Part shown: positions 1 to 64,000 of the stretch, piece after piece
How positions within the stretch are numbered: the stretch's first letter is position 1
Layout: each line of letters starts with the position of its first letter
DNA from: Ilumatobacter coccineus YM16-304
GTDB taxonomy: Bacteria; Actinomycetota; Acidimicrobiia; Acidimicrobiales; Ilumatobacteraceae
Assembly: GCF_000348785.1 (NCBI RefSeq)
Contig: NC_020520.1
Span: forward strand, 3,038,001 to 3,102,000
DNA length: 64,000 nucleotides
Direction of reading: 5' to 3'
Position numbers and translations under genes: made by a program
Notes under the pieces: model-generated
Told to the model about the DNA's origin: nothing
Databases searched by the model: none
Seen by the model: only the letters and a program-made list of their open reading frames with translations

Positions 1-1
1 C

Positions 2-1192
2 AAACAGACGGTGGAAGAAGACCTCGGGGCTCGCCTCGACGACGTCTTCGAGTACTTCGACGAGACGGCCCTCGCCGCCGCCTCGATCGCCCAGGTCCAC
101 GCCGCCCGCCTCCGAACCGGCGAAGAGGTCGTGGTGAAGGTGCAGCGGCCATCGGTGTCACGCCTCGTTCGCAAAGACCTCCGCGTCATGGCGTGGCTCG
201 CCCCGCACCTCGTCGGCCGCATCCCCGTCGCCGCGCTCGCCAACCCGCCCGCGCTGGTCGAACTCTTCGCCGAAACCATCGTCGAAGAACTCGACTTCCG
301 GATGGAGGCGGCCAACATGCTCGACGTGGCCACGATGCTCCACGACCTCGAGCAAGACCGCTACGTGGTGCCCCGCCCCCACCCCTCGCTCGTGACCCGG
401 CGTGTACTCGTCATGGAGCGCGTGCACGGCTTCAACTTCGACGACGTCGCCGGCATGAAAGACGCCGGGATCGACACCGAAGACGTCGTGCGGACGGCGA
501 TGATCGCCTTCATGGAAGGCGCCATCGTCGAGGGCATCTTCCACGGCGACCTGCACGGCGGCAACCTGTTCGTGCTCGCCGACGGACGCACCGCGCTGCT
601 CGACTACGGCATCGTCGGACGGCTCAGCGGCCCCCGCCGCAATGCGTTCCTGCGCCTCATGCTCGGGGCGACCACCAACGATCCCAGGAGCCAGGTCGAG
701 GCGCTGCGCGACCTCGGCGCGCTCCCGGTCGACACCGACATCGATGCGGTCATCCGCGATCTCCGACTCGACCAGGACGTCATCGACCCCACGACGCTGA
801 CCGGCGAGGAGATGGTCGCCGAGGTCCAGCGGGTGGTCAAGGCGATGCTCGGCTACGGCGCCAAGCTCCCGAAGGAACTGATGCTGTACGTGAAGAACCT
901 CGTGTTCCTCGACGGCGCCATCGCCCGGCTCGCCCCCGATCTCGACCTGATCGGCGAGGTGTCGAACATCTCGATGATGTTCGCCATGAAGCACGGCGAG
1001 CGTCTCGGACGCGAACTCGGCGTGAACCCCAACGAGGTCGAGTTCGACATGGACGGGGTGAAGGCCAGCATGGGCCTCGAATCGAACGTCAACTCCCTCA
1101 CCTATCGCGAGCTCCAGCAGCGTCGAGCGCTCATCCAGAAGCGCATGCAAGAGCACGTCGAAGCCGAGGGCGGCAAGATCAAGATGACCTGA
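2..1192 (+). CDS. ABC1/AarF (UbiB-type) atypical kinase, 5' end cut off
   Basis: The frame is open from the window edge, so the true start lies upstream. The visible 396 or so residues show the ABC1 kinase fold: the nucleotide-binding lysine in VVKVQRPSV, the catalytic-loop motif HGDLHGGN, and LLDYGIVG in place of the usual metal-binding DFG. The A-rich AAASIAQVH segment typical of the family precedes the lysine. Family members are ATP-dependent small-molecule or lipid kinases; UbiB supports ubiquinone synthesis, but most actinobacteria use menaquinone, so the substrate is unknown. The gene is followed after about 57 nt by nucS, with a perfect palindrome between them that may serve as its terminator. 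Family is confident, role is not. Confidence 0.9.
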   Translation, partial: KQTVEEDLGARLDDVFEYFDETALAAASIAQVHAARLRTGEEVVVKVQRPSVSRLVRKDLRVMAWLAPHLVGRIPVAALANPPALVELFAETIVEELDFRMEAANMLDVATMLHDLEQDRYVVPRPHPSLVTRRVLVMERVHGFNFDDVAGMKDAGIDTEDVVRTAMIAFMEGAIVEGIFHGDLHGGNLFVLADGRTALLDYGIVGRLSGPRRNAFLRLMLGATTNDPRSQVEALRDLGALPVDTDIDAVIRDLRLDQDVIDPTTLTGEEMVAEVQRVVKAMLGYGAKLPKELMLYVKNLVFLDGAIARLAPDLDLIGEVSNISMMFAMKHGERLGRELGVNPNEVEFDMDGVKASMGLESNVNSLTYRELQQRRALIQKRMQEHVEAEGGKIKMT

Positions 1193-1199
1193 GCTCGCA

Positions 1200-1224
1200 T
1201 CATCCGGTGTCTGACACCGGATGA
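1200..1224. repeat. Perfect 25-bp palindrome, copy 1 of 2
   Basis: Arms TCATCCGGTGTC and GACACCGGATGA are perfect 12-bp complements around a single T. It starts 8 nt after the stop codon of the ABC1 kinase and ends before nucS. A near-identical copy lies at 7474-7498. It could act as a terminator hairpin or be a dispersed REP-like element. Confidence 0.85.
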
Positions 1225-1249
1225 CTCGCTGGCGATAGGGTCGGCGCTC

Positions 1250-1921
1250 GTGCGCTTGGTGATTGCCCGTTGTTCCGTCGACTACGCCGGTCGTCTCGAC
1301 GCCCATCTGCCCGAGGCGAATCGCCTCATCATGCTCAAGGCCGACGGGTGCGTGGCGATCCATGCCGACGGCGGCGCCTACAAGCCCCTCAACTGGATGA
1401 ACGCGCCCAACACGATCGTCGAGATCGACGACGACGACGGGCATCGTTGGGTGGTCAGCAACCACAAGAAGGAAACGCTGACCATCACGCTGCACGAGGT
1501 GCTCTCCGACGTGTCGGAGGAACTCGGCGACGACCCCGGCCTCCAGAAGGACGGCGTGGAGGCCCACCTGCAAGAACTGCTCGCCGCGAGCCCGACCTCG
1601 ATCGAAGAGGGTCTCAAGCTCGTACGACGCGAGTACCCGACCGCCATCGGCCCCGTCGATCTGCTCTGCCGCGACGAATCCGACCAGGTCGTGGCGATCG
1701 AGGTCAAGCGACGGGGCGAGATCGACGGCGTCGAGCAACTGGCCCGCTACATCGAGCGGCTCCAACTCGATTCGTCGCTGGGCGAGGTCCGCGGCGTGTA
1801 TGTGGCGCAGTCGATCAAACCGCAGGCCAAGGTGCTCGCCGAGTCACGTGGCTTCACGTGGGTCGAGGTCGACTACGACGAACTCCGGGGCATGAAGTCC
1901 GACGAGCTCAAACTGTTCTGA
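1250..1921 (+). CDS. nucS: NucS/EndoMS mismatch-specific endonuclease
   Basis: This 223-residue protein matches NucS in length and layout: an N-terminal beta-rich DNA-binding and dimerisation part (residues 1-115) and a C-terminal PD-(D/E)XK nuclease with D137 in GPVDLL and E151/K153 in AIEVKRR. The protein ends in a hydrophobic-Phe tail (LKLF), the kind of peptide by which NucS contacts the replication sliding clamp. In actinobacteria lacking MutS/MutL, NucS makes a double-strand cut at mismatches and is the non-canonical mismatch repair enzyme. The GTG at 1250 is used; it gives the standard MRLVIARC start. It stands alone between a kinase gene and a convergent lipoprotein gene. Confidence 0.95.
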
Positions 1922-1967
1922 GGCTGCTGCTCGGCCGAGGGACGTCCTCGACGAAGCCGACGCACCG

Positions 1968-2855
1968 TCAGCACGATCGGCTGGGGTAGGCCGGTCGGGC
2001 GAGCACCTGATACGTGACGCCGTCCTCGGCGAAGAACGTCAGTTGATCGGCGCTCTCGAGCAGCTCACCGACCTGCGCGGCGTCGACTTCGGTGCAATCG
2101 GCGGCATCGGCGAGGATCACCCCCGTGTCGGTCGGCCACTCGACGACGGTGGGCTCGAGTTCGTAGCCCGACAGGTCACCGGCAGGAACCGCCGAGAGTT
2201 GGTAGGCCTCCGGTCGGTGCGGTTCGGCCGGGCCGAGCGCATCTGCTCCGACCAGCGCCGGGATGTCACCGAGCAACGCCACGAACTCTTCCAGGCCGCT
2301 CGCTGCGCCGAGTCGATCCCCCTCGGGCTGGAGTTCGTCCAGTGACTCGTCGATCCCCAGCGCATACGCCTCGTGGACGTAGGTCTCGCCGTCGACGGTG
2401 ATCCGCAGCGTGGCGGTGCTGGCATCGGCCACGTGAGCATGCTCCGGATAGGTGACATCGGCGAACAGCCCGGCGTCCCGCGCCGCGTCGAGCAACCTGT
2501 CGATGCCCTCCTGCGTGATGGTCTGGACGTTCGCCGGCGGAACCAGCGGTCCGGGATAGATGGCGATGGTCGGAGCAGGCGTGATCAGCCGCCCATCGGA
2601 GGTCAACAGCACCTGCGGTTGCTGCTGGAAGGCGACGTCGCGAGTGGTGAAGCCGCCGTAGTAGCCGAACTCCAGCATCGCGGTGACGGGTTGGTCGGGA
2701 TCCGGAAGCGTGGTGGGCACGGTGGTCACATCGGTCACGGGAGGCAACGGGTCGCCGGTCTGAGCAGGGGCGCCGGCATCGTCGGAACCACACGCTGCCA
2801 GCACGGCAGCAGCGGGTGCGGTGAGCAACAGGGTGAGAAGCGTTCGTCGTTCCAT
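1968..2855 (-). CDS. Putative lipoprotein of unknown function
   Basis: A 295-residue protein with start [22 protein letters not shown]: arginines, a hydrophobic stretch and a lipobox ending LAAC, so it should be a membrane-anchored lipoprotein, possibly Tat-exported. A proline/threonine-rich linker follows, then a soluble domain of about 250 residues with no motif I can name. The open frame runs upstream over the neighbouring mscR gene on the other strand, but the ATG at 2855 with a signal peptide directly behind it is the sensible start. It is convergent with nucS and divergent from mscR. Function unknown. Confidence 0.8.
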
Positions 2856-2990
2856 GTGTGTTTGACGACCGCGCGTCCACGTCGGTTCCCGATCGGTTCG
2901 TACTGCTGGTGTGACGTCGCCCACACATGTCTCACGCACGTGCGGAGCGAACGTGGTCAGCGCTCCGCGGAAGCCACTAGGTTGCTCGGC

Positions 2991-4076
2991 ATGAGCCAAG
3001 AAGTACGCGGAATCATTGCCAAGGCGAAGGGCGAACCGGTGTCGATGGAGACCATCGTCATCCCCGATCCCGGCCCGGGCGAGGCGGTCGTCGAGATCCA
3101 GGCGTGCGGTGTCTGCCACACCGACCTGCACTACCGCGAAGGCGGCATCAACGACGAGTTCCCGTTCCTGCTCGGCCACGAAGCAGCAGGTGTCGTCGAG
3201 TCGATCGGCGAGGGTGTCACCAACGTCGAGGTCGGCGACTACGTCGTGCTCAACTGGCGAGCGGTGTGCGGCAACTGCCGCGCCTGCAAGCGTGGCGAAG
3301 CGCAGTACTGCTTCGACACGCACAACGCGGCGCAGAAGATGACGCTCACCGACGGCACCGAACTCTCGCCGGCTCTCGGTATCGGAGCGTTCTGTGAGAA
3401 GACGCTCGTCCACTCCGGCCAGTGCACCAAGGTCGATCCGAAGGCCCCGGCCACCGCTGCCGGTCTGCTCGGTTGCGGCGTGATGGCGGGCATCGGCGCA
3501 GCGATCAACACCGGCCAGGTCACGCGCGGCCAGTCGGTCGCCGTGTTCGGTTGTGGCGGCGTCGGTGATGCGGCGATCGCCGGGGCGAAGCTCGCAGGTG
3601 CGTCGACGATCATCGCGGTCGACATCGACGATCGCAAGCTCGAGTGGGCAAAGGGTTTCGGCGCCACGCACACGTGCAACTCGAGCAACGTCGACCCGGT
3701 CGAGTACATCCAGTCGGTCACCGACGGCAACGGCGCCGACGTGTGCATCGAAGCCATCGGCCACCCCGCCGTCTACAAGCAGTGCTTCGAGGCTCGTGAC
3801 CTCGCCGGCACCGTGGTCCTGGTCGGCGTTCCGAACCCCGAGATGACCATCGAGCTGCCCTTCATCGAAGTGTTCGGCCGGGGCGGATCGCTCAAGTCGA
3901 GTTGGTACGGCGACTGCCTGCCCGAGCGTGACTTCCCGATGCTGATCGACCTCTACCTGCAGGGTCGCCTCGACCTCGATGGTTTCGTGTCCGAAGAGAT
4001 CGGCCTCGGCGATGTCGAGGAGGCGTTCCACAAGATGGAGCGCGGCGAAGTGCTGCGCTCGGTCGTGGTGCTCTGA
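2991..4076 (+). CDS. mscR: S-(hydroxymethyl)mycothiol dehydrogenase (mycothiol-dependent formaldehyde dehydrogenase)
   Basis: A zinc-dependent medium-chain alcohol dehydrogenase of 361 residues. Catalytic zinc ligands C42 and the H63-E64 pair are in CGVCHTD and GHEAAG; the structural zinc loop has C93, C96, C99 and C107. [10 protein letters not shown] loop binds NAD. The sequence [14 protein letters not shown] near the C-terminus is typical of the mycothiol-dependent form, which oxidises the formaldehyde-mycothiol adduct. The ATG at 2991 gives MSQEVRGII; an open extension upstream overlaps the divergent lipoprotein and is not coding. The stop overlaps the start of a metallo-beta-lactamase gene by one base (TGATG). 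The same pairing is known in Mycobacterium (Rv2259-Rv2260). Strong evidence that the host makes mycothiol. Confidence 0.93.
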
Positions 4077-4702
4077 TGGCGTTCGAACTGGTCACGACCG
4101 ACGGCATCTTCGCCCTCGACGGCGGCGAGTGGGAGGTCACCAACAACATCTGGCTCGTCGGTGATGACAAGGAAGTCCTGATCTTCGACGCCGCGCACGA
4201 CCACCAACCGATCGTCGACGCGGTCAACGGCCGCAAGGTGAAGGGCATCGTGCTCACCCACGGGCACAACGATCACATCAACGCCGCGGTCGCACTGCGC
4301 GATGCGGTCGACGCACCGATCCTGCTGCACGAGTTCGACCGCTTCCTCTGGAGCGTCGTGTATCCCGAACACGACTTCGACGGCCCGATCGAACCGGGGC
4401 GCACGCTGACGGCGGGCGGCCACGAACTCGGGATCCTCCACACGCCGGGCCACTCCCCCGGTTGCTGCTGCTTCCACGACGTCGCCACCGGAGCGGTCGT
4501 CAGTGGCGACACGCTGTTCTGCGGAGGCCCGGGTGCGACCGGTCGGGTGTACTCCGACGAGCCGACGATCCTCGCGTCGATCCGCAACGTGCTGCTCGAA
4601 CTCCCCGATCACACGGTCGTCCACACCGGCCACGGCGACACCACGACCATCGGCGCCGAACGCGACGGCGTCCTCGCCCGCGCCGCCGAACTCCACCTCT
4701 GA
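4076..4702 (+). CDS. Metallo-beta-lactamase fold hydrolase coupled to mscR
   Basis: A 208-residue single-domain MBL-fold protein. The dinuclear metal site is visible as T61-HGHNDH with H62, H64, D66 and H67, then H in HTPGHSPG and a later D in VSGDTLFCGG, and a last H in VVHTGHGDTT. This is the glyoxalase II-like subgroup. Start and stop codons of mscR and this gene overlap, so they are translationally coupled. By position it probably hydrolyses the S-formylmycothiol product to formate and free mycothiol, but that is inferred from context and from the Rv2260 parallel. Confidence 0.9.
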   Translation: MAFELVTTDGIFALDGGEWEVTNNIWLVGDDKEVLIFDAAHDHQPIVDAVNGRKVKGIVLTHGHNDHINAAVALRDAVDAPILLHEFDRFLWSVVYPEHDFDGPIEPGRTLTAGGHELGILHTPGHSPGCCCFHDVATGAVVSGDTLFCGGPGATGRVYSDEPTILASIRNVLLELPDHTVVHTGHGDTTTIGAERDGVLARAAELHL

Positions 4703-4738
4703 CCCCGGTCGCCCCCGGCGCAACGTCCCCGAGCGACG

Positions 4739-4784
4739 TTTCGCCCCTCCAAGACGTCACCGATGACGAAGACCAGGGGTAAAA
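4739..4784. repeat. 46-bp nested-hairpin element, copy a
   Basis: Aligns without gaps to the copies at 4960 and 5021. The outer arms are TTTCGCCCCT and AGGGGTAAAA, with one broken pair and one G-T pair; the inner part is ACGTCACCGATGACG. This is the most diverged of the three. Confidence 0.7.
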
Positions 4785-4789
4785 GGACC

Positions 4790-4933
4790 ACGCGACCACA
4801 TCGAGCCTGGGCAAAAATCACCCCGACGCGACCACATCGAGCCTGGGCAAAAATCACCCCCACGCGACCACATTTGGCCTGGGCAAAAATCACCCTCACG
4901 CGACGACATCGAGCCTGGGCAGAAATCACCCTC
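4790..4933. repeat. 36-bp tandem repeat array A, four units
   Basis: Units begin at 4790, 4826, 4862 and 4898, each exactly 36 bp, starting ACGCGACCACATCGAGCC and ending in a GGGCAAAAATCACCC-like block. Units differ at only a few positions. There are no spacers, so it is not a CRISPR array. Five further units of the same repeat in the same orientation are at 62425-62604. Confidence 0.9.
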
Positions 4934-4959
4934 AGGCAGCCACGTCGGACGCGTCCGGG

Positions 4960-5005
4960 TTTTGCCCCTCCAGGGCGTCACGGGTGACGGATTCCGGGGG
5001 CAGAA
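4960..5005. repeat. 46-bp nested-hairpin element, copy b
   Basis: The outer arms TTTTGCCCCT and GGGGGCAGAA pair along ten positions with two G-T pairs; the inner palindrome is CGTCACGGGTGACG. It follows array A and precedes copy c by 15 bp. Confidence 0.75.
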
Positions 5006-5020
5006 CTCGGGTCGTGGGGT

Positions 5021-5066
5021 TTTTGCCCCGGCTGGGCGTCACGGATGACGGATTGCCGGGGCAAAA
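5021..5066. repeat. 46-bp nested-hairpin element, copy c
   Basis: The best-preserved copy. Outer arms TTTTGCCCCGGC and GCCGGGGCAAAA are perfect 12-bp complements; an inner stem CGTCA/TGACG with loop CGGA sits in the middle. It ends 75 bp before the manA start. Confidence 0.85.
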
Positions 5067-5141
5067 CCTTGGGGACGGGATGGAGGCTGGAGGGTGTTGC
5101 GGGAAGCGAGAACCCGACGCGAGGGGCCGTATGGTGGCGTG

Positions 5142-6107
5142 ATGCCAGTACGGGTGGTCGAAGGTGTCGTGCAGCACTACGAGTGGGGCGATCCGACGTT
5201 CATCCCGAACCTGCTCGGCGTGGCCGGGAAGGGGAAGCCCTGGGCCGAACTCTGGCTCGGCACCCACCCGAACGGCCCCACGCTGCTCGACAACGGCGAA
5301 CCGTTGAGTGAACTCACCGGCGAACTCACCTACCTGCTGAAGGTACTGTCGGCAGCCGAGCCACTCTCACTGCAGGCGCATCCGACGCCCGAGCAAGCGG
5401 CCGACGGATTCGAGCAGGGCGTGTTCGGCGATGCGTACCCGAAGCCCGAACTCCTCGTCGCACTCACCGAGTTCGAGGCGTTGTGCGGTGTGCGTCCCGA
5501 CGACGCCACGGTCGACCTGCTTCGGCGGATAGGAGCCGATCGGTTGGCCGACACGGTTGCCGCCGACGGTGCTGGCGCCGCGATGCGGGCGCTGTACCTC
5601 GGTGAGATCGACCCCACCGACACGATCGCGGTATGCGCCGACGCTGACGGGCCCGAAGCGGCCTGGGTACGCACGCTCGCCGAGCGCTACCCCGGCGACC
5701 CGAGTGTTGTGGTCACGCTGCTGCTCAACCACGTCACGTTGCAACCGGGTGAGGCGATTCATCTCACGGCCGGCAACCTCCACGCCTACCTGCGCGGTTC
5801 GGGCATCGAGTTGATGCGAGCGAGCGACAACGTCGTTCGCGGCGGCCTCACGGTGAAGGAGGTCGACATCGACCTGCTGCTCGACGTGGTCGATCCCACG
5901 CCACTGGCGCAACCGGTCATGGAGGTGACCGACGGGCGATATCCGCTGCCCGAGGCCGGCGTGGCGCTGCTCAAGCTGGAGGCCGGTGACAGCCACACCG
6001 CCGTCGGGCACGAACTGGCCGTCACGATCGACGGCACGACGCTCTACTTCTCCCCCGGCACGCCGGTCTACGCCGAAACGACCACCTTCGTCGTCACCAC
6101 GCTCTGA
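5142..6107 (+). CDS. manA: Mannose-6-phosphate isomerase, class I
   Basis: A 321-residue type I phosphomannose isomerase that interconverts fructose-6-phosphate and mannose-6-phosphate, feeding GDP-mannose, glycans and mannosylated lipids. Zinc ligands are recognisable: Q78 and H80 in LSLQAHPTPEQA, E103 in YPKPEL, and a later histidine in GNLHAYLRGSGIELM, with the family signature around NVVRGGLT. The ATG at 5142 gives MPVRVVEGVVQHYEWG, where the family normally begins; an earlier in-frame start at 5094 adds an unlike tail. It is convergent with ispG, with a strong hairpin between them. Confidence 0.92.
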   Translation: MPVRVVEGVVQHYEWGDPTFIPNLLGVAGKGKPWAELWLGTHPNGPTLLDNGEPLSELTGELTYLLKVLSAAEPLSLQAHPTPEQAADGFEQGVFGDAYPKPELLVALTEFEALCGVRPDDATVDLLRRIGADRLADTVAADGAGAAMRALYLGEIDPTDTIAVCADADGPEAAWVRTLAERYPGDPSVVVTLLLNHVTLQPGEAIHLTAGNLHAYLRGSGIELMRASDNVVRGGLTVKEVDIDLLLDVVDPTPLAQPVMEVTDGRYPLPEAGVALLKLEAGDSHTAVGHELAVTIDGTTLYFSPGTPVYAETTTFVVTTL

Positions 6108-6117
6108 CCTGACCTGC

Positions 6118-6158
6118 CCGCTTGTTTCTTTTCGACCGGGACCGAGGGAAACATCCGC
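6118..6158. repeat. Degenerate copy of the 41-nt CCGGGAC hairpin
   Basis: The first 25 bases are identical to those of the intact hairpin at 6155-6195, but the right arm is broken (GAGGGAAACAT instead of GAGAAGAAACAAG). The two overlap by a few bases. It looks like a decayed tandem duplicate. Confidence 0.7.
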
Positions 6159-6195
6159 TTGTTTCTTTTCGACCGGGACGAGAAGAAACAAGCGG
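6155..6195. repeat. 41-nt CCGGGAC hairpin, copy 1 (probable bidirectional terminator)
   Basis: Arms CCGCTTGTTTCTT and AAGAAACAAGCGG are perfect 13-bp complements, and three further pairs (one G-T) extend the stem to 16 bp around a nine-base loop GACCGGGAC. It lies between the convergent manA and ispG stops, 4 bp from the latter. A second copy at 30237-30277 has the same length and loop but a different stem sequence. Confidence 0.85.
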
Positions 6196-6199
6196 GTTG

Positions 6200-7417
6200 C
6201 TACTTCTTGCGGATCTCGACGATCTTCTCGTTGGCCAGGTTGGCGTCGTCGCCCTGCTCTTCGAGGAGCTTGGCACGGTCCTTCTCGGCTTCACGGCGGG
6301 CCTTGTCGAGGTCGGCGCGCTTGAGAGCGGCCTCGGTGCCGTGCTCGTGGATGAACTCGGCCCATTCGACGAGCTGATCGACCATCTCGGATTCGGGAAC
6401 CACGGCCACGTTCTGGCCCTTGATGAACAGGTGGCCGCGCTTGTTCCCCGCGGCGATGCCGATGTCGGCGTCGCGAGCCTCACCCGGGCCGTTGACGACG
6501 CACCCCATCACCGCGACCTGAAGCGGGATCTCGCGCTCGCCGAAGGCTTCCATCGCATCGTTGGCGACCTTGATCACGTCGACTTCGGCGCGTCCGCACG
6601 ACGGGCACGCGATCAGGTCGATGTTCTTGCGTTCACGGAGGCCGAGCGCTTCGAGCAGTTGACGACCGGCCTTGGCCTCCTCGACCGGGTCGGCGGTGAG
6701 CGAGTAGCGGATCGTGTCGCCGATGCCCTCCATGAGCAGCGTCGCGATGCCGGCCGTGGCCTTGATCAGCCCAGCGGGCGGCGGGCCGGCCTCGGTGACA
6801 CCGAGGTGCAACGGGTAGTCGGTGACCTCGGCGAGTGCTCGATACGACTCGACCATCAGCGGCACCGACGACGCCTTGACCGAGATCTTGATCAGGTCGA
6901 AGCCGACCTCGTCGAAGTACTGCATCTCGGTCTGCGCCGACTCGACCATGGCTTCGGGGGTGGCCCCGCCGTACTTCTCGTACAGCTTCGGATCGAGGGA
7001 GCCTGCGTTGACGCCGATGCGGATCGGCAGGTTGCGGTCTTTGGCCTCACGGGCCACCGCCTTGATGTGTTCGGGCTTGCGGATGTTGCCGGGGTTGAGG
7101 CGTAGACCGTCGACGCCCGCTTCCATCGCTGCCATCGCCATCCGGTACTGGTGGTGGATGTCGGCGATGATCGGCACAGGCGAGCGTGGCACGATCTGCG
7201 CGAGTCCTTCGGCGGCTTCGATCTCGTTGCACGTACAGCGCACGATGTCGGCACCCGCCGCGGCCAGCGCGTAGATCTGCTGCAGCGTGCCTTCGACGTC
7301 GGAGGTCTTCGTGATCGTCATCGACTGCACCGTGATGGGCGAATCGCCACCGACGGTCACATCGCCGACGGTGATCTGTCGCGTGGGTCGACGTTCAGCA
7401 GCCGAGACAACTTCCAT
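6200..7417 (-). CDS. ispG: 4-hydroxy-3-methylbut-2-en-1-yl diphosphate synthase (IspG/GcpE)
   Basis: The 405-residue enzyme converts MEcPP to HMBPP in the non-mevalonate isoprenoid pathway. The N-terminal TIM barrel starts with QITVGDVTVGGDSPITVQSM; the C-terminal [4Fe-4S] domain has C271 and C274 in ACPSCGR, C306 in MGCVVNG and E313, the four cluster ligands of the family. A charged tail rich in K, E and D (last 40 residues) extends beyond the usual end. It is the last gene of a minus-strand run after dxr and rseP, and dxr belongs to the same pathway. A 97-bp gap with a palindrome separates it from rseP. Confidence 0.96.
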   Translation of the reverse strand: MEVVSAAERRPTRQITVGDVTVGGDSPITVQSMTITKTSDVEGTLQQIYALAAAGADIVRCTCNEIEAAEGLAQIVPRSPVPIIADIHHQYRMAMAAMEAGVDGLRLNPGNIRKPEHIKAVAREAKDRNLPIRIGVNAGSLDPKLYEKYGGATPEAMVESAQTEMQYFDEVGFDLIKISVKASSVPLMVESYRALAEVTDYPLHLGVTEAGPPPAGLIKATAGIATLLMEGIGDTIRYSLTADPVEEAKAGRQLLEALGLRERKNIDLIACPSCGRAEVDVIKVANDAMEAFGEREIPLQVAVMGCVVNGPGEARDADIGIAAGNKRGHLFIKGQNVAVVPESEMVDQLVEWAEFIHEHGTEAALKRADLDKARREAEKDRAKLLEEQGDDANLANEKIVEIRKK

Positions 7418-7473
7418 GAGGATCAGTCAACCATCTCCGAGCGCACGAGACCTCACAGCGACCCAGTTCTGCG

Positions 7474-7498
7474 TCATCTGGTGTCTGACACCGGATGA
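7474..7498. repeat. 25-bp palindrome, copy 2 of 2
   Basis: TCATCTGGTGTC, T, GACACCGGATGA: identical to the copy at 1200-1224 except for one C to T change, which leaves a G-T pair in the stem. It lies just after the rseP stop codon, in the same post-gene position as copy 1. Confidence 0.85.
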
Positions 7499-7514
7499 CG
7501 GCGGGTGGTTGGTC

Positions 7515-8825
7515 CTAGAGGGGGTCGGTGATGTCGAGATACAGCGCGGCGGTGAACAAGCCGAGCAGGAGCACCATGACGCCCATGGCGAACGGCATGA
7601 GGCGTTCGACGTCGGCCATGTAGCGCTGCTTGCCGCCGCGCATCGCTTCTCGTATGCGTTCGTAGGCCGCGACCGCCGCATGCCCACCGTCGAGCGGGAG
7701 CAACGGGAACATGTTGAACACACCGACGAACACGTTGAGCAGGGCGAGCAGCCAGAGCACGCCGTAAATGCCCTCGGCGTCGCCGAGATCGTCGGACACC
7801 CCGGTGACCCCGACCACGCTCGTGGGCCGGGTGGCGAGATCGTCGTTGTCACCCGTGAGGTGGGTGACGATGTTGACGGGGTTGAGCGCCTTGAAGACGC
7901 CCTGCACCGATTCCCACGAGGCGGGGATGATGTCGGTGACGGCGTTGGTGGCGGCGCCGGCGACGCTGTGCTGGGTGTAGATGCGTTCTTGACCGGACGT
8001 GACGCCGAGCAGCGCTCGGCCGGTCTCGGTCGAGCCGAGTCCGACGCTGAAGGCGACTTCTTCACCGTCGCGGAGCACGACGACGTCGAGGAACTCCTGT
8101 GGTTCGTAGGTGCCGACGATGTCGAACACGTCGCGCGTGGTCTCGACGGTCTGGCCGCCGACTTCGACGAACTCATCGCCGACCTGGATGCCGGCTTCTT
8201 CGGCCGGGCCGTTGATCGACAGCGCCGCGACCTGCACGCCCGGCTCGAACTCGTCGGTGCGCTCGCCGATGCCGAGGTAGACGGTGAACAGCAGCGCCAC
8301 CGCGATGATCATGTGCATGATCGACCCAGCGGAGATGACGAGCAGGCGACGCGGGAAGCTCTTCGAGCGGTAGGTGCGATCCTCGTCTTCGGGCTCGACG
8401 TCGTCCATGCGGTTCATGCCGACGATGCGCACGAACGCACCGGCGGGAATGGCACGCACGCCGTACTCGGTCTCGCCGCGCCGGAAGCTCCAGAGCCGAG
8501 GCCCGAAGAACAGGAAGAACTGCGTGGCCTTCATACCCGTCCACTTGGCAGTGGCGAAGTGGCCGAGCTCGTGGAGGAAGATCGAGATGACGACCCCGAC
8601 AACGAACACGAACCACCAGATGTTGAGCACGGCGAGCCACACGAACAGTGCGGCGATGCCGAGCATCGACAGGGCGCCCTGCCACCCTCCGGCGAGTTCG
8701 TCGTCGCCGTTTTCGGTGACGGCGCCGCCCGCCATCAGTTCGCTCTTGATCTTGTCGGAGCGCGTCAGGTTGTCGGCGGGGTTCGGCGGAGCGTCGAACG
8801 GCGACGGGGTGAGTTGATCGGTCAT
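7515..8825 (-). CDS. rseP: Site-2 protease family zinc metalloprotease with PDZ domain (RseP/Rip1-like)
   Basis: A 436-residue intramembrane protease. The zinc motif HELGHF is at residues 85-90 in a membrane helix; a second conserved motif LPLDGGHA sits near residue 385 in a later helix; a PDZ domain occupies roughly 200-270. There are about four membrane helices and a 50-residue hydrophilic N-terminal tail not usual in E. coli RseP. Homologues cut membrane-bound anti-sigma factors and other proteins after a first cut outside. It sits between dxr and ispG, the order seen in many actinobacteria. The stop of dxr is 11 bp upstream, so the two are likely one transcript. Confidence 0.93.
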   Translation of the reverse strand: MTDQLTPSPFDAPPNPADNLTRSDKIKSELMAGGAVTENGDDELAGGWQGALSMLGIAALFVWLAVLNIWWFVFVVGVVISIFLHELGHFATAKWTGMKATQFFLFFGPRLWSFRRGETEYGVRAIPAGAFVRIVGMNRMDDVEPEDEDRTYRSKSFPRRLLVISAGSIMHMIIAVALLFTVYLGIGERTDEFEPGVQVAALSINGPAEEAGIQVGDEFVEVGGQTVETTRDVFDIVGTYEPQEFLDVVVLRDGEEVAFSVGLGSTETGRALLGVTSGQERIYTQHSVAGAATNAVTDIIPASWESVQGVFKALNPVNIVTHLTGDNDDLATRPTSVVGVTGVSDDLGDAEGIYGVLWLLALLNVFVGVFNMFPLLPLDGGHAAVAAYERIREAMRGGKQRYMADVERLMPFAMGVMVLLLGLFTAALYLDITDPL

Positions 8826-8836
8826 GTGCGTGTGGT

Positions 8837-9994
8837 TCAGGTTCTGGCGTTCACGATGTCGGTGGCCAGCCGACGCGCGGTGGCGTCGGCCTCGATGACT
8901 TCATCGACAGATTTCGGGATTTCTCCATCATGTACCTGCAAAACATCAACGCACACGTCGGGGATGGCATTCCACGGCAAGTTTCCGGACAGGAAAGATT
9001 CGACGGCGATCTCGTTGGCGGCCGACAGCCAGGCCGGTGCCGAGCCGCCGGCTCGTCCGGCCTGGTAGGCGAGGTCGAGGCAGCGGAACGTGGCGCGGTC
9101 GGGTGGTTCGAAGTCGAGCCGTGACAGCGTGGTCCAGTCGATCGCCCCGAACGGCGTGGCGATGCGGTCGGGATAGCCGAGCGCGTAGCCGATGGGTAGT
9201 TTCATGTCGGGCATCGACAGCTGGGCGATGGTGGTGCCGTCGACGAACTCGACCATCGAGTGCACGACCGACTGCGGATGGACCACCACGTCGATGTCGT
9301 CGTAGGAGGTTCCGTACAGCTCGTGCGCTTCGATGACTTCGAGGCCCTTGTTCATGAGCGTGCTCGAATCGACGGTGATCTTGGGGCCCATCGCCCACGT
9401 CGGATGGGCCAGTGCCGACTCGACCGTGACCTCGGCGAGTTCGGCTGCGCTGCGACCACGAAACGGCCCGCCGCTGGCGGTGAGCAGGAGTCGGCTGACC
9501 TCGCGCTCGGGCGCGAACGACGAACGCAGACACATGTGGAGCGCGCAGTGCTCGCTGTCGACCGGCACCAACTCGGCGCCTGGCGTGGCCCGGAGCGGTT
9601 GCACGACGGGCCCGGCGGCGATGAGGCTCTCCTTGTTGGCCAGCGCGAGACGCTTGCCGGCACGCAGCGTGTCGACGGTGATGGCGAGTCCGGCGAAGCC
9701 GACCACGCCGTTCACCACCACGTCGGCTGGTTCGACGACGGCACCGAGTTCGGCGACCACCGTGCAGTCGGGTAGGGCCTCGGCAACACGGCGTCTGGCG
9801 TCGTCGTCGGCGACGGCGATCAGCTGCGGGTGGAATTCGCGAGCTTGCTCGATGACCAGGTCGGCCGATGAACCGGCCGCGAGCGCGACGACGTCGTAGC
9901 TCCCTGGGGCTCGTTCGTTCTCGGCGCGGACGACGTCGAGGGTCTGGGTGCCGATCGATCCGGTCGAGCCGGCGAGCGCAACTCGAGTGGTCAT
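8837..9994 (-). CDS. dxr: 1-deoxy-D-xylulose 5-phosphate reductoisomerase
   Basis: The 385-residue enzyme rearranges and reduces DXP to MEP, the first committed step of the non-mevalonate isoprenoid pathway. The NADPH-binding motif GSTGSIGTQTLDVV is at residues 9-22; ALANKESLI and VPVDSEHCAL, the metal and substrate-binding segments, and the MNKGLEVIEAHELY signature are all present. The ATG at 9994 gives MTTRVALAG; the open frame continues upstream into cdsA but without similarity. Gap to the cdsA stop is 19 bp. It should be co-transcribed with cdsA and rseP. Confidence 0.96.
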   Translation of the reverse strand: MTTRVALAGSTGSIGTQTLDVVRAENERAPGSYDVVALAAGSSADLVIEQAREFHPQLIAVADDDARRRVAEALPDCTVVAELGAVVEPADVVVNGVVGFAGLAITVDTLRAGKRLALANKESLIAAGPVVQPLRATPGAELVPVDSEHCALHMCLRSSFAPEREVSRLLLTASGGPFRGRSAAELAEVTVESALAHPTWAMGPKITVDSSTLMNKGLEVIEAHELYGTSYDDIDVVVHPQSVVHSMVEFVDGTTIAQLSMPDMKLPIGYALGYPDRIATPFGAIDWTTLSRLDFEPPDRATFRCLDLAYQAGRAGGSAPAWLSAANEIAVESFLSGNLPWNAIPDVCVDVLQVHDGEIPKSVDEVIEADATARRLATDIVNART

Positions 9995-10013
9995 CTGGCG
10001 ATGCGCCGGACGA

Positions 10014-11549
10014 TCAGAGTGCCGCGTACGGTTCGACGACGCGGAAGAGGTAGTAGACCGCCGGCAACGTGAACAGGAAGCCGTCGAAGCGGTCGAGGAC
10101 GCCGCCGTGGCCGCTGATGAGCGTGCCGAAGTCCTTGACGTCGAGGTTGCGCTTGAACATCGACTCGGTGAGGTCACCGAGTGGTGCGAGGATCAGGATG
10201 ACCACGCCGAGCATGAGGAGGTGGCTCATGTCGCTCCAGGTGTCGCTCCACTCCTGCAGGCCGATGATGACCATGACGATCAGGGTGAGCACGGCACCGC
10301 CGAGGAACCCCTCGACCGACTTGGCCGGGCTGATCCAGCCGCGCAACGGGGTGCGTCCGAACGCACTGCCGACGAAGTAGGCGCCGACGTCGTTGGCGAC
10401 CACACCGATGGCGAGCAACACGAGCGTGTCGGTCCCCCAGTTGGTGCCACCGCCGAAGCCGTTCGACCAGTCGAGCAGCATGCCTGCGTACGACCCCATG
10501 AGGCCGATCCAGATGACGCCGAGCATGGTGATGGCCATGTTGGGCATGGGGCCCGACTCGATGGAACTGGCCCCGATGAAGCCGATCGAACCCGCCATGA
10601 ACGCGAACACGATGACCAGCGGCAGGCCGAATTCGGCGAGCCAATAGCCGGCGAGTGGAGCGGCGACGATGGCGACGACACCCGGGGCAACCGCCGGGCG
10701 GTACCCCTTCTCGGTCACCTTGCCGAAGTACTCGACACCAGCGATCGCGAGGGCGACCGCGACGAAGATGAGCGAACCGAGCGGCCCCACGAACATCGTG
10801 AGTCCGAGGAACACCGCGGCCAGGAGCAGGCCGGAGAAGACCGCGACCGGGAGGTTGCGCTTGTCGGAACCGGTCGGGACACCTGCGGTCGGCGGGCGCT
10901 GTGGTGGGCCGCCGCGGCGGGTCGGTTCGGGGCGACGGGGCATGCCCGAGGGGTCGGTGCCGATGGTGATGCGAGCGGGTTCGCGAGGCGCGACGGCGTC
11001 GACGGTCTCGGTCATCGCCGTCGGGGCAGCCGCTGCGGCCGCCGCTGCTGCGGCGACGACGTCGGTCGACCCGGTGACTTCGATGTCGCTGCTCGGGTCG
11101 TCTTCCCAGCTCAATTCGCCGGTGGGGTCGGAGGGCAGCGCCTGGTCGTCGGAGCGGGTGAGCGTGCCCGACGGGGCGTCGACGCTGTCGCCTTCCTTCC
11201 AGACCGGCGACTCGGAGGTGAAGGTCGACCACACGTCGAGGTCTTCGTCTGCGGAGTCGTCGTTGCCGGCGGCTTCGATCTTGGGCATCTCGCCCGTTGG
11301 TGGTTCGGTCCAGTGCGGGAGCGATCCGGTGTCGTCGTCGTCGAAGCTGAGACCGGGTCCTGACGGGTCGGCTGACACGCGGTCGGTGGCGCCGGTGGTG
11401 GCCGTCGACGACACGCCGCCCGAGTCGTCGCCGAACAGCGGTCCGCCGAACTCGTCGTCGTTGAAGTCGTCCATTTGCGACTCGAAACGGCCGGGTCGGC
11501 GGGCGCTGCCCTCGGATCCTTCGTCGTGTCGCCAGATGTCGTCAGTCAT
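10014..11549 (-). CDS. cdsA: Phosphatidate cytidylyltransferase with long disordered N-terminal extension
   Basis: The C-terminal 280 residues are a typical multi-span CDP-diacylglycerol synthase with the signature SPAKSVEGFLGG and the LGDLTESMFKRN...ISGHGGVLDRFD segment. It makes CDP-diacylglycerol for all phospholipids, in the membrane. The first 230 or so residues are hydrophilic, acidic and low-complexity, with D/E/S/P-rich blocks and a run of ten alanines; usual CdsA proteins are about 270-300 residues. The extension has no recognisable fold and begins with a proper start close after frr, so it belongs to the gene. It may bind partners at the division or growth zone, but that is only a guess. 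Confidence 0.93.
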   Translation of the reverse strand: MTDDIWRHDEGSEGSARRPGRFESQMDDFNDDEFGGPLFGDDSGGVSSTATTGATDRVSADPSGPGLSFDDDDTGSLPHWTEPPTGEMPKIEAAGNDDSADEDLDVWSTFTSESPVWKEGDSVDAPSGTLTRSDDQALPSDPTGELSWEDDPSSDIEVTGSTDVVAAAAAAAAAAPTAMTETVDAVAPREPARITIGTDPSGMPRRPEPTRRGGPPQRPPTAGVPTGSDKRNLPVAVFSGLLLAAVFLGLTMFVGPLGSLIFVAVALAIAGVEYFGKVTEKGYRPAVAPGVVAIVAAPLAGYWLAEFGLPLVIVFAFMAGSIGFIGASSIESGPMPNMAITMLGVIWIGLMGSYAGMLLDWSNGFGGGTNWGTDTLVLLAIGVVANDVGAYFVGSAFGRTPLRGWISPAKSVEGFLGGAVLTLIVMVIIGLQEWSDTWSDMSHLLMLGVVILILAPLGDLTESMFKRNLDVKDFGTLISGHGGVLDRFDGFLFTLPAVYYLFRVVEPYAAL

Positions 11550-11585
11550 GTTGATTCTCTGCTTCCAGGTCGCCGGGCGTGCCCG

Positions 11586-12143
11586 TCAGACTTCCAGGAG
11601 TTCCTGTTCTTTGCGGTTCAGCGCTTGGTCGATGTGTTCGACGTGCCCGCTCGTGACCTTGTCGAGTTCTTTCTCGGCCCGTTCGAGATCGTCGGCGGAG
11701 ATCTCGGAGTCCTTCTCGAGCCCTTCGAGCGCCTTGCGGGCGTCACGGCGCGTGTTGCGCAGCGCGATGCGGCCGTCTTCGGCCATGTTCTTGGCGACCT
11801 TGACGTACTCCTTGCGCCGCTCTTCGGTGAGCTGCGGCAGCGACAGGCGGATGGCGATGCCGTCGTTGTTGGGGTTGACACCGAGATCGCTCTCGCGGAT
11901 CGCCTTCTCGATGGCGTCGAGTGCGCCGCGGTCGTGCGGCTTGATGAGCAACTGTCGCGCCTCGGGCACCGAGATGGAGGCGAGCTGCTGCAACGGCACC
12001 GGGGCGCCGTAGTAGTCGACGTTGAGACGTTCGACGAGCGCCGGAGACGCGCGACCGGTTCGGACGGTGCCGAACTGGGTCTGGGTGTGTTCGACGGCCT
12101 TGTCCATCTTGTCCATGGCTTCGAGCAGAATGTCTTCGATCAC
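11586..12143 (-). CDS. frr: Ribosome recycling factor
   Basis: A 185-residue RRF, the normal length. The start MIEDILLEAMDKMDKAVEH and the segment GRASPALVERLNVDYYGAPVPLQQLA are family hallmarks, and the charged helical C-terminal part ends in LEV. With EF-G it splits the post-termination ribosome. It lies 70 bp downstream of pyrH and 36 bp upstream of cdsA on the same strand, in the classic rpsB-tsf-pyrH-frr order. Confidence 0.97.
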   Translation of the reverse strand: MIEDILLEAMDKMDKAVEHTQTQFGTVRTGRASPALVERLNVDYYGAPVPLQQLASISVPEARQLLIKPHDRGALDAIEKAIRESDLGVNPNNDGIAIRLSLPQLTEERRKEYVKVAKNMAEDGRIALRNTRRDARKALEGLEKDSEISADDLERAEKELDKVTSGHVEHIDQALNRKEQELLEV

Positions 12144-12213
12144 TCCGTCAGGCTAGCCGTTATGCCCTGGTCGAACTCGGACAGCTCCCAGGAGCCGCCA
12201 ACATCGGTCCTGG

Positions 12214-12945
12214 TCAGCGGACGAGCGTGCCTTCGTCGCCACCTTGGACGATGCTGCGCAGGCTGCCCGGCTTCGACATGTCGAACACGACGATGGGGAT
12301 GTCGTTGTCACGGCAGAACGCGATGGCGGTCGCATCCATGACCTTGAGGTCCTTCGTCATGACTTCCATGTATGACACCTCGTCGTACTTCGTGGCTGTG
12401 TCGTCGGTGCGCGGGTCGGCGCTGTACACACCGTCGACGCCGGAGTGGGTGCCCTTGATGAGCACTTCAGCTTCGATCTCGGCAGCGCGGAGCGCGGCGG
12501 CGGTGTCGGTGGTGAAGAACGGGTTGCCGGTACCGGCGGCGAAGATGACGACGCGCCCCTTCTCGAGGTGCCGGACCGCCCGGCGGCGAATGTAGGCCTC
12601 GGCGATTCGCGGCATCTCGATGGCCGACTGGACGCGGGTCTCCTGGCCTTGGCGTTCGAGTGCGTCCTGCAGCGCGAGTGCGTTCATCACGGTGCCGAGC
12701 ATCCCGATGTGGTCGGACTGTGTGGGGTCCATGCCGGTCATCGAGCCTTGGCGGCCGCGCCAGAAGTTGCCGCCGCCGACGACGACTGCGACGTCGACGC
12801 CGAGGTTCTGTCGCAGATCGATGATCTCGGACGCGGTCGCGTCGAGCGTTTCACCGTCGAGACCCTTGCCGGACTCCCCGGCCAACGCCTCACCAGATGG
12901 TTTGAAGACGATGCGCTTGTAGCCGGGGCGGGGTTGTTCTGTCAT
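12214..12945 (-). CDS. pyrH: UMP kinase
   Basis: The 243-residue hexameric bacterial UMP kinase phosphorylates UMP to UDP. It shows the amino-acid kinase fold: [14 protein letters not shown] (phosphate loop; FKPSGE in place of the commoner LKLSGE), [29 protein letters not shown]-like helix and [13 protein letters not shown]. The ATG at 12945 is chosen because similarity starts at YKRIVFK; the longer open frame would run through a hairpin. A 339-bp gap with a duplicated 52-bp sequence and a hairpin separates it from tsf, so it probably has its own promoter. Confidence 0.96.
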
Positions 12946-12983
12946 GTGGCGAATTCCTGTGTTCTCGATCGTTCCGGGCGCGA

Positions 12984-13024
12984 AACAGCCCCGGTGACCG
13001 TACAAGACGAACACCGGGGCTGTT
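12984..13024 (-). terminator. 13-bp hairpin in the tsf-pyrH gap
   Basis: Arms AACAGCCCCGGTG and CACCGGGGCTGTT are perfect complements with a 15-base loop. On the minus strand only TTTCG follows, so it is not a textbook U-tract terminator; it could stop readthrough from tsf or act as a leader structure for pyrH. Confidence 0.65.
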
Positions 13025-13086
13025 CAAAAACCGTCAGCATTCACGCCAACGAATTCAATTCTGCTGTCTCAACGAAGCGTCAGCCC

Positions 13087-13138
13087 GCTGAGCGGGAGTC
13101 AGCTCGTCCGAGTGCAAGGAAGCATGAGGCCGAGTTGG
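13087..13138. repeat. 52-bp direct repeat, copy 1
   Basis: Runs from GCTGAGCGGGAGTCAG to GAGGCCGAGTTGG and is matched by 13179-13230 with a single difference (C to A). Copies are 92 bp apart start to start. Copy 1 also has a small palindrome CCCGCTGAGCGGG at its left edge. Confidence 0.9.
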
Positions 13139-13178
13139 AACCCCGCATCCATCCAATCACACCCATCAGTTCAGCTCT

Positions 13179-13230
13179 GCTGAGCGGGAGTCAGATCGTC
13201 CGAGTGCAAGGAAGCATGAGGCCGAGTTGG
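13179..13230. repeat. 52-bp direct repeat, copy 2
   Basis: Matches 13087-13138 at 51 of 52 positions. It ends about 55 bp past the tsf stop codon. Could be a duplicated promoter or regulator site for pyrH, or a relic of a tandem duplication. Confidence 0.9.
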
Positions 13231-13284
13231 CTCCTGCCAACGAGCGCTGAGGGCTGACGCCGCAATCGGGCGATCTGGCCCCGG

Positions 13285-14073
13285 TCAGCCGATTTCGACT
13301 TGGGCGAAGGCGGTGACGGTGGCCGATCCGAGGATCTGCTTGACCGACTGCTTGTCGTCCTTGGCGTACGGCTGGTCGAGCAGTGCCACGTCCTTGAAGA
13401 AGCCTTGGATGCGACCGTCGACGATCTTCTCGATGGCCTGTTCGGGCTTGCCTTCGTTGCGGGTGATCGTCTCGAGCGTCTCGCGCTCGGCGGCGACCAC
13501 GTCGGCCGGGACGTCGTCACGGCTGAGGAACTTCGGGCGAGCGAACGCGATGTGCACGGCGATGTCGTGAGCGAGTTCGTCGCTGCCGTCGGCAACGGCG
13601 ACGAGAACGCCGTTGACGCCGCGTCCACCCTGCATGTGCTGGTAGTGGCCGAGGGTTGCTCCGTCGGCGGCTTCGACGCGCTCGACGCGGCCGATGCTGA
13701 TGTTCTCCTTGAGCGTGACCTTGAGCTCTTCGAGCTGCTCGTTGCGCTCGGCGACGGCGTCGGTGCCCTTCTCGGCGACGAGCGCGGCGAGTGCGTCGGC
13801 TTCGGCCTTGAAGGAGTCGGAACCGGCGCTGAAGTCGGTCTCGCACTTGAGTTCGACGATGGAGCCGACGTTGCCGTCGACGACCATCGAGACGACGCCC
13901 TGCGTGGCGTCACGGTCTTCGCGCTTGGCGCTGGCCGCGAGGCCCTTCTCACGGAGCCACTTCTTGGAGGCCTCCATGTCGCCGTCGTTCTCCTGGAGTG
14001 CTTTCTTGCAGTCCATCATTCCGGCGCCCGAGGACTCGCGGAGTGCTTTGACGTCTTGTGCTGTGAATGCCAT
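13285..14073 (-). CDS. tsf: Translation elongation factor Ts
   Basis: A 262-residue EF-Ts, the nucleotide exchange factor of EF-Tu. The N-terminal UBA-like domain carries VKALRESSGAGMMDCKKAL and the dimer-contact motif VVELKCETDF-like (IVELKCETDF). Length and order follow the family. It starts 5 bp after the rpsB stop codon, so the two are co-transcribed, as in most bacteria. Confidence 0.97.
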   Translation of the reverse strand: MAFTAQDVKALRESSGAGMMDCKKALQENDGDMEASKKWLREKGLAASAKREDRDATQGVVSMVVDGNVGSIVELKCETDFSAGSDSFKAEADALAALVAEKGTDAVAERNEQLEELKVTLKENISIGRVERVEAADGATLGHYQHMQGGRGVNGVLVAVADGSDELAHDIAVHIAFARPKFLSRDDVPADVVAAERETLETITRNEGKPEQAIEKIVDGRIQGFFKDVALLDQPYAKDDKQSVKQILGSATVTAFAQVEIG

Positions 14074-14078
14074 TGAGA

Positions 14079-15020
14079 TCAGCTCTCCGTTTCGGCGGGG
14101 GTTTCGGCGGGGGTTTCTGCGGGTGCTGCTTCGGCAGCGGCGGCCGGGGCCTCAGCAGCGGCCGGCGCTTCGGCCGGGGCGGCTGCAGGTGCTGCTTCGG
14201 CGGTGGCGAGACGGGCGTCGCGGTCGGCCTGGGCCTGCGCGGCGGCGTCACGGGCTGCCTTCTGAGCGTTCTCGAACGCAGCGATCTCTTCGGGCGTCTT
14301 CTCGACGGCCGGAGCCGGTGCCGGGTTGCGCTTCTGTGCGATGAAGCGGCCTTCGGCGACGGCGTCGGCGATGACGCGAGCGAAGAGGCTGTTCGAGCGG
14401 ATGGCGTCGTCGTTGCCCGGGATCGGGTAGGTGACGACTTCGGGGTCGACGTTGGTGTCGACGACGGCGACGACGGGGATGCCGAGCTTGCGAGCTTCGG
14501 TGACGGCGATGTGCTCCTTGAGCGTGTCGAGCACGAAGATGGCGTCGGGCGCCTTCTTCAGGCTGCGCATGCCGCCGAGGTTGCGCTGGAGCTTGGTGAG
14601 CTCACGGTCGAGGAGGAGCGCTTCCTTCTTGATCATGACGTCGAACTCGCCGGAGGTCTTCATGCGCTCGTACTCAAGCATCTTCGAGACGCGCTTCGAG
14701 ATCGTTTCGAAGTTGGTGAGCATGCCGCCGAGCCAACGCTCGTTGACGTAGGGCATGCCGCACTTCTCGGCGTAGCTCTTGATCGGGTCCTGCGCCTGCT
14801 TCTTGGTGCCGACGAACAAGATGTTGCCACCGCCGGCGACGAGGTCGCGGACGAAGCTGTAGGCGGAGTCGACCCGGCCGAGCGTCTGCTGCAGGTCGAT
14901 GATGTAGATGCCGTTGCGCTCACCGAAGATGAAACGCTTCATCTTCGGGTTCCAACGGCGTGTCTGGTGCCCGAAGTGGGCACCGGCGTCGAGCATTTGA
15001 CGCATCGAGATGACGGCCAT
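14079..15020 (-). CDS. rpsB: 30S ribosomal protein S2 with Ala/Pro-rich tail
   Basis: Residues 1-235 are a standard S2: [22 protein letters not shown] at the start and the [14 protein letters not shown] segment late in the domain. A further 75 or so residues form a tail of A, P, E and T with repeated short AEAPAA and AETP blocks. Such tails occur on actinobacterial S2 proteins but this one is long. The ATG at 15020 follows a good ribosome site (AGGAGA). It heads the rpsB-tsf run and has a palindrome-overlapped promoter candidate upstream. Confidence 0.97.
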
Positions 15021-15058
15021 GATGTTTCTCCTGTGTGCGGTTGTTCCCATCGATCGGC

Positions 15059-15074
15059 GCCGGCTGGTGCCGGC
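15059..15074 (-). promoter_or_regulatory. Hairpin in the rpsB leader
   Basis: GCCGGC, TGGT, GCCGGC: a perfect six-pair stem with a four-base loop, 39-54 bp before the rpsB start and after the proposed promoter, so it would be in the mRNA leader. S2 autoregulation through the leader is known in other bacteria; whether this hairpin does that is not shown. Confidence 0.45.
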
Positions 15075-15094
15075 GACCGCTGTTGACCGATGAG

Positions 15095-15129
15095 ACAGTA
15101 TTGGCGTACGGCGAATCGGTCGATTCGCC
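15095..15129 (-). promoter_or_regulatory. Candidate rpsB promoter overlapped by a palindrome
   Basis: On the minus strand TCGACC (15123-15118) and TACTGT (15100-15095) are spaced 17 bp, a fair sigma-70-like match. The -35 element lies inside a perfect palindrome GGCGAATC-GGTC-GATTCGCC (15110-15129), which looks like an operator. Confidence 0.45.
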
Positions 15130-15215
15130 AGCGGTACACGCTATCGGGGTCGGCGCACCGCCACTACGCCATCGCGCAGCGAGCGTCACGCAGGATCACG
15201 GCAGGTCATGCGAAG

Positions 15216-15734
15216 TCACGAGGCGGCGCAGCGAAGTCTGGGAGCGGGCGCCGCCCGTGCACGCGTGCCGTCGATCGGAACGAGGCGCGGTCGACCGACC
15301 AGATGCCCGAGGAACGGGGCCGGATCGATGTAGTCGTCGCCCCGCCGCAGCCCGAAGTAGGCGGTACCGCTCGCTCGCCCCACCACGGTGCGGGCCAGCA
15401 CTCGGTCGCCGGTCGACAGCGTCGATGAGTCGAGCTGCCCGTAGGTGGCCCGCCAACCGTTGGTGTGACGCACCACGACGTAGCGGGTTCCGGCGACCGT
15501 GCCGCTCCAGTCGACCACGCCGGCGGCGACGGCACGTACCGGCGTGCGGGTACCCACCGCGTACTCGATGCCCCGGTTGCCGGCGCAGTACGGACAGGGC
15601 GGTTCGCGAAACGGATCGGTCACCACCCCGGAGACGGGCGGTGTCCAGCAGGTGGCAGCGACCGCCGGTGACGGTGACAGCAGCACAGCGACGAGGACGC
15701 CGGCGGCGACGGTGATGGGTGCGCATGCGCGCAT
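15216..15734 (-). CDS. Secreted M23/LytM-fold protein with degenerate active site
   Basis: A 172-residue protein with a signal peptide (to about residue 27, ending AVAA). The body has the lysostaphin-type beta fold: GVVTDPFREP, GTRTPVRAVAAGVV, VVVRHTNGWRATYGQL, LSTGDRVLARTVVG. The metal ligands of active M23 peptidases are lost: the first H-x3-D appears as GNRGIEYAV and the closing HLHF as AYFGL. So it is more likely a regulator or wall-binding protein, like EnvC/NlpD-type LytM factors. Its place between whiG and rpsB is conserved in actinobacteria, where an M23 protein is usual. Confidence 0.82.
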   Translation of the reverse strand: MRACAPITVAAGVLVAVLLSPSPAVAATCWTPPVSGVVTDPFREPPCPYCAGNRGIEYAVGTRTPVRAVAAGVVDWSGTVAGTRYVVVRHTNGWRATYGQLDSSTLSTGDRVLARTVVGRASGTAYFGLRRGDDYIDPAPFLGHLVGRPRLVPIDGTRARAAPAPRLRCAAS

Positions 15735-15806
15735 GGCTCCTCCTTCGATCGTCGAACGAGGACGCCGAAGCGTCGAGAGGGCGCCGCGCTCGGCGACGCC
15801 GAATGA

Positions 15807-16568
15807 TCAGCCGACGCCGGCGGCGGTGAGGCGCGAACGAAGGTGCAGGACCGACTTGGTGTGGATCTGCGACACGCGGCTCTCGGTGACGCCGAGGACT
15901 TCGCCGATCTCGGCGAGGGTCAGGCCCTCGTCGTAGTACAGCGACAAGACGAGCTTCTCGCGTTCGGGGAGACGCTTGATCTCGTCACGCATCAGTGCGC
16001 TGAGTTCTTTGTCTTCGATGACGGCCGACGGCGAGTGGTGCGCCGCGTCGTCGGCGGCTGCAGGCTCGGCGCCGGCGGCGATGGCACGGTCGAGCGGGCC
16101 GATCGTGGTGCTGGCGATCGACGACAGCCACTTCGCGAGTTCTTTCTCAGTGATGCGGAGTTGCTCGGCGAGTTCTTCGTCGCTCGGGGCTCGGCCGAGC
16201 TTGTGCTCGAGTTCGGAGAAGGCCCGTTCGACGTCGCGGGCTCGGCTGCGCACCGAACGGGGCACCCAGTCGAGCTGCCGGAGTCCGTCGTAGATGGCGC
16301 CGCGGATGCGGGGCACGGCGAACGTCTCGAACTTCACGCCACGGTCGGGTTCGAAGCGATCGATGGCGTCCATCAGACCGAAGACACCCGAACCGATGAG
16401 GTCACCGGCGTCGACGCTCGACGGGAGGCCGGCACCGATACGACCGGCCACGAACTTGACCAGCGGTGAGTAGTGGACGATGAGGTGGTCGCGCGCCGCG
16501 GTGTTCTGGCGCTTCAACCACCGGTTCCACTGCATGTGCAGGTCGGCGTCTTCTGGAACGATGCTCAT
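15807..16568 (-). CDS. whiG: RNA polymerase sigma factor, WhiG/FliA family
   Basis: A 253-residue sigma-28-class factor. Region 2 shows LIVHYSPLVKFVAGRI and DLIGSGVFGLMDAIDRFEPDRGVKFETFAVPRIRGAIYDGLR, the family block; region 3 follows with VPRSVRSRARD; region 4 ends with LTLAEIGEVLGVTESRVSQIH. In Streptomyces WhiG controls early aerial development; FliA homologues control flagellar genes. The location beside xerC and rpsB is the whiG neighbourhood, so I use that name, but the regulon here is unknown. The start codon at 16568 overlaps the xerC stop by 4 bp, which supports it over the much longer open frame upstream. Confidence 0.9.
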   Translation of the reverse strand: MSIVPEDADLHMQWNRWLKRQNTAARDHLIVHYSPLVKFVAGRIGAGLPSSVDAGDLIGSGVFGLMDAIDRFEPDRGVKFETFAVPRIRGAIYDGLRQLDWVPRSVRSRARDVERAFSELEHKLGRAPSDEELAEQLRITEKELAKWLSSIASTTIGPLDRAIAAGAEPAAADDAAHHSPSAVIEDKELSALMRDEIKRLPEREKLVLSLYYDEGLTLAEIGEVLGVTESRVSQIHTKSVLHLRSRLTAAGVG

Positions 16569-17443
16569 GCTCTGGGGTGTGCCTCGCGGTAGGCCGCCGA
16601 GAGACGTTCTCGGCTGACGTGAGTGTAACGCTGCGTGGTGGCCACGTCTGAATGCCCCAGGAGTTCCTGCACAGCTCGGAGATCGGCACCGCCATCGAGG
16701 AGGTGGGTCGCGAAGCTGTGACGCAGCGCGTGCGGATGAGTCGGTACGGCGGAGCGACGGTCGATGACGCGTCGCACGTCGCGCGGCGTGAGCGGGTTGC
16801 CTCGCTCGTTGCCGAAGAGCAGGTCGCCGCGTTCGGCGGGCACGACGTCGTGTCGAATCGCCAACCACGACTGGAGTGCGGCGATGGCCGGCTCGCTGAG
16901 TGGCACCCGGCGCTCTTTGGAGCCCTTGCCCCAGACCGTGGCCGCTCCCTGGTCGAGTTGCAGCGACGAGGTGGTGAGTGCGCACAGCTCGCCGACGCGC
17001 AGACCCGACCCGTACAAGACCTCGAGCAGCGCGTCGTCGCGACGGCGCCGCCATTCGGGTTCGTCGTCGGAGCGGACGGAGGCGTTGTCGAGCAACGACG
17101 AGAGCTCGCGGCCATCGAGCACCCGTGGGAGGCGTCCGTCGCCACCGGGCACCGACACGCCGGCGGTTGCGTCCGCGGCGGCGTACCCGTTGCTGACGAG
17201 CCACCGGCAGTACCGGCGAATCGACGCCGTCTTGCGGGCGATGGTGCGTCGAGCGAACTGCCGTGTGGTGAGGAACGCCAGGTAGCGGCGAATCGTCGCC
17301 CGCTTGACCAGCGCCGGATCGACGAGTTCGCTGCGCTCGCACCACTCGGCGAAGGCCCGGATGTCGGAGGCATAGCTGGCCACCGTGTTGTCGGACAACG
17401 AGGTCAGGGAGTCGACGAATTGGTCGATTCTCCAGCGCTCCAT
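16565..17443 (-). CDS. xerC: Tyrosine recombinase XerC
   Basis: A 292-residue chromosome-dimer-resolution recombinase. The SAM-like core-binding domain covers residues 1-85; the catalytic domain has R149 (GLRVGEL), K173/K176, H238 and R241 (HALRHSFATH), H264 (LLGHSDV) and the nucleophile Y273 (QRYTHV). Length and the location next to whiG and dprA argue for the housekeeping XerC rather than a phage integrase. It overlaps whiG by 4 bp. Confidence 0.93.
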   Translation of the reverse strand: MERWRIDQFVDSLTSLSDNTVASYASDIRAFAEWCERSELVDPALVKRATIRRYLAFLTTRQFARRTIARKTASIRRYCRWLVSNGYAAADATAGVSVPGGDGRLPRVLDGRELSSLLDNASVRSDDEPEWRRRRDDALLEVLYGSGLRVGELCALTTSSLQLDQGAATVWGKGSKERRVPLSEPAIAALQSWLAIRHDVVPAERGDLLFGNERGNPLTPRDVRRVIDRRSAVPTHPHALRHSFATHLLDGGADLRAVQELLGHSDVATTQRYTHVSRERLSAAYREAHPRA

Positions 17444-17539
17444 CCGGGCAATGGTAGAAGGCCGGTCTCCCGTGATGTGTGATGGCGCATCGAACGCAGG
17501 TCACACCGGCCACCGCCTTCGGCTGCCCTCGACGCTCGA

Positions 17540-18664
17540 TCACAGGTACACCGCCCACTCGTCGACGGCTTCGAACCACCCTCCGGTCTCGCACAGCCAG
17601 CCGCTGCGTTCGAGGCGCGCGAGCAGCATCGCTGCCTCGGCGATCGAGCAGCCGAGTTGCTCGGAGACGCCCTCGACGTCGCGCGGCTCCCGGCGGCACA
17701 GTTCGAGCACGACCGACTCACTCCCCCGCGGCCGGGCACGAGCGTCGTACCGGACCCGACCGGCACGCCGGCCGTCGAGACCGAGTGCCAGCACCACGTC
17801 GTCGGGATCGGTGGCGACCGCGGCGCCGTCTCGGATGAGCTGGTTGGTGCCGATCGACGACCGTGCGGTGACCGGGCCCGGTACCGCGAACACGTCGATG
17901 CCGCGCTCGGCGGCGAGCTGCGCCGTGATGAGGCTGCCGCCGCGTTCTCGGCTCTCGACCACCACGATGATCTCGGACAGCGCGGCGAGGATCCGGTTGC
18001 GCTGCGGAAATCGGAACGCATCGGGTGCGGTGCCGGGAGGCCACTCCGACACGATGATCCCGCGCTCGGCGACCTCGGCCCACAGCGTGGCGTGGCGCTT
18101 CGGATAGGGCTGGCCGTGCCCGTTGGCGACGACGGCGATCGGCTTCGACCCGACCACGGCGAGCGCGCCACGATGTGCTGCGCCATCGATTCCCTTCGCC
18201 AGCCCCGACACCACGCCGACACCCGCCGCCGACAGCTCGTGTCCGAACCGCACTGCCGTCTGCAACCCCTGCTGCGTGGGGTTGCGAGTGCCGACGATGC
18301 CCACCCTCCGCTGCGCGAGCGCGGCGGGGTCGCCCTGCATGAACAGCACGGCGGGCCGTTGCGGGTCGTCGACCAAGATGCGGGGATACGCGTCGTCGTC
18401 GGGAAGCACCACCGACACGCCGAGCCGTTCGCACGCTCGGCCGACCGCCTCGGGATCACGCTCGGTGCCCGACCGCTGCCAGTGGGCTCTCAGCCCGGGA
18501 CTCCGTTCGAACATCGACGCGAGCGCGTCGGTGGGGTCGGTGTGGCCCGCTGCCGCGGCGAACGCGGCCTCGGGTGTTCGGTGGTTGAGCAGCGCAGCGA
18601 GGCGGGCGGTGGTCATGTTGGTGAACCCGGCGAGCGCGGCGACGAACCAGCGGGGGTCGGTCAT
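17540..18664 (-). CDS. dprA: DNA-processing protein DprA (Smf)
   Basis: A 374-residue DprA. A helical N-terminal domain (1-70) is followed by the Rossmann-like fold with VGIVGTRNPTQQG, VVSGLAKGIDGAAH, FRFPQRNRILAALS and VVESRERGGSLITA, and a winged-helix C-terminal domain (about 300-374). DprA loads RecA on incoming single-stranded DNA during transformation. It overlaps comM by 4 bp (ATGA), so the two competence-type genes are translated together. The far upstream in-frame start is ignored because it lies inside comM. Confidence 0.94.
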   Translation of the reverse strand: MTDPRWFVAALAGFTNMTTARLAALLNHRTPEAAFAAAAGHTDPTDALASMFERSPGLRAHWQRSGTERDPEAVGRACERLGVSVVLPDDDAYPRILVDDPQRPAVLFMQGDPAALAQRRVGIVGTRNPTQQGLQTAVRFGHELSAAGVGVVSGLAKGIDGAAHRGALAVVGSKPIAVVANGHGQPYPKRHATLWAEVAERGIIVSEWPPGTAPDAFRFPQRNRILAALSEIIVVVESRERGGSLITAQLAAERGIDVFAVPGPVTARSSIGTNQLIRDGAAVATDPDDVVLALGLDGRRAGRVRYDARARPRGSESVVLELCRREPRDVEGVSEQLGCSIAEAAMLLARLERSGWLCETGGWFEAVDEWAVYL

Positions 18665-20181
18665 GCCGCGAACCTCCGTGAGCGAGTCGTCGTGAGCGAG
18701 CTGCGCATGCTCAACGCGAGCGCCAGCGTCGGTTCGCCGATCACCGCGTCGGGGTCGGGCCCCAGATCGGCGATGGTGCGGGCGACCCGGCGCACGCGGT
18801 GGTAGCCGCGGCCGGTGAGACGCTCGGCCTCCATCTCGGAGCGCAGGATCCCTCGGGCGGCCTCGTCGACCGGGGCGACGTCGTCGAGCGCTCGAGGTGC
18901 GAGTTGTGCGTTGAGGCAACCCTGTCGGGCGATCGCCAGATCACGCGCCGCCGCGACCCGCGCGGCGACGACCGCGGTGCTCTCGTTGCTGTCGACCGAC
19001 AGCAACTCGTCGACAGCCGGTCGGGTGACCGCCACCCGGAGATCGAACCGGTCGAGCACCGCACCCGACACCCGCCGCAGATACTTGCGGATCCGTTCTT
19101 CGCCGCACTCGCACGATCCGGGCGCTCCCCCGCCGCACGGACACGGATTCATCGCCGCGATCAACTGGAAGTGCGCGGGCATCACGGCGCTCACCGATGC
19201 GCGAGCGACGTGCACGGTGCCGGCTTCGAGTGGTTGCCGGAGGGTCTCGATGACCGCCGGCGCGAACTCGGGCAGTTCGTCGAGGAACAACACACCGCCC
19301 GTGGAGATGCTGATCTCGCCGGGCCGCAACGTGTGTGACCCGCCGCCGACGATCGACACCTGCGAACTGGTGTGGTGCGGCGCACGGAACGGTGGCCGGA
19401 CGACCAGCCCGCCGGGCGGCAATGGCACGCCTGCCGCCGAGTGGACCATGGTGGTCTCGAGGGCCTGATCGAGATCGAGGTCGGGCAGCAACCCGGTGAG
19501 GCGCGACGCGAGCATGGTCTTGCCCGCACCTGGTGGGCCGACGAACAGGCAGTGGTGGCCGCCGGCCGCGGCGAGTTCGAGCGCCCGTCGCGCCACGGGT
19601 TGGCCGCGCACCTCGGCCATGTCGGGTTCGAGCGGTGCGACGTGGCTGGGCTGCGGCCAGTCGTGATCGGGCCACGGCGCCTCGAAGGCGAGCGTGTCGA
19701 CCAACTCGCGCAGCGTCGCCACGGCGCGCACCCGGCCCCTCGACGCGACCTGGGCCTCGATCGCCGACGCCACCGGCACCACCACGTCGACGTCGCCGAG
19801 CACACCCACCATCGGCGCGATGCCGGGCAACGCCCGCAACGATCCGTCGAGCCCCAACTCGCCGACGAACGCCAGCCCGAGCAACGACTCGGCAGGGACG
19901 TGACCGTCGGCGACCAGCACACCCAGCGCGATCGCGAGGTCGAGTCCCGACCCCGACTTGCGCTGCTGCGAGGGCGCGAGGTTGACGATGACCTTGTCGT
20001 CGGGGAACTTCACCCCGGTCGACACGACCGCGGCACGGACCCGATCGCGGGCCTCGCGGACCGTCGCATCGGGCAACCCGACGACGTGGAAGCCCGGGAG
20101 CCCGTCGCCGACGTAGACCTCGACGGTGGTCGGATGGCCTTCGGCACCGAACAACACGGCTGACTTGACGGAAGCAAACAT
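18661..20181 (-). CDS. comM: ComM/YifB family AAA+ helicase (Mg-chelatase-like)
   Basis: A 506-residue protein with a Lon-like N-terminal domain (MFASVKSAVLFGAEG start), AAA+ core with Walker A GPPGAGKTML and Walker B VLFLDELPEF, a cysteine cluster CPCGGGAPGSCECG that probably binds zinc, and a C-terminal lid domain with TGRGYHRVRRVARTIADL. ComM is a branch-migration helicase that helps integrate transforming DNA. With dprA downstream, it suggests retained DNA-uptake or recombination ability, although no uptake pilus genes are in the window. Confidence 0.94.
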   Translation of the reverse strand: MFASVKSAVLFGAEGHPTTVEVYVGDGLPGFHVVGLPDATVREARDRVRAAVVSTGVKFPDDKVIVNLAPSQQRKSGSGLDLAIALGVLVADGHVPAESLLGLAFVGELGLDGSLRALPGIAPMVGVLGDVDVVVPVASAIEAQVASRGRVRAVATLRELVDTLAFEAPWPDHDWPQPSHVAPLEPDMAEVRGQPVARRALELAAAGGHHCLFVGPPGAGKTMLASRLTGLLPDLDLDQALETTMVHSAAGVPLPPGGLVVRPPFRAPHHTSSQVSIVGGGSHTLRPGEISISTGGVLFLDELPEFAPAVIETLRQPLEAGTVHVARASVSAVMPAHFQLIAAMNPCPCGGGAPGSCECGEERIRKYLRRVSGAVLDRFDLRVAVTRPAVDELLSVDSNESTAVVAARVAAARDLAIARQGCLNAQLAPRALDDVAPVDEAARGILRSEMEAERLTGRGYHRVRRVARTIADLGPDPDAVIGEPTLALALSMRSSLTTTRSRRFAA

Positions 20182-20370
20182 CGCTTCTCCTGATCGCTGA
20201 CGAGCGGCGAACCGCAGGGATCGTGGAGAGGCGGAACGTGGCCTGACGACACGGCCGGACGACCGGCAGCAGCCACGTTAGAGGGAACCCCGGCGATCGC
20301 TGACCAGTTCGCGTCGGGCACATTCGCATCGTGCCGAGGCATGTTCGATCGGAACTGCGATGATGCGACC

Positions 20371-20805
20371 ATGATGTCGGTCCATCATCGAGTCGGACGC
20401 ACCAGCACCCGAGCCGTGCTCGTGGCGGGCCTCGCCACGATCGCGGCAGCGTGTGGCGGAGACAGCGGCGGGGACGCCGAACGCTTCTGCGGCGAGGTCG
20501 ACGCCAACAAGGCCGAACTCGTCAGCCCGAACCTCGAGTTCGCCGACGACATCGAGCCCTACATCGACCTGTACCGCGAGATCGGCGAGTACGCGCCGCT
20601 CGCGATCGAACCCGAATGGAATCAGCTCATCGCCAACTACGAGACGGTGAGCACCGTGATTGCGGGCGACACCGAGTCGGAGCAGGCCGCGGTGGTGAGC
20701 GCGCTCCAGTCGGAGAAGGCCGCAGCAGCGGTCAGCTCGTGGCTCGCCGACAACTGCGCCGTCGACCTGGGGCCGCTCGCTACGCTCGTGGCGCACGACA
20801 ACTGA
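20371..20805 (+). CDS. Small putative lipoprotein
   Basis: A 144-residue protein with start MMSVHHRVGRTSTR, a hydrophobic segment and a lipobox IAAAC, then a mature part of about 110 residues rich in acidic and aromatic residues, with two more cysteines (FCGEV and DNCAV) that could pair. An earlier start at 20341 is possible but weaker. It is divergent from comM and convergent with clpP. No family recognised. Confidence 0.7.
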   Translation: MMSVHHRVGRTSTRAVLVAGLATIAAACGGDSGGDAERFCGEVDANKAELVSPNLEFADDIEPYIDLYREIGEYAPLAIEPEWNQLIANYETVSTVIAGDTESEQAAVVSALQSEKAAAAVSSWLADNCAVDLGPLATLVAHDN

Positions 20806-20890
20806 TCGGCGAAACCGACCAGAGTCGGCCACGCAACGCCTGCTGGCGGCCGGTCTCGGCGATGCGCCGAGAATCAGTCGCTCGAGCGGA

Positions 20891-21487
20891 TCAGACGATC
20901 TCGCCGCGGCGCAGGATGACCGAGTCGCACAGACCGTATTCCTTGGCCTCTTCGGCCGTGAACCAACGGTCACGCTCGGAGTCGGCCTGGATCTGCTCGA
21001 GGTCTTTGCCCGAGTGGAAGGCGATGAGTTCGGCCATGCGCTTCTTGGTGTAGCGGAGCTGCTCGGCCTGGATCTGGATGTCGGACGCCTGACCGCGCAG
21101 ACCGGCGAGCGGCTGATGCATCATGACGCGAGCGTTGGGGAGCACGTAGCGCTTGCCCGCTGCACCGGCGGTGAGCAGGAACTGCCCCATCGAGGCGGCG
21201 AGGCCGAGACACACGGTGGCGACGTCGCAACCGACGAACTGCATCGTGTCGTAGATCGCCATACCGGCGGTGACCGAGCCGCCCGGGCTGTTGACGTACA
21301 GCCAGATGTCGGCCGAAGGATCTTCGCCTTCGAGGTACAGGAGCTGCGCGCAGATCTGGTTGGCGATGTCGTCGTTGACATCGGAGCCGAGCATCACCAC
21401 GCGGTTCTTCAACAACCGGTCGAACACTGCGGAGCGCGGATCGAATCCGCCTTCGAGAGCCTGGGGGAAGGACACGTCGCCTGACAT
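20891..21487 (-). CDS. clpP: ATP-dependent Clp protease proteolytic subunit
   Basis: A 198-residue ClpP with the catalytic triad S99 (GLAASMGQ), H124 (RVMMHQP) and D169 (QADSERDRW). The N-terminal propeptide-like stretch and the [16 protein letters not shown] handle region are typical. ClpP forms the barrel that degrades proteins unfolded by ClpX/ClpC, including tmRNA-tagged peptides. It stands alone here, with no second clpP or clpX next door, unlike many actinobacteria where clpP1-clpP2 are paired. The start gives [10 protein letters not shown]; upstream in-frame extension is not family-like. Confidence 0.96.
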
Positions 21488-21638
21488 GGGTGTGAGCCTA
21501 CCGGTCGTCGCTCCACGCGCTGCCGTGTGTCGCTCGGAGTACCGAGACCGGGGTCGAATCGGCTCGGCGCGTGAATCCCGATGGAACGTGACGCAACGAC
21601 GCACTCAAACCCCCGCCGAACGGCTACGGTTCGCAGCC

Positions 21639-22826
21639 ATGTCGGTGACCGCATCGTTCCAGCCCGAGCGAATCTCTGCTGCGCCGGGAGACACGGTTGC
21701 CCTGACCCTCACGCTGCAGAACGAGTCCGATGCCGAGTGCATGGTCAAGCTCGGTGCGGCCGGGGGTCTGGCAGCACAAACGGTCCTCCAGACCGAGACC
21801 ATCTACCTCGATCCGAACGAGCACTTCGAGGTGCCGGTCATCGTCGATGCCAACGCCAATCTGCCGGCCGGCATGCACAGCTGCGTCATCGAGATCGACC
21901 ACGATGGCGACTCGTCCAACGCAGCCGCCACGGTCGAGATCCTCGAAGCGGCGAGCTTTGCGGCGCGGCTCGAGCCACCGCAGTCGAAGTCGGCATCGGC
22001 CGGACGCCACAAGGTCGCCATCGAGAACAACGGCAACGTGCCGCTCATGGTCGAGATCGAGGTGTCGGCACCCGACGAACTCACCGCCGAACTCGCTGCA
22101 CCGGCGATCAACGTCGACCCGGGCAAGACCGCCAAGGTCGAACTCCGGCTCGCACCGCGAGCCCGCTTCTGGAGCGGCGCCGTCCACGAGCACGCGTTCA
22201 CCGTCGACGTCAACGGCAGCAACGGCGAGCACGCCGACCTCGAGGGTCTGTACCAGCAGGGACCGCGAGTGCGGCCGTGGTTCGGTCCCGCCGCCGCCGG
22301 CATGGTCGGAGCCCTCGTGGTCAGTGCCCTCGCGTGGCAGTTCGTGCTCAAGCCGCAGGTCGAGTCGATCGCCCGAGAAGAAGCCGCCGAACTCGACGAG
22401 ATCCAGTCAGCCGACCTGCAGACGCAGGTCGACGAGATCGAAGCCGCTGCGGCCGAAGCCGCCGAACTCCCGCTCGGTGAGCCGGTCGACCTCCGCCTCG
22501 ACGTCACGGCCGGCGCTGCGTCGTCGCAGACCACCGCGTTCGTGTTCGACGAGAACGGCAGCGGCCGTGTGCTCTCGATCACCGACATCATCCTGCAGAA
22601 CCCGTCCGGTGCCGTCGGCACGGTCGAACTGCTTCGTGACGATCAGGTGTTGCAGGGCTCGAACATGGCGAATTTCCGCGACCTCGACTTCCATCTGGTC
22701 GCGCCGTACCGGGTCGACAGCCGCAGCGAGATCTCGCTGCGTGTGGAGTGCGAGACACCGGGGCCGGGCACCGAGTCGTGCGAAGTCGCCGCCACGATCC
22801 TCGGCTTCGTCGACGACGATTCGTAA
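21639..22826 (+). CDS. Membrane-anchored protein with Ig-like (COG1470-type) domains
   Basis: A 395-residue protein. Residues 1-105 and about 110-205 form two beta-sandwich repeats with the phrasing of bacterial hydrolytic-protein/NEW3-type domains (ISAAPGDTVALTLTLQNES; LRLAPRARFWSG). A membrane helix at about 225-245 is followed by a coiled-coil-like acidic segment (residues 250-285) and a C-terminal beta domain. There is no signal peptide, so the first part should be cytoplasmic and the last part outside. Start ATG at 21639 is used; the open frame extends back over clpP. Unknown role; similar proteins occur next to zinc-ribbon or ABC genes in actinobacteria. Confidence 0.75.
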   Translation: MSVTASFQPERISAAPGDTVALTLTLQNESDAECMVKLGAAGGLAAQTVLQTETIYLDPNEHFEVPVIVDANANLPAGMHSCVIEIDHDGDSSNAAATVEILEAASFAARLEPPQSKSASAGRHKVAIENNGNVPLMVEIEVSAPDELTAELAAPAINVDPGKTAKVELRLAPRARFWSGAVHEHAFTVDVNGSNGEHADLEGLYQQGPRVRPWFGPAAAGMVGALVVSALAWQFVLKPQVESIAREEAAELDEIQSADLQTQVDEIEAAAAEAAELPLGEPVDLRLDVTAGAASSQTTAFVFDENGSGRVLSITDIILQNPSGAVGTVELLRDDQVLQGSNMANFRDLDFHLVAPYRVDSRSEISLRVECETPGPGTESCEVAATILGFVDDDS

Positions 22827-22959
22827 CCGAGCGTCACGCCGACGCCGTCGGCCGCCATGCTCGACCGACTGTTCGCATCGTCGCTGGTGGAGCGATGCAC
22901 TCCCCCGGCCTGGCCACGTCGAGTTGCTCCAGGGGGAACCCGATCGGGCTGGTCGAGCG

Positions 22960-25395
22960 TCAGCTTCCGACGCGGGCGCCGAGGCTGCCCAGTACGCCGG
23001 GATTGGTGCGGCGCGTGGTGCGGGTGACCAGCATCTCGGTCTCGATGTCACCGAACGATTCGGGCTGTCCGGCGACCGTCACGGTCATCGGGCCCGCCGA
23101 CGTGTTGGTGCTCACGACGAGCGGGAGATTGAACACGCCGCTGTCGTTGACCACCACGTCGCGTTCGTCGTCGAGCGCTCCGAACGCCAGCGACACGGTC
23201 GAGCCGGCGGGGAAGCCGCTGCCCTGCACCGTGACGACCTGACCGACCGTGGCGACCCCCGGGATCACGGTGAGCGTGGGCTCGGGAGCACCGACACCGC
23301 TGACGGCAGCGCGGATCTCGTCGCCTGACGAGAACGCCACGACGAGGTCGGTGGCGAGCGTACCCTCGGTCGTGGGAGCGAACTGGAGGTCGAGTGAGCA
23401 GCGGGCGCCGACGGTGATCGACGTGCACGTGGTGGCGAGGACCGAGAAACCGAGGTCGGGATCGGCGAACGCCGCCGTGGCCACCGATTGGGTCGAGCCC
23501 CCGGCGTTGACGATCTCGATGCTCGCGGTGCGGGCGCCGGCGTTGATGATCGTCGGTGCGAACTCGAACGACGAGGGTTCGAAGGTCGGGGGCAGGTCGA
23601 TGTCGGACACGGTGGTGACCGTGTTGCGCGTGGTCGTGCGGGTCGTGTTGCGCGTAGTGGTACGGGTCGTGTTGCGCGTGGTGGTGCGGGTCGTGTTGAC
23701 GGTCGTGTTCCGCGGCGTCGTGTTGGGTGGCGTGGTGGTGGTCGCCCGGTCGGTCGAGGTGGTGACGACCGCGCCGAGGGCCGTGAGTTCGGCCGTGACC
23801 GACCCGGCCGTGGTGGTGAGGGTGATCGAGCCGAAGATGTCTTCGAGGGAGTCGATGGTGACCGTGATCTCGATCTCGCACGACTGCCCGGGTCCGACCG
23901 AGTCGGCACAGTCGTTGACGCCGAGTGCGAACGGTGACTCGATGCTGATCGAGTCGGCGTCGAATCGGACGCTGGCGGGGCCTTGGTTGGTGTAGGTGGC
24001 GGTGGCGGTGAGGGTGTCGCCGACGTCACCTCGGCCGAGGTCGTACGCGTCGGCGTCGAGTTGTCCGGCGGCCGCCAGCGTCCGCACGGCGACCACTTGC
24101 GGCGTGCCGGCAGGTTCACTCGACACGTCGGCGTCGAAGGCGACGGCGTCACCGAGTGCCGACACGACCGGGCCGCTCACGGCGTACGTGGTGGCGTCGG
24201 CGCCGTTCGCGGCTTCGGAGAGATCGATGACCGAGACGCCGGTGAACGGCGCTGCGGTGTCACCGACCGACGACGTCATCGCGAGGTACGGCGTGGTGCT
24301 CTCGGCCATCGTGTTGTAGACGACGTGTCGACCGTCTTCGGACAGGTCGGGCTGCCGTCCGAACGGATCGATCGAGATGTTGGTCGAGAGTCCGTCGGGG
24401 TCGTGCGTCTGGATGACGACGCCGAGGAATTCTGCGTCGGATCCGGGTCGGGCTTGGAAGGCGACGAGCGAACCGTCGGCCGACACGGTCGGTGAGACCG
24501 AGTTCGACGCGATGCGCACCACGGTTGCCGGCGTGCCCGCGTCCCACCGGTGGACGCCGTACGACACGGCGTCGGTCGGGTCATCGGGGGTGGCGTCGAC
24601 GCCGGCTTCGAACACGATGGTCGATCCGTCGGGGGTGATGTCGAGGTTCGGTCCGGTCACCACGCCGGGAGTGGCGTTCAGCGCACTGTCGAACGGCGCC
24701 GAGGGTGCGTAGCCCGTGAGGGTGCCCTGCATGCGCACGATGTCGTCGCCGTCGCTGTACGCGATGACGGCGCCGTCGTAGGAGACGGCGGCAGCACCGA
24801 TCGGCTGGTCGGTGCTGATGGTGCCGGCCACGACCACCGACTGCTTCGGCAGCGGATCGGCGCAGCGATCGAATGCGTGCAGCGAGGCGCTGGCGGGGGT
24901 CTCGACCTCGGCGGCTTGGCGAGCCACCAGGCCCTGTGGCGCATCGACCTCGAGACCATCGACGCCGTCGCCGACATCGGGCGCCTCGGTGGTGCTGCTC
25001 GACGACGACACAGGCGGCTCGGTGGTCGTCGTGGTGGTGGTGCTGGTCGTCGTGGTGGTGGTCGTCGTGGTCGTGCTGGTCGTGGTCGCCGCCATGACCG
25101 CCGGCGTGAAGCGCGAGTACGTGACGAAGCAGCCGTTGCCGCTGATCGACGGGTTCATCGCACCGGCGTCGGGCACGCCGATCGTGGTCCCCGCCACTCG
25201 GTCGTGGATGAGCACACGGGTCACCGCGGCCTCGTCGACGATGGTGGTCTCCTCGTAGACGACGATGCGTCCGTCGTCGGAAATCGCCTGGTCAGCGTTG
25301 ACACCGGTGCCGGTGATCGGCGTGAGCACCTGCTCCGCTTCCTGGGCGCCGCTGGGCGCGCCGACGAGATCGACCGCCACGACGGCGGCCGCCAC
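22960..25395 (-). CDS. Large secreted beta-propeller and Thr-rich surface protein
   Basis: An 811-residue exported protein. After a hydrophobic N-terminus come a linker of almost pure threonine (about residues 105-128, DNA 25010-25085), a TolB/WD40-like beta-propeller with repeats of the form D-G-x-x-V-x-Y/F (residues 150-430), a choice-of-anchor-like beta domain, a linker of RTTTRNTT repeats (DNA about 23620-23700), and two more Ig-like domains. No sortase motif or membrane anchor is visible at the C-terminus. The GTG at 25395 lacks the positive residues of a signal peptide; the open frame extends upstream through SSRWARATAAGALV, which would complete a signal peptide, but no usual start codon exists there. 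Surface or matrix role likely. Confidence 0.75.
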   Translation of the reverse strand: MAAAVVAVDLVGAPSGAQEAEQVLTPITGTGVNADQAISDDGRIVVYEETTIVDEAAVTRVLIHDRVAGTTIGVPDAGAMNPSISGNGCFVTYSRFTPAVMAATTTSTTTTTTTTTTSTTTTTTTEPPVSSSSSTTEAPDVGDGVDGLEVDAPQGLVARQAAEVETPASASLHAFDRCADPLPKQSVVVAGTISTDQPIGAAAVSYDGAVIAYSDGDDIVRMQGTLTGYAPSAPFDSALNATPGVVTGPNLDITPDGSTIVFEAGVDATPDDPTDAVSYGVHRWDAGTPATVVRIASNSVSPTVSADGSLVAFQARPGSDAEFLGVVIQTHDPDGLSTNISIDPFGRQPDLSEDGRHVVYNTMAESTTPYLAMTSSVGDTAAPFTGVSVIDLSEAANGADATTYAVSGPVVSALGDAVAFDADVSSEPAGTPQVVAVRTLAAAGQLDADAYDLGRGDVGDTLTATATYTNQGPASVRFDADSISIESPFALGVNDCADSVGPGQSCEIEITVTIDSLEDIFGSITLTTTAGSVTAELTALGAVVTTSTDRATTTTPPNTTPRNTTVNTTRTTTRNTTRTTTRNTTRTTTRNTVTTVSDIDLPPTFEPSSFEFAPTIINAGARTASIEIVNAGGSTQSVATAAFADPDLGFSVLATTCTSITVGARCSLDLQFAPTTEGTLATDLVVAFSSGDEIRAAVSGVGAPEPTLTVIPGVATVGQVVTVQGSGFPAGSTVSLAFGALDDERDVVVNDSGVFNLPLVVSTNTSAGPMTVTVAGQPESFGDIETEMLVTRTTRRTNPGVLGSLGARVGS
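25010..25085. repeat. Low-complexity GTC/GTG triplet run encoding poly-threonine
   Basis: A run of GTCGTGGTGGTG-type triplets on the + strand that codes for about 20 threonines with a few serines in the surface protein on the minus strand. Prone to slippage. Confidence 0.85.
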
Positions 25396-25574
25396 CAGGG
25401 CTCCGGCGGCTGTTGCGCGGGCCCATCTGGAGGAAATTGGAGCAGACGTGACCTGAATGGTACTCGTTCGGGCTGTGCGGCGCTCAGCGAATCGGCCAGC
25501 TGACCAGATCTTGACCGAGGGGCTGACCAGGAAGAACAGCGGTTCTTACGCCGCCGGCGTGGCACCCGGAGCGG

Positions 25575-26864
<1,290 letters not shown>

Positions 26865-26867
26865 GTC

Positions 26868-28421
<1,554 letters not shown>

Positions 28422-28430
28422 GCTTTACAT

Positions 28431-28443
28431 TCTGTCAAACAGA
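28431..28443. promoter_or_regulatory. Small operator-like palindrome in a divergent promoter region
   Basis: TCTGT, CAA, ACAGA: perfect five-base arms, lying between the PLP operon and the SDR gene. On the minus strand it includes TTGACA. It may bind a TetR/GntR-type regulator controlling both directions; no regulator gene is next door. Confidence 0.35.
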
Positions 28444-28511
28444 TCGGGCTGTGACGCGTTTCCACCCGTCCATTTCGTCACGCACCCCCACCCGAATGTC
28501 AGGCTGCGCAC

Positions 28512-29330
28512 ATGAACGAGTTCGCGATGTACGCCAGCGACCTGCTCGACGGACGCAAGGCGCTCGTCACCGGCGGCGGAACCGGGATCGGCAAGGCGAT
28601 CGCCACCGGGCTGTCGATGGCCGGCGCCGACGTCGTGATCGCCGCCCGCCGCGCCGAGGTGCTCGACGAGACCGCCGCCGAGATCACCGCCATGTCGGGC
28701 CGGCCGGTCACGACCGACCTGGTCGACATCCGCGATCTCGACACCGTGACCGCGCTCGCCCAACGTCAGGGCGACATCGACATCCTGATCAACAATGCCG
28801 GCGGACAGTTCCCACAGAAGGCGCGCGACTTCAGCCCCAACGGGTGGCGCACGGTCATCGACCTCAACCTGAACGGCACGTGGAACATGGTGCAGGCCTT
28901 CGGCAACATCATGCTCGACGCGGGCGGCGGATCGATCTGCAACATCGTCGCCACGGTGGGCCGGGGCATTCCCGGCATCGCGCACAGCGCGTCCGCTCGC
29001 GCCGGCGTCGTCGAACTCTCGAAGACGCTCGCGTACGAGTGGGGGCCGAAGGTCCGGATCAACTGCGTCGCCCCGGGCCAGTTCCGCACCGACGCCTACG
29101 ACAACACGTACGAGGAGGGCGTCGGCGACGGGTTCGTCGAGCAGCCACTCCCCCACGTCGGTCACGTGTCCGACATCGCCAACGCCGCAGTGTTCCTCGT
29201 GTCGCCCACCGCTCGGTTCATCACCGGCGAGACGCTGTACGTCGACGGCGGTCTCACCGTGCAGGGCCCGATGTCGGCGCTGCCACCGGGCGGCTTCCCC
29301 GAACGCAACGAACCGTCACCTCACCGCTGA
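28512..29330 (+). CDS. Short-chain dehydrogenase, PECR/DECR-like (enoyl-CoA reductase type)
   Basis: A 272-residue SDR. The NAD(P) motif TGGGTGIGKAIA is at residues 20-31 and NNAGGQFP near 95. The usual YxxxK is replaced by HSASARAGVVELSK, the pattern of peroxisomal trans-2-enoyl-CoA reductase and 2,4-dienoyl-CoA reductase, followed by KVRINCVAPG. By that pattern it should reduce the double bond of an unsaturated acyl-CoA rather than a ketone. Divergent from the PLP pair; the next gene downstream is unrelated. Confidence 0.85.
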   Translation: MNEFAMYASDLLDGRKALVTGGGTGIGKAIATGLSMAGADVVIAARRAEVLDETAAEITAMSGRPVTTDLVDIRDLDTVTALAQRQGDIDILINNAGGQFPQKARDFSPNGWRTVIDLNLNGTWNMVQAFGNIMLDAGGGSICNIVATVGRGIPGIAHSASARAGVVELSKTLAYEWGPKVRINCVAPGQFRTDAYDNTYEEGVGDGFVEQPLPHVGHVSDIANAAVFLVSPTARFITGETLYVDGGLTVQGPMSALPPGGFPERNEPSPHR

Positions 29331-29410
29331 GCCACGCACGCAAACGCCCACCGAGCTCCGCCAGGAACACCGTTGATGCCGGATTAATGGGACGTTCCTA
29401 GGTTGCTGTC

Positions 29411-29434
29411 CGTCGCCGAGACATCTCGGCGACG
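29411..29434 (+). promoter_or_regulatory. Perfect 11-bp inverted repeat upstream of a lipoprotein gene
   Basis: CGTCGCCGAGA, CA, TCTCGGCGACG, 29-52 bp before the GTG start at 29463. It could be an operator or an mRNA leader hairpin. Confidence 0.5.
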
Positions 29435-29462
29435 CCCACATCGAACCTCATCGGAGCCCACC

Positions 29463-30011
29463 GTGAACACCACCACGACCCCCACTCGCCGACGTCTCAT
29501 CACCGAAGCGGCGACGCTGGCCGTTGCAGCGCTCGCCCTCACGGCCTGCGGCGGCGACTCGGAGTCGAGCAGCGCTCCCGACATCTCGACGTTGCTCGCT
29601 TCGACCACGAGTGACGAACTGTGCGACGCCGTGCCCGCCGATGCCGTTGCCGAACTCCTCGACGGTCAGCGGATGACGGCGAACCCGCAGAAGGGTGTGC
29701 TCTCGTGCTACGTCTCGATGGGCAATGCCGAGGTCTTCATCGGGAGCGACTCAGCGCGGTCCGGCAGCACGAGCTACGCCGATGTGCGAGCGGACGAAGA
29801 CGCTCAGTACGGCACGCCCGAGGAAGTCTCGGGCCTCGGCGACGGCGCAGCGTTCTACGAGTCGGACGAACGCTCGCAACTCGTGGTCGGCGTCGGCGAC
29901 AAGACGCTGACGATCTCGAGCGTCACGTTCGGCGGCACGCCCCCGGTGCTCGGCCTCGACGACCTGACCTCGGTCGCCACCCTGCTGCTCGGTTCTGGCG
30001 ACGAGTCCTGA
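29463..30011 (+). CDS. Putative lipoprotein (DUF3558-like)
   Basis: A 182-residue protein starting at GTG 29463 with GGAG six bases upstream. The N-terminus has RRRLITEAATLAVAALALTAC: a twin-arginine-like charge block, hydrophobic core and lipobox, so it is probably a Tat- or Sec-exported lipoprotein. The mature domain has LCDAVPADAVAELLDG and a paired cysteine in SCYVSMGN, the layout of DUF3558-type lipoproteins common in actinobacteria. Function unknown. Confidence 0.75.
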   Translation: MNTTTTPTRRRLITEAATLAVAALALTACGGDSESSSAPDISTLLASTTSDELCDAVPADAVAELLDGQRMTANPQKGVLSCYVSMGNAEVFIGSDSARSGSTSYADVRADEDAQYGTPEEVSGLGDGAAFYESDERSQLVVGVGDKTLTISSVTFGGTPPVLGLDDLTSVATLLLGSGDES

Positions 30012-30018
30012 TCGACGG

Positions 30019-30294
30019 TCAGCGACGCGGTTGCTGACCTCGGTGCCGCTCGGGCACGAGCCACCAGGTGCCGAGCCCGATGATCGCGAATGCCACCACC
30101 CACGGCGCCAGCGGGAACTCGAGGCGGAGCAGTCGGGTGATCGGCACGCAGAAGAACAGCGCGACGATGGCCAGCATCACGGCCGACACCCGCCAATCGC
30201 CCGACACCAACCGACGCACCCCGCCCCGCTTCCGCGCAACCTGGTTATTTCCATCCGGGACGGAGATAACCAGGTTGGGGTCGGGCGGGTGCAT
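30019..30294 (-). CDS. Small two-helix membrane protein
   Basis: About 91 residues if started at the ATG at 30294. Two hydrophobic helices (WRVSAVMLAIVALFFCVPI and a second ending IIGLGTWWLVP) with basic ends. No family recognised. The first 20 codons fall on a conserved 41-nt hairpin (30237-30277), so either the gene absorbed the element or the real start is an internal codon (GTG of VRRLVSGDW). Convergent with the DUF3558-like gene, with 7 bp between them. Confidence 0.6.
   Translation of the reverse strand: MHPPDPNLVISVPDGNNQVARKRGGVRRLVSGDWRVSAVMLAIVALFFCVPITRLLRLEFPLAPWVVAFAIIGLGTWWLVPERHRGQQPRR
30237..30277. repeat. 41-nt CCGGGAC hairpin, copy 2
   Basis: Arms CAACCTGGTTAT and ATAACCAGGTTG are perfect 12-bp complements; four more pairs (one G-T) bring the stem to 16 bp around the loop ATCCGGGAC. 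Same total length and loop core as 6155-6195, with six base pairs changed on both sides so that pairing is kept. Confidence 0.85.
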
Positions 30295-30358
30295 GCGGTC
30301 ACCGTAGCAAGCGCGAAATCTGCTGGGTCGGCGTGGCGGGACGTGCCAGGGTGACACT

Positions 30359-31195
30359 GTGACCGAAGCCGATGCGATCGCCGCCACGCCGCGGCCGGTG
30401 ACCGCGTCATCGCTCACTCACGAGCTCCGCGACCTCGGCGTCACCCACGGTGACGTCGTCATCGTCCACTCGTCGCTCTCGGCACTGGGGTGGGTCGCCG
30501 GTGGCCCGCAGTCCGCGGTCGAAGCGCTGCTCGCCGCCGTCGGTGCGGCGGGCACCATCGTGATGCCGACGCAGTCGGGGCAGCTCAGCGATCCGGCGAA
30601 CTGGTCCGACCCTCCCGTCCCGGCCGACTGGCTCGACGACGTGCGCGCCAACCTGCCCGCCTACGACGCTCATCTGACACCGACCCGAGCGATGGGGCAG
30701 GTCGTCGACTGCTTCCGGCAGCACCCTTCGACGATCCGCAGCCCGCATCCGCTCGTCTCGTTCGCTGCCAACGGCCCGGCCGCCGTCGACCTCGTCGCCG
30801 AGCATCCGGTGTCACCCGCATTCGGCCACACGTCGCCGCTCGCCCGCCTCTACGACGCCGACGCGCAGATCCTGCTGCTCGGCGTCGGCCACGGCAACAA
30901 CACGTCGCTGCACCTCGCCGAGCACCGCGCCGACTGGGTCGGCAAGCAGCACGTCGAGGAGTCGGCACCGATGCTCATCGACGGCGAACGCCAGTGGGTC
31001 ACCTGGACCGATCTGGAGGCGAACGAGGACGACTTCGATCAGATCGGCGAGGCGTTGGCCACCACCGACATCGAACGTGTCGGGCCGGTCGGCACCGGCG
31101 TCGCTCGCCTCGCCTCGCAGCGGGCGGTGGTCGACTTCGCCGCGACGTGGATGAGCGCCAACCGCCCGGCGTCGCTCGGCGACACGGCGACCTGA
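30359..31195 (+). CDS. AAC(3)-family aminoglycoside N-acetyltransferase-like protein
   Basis: A 278-residue acetyl-CoA-dependent transferase of the AAC(3) fold. Family blocks are visible: HELRDLGVTHGDVVIVHSSL, IVMPTQSG, PTRAMGQVVDCFR, RSPHPLVSFAANG, SPLARLYDADAQILLLGVGHGNNTSLHLAEH. The last carries the conserved histidine. Many chromosomal members are not resistance enzymes and act on unknown amines; nothing around it suggests a resistance cassette. Start GTG at 30359, since similarity begins right behind it. Confidence 0.9.
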   Translation: MTEADAIAATPRPVTASSLTHELRDLGVTHGDVVIVHSSLSALGWVAGGPQSAVEALLAAVGAAGTIVMPTQSGQLSDPANWSDPPVPADWLDDVRANLPAYDAHLTPTRAMGQVVDCFRQHPSTIRSPHPLVSFAANGPAAVDLVAEHPVSPAFGHTSPLARLYDADAQILLLGVGHGNNTSLHLAEHRADWVGKQHVEESAPMLIDGERQWVTWTDLEANEDDFDQIGEALATTDIERVGPVGTGVARLASQRAVVDFAATWMSANRPASLGDTAT

Positions 31196-31216
31196 GCCGG
31201 CGCCGCTCGCGAGTAG

Positions 31217-31879
31217 TCAGAACGGGCGGTCGCTGGGTGGTTCGGTGCTCGGCCCGACGTGCGCGTCGAGCCAGTCGCACACGTCGCGAGCACCTTCCCA
31301 GCACTCGCGGATCTTCTTCTCGGCCTGCTTCGTGTGCACCCACTTCGGAGCTCCGAAGTTCTTCGACAACATGAGTCCCTTGCGACGGATGAGTTCGATG
31401 CGAGGGTGTGTCTTGTCGTAGCCCCGGGGCGCCGTCTTCAACTCGTCGATCGCCCCGATCTCGTACTTCCGCTTCGCGGCGTCGGCGACGAGTCGAGCGA
31501 TCTCGTCGCCGGTCGCATCCGCGACGACGGCATCGCGAAACCGTTTGAGTTGGTCTCTCGCCATGGCGTAGTAGCCGATGCCGACCATGAGTCCGTCGGC
31601 CGAGAACTGCACGTACTGGCCGTGGCCACCCTCCGACTCGCCGTAGGCGCCCTGATGCGTCTTGTACGGCGGTTTGTTCTTCGAGAACCGCAGGTCGTTG
31701 TGCGGCCGGAACAGGTGAAATGGCCCGTAGTCGTCGAGCGCCTCGGTCAACTCCGTCATCGGGCCCTTGACGTGTTCGACGAATCGATGCTTGTTCTCGG
31801 CCCAGAACGCCTTCGAGTTGTCGTCGGCGAGTTGCTCGTAGAACTCGATCGCTTCCGAGGGAAATCCGGCGAAGGCCAT
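31217..31879 (-). CDS. DUF2461 family protein
   Basis: A 220-residue protein with the DUF2461 (TIGR02453) pattern: FYEQLADDNSKAFWAENKHRF at the start, then DLRFSKNKPPYKTHQGA and a GYYAMARDQLKRFRDAV segment. The family is widespread and of unknown role. ATG at 31879 gives MAFAGFPSEAIEF, the normal start. It is divergent from the HerA-like ATPase gene across only 36 bp, so they must share overlapping promoters. Confidence 0.9.
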   Translation of the reverse strand: MAFAGFPSEAIEFYEQLADDNSKAFWAENKHRFVEHVKGPMTELTEALDDYGPFHLFRPHNDLRFSKNKPPYKTHQGAYGESEGGHGQYVQFSADGLMVGIGYYAMARDQLKRFRDAVVADATGDEIARLVADAAKRKYEIGAIDELKTAPRGYDKTHPRIELIRRKGLMLSKNFGAPKWVHTKQAEKKIRECWEGARDVCDWLDAHVGPSTEPPSDRPF

Positions 31880-31915
31880 GACCCGCGACGGTATACCTCC
31901 ACTACTCTCCGGGCC

Positions 31916-34354
31916 ATGGCAGACCTCTTCCTGGGCGGAACGATCGACCCCTCCACGCACGAACGCACCACCGACGACGACACGTCGCACGTCCACGTGG
32001 CGACCGACAAGCTCACGACGCACGGCGTGATCGTGGGCATGACCGGCTCCGGCAAGACCGGCCTCGGCGTGATCGTCATCGAAGAGGCGCTGAAGTCGGG
32101 GCTGCCGGTCATCGCCATCGATCCGAAGGGCGACCTCACCAACCTCTGCCTCACGTTTCCCGATCTCGCTGCCAGCGACTTCCGGCCGTGGATCGACGAA
32201 GCCCAGGCGAACAACGCCGGCAAGACCCCCGACCAGTTCGCCGCCGACCAGGCCGCGCTCTGGACCAAGGGCCTCGGCGGTTGGGGCCTCGGCGGGGCCG
32301 ACATCGGTGAGCTCCGAGCGAAGACCGACTTCACGATCTACACGCCCGGCTCACAGGCGGGCGTGCCGATGAACATCGTCGGCTCGCTGCAGGTCCCCGT
32401 CGACATGAGTGATCCCGAGGTCGTCGGCGACGAGATCGAGGGGTACGTGTCGGGTCTCCTGGCGCTGGTGGGCATCGACGTCGACCCCCTGTCGAGCCGT
32501 GAGCACATCCTGCTGTCGAACCTGATCAACCACTCGTGGAGCGAGGGCAAGGCGCTCGACCTGATGACGTTGGTCGGGATGATCGCGACGCCACCGATCC
32601 GCAAGCTCGGCGTGTTCGAACTCGACCAGTTCTTCCCCGAGGCCGATCGCATGAAGCTGGCGATGCAGCTCAACGGTCTGCTGGCGTCGCCGTCGTTCGC
32701 GTCGTGGGCGGCGGGTCCTCCGCTCGACATCGACTCGATGATGTTCGGTCCCGACGGCAAGCCGCGCTGCGCGATCGTCACCACCGCGCATCTGTCCGAC
32801 GAGGAGCGCCAGTTCGTCACGTCGCTGATCCTGTCGAAGCTCGTCACCTGGATGCGCCGCCAGTCGGGCACCACCGACCTGCGCGCCATGCTCTACATGG
32901 ACGAGGTCGCCGGCTATCTCCCGCCCACTGCCAATCCGCCCACGAAGAAGCCGATCATGCTGCTCATGAAGCAGGCGCGTGCCTTCGGCGTCGGCGTCGT
33001 GCTCTCGACGCAGAACCCGGTCGACGTCGACTACAAGGCACTCTCGAACGCCGGCACGTGGATGATCGGACGGTTGCAGACCGATCGTGACAAGGCGCGC
33101 CTGCTCGACGGCATGTCGTCGGCGGCCGGTGGCGTCGACATCGGCGCGGTCGGCGACACCATCTCGGGGCTCGGCAAGCGCGAGTTCATGTTGCGCCGGG
33201 CCGGGAAGGACCAGCCCGAGGTGTTCACGACCCGTTGGGCGATGTCGTATCTGCGTGGACCGATGACCCGCGACCAGATCGAACAGATGATGTCGTCCGA
33301 GCGGGTGGAGGCCGAGACGGCCGCGGCACCTGCGGCGAGCAGTGGCATCGTCGGGAAACCCACGCCGGTGCCGGGCGCCGCCGCCCCCGAGCCGGCGCTC
33401 GCCGACGACGAGTCGGCGGTGATGCCCGAGACCGCCGACGGCGTCGCGATCCGCTACGTCGACGTCGCCGCACCCTGGCTACGCGACGTCGGCGGCGACT
33501 CACGCGGCCAGCGCCTCGATGCAGCCGTCGTGGCCCGCGTGGCGCTCCGCTACGACGAGACCAAGGCCGACCTCGTGCACGACGACGAGTTCGAGTGCGT
33601 CATCCATCCGCTCGGCGAGCAGGTCGACGTGTCGACGATGGTGCAGGTCGACTACGACGATCGCGACCTCCGCACCGACGCTCCCGATGGCGCCGTCTAC
33701 CTCCTGACCGAAGCGAAGGTGAAGAACAAGACGTTCTGGTCGGGCCTCGAGACCGACATCCGCGATCACCTCGTCCGCACGATGACGGTCGAACTCCCCA
33801 CCAACAAGGCGCTCAAGCTCTACGGCCGGCCGGGGGAAGACCCGGCCGAGTTCGAGGCTCGCTGCCTGAAGATCGCCGACGACAAGGCCGACGAGGAGAT
33901 CGCGAAGCTGCGCGACAAGTACGAGACGAAGGCCCGTCGCCTCCGCGACCAGATCGAGGCTGCCGAAGACCGTCTGGAGGTGCTCGAAGAGCAGAGTAAG
34001 AGCAAGCGCAACTCCGAACTGTTGTCGACCGCCGGTTCGGTGCTCGGCGGGCTGCTCGGCGGACGCAAGTCGAAGGGCGGACTGCTCGGCGGGCTGCTCG
34101 GCAAGGCCGGCACCGCGGCACGTCGACGCGGATCGACCAAGGCAGCGAGCGAACGCACCGAAGCGCAGGAGAACAAGATCGAGCGGCTCACCGCCGACGT
34201 CGCCGACCTCGAACTCGATCTCGCCGAGGACGTCACCGCGATCGACGCGAAGTGGATGGACGTCGCGAAGGAGACCGAGACGCTCACCGTCGGCCTGGAG
34301 AAGAGCGACGTCAAGGTGACGCAGATCGCGCTCGCCTGGCTGCCGGTCGAGTAA
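31916..34354 (+). CDS. HerA-like ATPase (DUF853 family)
   Basis: An 812-residue protein. Walker A GMTGSGKT is at residues 41-48 and Walker B-like LRAMLYMDEVAGYLPP near 325; ARAFGVGVVLSTQNPVDVDY and IGRLQTDRDKARLLDGM follow the HerA/FtsK-type motor layout. The last 250 residues include a charged coiled coil (about 660-710) and a glycine-rich GGLLGGRKSKGGLLGGLLG stretch (about 705-730), then a second coiled coil. DUF853 proteins are predicted DNA- or protein-translocating hexamers of unknown substrate; no NurA-type nuclease is adjacent. ATG at 31916 is the family start. Confidence 0.88.
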   Translation: MADLFLGGTIDPSTHERTTDDDTSHVHVATDKLTTHGVIVGMTGSGKTGLGVIVIEEALKSGLPVIAIDPKGDLTNLCLTFPDLAASDFRPWIDEAQANNAGKTPDQFAADQAALWTKGLGGWGLGGADIGELRAKTDFTIYTPGSQAGVPMNIVGSLQVPVDMSDPEVVGDEIEGYVSGLLALVGIDVDPLSSREHILLSNLINHSWSEGKALDLMTLVGMIATPPIRKLGVFELDQFFPEADRMKLAMQLNGLLASPSFASWAAGPPLDIDSMMFGPDGKPRCAIVTTAHLSDEERQFVTSLILSKLVTWMRRQSGTTDLRAMLYMDEVAGYLPPTANPPTKKPIMLLMKQARAFGVGVVLSTQNPVDVDYKALSNAGTWMIGRLQTDRDKARLLDGMSSAAGGVDIGAVGDTISGLGKREFMLRRAGKDQPEVFTTRWAMSYLRGPMTRDQIEQMMSSERVEAETAAAPAASSGIVGKPTPVPGAAAPEPALADDESAVMPETADGVAIRYVDVAAPWLRDVGGDSRGQRLDAAVVARVALRYDETKADLVHDDEFECVIHPLGEQVDVSTMVQVDYDDRDLRTDAPDGAVYLLTEAKVKNKTFWSGLETDIRDHLVRTMTVELPTNKALKLYGRPGEDPAEFEARCLKIADDKADEEIAKLRDKYETKARRLRDQIEAAEDRLEVLEEQSKSKRNSELLSTAGSVLGGLLGGRKSKGGLLGGLLGKAGTAARRRGSTKAASERTEAQENKIERLTADVADLELDLAEDVTAIDAKWMDVAKETETLTVGLEKSDVKVTQIALAWLPVE

Positions 34355-34411
34355 CCGCCCATCGCAGAGCGGCTCTCAGGAGCAGGCGGTCGCCGGACTC
34401 GGCGACGCCGA

Positions 34412-37162
34412 TCAGTTCACCGGCAGGTCGATCGGTGCACCAGCGGGTGGCAGCGCACTCCACGGCACCGGGCCGAGCCCGGCCTCGCGCCGAACCCGTT
34501 CGGCGTCGAAGAGCGGCGGACCGAACAAGATGCTCTCGGCTTCGCCGACCGGCATCGGACGTGCGAACAAGAAGCCCTGTCCGAGGGTGACGCCCGCCTC
34601 GATCGCATAGGCGAGTTGGTCGAAGGTCTCGATGCCTTCGGCGACGATGTCGAGCGAGAGCGCTCGGCCGATCGTCACGACCGACTCGACGATCGTCGAG
34701 TCGAACTCGTTCGCGGTCGCCGTCGCGATGAAGCTCCGGTCGATCTTCACGACGTCGACGGGCAGCTTCTGGAGGTACGTCATCGACGAGTAGCCGGTGC
34801 CGAAGTCGTCGATGGCGACCTTGACGCCTCGGCTGCGAACGGCGGCGAGCACGTCGCTCGCCCGCTCGACGTCGTCGAGCAGTTGCGATTCGGTCAGCTC
34901 GATCTCGAGCAGGCCCGGATCGGCGCCGGTGGCCGCCAGTGCTGCGTCGAGGTCGGCCACCAGTTCACCTTCGATCAGATGCCGACCGGAGATGTTGACC
35001 GCGAGCCGCATACCCGCACCCCGACCTGCCAACGTCCACTCGGCGATGCAACGGCACGCCGCCTCGAGCACCCAGCGTTCGAGTTCGAAGATGAGCCCGG
35101 AGCGCTCCGCGATGGGGATGAAGTCGGCTGGGGGAACCAGTCCGACTCCGGGCCGCTCCCACCGCACGAGTGCCTCGGCGCCCGCAGCGTGACCGGTGGT
35201 CATGTCGGCGAGCGGTTGGAGATAGATGCGCAGCTCGTCGTGCTGGATCGCCTGACGCAACGCGAGTTCGAGCTCGGCCTGCTGCTCGATCGAACGCTGC
35301 AGTTCCTTGTCGAACATCTCGACACGTCGTCGGCCGCGGCGCTTCGCCTGATACACGGCCGCATCGGCACGCTCGACCGCGGACATGGAGTGATCTCCGG
35401 GTTCGATCACCGTGACGCCGACACTCGCCGACACACCGAACAGTTGCTCACCGACGACGTAGGGCTGCTCGACCTGTTCGATCATGCGTTCACCGAATGT
35501 GATCAGGTTGCCCGTGTCGGCGACGTCGCTGATGACGATCAAGAACTCGTCGCCACCGAGGCGTGCCACGAAGTCGATCTCGCGGATCGAGCCGCTCAGA
35601 CGTTGGGCGATCTCACGCAACACGACGTCGCCGACCGCGTGACCGTGGGTGTCGTTGACGCTCTTGAAGCCGTCGATGTCGACGAACATCACACCGGTCG
35701 ACGTGACCTTGCCCGACGTCATGCCCGGCTTCGGCAGCGAGCGAAGCTCGCGGTCGAGGTACTCGAGCACGGCGAACCGGTTCGGGAGCCCGGTCAGGTT
35801 GTCGATCCGTGCCTCCTCGGCGAGGCGAGCCTCGCTCGCCTGCAGACGAGCGGTCAGCGCGGTCACGCGCTCCATCGAGGTGCGCATCGAGGCACCGACG
35901 TGCCCCGGGAGATCCTGCAACTCGGGCCCTTCGCCGTTCTCGGCCACGGCGAGCGCCTGCATGTGATCGTCGACGAGCGCGAGCGTGCTGGCCATGTCGT
36001 TGATGGCCCCCGTGACCTTGCGCACGTCGCTCGGACCCGCGAGTTCGAGCGGGTCCGCGGACAGTTCGCCGCTGCTGATCCGCTCGGCTTGGTCGCACAA
36101 GGCATTGAGCGGCTTGGCGAACGACCGGATGACGACCAGACCGAATGCAAGCGACGCGAGTCCGACGGCGGCGAAGAACAGCAGCGTCGACCGGTTGCGG
36201 TCGCTGGCGTTGCGCGCCCAGTCGTCGACTTCACCGCTGACCGCGTCGGCGCGGTCGACGCTGAACTCGGCGACCAGTTCGAGGTACTCGATGTGCCCGA
36301 GCAACGCATCGGTGATGCTGTCGAAGTCGACGGAAGCGAGTGATTCCATGCTGTCGAACGGCGTGGAATCCAGGCCCTCCGGCATGGCGGGCAGATCGGA
36401 GTACACGTTGCGCAACTGGGTGATGGCCACGGGGTCGACGCTCGATGCCGCGTCGAGCGCGTCGACATGGCGGATGCCGTCCGACATCATGTCGGACGGA
36501 GCCGAGGCGCCTTCGCCGAAGACGATGGAGCCGAAGGTCTCGGCCTCTTGCCGCGCGGTGAGGATCACGTCGACGACGAGGTTCAGACGACGCACGAGGG
36601 CGATCGCCTCCGGAGCGACGTACTCGGCGTCGAGCAACGTGCTGTTCGAGCGACTCAGCAGACTCTCGACGTAGGAGAAGGCGTTCTCGAAGCTGCGTTC
36701 GACGGTCTCGAACGTCGCCATGCCGTCGGCCGAGCGTGCCCCCTCGGTCTCGATGAGCTCGCGGATCGCCACGACGTCTTCGCTGCGTTCGACCGTGTCG
36801 GGCGAGGCCAACGACGCCTCGAGCGCGTCGAAGGCGGCGTCGAGACGAACGTCGTTCTCGGCGACCAGCGCGTCGAGGTCGAGGCCCAACATGCTCTTGA
36901 CGAGGTCGGGATCGAGCCCGAGTTCGTGGATTCGAACGAGACCCAACGAGGCGACGCGGTCGACTTCGAGCGGGACCAGGAGCGACGCTGCGCTCGCGTG
37001 GATGGCCGATGCCTCCGACAACGACGACGCCGCGTTGGCCGACTCGTTGTTGCGTTCGATCTCCCGGAAACTGAAGATGCCGACACCCAGCAGCGGGATG
37101 AGCAGGAGCGCGACCACGTAGACGGCGAGCGGCAGTCCTCCGAGGCGGCGCGAAACGAGCAT
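34412..37162 (-). CDS. Membrane GGDEF-EAL protein (cyclic-di-GMP turnover)
   Basis: A 916-residue sensor. It begins with a membrane helix (PLAVYVVALLLIPLLGVGIF), a roughly 280-residue extracytoplasmic helical domain, a second membrane helix, a HAMP-like segment (SFAKPLNALCDQAERISSGELS), then a GGDEF domain with intact ARLGGDEFLIV and an EAL domain with AEALVRWERPGVGLV and DDFGTGYSSMTYLQ. Both active-site motifs look complete, so it may make and break cyclic-di-GMP. The start at 37162 avoids an open-frame extension that runs into the tRNA gene. No receptor or target gene is next to it. Confidence 0.92.
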   Translation of the reverse strand: MLVSRRLGGLPLAVYVVALLLIPLLGVGIFSFREIERNNESANAASSLSEASAIHASAASLLVPLEVDRVASLGLVRIHELGLDPDLVKSMLGLDLDALVAENDVRLDAAFDALEASLASPDTVERSEDVVAIRELIETEGARSADGMATFETVERSFENAFSYVESLLSRSNSTLLDAEYVAPEAIALVRRLNLVVDVILTARQEAETFGSIVFGEGASAPSDMMSDGIRHVDALDAASSVDPVAITQLRNVYSDLPAMPEGLDSTPFDSMESLASVDFDSITDALLGHIEYLELVAEFSVDRADAVSGEVDDWARNASDRNRSTLLFFAAVGLASLAFGLVVIRSFAKPLNALCDQAERISSGELSADPLELAGPSDVRKVTGAINDMASTLALVDDHMQALAVAENGEGPELQDLPGHVGASMRTSMERVTALTARLQASEARLAEEARIDNLTGLPNRFAVLEYLDRELRSLPKPGMTSGKVTSTGVMFVDIDGFKSVNDTHGHAVGDVVLREIAQRLSGSIREIDFVARLGGDEFLIVISDVADTGNLITFGERMIEQVEQPYVVGEQLFGVSASVGVTVIEPGDHSMSAVERADAAVYQAKRRGRRRVEMFDKELQRSIEQQAELELALRQAIQHDELRIYLQPLADMTTGHAAGAEALVRWERPGVGLVPPADFIPIAERSGLIFELERWVLEAACRCIAEWTLAGRGAGMRLAVNISGRHLIEGELVADLDAALAATGADPGLLEIELTESQLLDDVERASDVLAAVRSRGVKVAIDDFGTGYSSMTYLQKLPVDVVKIDRSFIATATANEFDSTIVESVVTIGRALSLDIVAEGIETFDQLAYAIEAGVTLGQGFLFARPMPVGEAESILFGPPLFDAERVRREAGLGPVPWSALPPAGAPIDLPVN

Positions 37163-37223
37163 TGACGCAACATCGGCACTACCCGCCCCGCACTTGAGCC
37201 CGGAAGTGCGACACATTCGGACG

Positions 37224-37237
37224 GTCCCCGAGGGGAC
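37224..37237 (-). terminator. Short GC hairpin just after the tRNA
   Basis: GTCCCC, GA, GGGGAC, starting 3 bp from the 3' end of the tRNA in its direction of reading. No U-run follows. May help release or trim the tRNA transcript. Confidence 0.4.
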
Positions 37238-37239
37238 GG

Positions 37240-37313
37240 TGCCGACGATGGGACTCGAACCCACACTGCCGGCCACCTAAAGACCGTGCCTCTGCCAATT
37301 GGGCTACGTCGGC
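37240..37313 (-). tRNA. tRNA with anticodon UAG, type I (short variable arm)
   Basis: A complete cloverleaf: acceptor GCCGACG/CGTCGGC, D arm GCCCAATTGGCAGAGGC, anticodon stem CGGTC/GGCCG with loop TTTAGGT (U33, anticodon UAG, G37), variable loop GCAGT, T arm GTGGG-TTCGAGT-CCCAT, discriminator A, no encoded CCA. The anticodon reads CUA/CUN leucine codons. Leucine tRNAs of bacteria are type II with a long variable arm, which this lacks, and the D arm is also unlike a leucine tRNA. So the amino acid it carries is open. Located 78 bp upstream of the GGDEF-EAL gene on the same strand. Confidence 0.88.
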
Positions 37314-37409
37314 GCGACTCGCTGAGCCACGGCGCCCAATCTACGGGAGCCACCTCTCGCTGCACGAAGATGCTCCCCCGGCCGGGCGCCCAGTGCGTAG
37401 CCTGCCGAC

Positions 37410-38369
37410 GTGAGCAACGGCGCTCGGTGGGAGCGAATCGGAGAAGCGGTGGCGTGGCTCGTCGTCGCCGCCGTCGGCATGGTGATGCTCACGCAGACCA
37501 TCGGCTCCGACGGAACTCGGCTGATCGCCACGTTGCAGACGCTCACCCCGTACTTCCTCCCGGTCGTCGCCGCGATCGCTGCCATCGCGTGGTGGCGGCG
37601 ATGGCACGGTGTCGGCCTCACGGCATCGGCCGTCGGCACGGCGATCCTGCTGCTCGCGGTGCCGCTCGTCTTCCCGCCGTCGCAGCCTTCGCCTGCCGAC
37701 GGGGCGAGCGGCCTTCGGGTTGGCGCGGTCAACCTGTTGTACTCCAACGTCCGCACCGACGAGGTGGCCGACGAACTCGTCACCCACGACCTCGACGTGA
37801 TCGTGTTCAGCGAGTACACGGCCGAGCACCAGGCGGTGCTGCTCGATCATCCGATCGTCGACGACTTCCCGCATCGGGAGGATCGCGACGGTCTGCAGGC
37901 CGGCGGCATGGCGGTGTGGTCGCGTCATCCGCTGGAGCCCGACACCCCGCCCGGCACGATCAACTACTCGATCGACGTCGTGGCGCAGGGCCCCGACGGC
38001 CCGATCCGCATCCTCGCCGTGCATCCGCCGACGCCGATCTTCAACTTCAGCGGCTGGCGAGACGACCTCGCCCTCATCGGCGACGTCGCGAGTCGCGGCA
38101 CGAGTCCGACCCTCGTGATCGGCGATTTCAACGCCTCGTACTGGCATCCGGTGTTTCGCCGACTGCTCCGGCGAGGGCTGACCGACGCGCACATGGCCAA
38201 CGGTCGTGGATGGTCGACCTCGTGGCCGACCGACGAGTTCGTTCCGCCGTTCGTCCGACTCGATCACGCGTTGACCGGCAACGGGTTGGTGTCGACCGAC
38301 GTCGACAACTTCCGGGTGCCCGGCAGCGATCACACGGGCTTCGTGGTCACCGTGTCGCCAGCTCGCTGA
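37410..38369 (+). CDS. Membrane-anchored endonuclease/exonuclease/phosphatase family protein
   Basis: A 319-residue protein. The first 95 residues hold three membrane helices; the rest is an EEP-fold domain with LRVGAVNLLYSN, VIVFSEYT, TLVIGDFNAS (metal/catalytic DFN) and GSDHTGFVV (final D-H), so the metal-dependent hydrolase site seems complete and should face outside. Such proteins resemble actinobacterial EEP-family phosphodiesterases of unknown substrate. Start is GTG 37410. Its last 23 bases overlap the end of rdgB on the other strand. Confidence 0.85.
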   Translation: MSNGARWERIGEAVAWLVVAAVGMVMLTQTIGSDGTRLIATLQTLTPYFLPVVAAIAAIAWWRRWHGVGLTASAVGTAILLLAVPLVFPPSQPSPADGASGLRVGAVNLLYSNVRTDEVADELVTHDLDVIVFSEYTAEHQAVLLDHPIVDDFPHREDRDGLQAGGMAVWSRHPLEPDTPPGTINYSIDVVAQGPDGPIRILAVHPPTPIFNFSGWRDDLALIGDVASRGTSPTLVIGDFNASYWHPVFRRLLRRGLTDAHMANGRGWSTSWPTDEFVPPFVRLDHALTGNGLVSTDVDNFRVPGSDHTGFVVTVSPAR

Positions 38370-38931
38370 GCAGCGCCCGAAACGCGCGACCCCGATGGGA
38401 GATCGCGTGTTTCGCGTCGGCGCCCATCTCGCTGAACGTGAGACCGTCGGCCTCGTCGGGCACGAAGATCGAGTCGTAGCCGAAACCGCCGTCGCCACGC
38501 TCGGCGGTGGCGATCGTGCCGGGGCAGACGCCTTCGACGGCGAGTTCGGTGCCATCGGGCCAGACGACCATCGCCACGGTCTTGAACGCGGCGCGCCGGT
38601 CGTCGATCCCGCGCAGTTCGTCGAGCATCTTGGCCCGGTTGTCGGCGTACGAGCAGCCCTCCCCCGCGTAGCGAGCGGTGTAGACGCCCGGGGCACCACC
38701 GAGCGCATCGACCTCGAGTCCGGTGTCGTCGGCCACCGCTGGGAGCCCCGTCGCAGCGACGATGGCCGCGGCCTTGAGTCGAGCGTTGCCGACGAGCGTG
38801 TCGGCATCTTCGACCACGTCGGGCACCTCGGCGGGGCGCGGCAGCAGGTCGACGACGTCGGCGAGCAGCGCCTGGATCTCGGCGACCTTGTCGGGATTTG
38901 CCGATGCACAGACGAGCTGCGGGAGCGTCAT
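38347..38931 (-). CDS. rdgB: Non-canonical purine NTP pyrophosphatase (RdgB/HAM1)
   Basis: A 194-residue enzyme that hydrolyses dITP, XTP and related nucleotides to keep them out of DNA. Typical blocks: LVCASANPDKVAEI at the start, DDTGLEVDALGGAPGVYTARYAG in the middle, and FGYDSIFVPDE plus ISHRGRAFRAL at the end. It follows rph by 19 bp, the usual pair. Its 3' end overlaps the convergent EEP gene by 23 bp. Confidence 0.95.
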   Translation of the reverse strand: MTLPQLVCASANPDKVAEIQALLADVVDLLPRPAEVPDVVEDADTLVGNARLKAAAIVAATGLPAVADDTGLEVDALGGAPGVYTARYAGEGCSYADNRAKMLDELRGIDDRRAAFKTVAMVVWPDGTELAVEGVCPGTIATAERGDGGFGYDSIFVPDEADGLTFSEMGADAKHAISHRGRAFRALLSELATR

Positions 38932-38950
38932 GGCGATCTCGGTACTCAGC

Positions 38951-39727
38951 TCAACGCTGCGCGGGGCGCGGTGCCGGCGGTTCGGCGATGACGGCTGCCT
39001 GCGCGTCGGAGATGGTGAGCAGACCGCCCTCGGCGAGACCGACCAGGGTGTCGAGCTGCGAGCGTGAGAACGCCATGCCTTCGGCGGTGCCCTGCACTTC
39101 GACGAAACGAGCCTCGCCTTCGGGCTGACCGTTGGCGCCGACCGAGCGGAGCATGACCACGTTCATGTCGACCTCGGCGGTCGAGTCCTCGATGTACGGG
39201 AGGTCGAGCACGGCGGTGCCGTCGACGATGCCGACGCTGATGGCCGAGCAGAACGAGTGCAGCGGGTTGGCGGCGAGCTCACCGGCGATGACCAGCCGCT
39301 GCAACGCGTCGTGCAGTGCGACGAAGCCGCCGCAGATGCTCGCGGTGCGTGTGCCGCCGTCGGCCTGGAGCACGTCGCAGTCGACGGTGACCTGGCGCTC
39401 GCCGAGCACCTTCATGTCGCACGCAGCGCGCAGCGAACGGGCGATGAGCCGCTGGATCTCGACGGTGCGGCCGCTCTGCTTGCCCTTGGCTGCTTCACGG
39501 CTGATCCGCTCGGGCGAGGCGCCGGGGAGCATCGAGTACTCGGCGGTGACCCAGCCCTTGCCGGAGTTGCGCATCCATCGGGGCACGTCGTCGTCGATGC
39601 TCGCGGTGCACAGCACGCGGGTGTTGCCGAAGCTGACGAGCACGGAGCCTTCGGCCATCTCGGTGAAGTCGCGTTGAAACGAGAGCGGGCGGAGTTCGTC
39701 GGCGGCGCGGCCGTCTGGGCGTGACAT
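38951..39727 (-). CDS. rph: Ribonuclease PH
   Basis: A 258-residue phosphorolytic exoribonuclease that trims tRNA 3' ends. Blocks typical of RNase [21 protein letters not shown] at the start, [48 protein letters not shown], and [19 protein letters not shown] with the phosphate-binding and metal residues. The ATG at 39727 gives MSRPDGR; longer in-frame starts are unlikely. It lies between murI (10 bp upstream) and rdgB, as in Mycobacterium. Confidence 0.96.
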
Positions 39728-39737
39728 GTCGGAGAAG

Positions 39738-40547
39738 CTACCGGCTCGTGGGTGGCCACGGCTCGGTGGCGTCGAGCTCGGGGCCGAGGAGCCGGCTGCC
39801 GAGCTCACGGAAGACGTCGATGTCACCGCTCGAGGCGAACCGATGGACTCCGGTGCGTGACGAAGCCTCGCGCAGCAACCCCTCCTCGGTGAGGCGGCGC
39901 TGCACCGCGAACGCTGTCTCGTCGGCCGAACTGACCAGCGTGACGTCGGGTCCCATCACGTCGCCGATCGTGCGAGCGAGGAACGGGTAGTGCGTGCACC
40001 CGAGGAGGAGGGCGTCGATGTCGGCGCCGACGAGCGGTGCGAGCAGCCGTTCGGCGAGCACGGTCACCTCGTCACCGGTGGTCTGTCCGCGTTCGACGAA
40101 CTCGACGAAGCCCGGGCACGCCGCGCTCGACAGGGAGACAGGCACACCGGTGTCGGCCACGGCGCGCACGTACGCGCCCGACGACATCGTGCCGACCGTG
40201 CCGATCACGCCGACCCGACCGGTCGTGGTGGTGCCGACGAGCGCTCGAGCTCCTGGCCGTACGACGTCGATCACCGGAACGGGAAGTTCGCGGCGGAGTT
40301 CGTCGAGTCCAGCGGCTGTTGCGGTGTTGCAGGCGACCACCACGGCTTTCGCCTCGTAGTCACGCACCAGGCTCCAGGCCAGTTCGTGGGCGTACTCGCG
40401 CACGTCGTCGAGTGGCTTCGATCCGTACGGGTACCGCCCGGTGTCGCCGATGTAGACGAGGTCCTCGTTGGGCAACAGGTCGATCGTGGCCCGAGCCACG
40501 GTGAGCCCACCGAAGCCGGAGTCGAACATTCCGATCGGCCGATCCAT
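39738..40547 (-). CDS. murI: Glutamate racemase
   Basis: A 269-residue cofactor-independent racemase that supplies D-glutamate for peptidoglycan. [14 protein letters not shown] at the start, [11 protein letters not shown] with the first catalytic cysteine, and [12 protein letters not shown] with the second are all intact. The ATG at 40547 is used; the open frame runs far upstream only in shadow of the next gene. It is followed by rph and rdgB in tight spacing. Confidence 0.96.
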
Positions 40548-40603
40548 CGCCCGAGATCCTACGTGGAGCGGCACCGCCCTGATCGTCGGGCGACTCGACG
40601 GGG

Positions 40604-41455
40604 TCAGTCGTCGTCGACGCGTTCGGCGCTGACGTCGTCGGCCGGGTCGAGGTCGGCCAGCGGTGTTCTGGGCGCCAACGACGACTCGAAGACCGGTGTC
40701 GCCGTCGGTTCGACCCACGTCTCGGTGCTCGCCGATCGGCCTTCCCATCGGGCGACGTAGCCGTCGGGACGCACTTCGAGCGCCCATTCGGTGGTCACGC
40801 CCGAACCCGACACGACCCGGAGGGCCCAGTCGTGGAACTCGTGGGGAAGGCGCGCCTGGAACGCGTCGGTGTCGAGGGTGATGCGGTAGCGGTCGTAGTC
40901 GCCGGCCGACTCCTCGGCGGTGATCTCGACGAACGGGTAGGCCAGCGGCGGAATGATCTCGTTGACGTTCATCGGGCGAACGCGCCGCAAGCCGAGCACG
41001 CGATCGCGGTTCGTCTCGGCCACGTCGGCGAGCCGCCACTCGGGCTCGCTCGGACTCGACCGCCAGAACTCGTTGCCCGCTGCTTCGGTGAGGTGGTCGA
41101 GCGCCCCGGCGTCGTCGTAGAACGTCATCCGAGTCCGCAGGGTCGCCGCGTCGTGGGTCATCGTGTGCGTGACCTGACCGTCGAGCTCGTATGTCATCGT
41201 GAACGACGCGAATGCGGCGGCGTCGGGCTCGGGATACTCGACCGGCCACGGGTTGGTGGCGCGCACCGCTGGGGCTGCGCTGGCGTCGAGTTGCGGGAGT
41301 GCGAACGTCTCGACGGCGATCCAGCCGCCGACTGCGGCGCCGCCGATCACGGCGAGCGAAACGACTCGTCCGACGATGCCGCCGACCCGACGGCCGATGT
41401 TGCTCGAACGAGCGGGGGCCGATGACTGTGCCGGGTCTGTGTTCATGGGGTGCAT
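40604..41455 (-). CDS. Single-pass membrane protein, unknown
   Basis: A 283-residue protein with a short cytoplasmic tail, one membrane helix (VVSLAVIGGAAVGGWIAVETF, about residues 30-50), and an outer domain of about 220 residues with WRLADVAETNR and TLDTDAFQARLPHEFHDWALRV. The outer domain resembles, in its order of elements, the C-terminal domain of the next protein upstream (TDGFSEQFPFMYADAF versus TDAFQARLPHEF), so the two may be related paralogues. Start ATG at 41455 lies one base after the upstream gene's stop (TGAGATG). Confidence 0.72.
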   Translation of the reverse strand: MHPMNTDPAQSSAPARSSNIGRRVGGIVGRVVSLAVIGGAAVGGWIAVETFALPQLDASAAPAVRATNPWPVEYPEPDAAAFASFTMTYELDGQVTHTMTHDAATLRTRMTFYDDAGALDHLTEAAGNEFWRSSPSEPEWRLADVAETNRDRVLGLRRVRPMNVNEIIPPLAYPFVEITAEESAGDYDRYRITLDTDAFQARLPHEFHDWALRVVSGSGVTTEWALEVRPDGYVARWEGRSASTETWVEPTATPVFESSLAPRTPLADLDPADDVSAERVDDD

Positions 41456-41456
41456 C

Positions 41457-43280
41457 TCAGCTCTCCTGCTCGGCCATCGGCACGGGGACGATGCCGACGT
41501 CCTGGAAGCCGGGCAGCGCCGGCGCGATGTCGTGGTACGTGAACACGATCGAGGCATCGGAGTCGCCACCGAGTTCGATCTGTCGCACGATGCCGAGGTC
41601 GTCGACCCACAGGCCGATCGTCTCCTCGAAACGCACGCCGAAGAATGCGTCGGCGTACATGAACGGGAACTGTTCGGAGAATCCGTCGGTGTCGAGTTGG
41701 ATCTCGTAGTGGCGCACCGTGGTCGGACCGGCCGGCCGAACGACGCCCGGTCGCGTCGACGTCGACGCAGGTTCGTCGGGCACCACGTTGTCGATCACGT
41801 CGTCGAGCATGCCGTCGGAGTTGCCCGACGTCGAGATCCGACCGCCGTCGTCGGCATCGTCGTCGTTCTCCAGGGCGGTGTCGACGACCACGTCGAGCGG
41901 AACGACAGGAAGCACCTCGTCGGTCTCCGAGAGCACGCGTACGTAGGGCACCATCTCGGGCGGCACGATGTCGCCGAAGACGATCGCTCCTGCCGCGATC
42001 TGTCGCGACTCGGCGACGCTCTCGGCGAACAACGGATCGTCGGTCACGGCGACCCAGGGGCTCGACGAATCCGGCCGAGCGGCGATCGTGTCGCCGCGAA
42101 CGTCGATCATGTACGCGAAGGGCTCGCCGTCGTCGGTGCCGGTCTCGTCGATGGTGATCGCACCGGACGAGAGATCGTGGCGGATCGTGGTGGTGATGGA
42201 GTCGGTGGCGTTCTCGACGTCGACGACGACGTGCATGTAGCGACCGCTGGGTCGCTCGGCGGCCGCGGTGGGCAGGCCACTTCCGATCGCCGGCAGGAAC
42301 GTGGACGCTTCCTGTGCCGCTGCGGTGTCCGACTCCGCCTGGCGTCGCTCGTACTCGTCGAACCCGAAGCGGGCTCCCGCGCCGAGGCCGCCGACGAGAA
42401 TGGCTGCGAGGACGACGCGTCGGATCTGCTGACCGGTCGACCGCTTACCGACGCGACGGGCCGCGGTCGGCCGGGCACCGGACTGGGCGCTCTGGATCGC
42501 TTGGATCTGCTCGATCGTGAGACCTTCGGTCCCGGGGATCGCACTCGTTGCCGCCGCCGGCGCAGCTGCTGCCGGCTGCGGCGGGGCGATGGTCGGGAGC
42601 TGCGGAGCGACGGCGGTCGGCAGTGCCGCACCAGCGGGCGCCATCGGATCCACAGCAGGCGCCATCGGATCGATCGCCGGCGCCATCGGATCGGTCGCGG
42701 GCGCGGCGGGATCGATCGCCGGAGCCGTCGAAGCGGCCATCGAAGCGACCGGGGCCGGCGACGGAGCAATCGGATCGGCTGTGGGCGTGAGGGCGTCGAC
42801 GGGCGACGCCGGGGGCGACGCAGCGATCGGCGCATCGCCGACGGGAGCAAGTGTCGGGAGTGGCCCGGTCGCCGTCGGAGTGACCGGGTCGGCAGCGGAG
42901 TCGACCGCGTCGGCGGGCATCGTCGCAGCGACGAGAGGCACGGACGGCGGGACGGCACCGGCGTGGGCATCGGCGTCGAGCGGTGCTGCCGCCTCGGTCG
43001 GGATCGTCGCAGCCGCGCCGTCGACGAGGGCGAGCTTCGGAAGCGATGAACCACCGAGGGTGATGGTCCCGCCCACAGGAGACGACGTCGGGGCAGGCGT
43101 GACGGGTGCTTCGGGTACGTCGATCGGCGCGAACGCCGAGAGAGTCGGCTCAGGCGTCGCTGGAGCAGCGGGCGACGGCGTTGGTGACACCGCAGGTTCC
43201 CAGCCCGGCAACGATGGAAGTGCGGGCGGAGCGGTCACGCCGTCCGAACTGGTCGGCGGCGGCGGTGGAGGTTGCGACAC
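41457..43280 (-). CDS. Membrane protein with long Pro/Ala-rich cytoplasmic part, unknown
   Basis: A 607-residue protein. The first 280 residues are low-complexity (P, A, T), including a repeated AxDPMAP unit (DNA 42630-42720) and a short helix GLTIEQIQAIQSAQSG before the membrane. One helix (RRVVLAAILVGGLGAGARF, about 290-310) is followed by a 290-residue outer domain with SGRYMHVVVDVEN and HYEIQLDTDGFSEQFP. No enzyme motif. Paired with the smaller paralogue downstream; the stop and next start are adjacent, so they are co-translated. Confidence 0.72.
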   Translation of the reverse strand: MSQPPPPPPTSSDGVTAPPALPSLPGWEPAVSPTPSPAAPATPEPTLSAFAPIDVPEAPVTPAPTSSPVGGTITLGGSSLPKLALVDGAAATIPTEAAAPLDADAHAGAVPPSVPLVAATMPADAVDSAADPVTPTATGPLPTLAPVGDAPIAASPPASPVDALTPTADPIAPSPAPVASMAASTAPAIDPAAPATDPMAPAIDPMAPAVDPMAPAGAALPTAVAPQLPTIAPPQPAAAAPAAATSAIPGTEGLTIEQIQAIQSAQSGARPTAARRVGKRSTGQQIRRVVLAAILVGGLGAGARFGFDEYERRQAESDTAAAQEASTFLPAIGSGLPTAAAERPSGRYMHVVVDVENATDSITTTIRHDLSSGAITIDETGTDDGEPFAYMIDVRGDTIAARPDSSSPWVAVTDDPLFAESVAESRQIAAGAIVFGDIVPPEMVPYVRVLSETDEVLPVVPLDVVVDTALENDDDADDGGRISTSGNSDGMLDDVIDNVVPDEPASTSTRPGVVRPAGPTTVRHYEIQLDTDGFSEQFPFMYADAFFGVRFEETIGLWVDDLGIVRQIELGGDSDASIVFTYHDIAPALPGFQDVGIVPVPMAEQES

Positions 43281-43362
43281 ACCTCTGACTTCGGCGCCGA
43301 TTCACACGACCTTGAATCCGACACCACTCCACGCGGCGCTCGCGCCTCGCTTCAGACGTTGC

Positions 43363-44349
43363 TCAGAAGTAGATGATCTTCTCGGCGTTGGCCTCGGCCA
43401 CGTCGAGGTCGTCGGTGTACGCGCCCGTCGACAGGTACTTCCAGCCACCGTCGCACACGATGAACACGATGGTGCCCGACTCGATCTGCCCGGCCACCTT
43501 CGCGGCGCCCGCCATCGCGGCACCGGCAGAGATGCCCGCGAAGATGCCGCATTCGTGCACGAGACGGCGCGTCCATTCGATCGACTCTCGCGGCCGAACG
43601 ACGCGCTTGCGGTCGAGGAGGTCGTAACCGTTCCAGTTCTCGAACACGGGCGGGATGTAGCCCTCGCCGATGTTGCGGAGTCCTTCGACGCGTTCGCCGA
43701 GCGGTGGTTCGACGGCGACGATCTGGATGGTCGGATCGTGCTCTTTGAGGTAGGTGCCGGTCCCCATCAGCGTGCCGCTCGTGCCGAGGCCGGCGACGAA
43801 GTGCGTGATCTCGGGGACGTCACGGATGATCTCGGGACCCGTGCCCTCGTAGTGCGCCCGGGGGTTGGAGTCGTTGGCGTACTGGTACGGGAAGAACCAG
43901 TCGGGGTGCTCCGCGGCCATCTGCGTCGCTCGGGCGACGGCGCCGTTCGAGCCCTCTTCGCCAGGGGTCAAGATGATCTCCGCACCGAAGATCTCGAGCA
44001 TCTGACGCCGCTCGACCGAGACCGACGTCGGCATCAGGATCTTGATCGGATACCCCTTGAGCTGGGCGATCGCGGCGAGGGCGATGCCGGTGTTGCCCGA
44101 CGAAGGTTCGAGGATCGTCTGACCCGGCTGCAGGCGGCCGTCGGCTTCGGCCGATTCGATCATCCGCTTGGCGATGCGATCCTTCACCGAACCGAAGGGG
44201 TTCTGCATCTCCATCTTGGCGAGGATGCGCACGTTCGGGTTCGGCGACAGGTTCGAGACGTCGACCATCGGGGTGTTGCCGATCATCCCGAGCACGTCGG
44301 CGTGGCGGGTGATGGGCATGGGAGCGAGGGTGGGGGTGGTGGTACTCAT
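43363..44349 (-). CDS. cysM: Cysteine synthase CysM, sulfur-carrier-dependent type
   Basis: A 328-residue PLP enzyme. The PLP lysine is in NPFGSVKDRIA; EPSSGNTGIALA and GLGTSGTLMGTGTYL are the cofactor loops. The motifs SVERRQMLEIFGA, EITHFVAGLGT, GIFAGISAGA and GWKYLSTGAYTDDL match M. tuberculosis CysM (Rv1336), which makes cysteine from O-phosphoserine using the thiocarboxylated carrier CysO. The mec-type protease that matures the product is 1.7 kb away, but a cysO gene is not seen between them. Neighbours murI, rph and rdgB repeat the mycobacterial order. Confidence 0.93.
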   Translation of the reverse strand: MSTTTPTLAPMPITRHADVLGMIGNTPMVDVSNLSPNPNVRILAKMEMQNPFGSVKDRIAKRMIESAEADGRLQPGQTILEPSSGNTGIALAAIAQLKGYPIKILMPTSVSVERRQMLEIFGAEIILTPGEEGSNGAVARATQMAAEHPDWFFPYQYANDSNPRAHYEGTGPEIIRDVPEITHFVAGLGTSGTLMGTGTYLKEHDPTIQIVAVEPPLGERVEGLRNIGEGYIPPVFENWNGYDLLDRKRVVRPRESIEWTRRLVHECGIFAGISAGAAMAGAAKVAGQIESGTIVFIVCDGGWKYLSTGAYTDDLDVAEANAEKIIYF

Positions 44350-44430
44350 GCTGCTCCTTCTCCAACCGTGCGAAACGGCAGGTATTCCGACAATCCCGAT
44401 CCTAATAGTCGGGAATGCGTCTGCGGCAGG

Positions 44431-45963
<1,533 letters not shown>

Positions 45964-46083
45964 AGGTTCGAGCGTAGAGGCCGACGCGCCGAAGTGTCCG
46001 GCGTCGGACGCGAGTCCGCGAGTGCTCGCACGGCATCGCTGACCGGACTCGACCCGGTCGGCGGATCGGACCGATCGCCTGAC

Positions 46084-46500
46084 TCAGACGATCGCCAGCG
46101 GCTCGGCGACGATCTCACCGTCGACGATGCGGTAGCTCCGCACTTCGGGCGCCTCGCGCTTCAGGCTGACGATCACGTAGTGCCAGTCGGGCGAAATGGC
46201 TGCCGACACGTCGGTCGGGCTCGGGTAGGGCTCGGAGTGCGTGTGCGAGTGCACGACACAGTTGATCTCCCAGTCGTGGTCGTCGGCATCGGCCTCGGCG
46301 CGCATGTAGTCGTGTGCGTTGATCGTGTACACCCGCGCCGATTCGGCGTCGTTTCGACAGGGGTAGAACACCCGTCCGACGCTGCCCGGTCCCCCACCGA
46401 CGGCGGTCGGACCTGCGGCCAGCCCGCAGAACTCGAGCGGGTAGGCGTCGAGCGCTGCACCGACCATCTGCGCGTACACGTCACGAGTGAGCTGAAACAC
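46084..46500 (-). CDS. mec: Mec-like JAMM (Mov34/MPN) metalloprotease
   Basis: A 138-residue JAMM protein: PLEFCGL with the catalytic glutamate, then CVVHSHTHSEPYPSPTDVSAA with the two zinc histidines and aspartate. In M. tuberculosis Mec releases cysteine from CysO-cysteine; with cysM nearby the same role is likely here. The start is taken as GTG 46500 (VFQLTRDVYAQM), which keeps the gene clear of smpB on the other strand; an open frame upstream overlaps smpB and is not family-like. Confidence 0.88.
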   Translation of the reverse strand: MFQLTRDVYAQMVGAALDAYPLEFCGLAAGPTAVGGGPGSVGRVFYPCRNDAESARVYTINAHDYMRAEADADDHDWEINCVVHSHTHSEPYPSPTDVSAAISPDWHYVIVSLKREAPEVRSYRIVDGEIVAEPLAIV

Positions 46501-46543
46501 AGCAGCGAGGCTACCCACCCGTCCAGATACCCTCGGCGTGGTC

Positions 46544-47065
46544 ATGGCGAAGAAGGGCAAGAAGACCAAGAAGAGCAAGGGCACCGACGACGGCACCAAG
46601 CTGATCGCCAGCTACAAGCGCGCCTACCGTGACTACGAGATCCTCGACACGTACGAAGCCGGCATGGTCCTCACCGGCAGCGAGGTCAAGAGCCTCCGCG
46701 AAGGCAACGCGCAGATCGCCGAGGGCTACGCCCGTGTGCGTCGCGGTGAGATGTGGATCGACGGCATCCACATCCCGCCGTACACCAACGCGATCGGGTT
46801 CGGTGCCCACGACCCAGACCGCGAGCGCAAGCTCCTGCTCAACCGTGCCGAGATCGACAAGCTCGACATGCGCACCGCCCAGGGCGGTCTCACGATCGTG
46901 CCGCTGCGGCTGTACTGGAAGGGCGGCCGGGCGAAAATGGAGCTCGGGTTGGCGAAGGGTCGCAGCAAGAGCGACAAGCGCCACAACCTCGCCGAGCGAG
47001 ACGCCGATCGAGAGATGACCACGGCGCTCAACCTGCGCAACAAGTACGGCCACCTCGACGACTGA
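46544..47065 (+). CDS. smpB: SsrA-binding protein
   Basis: A 173-residue SmpB, the partner of tmRNA in rescue of stalled ribosomes. KLIASYKRAYRDYEILDTYEAGMVL, GTEVKSLREG-like (GSEVKSLREGNAQI), and KMELGLAKGRSKSDKR with the basic tail are family features. There is a lysine-rich N-terminal run (MAKKGKKTKKSKG). ATG 46544 is preferred to GTG 46538. Its RNA partner ssrA lies 3.9 kb downstream in this window. Confidence 0.96.
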   Translation: MAKKGKKTKKSKGTDDGTKLIASYKRAYRDYEILDTYEAGMVLTGSEVKSLREGNAQIAEGYARVRRGEMWIDGIHIPPYTNAIGFGAHDPDRERKLLLNRAEIDKLDMRTAQGGLTIVPLRLYWKGGRAKMELGLAKGRSKSDKRHNLAERDADREMTTALNLRNKYGHLDD

Positions 47066-47095
47066 TCGTCGAGGCGACCGCACGTCGTAGCTCGA

Positions 47096-48676
47096 TCAGG
47101 CGGGCACGGCGTCGCACGAGATGTAGCGACGGCCGAGCGCTTCCCACCCGATCTCGTTCGGGAAGGTGCCCGACACGCTGGTCGGGTCGACGGAGAGTGA
47201 TGTCTCGGCGAGCACGGCGCTGCAGAGGTCGAACCGGATCGCTCGGAGCGGATCGTCACCGGGCCACGGTCCGTCGTCGTCGACGCTGACGAGCCCGACG
47301 GCCATCAGCGCATCGGGCGTCGTGCAATCGACGACGAACCCGAGGTCGTAGGTGTCGGGGGCGAACGTGAAGCAGGTGCCCGGGTCGAGTTCGGCGATGA
47401 TCCGGTGTTCGCCCATGGCGGCCTCGAGGCCGACCTCGGCGATCGCGGCGTCGAGTGCGCCTGGTGACCCGACGACGACCCAGCAGTTGATGTCGTCGCC
47501 GAACGGTTCGCCGAGGCCGGTGTTCGCGTCGAACCCGACGCCCACTCCCGACGTCGAGAGATCGCGCCCGCCCAGGTACTCCGACACCGTCGGTGCACAG
47601 AGCTCGGTCACGAGGATCTCGGCCTCGATCGGGTCGGTCGGAAGGTCGCTGTCGGGCGGCGTGACGAAGCCGGCGAACTCGGAGTCGTGCGGCTCGGCGC
47701 AGTCGACGGGGTCGTGCCCTTCGCTGGGGATCTGGATGGCGCAGACGGGCTCGGCGTCACCGGTGTCGATGTACGCGACGCACGCTGCGCCACGCTGCTC
47801 TGCCACGGTCCATCCGATCTCGTCGGGGTACACGACTGCGACGGTGGACGAGATCATGTCGACCGTGGTGTCGGCGACGGCGGCGTCGCACAGCGCGAAG
47901 GCTTCGTCGACCAGCTCGTCCTGGCCCGGGTAGGCACGTGACTCGAGGGGCACGAACGCCACGACCTGTTCGACCCCTTCGGCGTCGCAGGGGTCGAGTC
48001 GGACGATGTCGAAGGAGTCGAGCTGTTCGTCGACCATCGAGTAGCAGTCGCCGGGTTCGAGCGAGCTCAGGAACGTGGCGTCGCCGAGGGCTGCGTCGAG
48101 CCCGACCTCGGCGATCGAGCCGACCAGGCTCCGTTCGGCGGTCATCGTCACCCAGCACTCGACGGGGTCCTCGAACGACTCGCCGAGCGGTGTGGGCGAG
48201 ACGAAGCCGATCTCGACCGTCACGACCGACAGATCCTTGCCGGTGTACGACGCCACGTCGGGCAGACAGAACCTTGCCAGCGTCGCCTCGAAGTCGGCTT
48301 CGTCACGGGGCGCGTTCTGCTGCGGCGGCGGCAGCAGCGAGACGAGTTCGGAATCATGCGGCTCATCGCAGTCGACCACCGCGTACTCGCCCAGCTCGAC
48401 TTTTTCGCCACACGTGACCGGAGGGGTGGGCATCGTTGCCGGCGGCTCGGTGCCGACCGGTTCGTCGGAGGTCGGTGGGTCGGTGGCGGGTGGATCGGTT
48501 GCCGGCGGATCGGTGACGGGCGGATCGGTCGGCGGTGGGGCCGTCTCCGAGGTCGCCGTGTCGGGCACTGCGGTCACGGAGGCGTCGTCGTCGGACCCTC
48601 CCCCACAGGCGGCGATACCGATCGCCGCCACGAGCAGCGTGGCGAGAACGGACGAAGGTCGACGTGGTGCGCTCAT
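47096..48676 (-). CDS. Lipoprotein with septum-formation-like repeats
   Basis: A 526-residue lipoprotein: signal peptide with lipobox IGIAAC, then a linker of DPPATDPP repeats (about 45-80), then four related segments with conserved cysteines around CDEPHDSELVS, CYSMVDEQ, CAEPHDSEFAG and CFTFAPDT. The C-x-x-PHD-x-E pattern is that of actinobacterial Septum_form-type domains. Anchored outside the membrane; role unknown. Convergent with smpB (30 bp apart). The ATG at 48676 is favoured because the signal peptide begins there; an earlier frame start adds an odd leader. Confidence 0.8.
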   Translation of the reverse strand: MSAPRRPSSVLATLLVAAIGIAACGGGSDDDASVTAVPDTATSETAPPPTDPPVTDPPATDPPATDPPTSDEPVGTEPPATMPTPPVTCGEKVELGEYAVVDCDEPHDSELVSLLPPPQQNAPRDEADFEATLARFCLPDVASYTGKDLSVVTVEIGFVSPTPLGESFEDPVECWVTMTAERSLVGSIAEVGLDAALGDATFLSSLEPGDCYSMVDEQLDSFDIVRLDPCDAEGVEQVVAFVPLESRAYPGQDELVDEAFALCDAAVADTTVDMISSTVAVVYPDEIGWTVAEQRGAACVAYIDTGDAEPVCAIQIPSEGHDPVDCAEPHDSEFAGFVTPPDSDLPTDPIEAEILVTELCAPTVSEYLGGRDLSTSGVGVGFDANTGLGEPFGDDINCWVVVGSPGALDAAIAEVGLEAAMGEHRIIAELDPGTCFTFAPDTYDLGFVVDCTTPDALMAVGLVSVDDDGPWPGDDPLRAIRFDLCSAVLAETSLSVDPTSVSGTFPNEIGWEALGRRYISCDAVPA

Positions 48677-48766
48677 GTAACCATCGTGACCCTCGCTCGT
48701 GAACCCGTCGTGAACGAGTCGCTGCCCGCACACTCGATCACCCCGCAGCGAGCGAATCCCGGGCGC

Positions 48767-48801
48767 GAATGGGCCCCGCTTCGGTGAAGCGGGGCCCATT
48801 C
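48767..48801 (-). terminator. Perfect 16-bp hairpin
   Basis: GAATGGGCCCCGCTTC, GGT, GAAGCGGGGCCCATTC. It lies 49 bp past the stop codon of the helical lipoprotein gene on the minus strand and before the next lipoprotein gene. Strong stem but no U-run. Very likely an end-of-transcript structure. Confidence 0.7.
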
Positions 48802-48849
48802 GATTGGGGGAGATTGTCCAGCCGATTCAGCGAGAATCGGCCAGGGTCG

Positions 48850-50241
48850 TCAGCTGATGGCTGCCACGATGCCGGTCGACAGCAGCAGCGCCGCCATCGG
48901 CATGTGCTGACCGGCCGCACGGAGCTGCGTGAACGCAGCCGTGTCGCCTGCGGCCAGCGAATCGATGGCCGCGGTCAGGGTTGCGACGTGCTCCTCGAGA
49001 CCCGGGATCAGGGCGTCGGGAGTGATCTCGCCGCCGGTGATCTCCTCGAAGAAGGCGCCGGCTGCCTGCTGGTAGCCCTCGAGATCGGTCAGCGCCTGGG
49101 CGACCATCTCGTCGTCGCCGGTGGCCACGCCGAGCGTGTAGTCGACGAAGAAGCCGATGTGCTCACGCCAGAGACCCTTGAAGGCCTCACCGTTCTCTTC
49201 ACCTGCAACCGACGCAACGGTCTCCGACAACCGGACGGTGTTGCCGTCGAGCGTTGCGACTGCGGCCTGCACGGCCGGAGCCTCGAGGTCGCCGCCGGCT
49301 TCGAGCGCCTGCTCGATGGCGATGCCAGCGAGGTAGACGTGCTCTTGCAGTTGGAAGGTGAGGGTCGAGCGAACTTCGGCCGGCTGGCTGTCGGTCGCAC
49401 CAGGGAAGGTGTCGGGCAGGGCCTCGACGATGCCGGTCGCCAGCAGGTTGGCGGCGCCGCTCATGTGCTGCGCTGCGGCCTGCAGCTTGTCGAAGGCATC
49501 CGTCTCGCCAGCGACGAGAGCGTCGATGGCGGTCGTGAGGGTCGCAACGTGCTCCTCGAGGCCGCCGACGAGAACGTCGGCCTGAATGGCTCCGCCGGTG
49601 ATCTCTTCGAAGAAGGCGCCAGCAGCTTGCTGGTAGCCCTCGAGATCGGTGAGGGCCTGGGCCTTCATGTCTGCGTTGCCGGTTGCTTCGCCGAGCGTGT
49701 AGTCGACGAAGAAGCCGATGTGCTCACGCCAGAGACCGAGGAACGCTTCACCGTTCTCTTCTCCTGCGATCGAGCCGACCGCGTCGGCGAGGGCGACGGT
49801 GTTCTCGTCGAGTGCTGCGACCGCTGCGGCGGTCGCCGGCTCCTCGAGGTCGCCGCCAGCGTCGAGCGCTGTCTCGAATGCGACGCCGGCGAGGTAGACG
49901 TGCTCCTGGAGCAGGCTGGTGAGCGTCGCACGGAGCGAGGATGCGCCGTCGTCGACGGCGAAGGCGGCGGCTTCAGCAGGCGCCTCTTCTTCGGTGCCCT
50001 CCTCTTCCATGCCTTCTTCTTCCATTCCTTCTTCCATGGCTTCCTCTTCCATGGCTTCTTCTTCGGCGGGGGCTTCGGCTTCCTCTTCCATCGCCTCGTC
50101 GGCGGGGGCCTCGGTGACCGGAGCCTCGGCGACGGCGTCGGTCGTGACCGGATCGGCGTCGTTGCTGTCGCTGCCACAGGCGGCGGCGGTCATCGAGACC
50201 ACGGCGGTGAGGGCGAGCATCTTGCGAGCTGAATAGCGCAT
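48850..50241 (-). CDS. Lipoprotein with two tandem four-helix (ferritin-like) domains
   Basis: A 463-residue lipoprotein (lipobox TAAAC at about residue 22). An acidic linker of EEEAMEEE-type repeats (about 45-90) is followed by two domains of about 165 residues, roughly 100-270 and 285-450, that are close copies of each other. Each has LQEHVYLAG, ENTVALADAVGS/GNTVRLSETVAS, GLWREHIGFFVDYTLG, LTDLEGYQQAAGAFFEEITGG and GLEEHVATLT. Conserved E, H and Y in the helices suggest a metal or haem site, but I cannot name the family. The gene is divergent from a cupredoxin lipoprotein, hinting at a redox or metal role outside the cell. Confidence 0.8.
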   Translation of the reverse strand: MRYSARKMLALTAVVSMTAAACGSDSNDADPVTTDAVAEAPVTEAPADEAMEEEAEAPAEEEAMEEEAMEEGMEEEGMEEEGTEEEAPAEAAAFAVDDGASSLRATLTSLLQEHVYLAGVAFETALDAGGDLEEPATAAAVAALDENTVALADAVGSIAGEENGEAFLGLWREHIGFFVDYTLGEATGNADMKAQALTDLEGYQQAAGAFFEEITGGAIQADVLVGGLEEHVATLTTAIDALVAGETDAFDKLQAAAQHMSGAANLLATGIVEALPDTFPGATDSQPAEVRSTLTFQLQEHVYLAGIAIEQALEAGGDLEAPAVQAAVATLDGNTVRLSETVASVAGEENGEAFKGLWREHIGFFVDYTLGVATGDDEMVAQALTDLEGYQQAAGAFFEEITGGEITPDALIPGLEEHVATLTAAIDSLAAGDTAAFTQLRAAGQHMPMAALLLSTGIVAAIS

Positions 50242-50484
50242 TGTTGGGGGTTCTCCTTGTGGGGTGTTCACGATGTGATCCGTTCTGACCGGATCGTGAG
50301 TTCGTCTGGCGAACTCGTGTGGATGGTTCGCTCGTGGGATCCATCTGGATCACTGCCGTTGAAGATTTTCTTCACCGGCGGGGTGAGCGACTCGAACGGC
50401 CACATGAGGAGGGGTTCCCATTCCTCGCCGAACCAACCAATTATCTACTAAATCGCGCACCATCGTGATCTGAACGTTGCCGAG
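50242..50484. promoter_or_regulatory. Divergent promoter region of the helical lipoprotein and cupredoxin genes
   Basis: A 243-bp gap. An AT-rich island (TTATCTACTAAAT, 50441-50453) about 35 bp before the cupredoxin start is a likely -10 region. GAAGA-TTT-TCTTC (50361-50373) and two GGATC-containing inverted pairs (50336-50351) could be regulator sites. No element is certain. Confidence 0.4.
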
Positions 50485-50940
50485 ATGCGAACCTGCACCA
50501 TGCGTTCAACCCCCACCCCCAAGAAAATCGCAGCCGCCACCGCCGTGCTCGCCCTCACCATGGCTGCGTGCAGCGGCGACTCCGACTCCGACGACGATTC
50601 CACAGCAGACGCTCCGGCGTCGGCAGAATCCCCCCGGGCCGAACCGGACACCGACGACGCAGCAGATGCTGGTTCCGAGGGTTCGTCCACGTCGGTCGGG
50701 ATCGCCGGTTCGCGATTCGACCCACTCGAAACAACGGTCGCTGTCGGCGACACGGTCAGCTTCACCAACACCGACCCGTTCGCCCACACCGTGACCGCCA
50801 ACGACGGCCAAGCAGTCTCGTTCGACTCAGGCGAGTTCGGTCAAGACGAGACCTTCGAGGTCACGTTCGACGAGGCGGGCTCGTTCGCGTACTTCTGCGA
50901 GATCCATCCGACGATGCGAGCCACCGTCGTGGTGAACTGA
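50485..50940 (+). CDS. Cupredoxin (plastocyanin-like) lipoprotein
   Basis: A 151-residue protein (146 if started at the second ATG, 50500). Signal peptide with lipobox TMAAC, an acidic Asp/Ser linker (about 30-65), then a blue-copper domain of about 85 residues. The four copper ligands are visible: His in PFAHTV, and Cys, His and Met in FCEIHPTMRATV. It should be an outer-face electron carrier. Divergent from the duplicated helical lipoprotein, and 48 bp before the tmRNA. Confidence 0.9.
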   Translation: MRTCTMRSTPTPKKIAAATAVLALTMAACSGDSDSDDDSTADAPASAESPRAEPDTDDAADAGSEGSSTSVGIAGSRFDPLETTVAVGDTVSFTNTDPFAHTVTANDGQAVSFDSGEFGQDETFEVTFDEAGSFAYFCEIHPTMRATVVVN

Positions 50941-50950
50941 CCCCTCCCGG

Positions 50951-50956
50951 TACACT
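50951..50956 (+). promoter_or_regulatory. Candidate -10 element for ssrA
   Basis: TACACT, 38 bp before the mature tmRNA 5' end, as expected for a precursor that is trimmed. No good -35 is seen at 17 bp spacing. Confidence 0.35.
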
Positions 50957-50988
50957 GGTCTGCACATAGAACATGCATGTTCGACCAC

Positions 50989-51374
50989 GGGGCTGACTGG
51001 TTTCGACGTCAGTAACGCTGTTCGAGTTTGCGACCCGAGTTTCTCAGACTCGTAAAACGGGGAAACCAACAGAATTGCCGATGAGCAGTTCGCTCTCGCC
51101 GCCTGATCTGATCAGGTAGTGAAGAGTCATCGTGAGCAGAAATGTCGCACGGGGCCACTCCATCACAGCCCGGCAACAGAAGTGAGGGATGACGGTGGGA
51201 AAGACCACTGCCAGCGGGAAAGACTGCTGACTTTCAGGAAAGACTGAGCGTGGCAGGCCTCGAGCCTGCAGCCGACCCGTCGGTGTCTCAGCGTCAGAGA
51301 CAATGCCGGGAATGGTCGTAGCAAGCACGTACACCGGCTGATGGACGGGGGTTCGATTCCCCCCAGCTCCACCA
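50989..51374 (+). ncRNA. ssrA: Transfer-messenger RNA (tmRNA)
   Basis: About 386 nt. The 5' end GGGGCTGACTGGTTTCGAC and the 3' end GATTCCCCCCAGCTCCACCA form the tRNA-like acceptor domain (GGGGCTG pairs with CAGCTCC), with encoded CCA. The tag frame reads up to GETNRIADEQFALAA and stops with TGA at 51104-51106; the exact resume codon among 51059-51077 is not certain. The LAA end is the standard ClpXP degron. Works with SmpB (46544-47065) and probably ClpP (20891-21487). Confidence 0.97.
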
Positions 51375-51401
51375 ATGTGATGTCGCGAGACATCCCGGAC
51401 A

Positions 51402-51438
51402 CCCGAACCCCCGTCAGGGGTTCGGGTTTGTTCGTTTT
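51402..51438 (+). terminator. Rho-independent terminator of ssrA
   Basis: CCCGAACCCC, CGTCA, GGGGTTCGGG, then TTTGTTCGTTTT. A perfect 10-bp stem with a U-rich tail, 28 bp past the tmRNA end. Confidence 0.92.
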
Positions 51439-51539
51439 CGGGGTCCTGTGGGGCCGCCTTGTGGTTTGCCGGTGGGTTGGTAGGTGCGGGTGGTGTCCAG
51501 GGTGAGGGTGCCAGCAGGACGTGGCGACGATCAGGACGT

Positions 51540-52766
51540 TCAGTGGGATCGGCGTCCAGCGCGTTCGGCGAAGGCATCGAGCGCTGCCAGGACCGGGAGC
51601 GATGCATACTTGCGATTGCGTCGCCCGCCAGTGATCTCCTTCAACGCTCCGATCTCCACGAGCTCGGAGATCGCAGCTTCTGCCCCCATTGCTGAGACAC
51701 CGAGCACGCTCATGACGAGCGCATTGTTGAGAACGGGATGACGAAAGACGACATCGAGCGCCCTCCAGACGATCGCCTGACGCCGGCTACCGACCGCCTC
51801 ACTCCACGCTGCACGAATCGCGCTGAGTTCGGCACCGAGTTCGCGCCCATTGACGATGCTGTCGAAACTGGCCTCGGCGAATCGTTCGACGATCGGCTGA
51901 GGGTCACCGTCCCGGTAGGCGTTGAGCGCGTCGAAGTAGCTGTCGGTATCGGTGAGTAGTCCAGCCGAGATCGGGATCGTCACTTGGTGCGTCAATCGCT
52001 TGCCTCGAAGCAAGCAGTGCACGATCGCCCGACCGGTTCTCCCGTTGCCGTCGGGAAACGGGTGGATCGTTTCGAACTGAGCGTGGGCTATCGCGGCCTG
52101 CGCCAGGACCGGCAGGTCGTCGCGCTGCATGAACTGAACGAGATCGTCGATCGCAGCGACGACCCGTTCGTGATGCGGCGGGACGAACGCGGCTGTGTGC
52201 GGTCCGTAGTTGCTCGATCCGATCCACACCTGGGCGGAGCGCCATCTTCCGGCGATCTCCGGATCGTGCTCCTCCATCAGTGCTGAATGCATGGCGAGGA
52301 TGGCTGCAGCATCGAGCCGGTCGGCGAGGGCGATCGCCGCCGTCATGGCGGTTGTATTGGCGACGATCTCTGTTGCGTTGCGTCTCGATGTGTCTCCGAG
52401 TTCGGCGAGGGCCACCGCCTGTGCCGAGGCGGTCAGGTTCTCGATGCGTGACGACGCAGCCGATTCTGCGCGCAGCAGGATTGCGGCGAACGGAGCGATC
52501 TCCGATCCCATCTCGGCGTCGAAGCGAACCAACTCGGCTGTGGCTTCGTCGGCAAGTGCCGACGTCGCAGCCGGCAAGACCGGCTCGAGCTGACCGATCT
52601 CTGACACGACCGCTGCACGGTAGGGGCCCGAAAAGGTCGACTGCCAGCGGCGCGGTATGTCGATTGCACTCTCCCAGCCGCAGTCCTCGAACTCGATCGG
52701 CGGCCAGCCTGTCCGCGAGGAAGCATCAGAACTCGGTCCGATCGGCTTGTGATCCGCTTGCTCCAT
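51540..52766 (-). CDS. Fic-domain protein with C-terminal winged helix
   Basis: A 408-residue protein. The Fic core has HPFPDGNGRTGR (about residues 231-242) and an N-terminal SSRIEN motif (about 106-111) of the type that inhibits AMP transfer in class II Fic proteins. The last 100 residues form a winged-helix-like fold (NNALVMSVLGVSAMGAEAAISELVE). Such proteins transfer AMP to a target and may regulate their own gene. It lies just after the tmRNA, a frequent insertion point, and its upstream region is visibly more AT-rich than the surroundings, so it may be acquired, though no integrase or att repeat was found. Confidence 0.92.
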   Translation of the reverse strand: MEQADHKPIGPSSDASSRTGWPPIEFEDCGWESAIDIPRRWQSTFSGPYRAAVVSEIGQLEPVLPAATSALADEATAELVRFDAEMGSEIAPFAAILLRAESAASSRIENLTASAQAVALAELGDTSRRNATEIVANTTAMTAAIALADRLDAAAILAMHSALMEEHDPEIAGRWRSAQVWIGSSNYGPHTAAFVPPHHERVVAAIDDLVQFMQRDDLPVLAQAAIAHAQFETIHPFPDGNGRTGRAIVHCLLRGKRLTHQVTIPISAGLLTDTDSYFDALNAYRDGDPQPIVERFAEASFDSIVNGRELGAELSAIRAAWSEAVGSRRQAIVWRALDVVFRHPVLNNALVMSVLGVSAMGAEAAISELVEIGALKEITGGRRNRKYASLPVLAALDAFAERAGRRSH

Positions 52767-52783
52767 GTGTGAACACTAATCAC

Positions 52784-52818
52784 CCTTATTCTTAGTTTCG
52801 TCGAAACACTGAATAAGG
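52784..52818 (-). promoter_or_regulatory. 35-bp near-perfect palindrome upstream of the Fic gene
   Basis: CCTTATTC-TTA-GTTTCG, T, CGAAAC-ACT-GAATAAGG: 14 of 17 positions pair. Its near edge is 18 bp from the Fic start codon in AT-rich DNA, the right place for an operator; the Fic protein's own winged helix is a natural candidate for binding. Confidence 0.6.
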
Positions 52819-52950
52819 ACCGTTCCGAACAGCTTTGAAGCTTCGATCCACACACGGCGCGATTGGGTACGAGGTCGAGTGCGTCCGGCTGGCGATTACC
52901 AACCCGATGATGGCGGTCGGGGAGCCGAGACCTCGACGGCGGTCGCTCGT

Positions 52951-53817
52951 CTAACCCGGCAACGGAACATACGGCTCGTGGTCGCCGGGCACGAGCGGGA
53001 AGCGCTGTTGCAGCCAGTCGTCCTTCGCCTGCTCGATGCGGTCGGGGTCGCTGTGCACGAAGTTCCAGAACATGTGGCGCTTGCCGAGCGGTTCCCCGCC
53101 GAGCACCATCGCCGTCCCCGATCCCCTGAGCAGCAGCTTCTGTGACGTGTCGAGCACGGCGAGCCGTCCGGGATCGACGCGTTCGCCGTTGACCTCCACG
53201 GTGCCGTCGATCGACAGCACCGCGATCTCGGGGTGGGGCGTCGAGATCGGCACCGGGGCCCCCGCCGCGAGCGCCACTTCGGCAAGCGCCAGCGGCGACG
53301 AGCCGACGATCGGCGACTCCATCCCCCAACCGGTCCCCACCGCAAGGCGGATGCCCGAGCCGCCGACCGATTCGACGGGGAGGGCCGACGCGTCGGCGTG
53401 CTCGAAGGCGGCGTCGGTCTCTTCCGACTCGGTGGGCAGCGCCACCCAGGTCTGCAATCCGTGCAGCGATCGCTGGACGTCGGCGTCGTCGGGATGAGCG
53501 CGCTCGGTGTGCGTCACGCCCGCACCCGCCGTCATCCAGTTCACGGCGCCCGGCTCGATCGTGGCGACCGCGCCGGTCGAGTCGCGATGCACCATGCGCC
53601 CGTCGAGGAGATAGGTGACCGTCGCGAGCCCGATGTGCGGGTGGGCGTCGATCGCCGGAGACGTGGCGTCGGAGAGTTCTTCCGGCCCGATCAGATCGGC
53701 GAACGTGAACGGGCCGACCATTCGTCGTTCCCGAAACGGCAGGAGACGCCGCACCGTCGACGACCCGACGGAGCGCTCACGGGGGTCGATGCGAAGCTCG
53801 ATGGCGGAACGGTTCAT
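52951..53817 (-). CDS. Pirin family protein
   Basis: A 288-residue bicupin. The N-terminal cupin has the metal-binding set DAHPHIGLATVTYLLDG and NWMTAGAGVTHTERA, i.e. two His, a further His and Glu as in pirins, and the C-terminal cupin follows from about residue 165. Some pirins are quercetin dioxygenases, others bind transcription or metabolic proteins; role here unknown. ATG 53817 gives MNRSAIELRID. Confidence 0.9.
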   Translation of the reverse strand: MNRSAIELRIDPRERSVGSSTVRRLLPFRERRMVGPFTFADLIGPEELSDATSPAIDAHPHIGLATVTYLLDGRMVHRDSTGAVATIEPGAVNWMTAGAGVTHTERAHPDDADVQRSLHGLQTWVALPTESEETDAAFEHADASALPVESVGGSGIRLAVGTGWGMESPIVGSSPLALAEVALAAGAPVPISTPHPEIAVLSIDGTVEVNGERVDPGRLAVLDTSQKLLLRGSGTAMVLGGEPLGKRHMFWNFVHSDPDRIEQAKDDWLQQRFPLVPGDHEPYVPLPG

Positions 53818-53855
53818 GTGGGGTGCAACCACTGCGCTCGGCTGAATATTCGGCG

Positions 53856-54731
53856 TCAGCCCGCCTTCATGGGAGCGATGACCTGCTCGGCGAAGCGGAG
53901 CGCCGGCTCGACATCGAGCGGGTGACCGAAGTCCATGATGAAGTAATCGGCACCGAGGCTCCGGAGATGGCCGAGACGTTCGACCCAGGCCGCAGACTCG
54001 GCATCGGACTCGGGGAGGTCGCCGCCCACGGTGATGCTGCATTCGATGCTGTCGGGATCGCGCCCGGCGTCGGCCGCCGACGATCGGACGATGTCACGCA
54101 TGCGCGTCCAGGCCTCGTCACCGCCACGATGCGAGCCGTTCCAGATGTCGGCGTGACGGCCGACGATCGGGAGCCCGATCTGCTCACCGGAACTGCCGAT
54201 ACAGATCGGCGGCACGACGTCGGGGCGTGGCGTGGCCGCGGCGTCGTCGATGCGGAAGTACTGCCCGTCGAAGGTCGGGTGTTCGTCGGTCCACATCAGC
54301 TTGCAGATCTGCACGACCTCTTCGAGTTGGCGCAGACGCGTGGCGTTGGACGGGAACTCGTAGCCGTACGACTCGTACTCGTCTTCACGCCACCCGGCGC
54401 CGATGCCGAGGATGAACCGGTTGCCCGACAGCACCTGGAGCGTCGAGGCCATCTTGGCGGTGAGCGCCGGGTTCCGGTAGCCGTGACCGAGCACGTGGTG
54501 ACACAGCATCACGTCGGGAAAGCGGGCGGCGAGCCAGGTGAGCGTCACCCATGCTTCGAGGAAGCCCTCTTTCTTGTCGGCGTCGAAGCCGTAGAAGTGA
54601 TCGGCGATCCACAGCGAGTCGAAGTGCGGAAGCGCCTGCGGGAGGATGTGCTCCTCCTGATACATCACGATCGGCTGAAACCCGCTCCCTGCGTGCCCAG
54701 CGACCGGCGACAACCATCCGAACTTCGTCAT
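53856..54731 (-). CDS. LLM-class flavin/F420-dependent oxidoreductase
   Basis: A 291-residue TIM-barrel oxidoreductase of the luciferase-like monooxygenase family. FDSLWIADHFYGF, RNPALTAKMASTLQVLSGNRFILGIGAGW and PPICIGSSGEQIGL are family blocks; GAGW and the ADHF motif are typical of the F420-dependent group. Reaction unknown. It stands between pirin and a 2OG oxygenase on the same strand with gaps of 38 and 120 bp. Confidence 0.88.
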   Translation of the reverse strand: MTKFGWLSPVAGHAGSGFQPIVMYQEEHILPQALPHFDSLWIADHFYGFDADKKEGFLEAWVTLTWLAARFPDVMLCHHVLGHGYRNPALTAKMASTLQVLSGNRFILGIGAGWREDEYESYGYEFPSNATRLRQLEEVVQICKLMWTDEHPTFDGQYFRIDDAAATPRPDVVPPICIGSSGEQIGLPIVGRHADIWNGSHRGGDEAWTRMRDIVRSSAADAGRDPDSIECSITVGGDLPESDAESAAWVERLGHLRSLGADYFIMDFGHPLDVEPALRFAEQVIAPMKAG

Positions 54732-54851
54732 GGGCACAGGTTGCCACGGCCGCTGCGTCCGATCGTCACTCCCGCAGGTTCGGTGCGAGGTGATGCCGCC
54801 GCACGCCCGACTCAATGAGTCGTCGACGTGGTCGCAGCGTTCGACTTCGAC

Positions 54852-55628
54852 TCAGGCGGTGCGTCCGTAGAAGGTGGTCATCGCCGACTCCGACAGCGCG
54901 ACTCCAGGCCGGTCGTTGAACGCGAAGACGACGAGCAGCCGCGTGGTGCCACCCTCGGTGGGCGTCACCCGGTGAAGCGCATCTCTCCCGCGGAACATCA
55001 CGAGGTCGCCCGGTTCGAAGTCGAGCGTCTGCACCGCTTCCTCACCGTCGAGAATCTTGCCGACACGTTCGAACGCCATGTCGCCGGAGTCGGCATGGCG
55101 CACTTCTGGAACATGCTCGAAGCGGGCGCCGCCCTCCGCAGCCTGGAGCAGCATCGTGACGGCGAACGACGAGTTGTCGAAGTGCCACCCGAGTTCCATT
55201 CCGGCCGCGGCGAAGTGGATGTTGATCGACGAGAGATCGTCGGCGTACGGATGGATCTCGTCGATGCCGAGCACCCCACACAGAAACGCCCGGAACGAGC
55301 CGTCGCCGTAGATGGCACGCAACGGTGAGTCCGCGGGAATCTCGTCGTCGGCGATGAGTCCCTTGCTGCTCACCACTTGGCGGTTGAACGGATGATCGTC
55401 ACCGAGCGCCGGGTCCGACGCCGAGAGGTACACGTTGTGCGTGGTGTTCGCATAGAAGGCGTCGGCGGCGCGTCCCGCCGACTGCTCGACGACCATGTCG
55501 ATCGTTTCGCGCCGAGCGAACCCGGCGAGGACGAGCGCGCCGTCGCGATCGAGCCGGTCCTTGCACCGGAAGATGAAATCGGCGTCGGAGATGGGGTGCC
55601 GTTCGGTGTCGAGGTGTGTGTCGCTCAT
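54852..55628 (-). CDS. 2-oxoglutarate/Fe(II)-dependent oxygenase
   Basis: A 258-residue protein with the jelly-roll core: H-x-D in GWHFDNSSFAVTMLLQ, a distal His in RDALHRVTPTEGGTTRLLVVFAF with the following Arg for 2-oxoglutarate. The N-terminal part (ISDADFIFRCKDRLDRDGALVLAGF) resembles phytanoyl-CoA dioxygenase-like proteins. It hydroxylates a small molecule not identifiable from sequence. ATG 55628 with a preceding GGAGCAA ribosome site. Confidence 0.85.
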   Translation of the reverse strand: MSDTHLDTERHPISDADFIFRCKDRLDRDGALVLAGFARRETIDMVVEQSAGRAADAFYANTTHNVYLSASDPALGDDHPFNRQVVSSKGLIADDEIPADSPLRAIYGDGSFRAFLCGVLGIDEIHPYADDLSSINIHFAAAGMELGWHFDNSSFAVTMLLQAAEGGARFEHVPEVRHADSGDMAFERVGKILDGEEAVQTLDFEPGDLVMFRGRDALHRVTPTEGGTTRLLVVFAFNDRPGVALSESAMTTFYGRTA

Positions 55629-55677
55629 CTGTTGCTCCTTGCCGACAGTGTGGCCGCAGCGCAGACGGAACGCGCAA

Positions 55678-55707
55678 GGGGCGCCCCAGCCGTAGCTGGA
55701 GCGCCCC
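55678..55707 (-). terminator. 13-bp hairpin after the substrate-binding protein gene
   Basis: GGGGCGCCCCAGC, CGTA, GCTGGAGCGCCCC; one G-T pair. It follows the stop of the binding-protein gene by 57 bp on the minus strand and precedes the oxygenase gene. No U-run. Confidence 0.6.
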
Positions 55708-55763
55708 CGATTCGACGTTGCTCGCCAGCGGCGCACCTGCGGTGCTGCCGAGGAACGGGTTGA

Positions 55764-57224
55764 TCAGCCGCCGGGGCGGAGTTCGGTGCCGGCGACGAGG
55801 TCGAGGCCGGAGAACTCAGGATCGACGAGCACGAGCTTGTCGCCGTCCCAGATGTTGGCGCCGACCGACGAGTTGCACACGGCGACGTACGGGGCCGGAG
55901 CGTTGGCGCAGTCGAGCGGGGTGCTGCCGTATGCCGACTTCGTTCCGTCGGTGGCTGCGAGTCCCGCGGCGAGCGACTCGGCCGTGACCTCACCATCGAG
56001 CCCGTCGGCGATCTCCCAGATGTTCATCATGGCGGCGAAGCCTGCGCTGGCGAACGTCTTGAAGACGTCGTCCTCGGTCATGCCGTACTCGATGCCCTTG
56101 GTCTGGTAGATCGTCGCGTCGTCGAGGCGGTCACCTTCGAGGCTGTCGAGCGGCGAGAGCAGGCCGCTGGAGCTGCCGACGAGGTAGATGCCCTTGGCCA
56201 GATCACCGGCGGCACGCATCGCGTCGAAGTCGGTGCACGAGCTCGAGAAGACCAACGGGATCTCATCAGGCGTCCAGCCGAGGCGGCCGAGTGCATCGAG
56301 GAAGTTCCAGCAGTCAGCGCCCTGCGCCGAGAAGATGATCACGTCAGGATCGAACGAGAGCACCTCGGTCGCCTGCGGCGTCACGTCGGGCGATGCCGGA
56401 GCGACCGGCACACCGATGTGCTCCAGGTCGGGCTTCTCACCGGCTCGGGCGGAATCGCCGGGCTCGGAGCCGTTGAGCACGTCGAGCGGCTTGGCTTCGA
56501 GGTCGTTGTAGCAGACCACGCCGGGAGGCGTGTCGGCCCACGGCACGGCGACGCGCTGGACGTCGATGCCTTCGAGCTCCTCCAGCTGGTTCGTGGCGAA
56601 CTCGATGAGTCCGGTGTGCACACCGAGGCAACCGCCGCCAGCACCGACCGAGAACACGCCCGGCGAGGTGAAGTCAGCGATCGTCAGCGGCGTGCCGACG
56701 ATGACCGGAATGTTCGAACCGGCGTAGATGCTGAAGTGGTTGCCGAAGAAGTTCAGCGTCGAGAGTGCCATGTCGACACCCGCCGCGCTGAGCTCGTTGG
56801 CACACCGCTGCGAATCGTCGGGCGAGATCACCATCGAGCAGAGCTCGAGTTCGATCGGGCGTCCGCCCAGGCCACCGAGTTCGGTGTTGATGTACTCGGC
56901 CGCAGCTTCGATGGCGATGCTGTACTCGGGGAACGAACCGTTGGGGTCGCCCTCCGCGTTCTGCACACCGATCTTGAACGGTTCGCCAGTCGGCTCCTCC
57001 ATCGGTTCGCCTGCGTCTGCCGGTTCATCGGCGTCGGCAGGCTCATCGGCGTCGGCAGGCTCGTCGGCGTCGGCGGGTTCGTCGGCGTCGGCCGGCTCCT
57101 CCGCGGTGGTCTCGGCTGGCGCGTCGTCGGGCGCCTCGGCGCCGTCGTCATCGCTCCCGCAGGCTGCTGCGAGGAGCCCGAAGCTCAACGCGAGCCCCAG
57201 CACCTTCTTCGATCGTCTGGTCAT
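55764..57224 (-). CDS. Branched-chain-type ABC transporter substrate-binding lipoprotein
   Basis: A 486-residue lipoprotein of the LivJ/leucine-binding fold. Lipobox LLAAAC at about residue 22, then an acidic linker of ADADEP hexapeptides (about 40-75; 18-bp DNA repeats at 57010-57105), then the two-lobe domain from FKIGVQNAEGDPNG to the C-terminus. The periplasmic-binding blocks NIPVIVGTPLT and DVIIFSAQGADCWNFL are visible. No permease or ATPase gene for it is in the neighbourhood, so it is an orphan binder here. Confidence 0.88.
   Translation of the reverse strand: MTRRSKKVLGLALSFGLLAAACGSDDDGAEAPDDAPAETTAEEPADADEPADADEPADADEPADADEPADAGEPMEEPTGEPFKIGVQNAEGDPNGSFPEYSIAIEAAAEYINTELGGLGGRPIELELCSMVISPDDSQRCANELSAAGVDMALSTLNFFGNHFSIYAGSNIPVIVGTPLTIADFTSPGVFSVGAGGGCLGVHTGLIEFATNQLEELEGIDVQRVAVPWADTPPGVVCYNDLEAKPLDVLNGSEPGDSARAGEKPDLEHIGVPVAPASPDVTPQATEVLSFDPDVIIFSAQGADCWNFLDALGRLGWTPDEIPLVFSSSCTDFDAMRAAGDLAKGIYLVGSSSGLLSPLDSLEGDRLDDATIYQTKGIEYGMTEDDVFKTFASAGFAAMMNIWEIADGLDGEVTAESLAAGLAATDGTKSAYGSTPLDCANAPAPYVAVCNSSVGANIWDGDKLVLVDPEFSGLDLVAGTELRPGG
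57010..57105. repeat. 18-bp tandem repeat in the binding-protein linker
   Basis: About five units of the type GGCTCATCGGCGTCGGCA, encoding ADADEP repeats on the minus strand. Confidence 0.85.
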
Positions 57225-57418
57225 CGGAATCGGTTCCCCCTGTGTTGGATGAATGTGTATTCGCATACAGCAAAGTCCGGTCGCAGACTGCGACTGAACT
57301 TTCCCCACTCGCAAATTAACCCATCGGTCAATTCATCGGGCGAGTCGGAGCGAGAAAGTTCGCAGGCCGACTCCGCCCGCCGCGAGTACCCGATGACGTG
57401 GCTGTGGCAGTGAGACCG

Positions 57419-58558
57419 TCAGTCGTCGTTCGAGTCGCCCCGGCCGAACAGCGACCGGAGGCGTTGCACGAAGCCCTCACGTTCGCTGGCACCACGATGC
57501 TCGCCGGGATACCGCAGCTCGAGGTACAACCGCTTGCCGGCACCGACCAGCGGCGTGGCGACCAGTGCACCCGGCACTCCCCCGGCGGCTCCACCGACGA
57601 GCGCCGCCATCATCGTCGCCGGTGGTGTGAGGTCGACGGCCTCTCCGATGATCGCCGGCTGGATCACGTGGTTCTCGAAGTTCATGTAGATCACGAAGAG
57701 CGCACCGACGATCAACGCGGTGGGCACACTCTCGGAGAGCGCGAGCAGCGTGAGGAACGCTCCGCCGAGGAAGCCACCGATCTGCGGGACCAGGTCGGTG
57801 AACATCGCCCACACCGCGGCAATCGGCGCCAGCGGTACCCCGAAGACGAGCCCGATCACCAGCACGTACAGACCCATCATCGCGGCGACCGTGAGCGAGC
57901 CACCGAAGTAGTTGCCGAACGTGTCGTACAGGACGCGTGCGTAGTGGTCGGCAGCCGGACGATGCCGTTCGGGGATCAGCGACCTGACCAGGTTGACGAG
58001 TCGAACGCCATCGATCATCACGGCGAACGCGACGACGAGCACGATCGCCGTCGACACCGCCCCACCCACCAGCGAGTTCGCGAGGTCGGCGATGCTGTCG
58101 TTGTCGATCTTGGTCGGCAGGTCGGCGATGAACTCGTCGACCTTGTCACGCGCGTCGTTCTCCGACAGCCACGAACCGACGAGCGGGAGCTCGTAGAAGC
58201 CCTCGATCGTCTCGGGGAGCTCTTCCTCGAAGTTCTGCGCCTGCTCGATCGTCGCCGGGCCGATCAAGAAGACCAACACGACCGCGCCCAGTGCGAAGAT
58301 CGCGCCGACGATCGCCGCCGCCGAGCGACGTGATGGCCCTCGCCGCTCGACCGCAGCGACGAGCGGGTTGAGCGCGACGGCCAACACCAGGCCGATCCCG
58401 ATCTTCGTGAGTGCGTCGACACCCGTCCTGAACGCCGCGAAGACGCCCAGCGCGAGCACGATCACGACGACCGCGCTCAGCAACGTTCGGGTGCTGAAGT
58501 CGACGGTGACCGGACGGCCGGCCGCATCAGACTCTGCAGCAGCATCAGCGCCGGTCAT
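57419..58558 (-). CDS. AI-2E family transporter
   Basis: A 379-residue membrane protein of the AI-2E/PerM family: about eight helices with the GYAMFTDLVPQIGGFLGG-like segment (AMFTDLVPQIGGFLGGAF) and a basic C-terminal tail. Family members are proton- or sodium-linked exporters of small molecules; the AI-2 role is proven for few. It is divergent from a second family member across 21 bp. Confidence 0.9.
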   Translation of the reverse strand: MTGADAAAESDAAGRPVTVDFSTRTLLSAVVVIVLALGVFAAFRTGVDALTKIGIGLVLAVALNPLVAAVERRGPSRRSAAAIVGAIFALGAVVLVFLIGPATIEQAQNFEEELPETIEGFYELPLVGSWLSENDARDKVDEFIADLPTKIDNDSIADLANSLVGGAVSTAIVLVVAFAVMIDGVRLVNLVRSLIPERHRPAADHYARVLYDTFGNYFGGSLTVAAMMGLYVLVIGLVFGVPLAPIAAVWAMFTDLVPQIGGFLGGAFLTLLALSESVPTALIVGALFVIYMNFENHVIQPAIIGEAVDLTPPATMMAALVGGAAGGVPGALVATPLVGAGKRLYLELRYPGEHRGASEREGFVQRLRSLFGRGDSNDD

Positions 58559-58579
58559 GGCGACGTATCGTAGGGCGCC

Positions 58580-59653
58580 ATGGAACCTGCCGTCGATGGC
58601 CAGCGGTCGACGTTGCGCCTCGAGATCGAGGTCCGCACACTGCTCCTGTTGCTGGGTGTCGTGCTCGCCGCGCTCCTGCTGGCATCACTGCTCAGCGCCG
58701 CCAGCCGTCCGCTCGGCTGGGGGTTGGCCTGCGCGTTGGTCGCGGCACTCCTCGCGCCGTTGATCACCCGACTCGACCGCCACGTTCCGCACGCGCTGGC
58801 GGTGATCGTCGTCATCGCCGGACTCGCCATCACGCTCGTCGCGGCGTGGGTGGGTATCGCGTCGACCATCGTCGACAGCGTCGACCGCATCGTCGACGAG
58901 GCTCCCGCCGCGGCGGCCGAGATCGAAGAGCGGCACACGATCGCCCAGGACTTCGGACTGACCGAGCGGGTCACGAACTTCGCCGAAGGCATCGAAGAAC
59001 GCTTCGGGCTCGGCGCCCAGCTCGAGCGTTCACCGTCGACCGCGTCGACCTACATCGTCACCGGGATCCTGATGCTCTTCCTCGTGGTCTACGGACCTCG
59101 ATGGGCGAGTTCGGCGATCGCTCAGATCCCGGGCGATCGCCGACGGTCGCACGTCGAGGAGGTCGCTGCGGCCGCCTACTCCCGATGGGTGGCCTACATC
59201 TGGGCCGCGGCCGCCCAGGCGGTTGCGCTGACGCTGGTCGCGTGGCCGGTCTTCTGGTGGCTCGACCTACCCGGTCCGTTCGTCCTCGCCCTGCTCGTCG
59301 GCATGCTGTCGGCGATTCCGTACGTCGGCATTCCGACCGCCGGCATCGGGGTGTTGCTGTTCGCCGCCGCCACGACCGACGCGACCACGATCGGTGTCGT
59401 CGCCGCGTTCCTGGTCGTCGTGTCGTCACTCGAGATCATCGTCGTTCGTCGGCGAGTCGACTCGGCGACGCTGTACGTCGGACCCGCCGTGCCGATCGTG
59501 GTGGCACTGCTGGGCTGGGAGCTCTACGGGTTCGGAGGCGCCCTGTTCGGCACGATCACGGCGATCTTCGGACTGTCGGTGCTGCACGCGATCGACAGCA
59601 GCCACCGCCTGCACGAAGCCGACGCAGCTCCGGCCTCCGACGCGCCTGCCTGA
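58580..59653 (+). CDS. AI-2E family transporter, divergent paralogue
   Basis: A 357-residue membrane protein of the same family, with ALLVGMLSAIPYVGIPTAGIGVLL as the conserved loop and VVRRRVDSATLYVGPAVPIVVALLGWELYGFGGALFG near the end. It differs strongly from its neighbour at 57419-58558, so the pair is an old duplication or an independent recruitment. The two start codons are 21 bp apart, leaving almost no room for two separate promoters. Confidence 0.9.
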   Translation: MEPAVDGQRSTLRLEIEVRTLLLLLGVVLAALLLASLLSAASRPLGWGLACALVAALLAPLITRLDRHVPHALAVIVVIAGLAITLVAAWVGIASTIVDSVDRIVDEAPAAAAEIEERHTIAQDFGLTERVTNFAEGIEERFGLGAQLERSPSTASTYIVTGILMLFLVVYGPRWASSAIAQIPGDRRRSHVEEVAAAAYSRWVAYIWAAAAQAVALTLVAWPVFWWLDLPGPFVLALLVGMLSAIPYVGIPTAGIGVLLFAAATTDATTIGVVAAFLVVVSSLEIIVVRRRVDSATLYVGPAVPIVVALLGWELYGFGGALFGTITAIFGLSVLHAIDSSHRLHEADAAPASDAPA

Positions 59654-59705
59654 CGGTCGGGCCTGGCATCTCGGCGCCGGCGTCCGGTGCCCGGCGCCGA
59701 TGTGA

Positions 59706-60569
59706 TCAGGCGTCGTCGGGTCGGACGATCACCACGGGCACCGCAGCGGCGTCGAGGACGCTGTTGGCGGTCGACCCGAAGATCCGTGAGCGCAGCGCAC
59801 CGCGGCCGCGCGATCCCACCACCAGGAGGTCGCCGTCGCGTGCCGTCTGGAGGAGCGCATCGACGGGTCCGCCCTCCACCAGCGCTGGGGTCACGGTGGC
59901 GGCGCAACGCTCGCGCGCTGCTTCGACGGCGGTGTCGAGCGTGCACGCCGCATCGACCTCGGTGATGTCGTGTCCCTGTGCCGAACCGACGTCGGTCGGC
60001 CGGTACGGGTAGTCCCATGCGTGCACCACCACGAGTTCAGCCCCGTGGAGGTCCGCTTCGTCGGCGGCCCAGCGCAGGGCGGCGTCCGAGCTCTCCGACC
60101 CGTCGACGCCGACGACCACGCGATCGGGCGTCCCTCGGCTGGCAGCCCCGCGGACCACCACGACCGGACACGGGCTGTGATGCGCCAGGTGGCGCGTCGT
60201 CGAGCCCACCCAGAAGAGCGCGGCGCCTTCGTGGCTGCTCGCGCCGACGGCGACGAGGTCGTGAGGCTCCAAGCCCTCGAGCAGCGCGGAGGTCGGCGAC
60301 CCCGGCACGATGTCGACGACGAGTGCCACCTCAGGATGGGACTCGCCGATCATGGAGCGAACCGTCTCGGCGTTGACTTCGGCCAGCGACCGTTCGGCGT
60401 CGTACACGGCGCCTGTCCCGAACGCAGCTGCGCTCGTCGTCGGAGGGAGATCCGGACACGTCACCACCCGCAGCGGCACGCCGCGGGTTCGCGCCTCGTT
60501 CGCCGCCCATCGAACCGCCTCCGACGACGCTTCGCTTCCGTTGTACCCAGCGGTGATCTTCTTGCTCAT
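59706..60569 (-). CDS. Universal stress protein, two UspA domains
   Basis: A 287-residue tandem UspA. Domain 1 starts with KKITAGYNGSEASSEA and domain 2 with RVVVGVDGSESSDAA; the ATP-binding motifs are GASSHEGAALFWVGSTT and GSRGRGALRSRIFGST. Tandem UspA proteins are common in actinobacteria in redox and hypoxia responses. Convergent with the second AI-2E gene. Confidence 0.92.
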   Translation of the reverse strand: MSKKITAGYNGSEASSEAVRWAANEARTRGVPLRVVTCPDLPPTTSAAAFGTGAVYDAERSLAEVNAETVRSMIGESHPEVALVVDIVPGSPTSALLEGLEPHDLVAVGASSHEGAALFWVGSTTRHLAHHSPCPVVVVRGAASRGTPDRVVVGVDGSESSDAALRWAADEADLHGAELVVVHAWDYPYRPTDVGSAQGHDITEVDAACTLDTAVEAARERCAATVTPALVEGGPVDALLQTARDGDLLVVGSRGRGALRSRIFGSTANSVLDAAAVPVVIVRPDDA

Positions 60570-60687
60570 GACTCCATCCTGGGAGTCGTCACCGGTCGCC
60601 GTTAGGGGCTTGAGTCACAAATCGGCGAGCCCTCCACCCGGTGGCCCGCGTTCGTGGCTCGCGGACCGTGTTGCCGAGTCGGGCCGC

Positions 60688-61224
60688 TCAGCCGGCGTCG
60701 TCGCCGGTGAGGTCTTCGACGTCGAGGGCGACGTCGAGGCTCACGGCGAGTTCGCTGATCGCGTCGAGCACGGCATCGAGGTCGGTGCCGACCGGGATCG
60801 ACAGCTGCACGGTGATCTCGAAGCGCTTGCCTCCGTTCGAACCCGGCAGGTCGGTGACCGTTCCGAGACGCGAGATACTGATGCCGCGCTCGCTGATCGC
60901 GCTCGAGATCTCGTGCACCACGCCCGGACGATCGTCGCCGGTCAGACGGAGGCGCACCTCCTCGGCGTCGGGTGCCGAGGTCGGTGCCTCGACCTGCTGC
61001 GCCGTGACGTGCAGTCCCTGATCGCGCAGGATCAGCAGGTTGGCGAGGAGCTCGTCGACTCGATCATCGCCGACCTCGACGACCACCACACCGGCGAACG
61101 TGCCAGCGATCTCGGCCAGCTCGCTCCGCTTCCAGTTCGCGTCGTGGAAGCGCACCACGTCGGCGAGCGACGCGACGACTCCGGCTCGGTCACGCCCGAT
61201 GATGGTCAACACCAGTTCGATCAT
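60688..61224 (-). CDS. ACT-domain protein (GcvR-like)
   Basis: A 178-residue protein made of two ACT domains: IELVLTIIGRDRAGVVASLADVV at residues 2-25 and VRLRLTGDDRPGVVHEISSAI at about 93-113. This is the layout of GcvR-like regulators that bind amino acids. No DNA-binding part. No glycine-cleavage gene is nearby. Confidence 0.88.
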   Translation of the reverse strand: MIELVLTIIGRDRAGVVASLADVVRFHDANWKRSELAEIAGTFAGVVVVEVGDDRVDELLANLLILRDQGLHVTAQQVEAPTSAPDAEEVRLRLTGDDRPGVVHEISSAISERGISISRLGTVTDLPGSNGGKRFEITVQLSIPVGTDLDAVLDAISELAVSLDVALDVEDLTGDDAG

Positions 61225-61329
61225 GCCGTCACTATGGCACGCCGCGCGACGGCGCGATCAACGCCGCGAACACGGGGGTGTCCACCGGCGCGATCGCACG
61301 CGCTGCCGCCGTGCCGATCGCCGGGCCGA

Positions 61330-62049
61330 TCAGGCCATCGAGCGGTCCACGGTCGCCGGCGCTTCCGAGCGCAGCAGTGCGATTCCGACCCAGACGAACC
61401 AGACGATCAGGCCCAGCCCGAAGACCATCTCGATCACTTCGAAGGCCGGGATGACCGTGGCGACGCCGGCCACCGCGCTGACGATGCCGAGGATGTTCAG
61501 CGACCGAGGGAGCACGTTCGTGCGGAGTGCGACCAGCGAGACGAGCAGGACCCAGATACCGCCGACGAGCTCGTTGCCGCCGCCGAGTCCGTCGGTCACG
61601 GCGTCGATCGACGACCACACTGCCGTGGCCTGTTGGGCATCGGTCTCGGCCAGGTCGGCGACGACTTCGATGCCGATGTTCGAGATCATTCCGGTGGCGA
61701 ACATGAGGCCCACCCAGACGAACCCGAAGACGGTCGCCGAGGGCACCATCAACGATGCGGCCGAACGCAGACGCTCGTGGAGCGCCAGTGCCATCGGGAC
61801 GAGTGCCGTACCGAAGACGATGTAGATACCGAGGTACCAGGCGAGCAGCGATCCCTGGTGATCGACGAGGAAGTCGACGGCTTCGGCGGGCGTCGAGTCG
61901 GGGTCGGTGTAGTCGGACATGGTGGTCGCGAACATCGCGATGCCGAACACGAAGGTCGCCGCCGCGACGAGTGCGGCGATGCCGCCGGCACGTTGGAAGC
62001 GGGGACGAACGGTGGACGAGTCGGCGGTGTGTGGAAGGTGAAGGGTCAT
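61330..62049 (-). CDS. DUF4386-like membrane protein
   Basis: A 239-residue protein with six predicted membrane helices; the spacing and the segment YLGIYIVFGTALVPMALALHERL fit DUF4386. Function unknown. It follows a small 73-residue gene by 84 bp on the same strand. Confidence 0.8.
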   Translation of the reverse strand: MTLHLPHTADSSTVRPRFQRAGGIAALVAAATFVFGIAMFATTMSDYTDPDSTPAEAVDFLVDHQGSLLAWYLGIYIVFGTALVPMALALHERLRSAASLMVPSATVFGFVWVGLMFATGMISNIGIEVVADLAETDAQQATAVWSSIDAVTDGLGGGNELVGGIWVLLVSLVALRTNVLPRSLNILGIVSAVAGVATVIPAFEVIEMVFGLGLIVWFVWVGIALLRSEAPATVDRSMA

Positions 62050-62133
62050 GGCGTGCTCCTTGTCTGAAGGTGGGTGATTGTTGGTTGTTGTTGAGAGGTG
62101 GGGGGGGTCGTGCGCCTCCCGGCGTCGACGTGC

Positions 62134-62355
62134 TCAGCGCTGGTCGGAGGTGGGCGTGATGCGCACCACCTCGATGTTGAGCGAGGTGAAATGGCTGAGG
62201 ATTCCGTTGAGATGTGACGGGTCACGGATCAGCCCGATCATGCGGGTGTTGCCCGCGTCGGTGGTTTCGATCGAGAACTCGTCGGCCACGGGACGGAGCG
62301 CTCGCTCACTGGCCCGGCCCCGGATCTCGATCTCGTAGGTCGTGCGTTCTGACAT
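62134..62355 (-). CDS. Small conserved-looking protein, unknown
   Basis: A 73-residue protein, MSERTTYEIEIRGRASERAL at the start and SHLNGILSHFTSLNIEVVRI near the end. The beta-alpha-beta-like pattern hints at a ferredoxin-like fold. Located upstream of the DUF4386 gene, likely one transcript. I do not recognise a family. Confidence 0.65.
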   Translation of the reverse strand: MSERTTYEIEIRGRASERALRPVADEFSIETTDAGNTRMIGLIRDPSHLNGILSHFTSLNIEVVRITPTSDQR

Positions 62356-62733
62356 GACCCCACGGTCGCCTCGTTCCGGGTGACCCCGCATCGCCCGTCA
62401 CCCGCGATCACCCGGGTGAGCCACCCGCGACGATTTCGAGCCTGGCCAAAAATCGCCCCCACGCGACCACATCGAGCCTGGGCAAGAATCACCCTCACGC
62501 GACGATTTCGAGCCTGGCCAGAAATCACCCCCACGCGACGATTCTGAGCCTGGGCAGAAATCACCCTCACGCGACGACATCGAGCCTGGGCAGAAATCAT
62601 CCTCACGGGTGGTGGGGGTGTCACCCGGGTGAGATGCGCGTCGGAGGGATACCAGGTCACCCTGGTCGCCCCGACAGTGGGATCCGTCAAGTCGTACGAG
62701 CGATTCGGCTCGTACCCGAACGAAGGAAACCCC
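62356..62733. other. 378-bp gap with repeat array B
   Basis: No gene is supported. It holds five 36-bp tandem units (62425-62604) and, after them, a run GGTGGTGGGGGTGTCACCCGGGTGA and the ABC operon promoter region. The putative open frames through the array have no ribosome site. Confidence 0.75.
62425..62604. repeat. 36-bp tandem repeat array B, five units
   Basis: Units begin at 62425, 62461, 62497, 62533 and 62569. They belong to the same family as array A at 4790-4933 (shared core GAGCCTGGGCA and ATCACCC). Units here vary more, with CACATC, GATTTC, GATTCT or GACATC at positions 8-13. In the third unit GATTTC and GAAATC can pair. Confidence 0.9.
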
Positions 62734-63531
62734 ATGTCTCGAACCGACACGCTCCAGCACCCCGCCGCTCCCGCTACTCCCCCGCCGGCTGCACCGCAGC
62801 AGCTCCGATCGATCGCCGCGTCGGCCACCGATGCGGTCAAGGCCTACGGACGAGGCGACGCCGCCGTCCACGCTCTCGACGGCGTCACCGTCGCCTTCGA
62901 ACGAGGTCGCTTCACGGCCATCATGGGCCCGTCGGGATCCGGCAAGTCGACGCTGATGCAGACCGTCGCCGGGCTCGACACGCTCACGTCGGGATCGGTG
63001 TCGATCGGCGACGTCGAACTGTCGACGCTGTCCGACAAGGAACTCACCCGGCTGCGACGCGATCGCATCGGCTTCATCTTCCAGGCGTTCAACCTCGTCC
63101 CCACGCTCACGGCGGAGGAGAACATCCTCCTTCCGCTCGACCTCGCCGGCCGCAAGCCCGACCGGGAATGGTTCGAGTCGATCGTCGACACGGTGGGCCT
63201 CGGCTCACGGCTCGGTCATCGCCCCGCCGAACTCTCAGGCGGTCAGCAGCAGCGCGTGGCGGTCGCCCGTGCGCTGGTCAGCCGGCCCGAGATCGTGTTC
63301 GGCGACGAGCCGACGGGCAACCTCGACAGCCGCTCCGGCAGCGAGATCCTCGCCTTCCTGCGCAACGCCGTCCACCAGCTCGGCCAGACCGTGGTGATGG
63401 TCACCCACGACCCGGTCGCCGCGGCGTACGCCGACCGAGTCGTGTTCCTCGCCGACGGGCACATCGTCGACGAGATGTCCGACCCCACGTCCGACCGGGT
63501 CCTCGACCGCATGAAGCGATTCGGTCGCTGA
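62734..63531 (+). CDS. ABC transporter ATP-binding protein (MacB/LolD type)
   Basis: A 265-residue ATPase. Walker A GPSGSGKST, the Q-loop in FIFQAFNLVPTLTAEENILLPL, the signature LSGGQQQR, Walker B VFGDEPTGNL and the switch His in VMVTHDP are all present. The first 40 residues form a Pro/Ala-rich tail before VKAYGRGDAAVHALDGV. The ATG at 62734 follows a GAAGGAAA ribosome site. This is the exporter-type ATPase that pairs with FtsX-like permeases such as the next gene. Confidence 0.94.
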   Translation: MSRTDTLQHPAAPATPPPAAPQQLRSIAASATDAVKAYGRGDAAVHALDGVTVAFERGRFTAIMGPSGSGKSTLMQTVAGLDTLTSGSVSIGDVELSTLSDKELTRLRRDRIGFIFQAFNLVPTLTAEENILLPLDLAGRKPDREWFESIVDTVGLGSRLGHRPAELSGGQQQRVAVARALVSRPEIVFGDEPTGNLDSRSGSEILAFLRNAVHQLGQTVVMVTHDPVAAAYADRVVFLADGHIVDEMSDPTSDRVLDRMKRFGR

Positions 63532-63632
63532 CCGCTCACGGCAACGTCACATCAGCAGCCACTCGCTCGACGCCCCCGCTCGACGACACACCCACACCCA
63601 ACGACATCCCTCGACATCGAAAGCAGCCCATC

Positions 63633-64000
63633 ATGTTCCGACTCTCACTCCGCAGCCTCATCGCCAAGAAACTGCGTCTCGTCACCACGGCGATCGCCAT
63701 CGTCCTCGGCGTCGCCTTCACCACGGGGACCATGATCCTCGCCGACACCATGACCGCGTCGATTTCGACGGCACTCGACGAAGTGTCCTCCGGCGTCGGC
63801 GTCGTCGTCCGCGGCGAACCCGTCGGCGAAGACGAGGTGTTCACGCTCCGAGCGCCCGTTCCGCTCGACGACCTCGACCAGATCCGCAGCACTCCTGGCA
63901 TCGCCGCCGCGGCGCCGTACTGGGAGGGCTACACGCAGATCCTCGACACCGACGGGAAGGCGCTCGACCTGCTCCAGAGCGTCGGGCTCAACTGGATCGA
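63633..64000 (+). CDS. FtsX-like ABC permease, 3' end cut off
   Basis: The first 122 codons are seen, from MFRLSLRSLIAKKLRLVTTAIAIVLGVAF: a charged start, a first membrane helix and the start of a large outside domain (the MacB-type pattern). The ATPase gene ends 101 bp upstream. It likely forms an exporter or lipoprotein-sorting complex with it. Confidence 0.88.
   Translation, partial: MFRLSLRSLIAKKLRLVTTAIAIVLGVAFTTGTMILADTMTASISTALDEVSSGVGVVVRGEPVGEDEVFTLRAPVPLDDLDQIRSTPGIAAAAPYWEGYTQILDTDGKALDLLQSVGLNWI

Follow-up and report, generated by a model that had tools for sequence, protein, structure and literature searches.

A type I tRNALeu(UAG) as the only UAG tRNA found in Ilumatobacter coccineus, and its place in an apparent change of structural class among leucine tRNAs of Actinomycetota

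The genome of Ilumatobacter coccineus YM16-304 carries a leucine tRNA gene with the anticodon UAG and a complete cloverleaf, in which the variable loop has only five bases, as in type I tRNAs. It lies on the reverse strand at positions 37240-37313 of the 64,000-nucleotide stretch of DNA analysed here, hereafter the window. This tRNA is a resident leucine tRNA of an unusual class. No other tRNA with its anticodon was found, and it is one case of an apparent switch that touches leucine tRNAs in many Actinomycetota. We consider it very probable that it is the cell's functional tRNALeu(UAG), charged by leucyl-tRNA synthetase (LeuRS) through A73 and the core of the molecule, and that a type II tRNALeu(UAG) once occupied its locus.

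Results

The window corresponds to positions 3038001-3102000 of a single-contig genome (G000) of 4,830,181 bases. ARAGORN called a tRNA-Leu(tag) at 37238-37313 on the reverse strand, and the Rfam model RF00005 matched 37240-37313 over all 71 model positions and scored 50.2 bits (cut-off 29). The parsed gene has 74 bases without CCA. On the same strand, it shows the discriminator A73 (37240), the variable loop GCAGT (37265-37269), the last base of which is U48, the anticodon UAG (37277-37279), and the D arm GCCCAATTGGCAGAGGC with the loop AATTGGCAGA (37288-37304). All seven acceptor pairs and all five T-stem pairs are formed, U33 and G37 are in place, and the long variable arm of a type II tRNALeu is absent. 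The first-pass annotation, made from the letters alone, had described the coordinates, the cloverleaf, the anticodon, U33, G37, the discriminator base and the five-base loop correctly. It had also named beforehand a low-scoring pseudogene as the outcome that would overturn its reading, which is contradicted by the score and the intact stems. The RF00005 score ranks 42nd among the 45 tRNAs of the genome over the cut-off, and the three that score lower are all type II (Ser, Tyr and Ser). A scan for sigma-70-like promoters and terminators near the gene found none.

The RF00005 search of the genome gave, besides these 45 tRNAs, one weak match of 16 bits, and ARAGORN assigned the anticodons at all 45 places. 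Five of them are leucine tRNAs: those with UAA, CAG and GAG are type II, and those with UAG and CAA (the latter at G000:C1:2362783-2362856) are type I. Each of the two type I tRNAs is the sole tRNA found with its own anticodon, and neither a type II UAG nor a type II CAA tRNA was found among the 45. The UAG tRNA is thus not an extra copy, and of the earlier suggestion that the gene encodes an additional leucine tRNA of reduced body, only the reduced body holds.

A passage of PMC9976931 gives A73, A15-U48, G18G19 and A20a as the leucine determinants in E. coli. All of these are present in the UAG tRNA together with the leucine anticodon, the numbering of the D loop being our own, and the D loop itself is identical to that of the type II tRNALeu(GAG) of the same genome, so the earlier description of the D arm as not leucine-like was mistaken. 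Among the 44 parsed tRNAs of the genome (tRNA-Phe was unparsed), the combination of A15, U48 and A73 occurs only in the five leucine, two glutamine and two lysine tRNAs, and the D loops of the two lysine tRNAs are without 20a. In the genome, a single LeuRS exceeded its cut-off of 548.4 bits, with a joined score of 875.5 bits; the remaining matches of this search, far under the cut-off, were taken for related synthetases.

TRNAs of this kind are widespread. A strict motif was found in 23 of 296 genomes of the class and in 33 of 198 genomes of the phylum Actinomycetota, with no match for the reversed control pattern; a looser motif found 59 of the same 198, with one reversed control match in a genome without a true match. 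In a named motif scan, at least 119 bacterial stretches held 122 tRNAs with the motif, all of which have leucine anticodons, with A73 in 122 and U48 in 121 of them. At least 120 viral stretches, one of which had no ARAGORN call, held 124, with leucine anticodons in 122, A73 in 124 and U48 in 122. The exceptions include poorly parsed rows, since fewer than 10 of the 12 counted acceptor and T-stem pairs were formed in 2 of the 122 bacterial and 5 of the 124 viral tRNAs, and U8, A14, A15, G18G19 and A20a are set by the search motif and are therefore not independent evidence in these tRNAs. By their titles, 105 of the at least 119 bacterial stretches belong to Actinomycetota (Mycobacterium, Nocardia, Gordonia, Corynebacterium, Micrococcales and others), 13 to other phyla (Cyanobacteria, Acidobacteria, Planctomycetota, Rokuibacteriota, Chloroflexi and Myxococcales) and one is unplaced, part of the family-to-phylum placements being our own assumption. 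A single tRNA was found in 103 of the at least 119 stretches and more than five in 12. In Mycolicibacterium sediminis JCM 17899, for which all 46 tRNAs found were read, the single UAA tRNA and the single CAA tRNA are both type I, which makes the reading of the two UUR codons dependent on tRNAs of this form.

Two further observations concern other phyla. In the long cyanobacterial tRNA arrays L090, L126 and L131, type I is the form of several or most of the leucine tRNAs, some of which have other D arms. On a Rokuibacteriota contig (L095:384-670), the tRNAs Gly(gcc) and Cys(gca) precede a type I tRNALeu(UAA); this order presumably corresponds to glyW-cysT-leuZ of E. coli, where we take leuZ to be type II, and the locus may be a third case of an in-place switch.

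Type I and type II genes complement each other across genomes. Anticodons were read by eye in 50 genomes with a type I leucine tRNA and in 17 genomes without one among the matches listed; the count covers the 50 of the 59 type I genomes whose type II matches were among those listed. The 50 genomes hold 60 type I slots (39 UAA, 14 CAA and 7 UAG, with neither CAG nor GAG), and in none of the 60 was a type II twin of the same anticodon detected. Where the corresponding type I tRNA is missing, the type II tRNA was present in 21 of 28 genomes for UAA, 40 of 53 for CAA and 44 of 60 for UAG (Fisher test 9e-12, 2e-7 and 3e-4, respectively, with related genomes not being independent). All five leucine boxes were seen in 33 of the 50 type I genomes when GAG or AAG is counted as one. 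A type II AAG tRNA seems to serve the leucine CUY boxes in place of GAG in four genomes read by eye (G087:C56, G293:C118, G003 and G009). Among 19 more genomes of the class, read with a narrower type II pattern, there was one overlap, G243, with a type I CAA, sitting within a 14-tRNA array, and a type II CAA. Because pattern detection of type II genes is incomplete, their absence outside I. coccineus and M. sediminis is a statistical statement. Some cases speak against a strict codon rule. In the named scan, the type I tRNAs outside arrays include a CAG of Nocardia panacis (L105) and a GAG of an Actinosynnema (L158); a CAA and a CAG, both type I, were seen on an Acidobacteria contig (L134).

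The UAG tRNA gene sits in a chromosomal neighbourhood common to its relatives. Divergent from it lies a gene for an endonuclease/exonuclease/phosphatase family protein (37410-38369, forward strand, PF03372), which adjoins the tRNA also in G252 and G039, and downstream on the same strand as the tRNA lies a gene for a HAMP-GGDEF-EAL protein assigned with Pfam (34412-37162, reverse strand). Three reverse-strand genes served as locus markers: a Ham1 family gene (38347-38931, PF01725), an RNase PH family gene (38951-39826, PF01138) and an Asp/Glu racemase family gene taken as MurI (39738-40550, PF01177, with the frame as searched and its start unrefined). When about 12 kb were fetched around the leucine tRNAs of relatives, Ham1 and RNase PH were found in the stretch fetched for all 11 type I and for 16 of the 18 type II tRNALeu(UAG) genes; for the other two (G055 and G043), that stretch is truncated by the end of a short contig. 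The UAG tRNA is thereby positionally orthologous to type II tRNALeu(UAG), and the comparison of orthologues that the first-pass annotation had proposed shows that relatives hold either class at one locus, even within one genus, to which both G019 (type I) and G047 (type II) belong. The CAA gene behaves likewise at its own locus: an acyl transferase gene (PF00698), which we take to be FabD-like, lies within about 1 kb of tRNALeu(CAA) at seven of seven type I and four of four type II loci.

No other credible tRNA lies within 6 kb of the UAG gene by ARAGORN, in contrast to a mobile tRNA array. An ARAGORN tRNA-Ser(cga) at 36782-36875 (forward strand), antisense in the GGDEF-EAL gene, has no Rfam support in the window or the genome and is probably false. 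Farther off, the window contains a tmRNA gene at 50989-51374 (forward strand, ARAGORN and Rfam) with the tag peptide ADEQFALAA. In the relative G153, a tandem array with a period of 70 and 8.2 copies of decayed type I tRNALeu(UAG) abuts the intact gene (L232:1190-1764); it is a tRNA gene turned minisatellite. No such tandem array was found at 36000-39000 of the window.

At the UAG locus the tRNA is type II in the families f2, f3, f7, f8, f27, f32 and f34 (of the order or class, with a marker hit) and in f4, and type I in f9. Because of this distribution, rather than from a reconstruction, type I looks derived there. The two forms differ as packages. In 32 genes compared, the 18 of type I have C12, C13, G23, A26 and five variable bases, with A9 in 17 of them, and the 14 of type II have G9, G12, G or A13, C23, G26 and the long arm, with no intermediates seen among the 32. 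This suggests that the variable region is structurally coupled to the D stem and to position 26. Over 41 stem and T-loop positions (by the script's own count) in family f1, type I UAG genes match type II UAG genes at a mean of 28.4 and type I CAA genes at 22.1, which hints at a change in place; since type II UAG and type II CAA genes are equally close (28.5), the hint is not decisive. In a tree built from 134 tRNAs after masking of the anticodon and removal of the variable region, the type I leucine tRNAs group with leucine, glutamine, some lysine and one asparagine tRNA; with its 67 columns, the tree fits one or several type I origins. Because either class occupies one UAG locus even within a genus, and the same holds for CAA, it seems that type II leucine tRNAs gave way to type I at their own loci and that a single core signature is common to the type I forms.

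The type I cloverleaf is under constraint. In 85 distinct solitary type I sequences (L051-L156), 20 cloverleaf pairs were formed in 1687 of 1700 cells, compared with 1218 +/- 12 and a maximum of 1255 in 500 shuffles (relatedness ignored), and 16 of the 20 pairs are changed on both sides in some sequence. For decoding, we counted leucine codons in 38 open reading frames of the window picked by GC3, a rough set of which at least one is antisense to the GGDEF-EAL gene: among 1219 leucine codons, CUA occurs 4 times, UUA 0 times and UUG 123 times. The CUA codon at residue 105 of the IspG (GcpE) encoded in the window aligns with I, V and F in the best three of four matched structures, and its UUG codon at residue 203 aligns with L in the best three of four. 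The alignment would favour leucine or a similar residue at CUA, weakly on its own, as the aligned residues are hydrophobic and not leucine itself.

Discussion

In the mechanism we propose, the single bacterial LeuRS would charge the UAG tRNA through A73, A15-U48, G18G19 and A20a, features that would need no long variable arm. The tRNA would read the rare CUA codon, and other CUN codons would probably be read by wobble. The locus would once have held a type II tRNALeu(UAG), and the switch would have combined the loss of the arm with a recast core at positions 9, 12, 13, 23 and 26 and in the variable region, either by stepwise change in place or by replacement of the gene with a type I copy. The first-pass annotation had stated that its unusual reading would fall if there were no type II UAG tRNA and the arm had been lost with recognition by LeuRS retained; this is largely the situation found, with recognition by LeuRS predicted from the identity bases. 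Several observations count against our reading: no promoter or terminator was found, the CUA codon of IspG aligns with hydrophobic residues other than leucine, G243 has both a type I and a type II CAA, and A15, U48 and A73 occur also in lysine and glutamine tRNAs.

The last of these bears on the possibility, raised by the first-pass annotation, that the tRNA receives an amino acid other than leucine, which would make CUA ambiguous; the lysine and glutamine systems are candidates. The type I shape and the bases shared with two lysine and two glutamine tRNAs fit such charging, and CUA is so rare in the rough window set that ambiguity would be cheap. We nevertheless regard it as very unlikely: the identity bases of leucine are kept, the D loop with 20a is of the leucine type and differs from that of the lysine tRNAs, and close relatives carry a type II tRNALeu(UAG) at the same locus. 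Moreover, the sister type I CAA tRNA reads UUG, a common codon, and in M. sediminis both UUR tRNAs are type I. Nothing in the analysis points to a change of the genetic code at CUA.

An accessory tRNA from a phage or plasmid that adds nothing essential is more improbable still. Phages and plasmid arrays often carry closely similar tRNAs, yet no second UAG tRNA was found in this genome, the neighbours are chromosomal, and relatives share the locus. Least credible of all is a pseudogene in decay, or else an RNA of tRNA-like form that acts outside the ribosome, a role that the first-pass annotation had entertained and to which nothing points. The low rank of the score, the lack of a predicted promoter and the decayed copies beside the intact gene of G153 would suit decay, but all stems of the UAG tRNA are intact, the stems covary across the type I family, and the anticodon is otherwise missing from the genome.

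The UAG tRNA shares with bacterial type II tRNALeu the anticodon, A73, A15-U48, G18G19, A20a, the D loop and, in relatives, the chromosomal locus, whereas it has a five-base loop in place of the long arm and A9, C12, C13, G23 and A26 in place of G9, G12, G or A13, C23 and G26. A passage of a 2023 review states that the long arm of tRNALeu is kept everywhere but in animal mitochondria. The mitochondrial tRNALeu likewise lacks the arm and is charged by LeuRS via A73 and core bases, as described in part of PMC9976931, but it belongs to an organelle and another lineage, and the UAG tRNA is encoded on the chromosome of a bacterium that also has leucine tRNAs of type II. A section of PMC8450103 (tRNAscan-SE 2.0) describes a human tRNA-Leu-CAA without the long arm, derived from tRNAMet. 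The type I tRNALeu of mycobacterial, phage and plasmid clusters has a short variable loop and a leucine anticodon too, but is extra beside a normal type II tRNA, unlike the resident UAG tRNA. In our literature search a short-loop bacterial tRNALeu was found noted only in an excerpt of PMC6582537, for the cluster tRNALeu(TAG) of Mycobacterium mucogenicum, and earlier reports may exist; none of the excerpts of PMC5733544, PMC5966550, PMC10272220 and PMC8450103 describes a type I tRNALeu that serves as the only isoacceptor in a bacterium.

Searching with the UAG tRNA matched 135 phage records at E <=0.01, of which 102 are mycobacteriophages; 81 records extend over 80% or more of its length, and the matched tRNAs are not necessarily all leucine tRNAs. 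Phages Finemlucis and P318 carry a type I UAG, Wakanda a type I CAA beside a type II UAG, BeanWater type I CAG, GAG and CAA, and a Mycolicibacterium alvei plasmid a type I CAG. Copies of this sort may have supplied the type I body. A more far-reaching version, to which we give little weight, is that they replaced resident type II tRNAs, mostly those of the less used codons (UUA, UUG and CUA), at their own loci, the short form being favoured as enzymes that read the arm (SerRS, nucleases) could no longer act on it. If that were true, mobile elements would repeatedly drive one and the same bacterial tRNA identity from one structural class to another.

Conclusions

In many Actinomycetota, type I leucine tRNAs are the only ones found for one or two anticodons, and annotation that expects the long arm could call such genes misassigned or doubtful. 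Pairs of type I and type II tRNAs at one locus within one genus amount to a natural experiment on which core bases change when the arm is lost, and the same experiment bears on the means by which LeuRS and SerRS discriminate between leucine and serine tRNAs.
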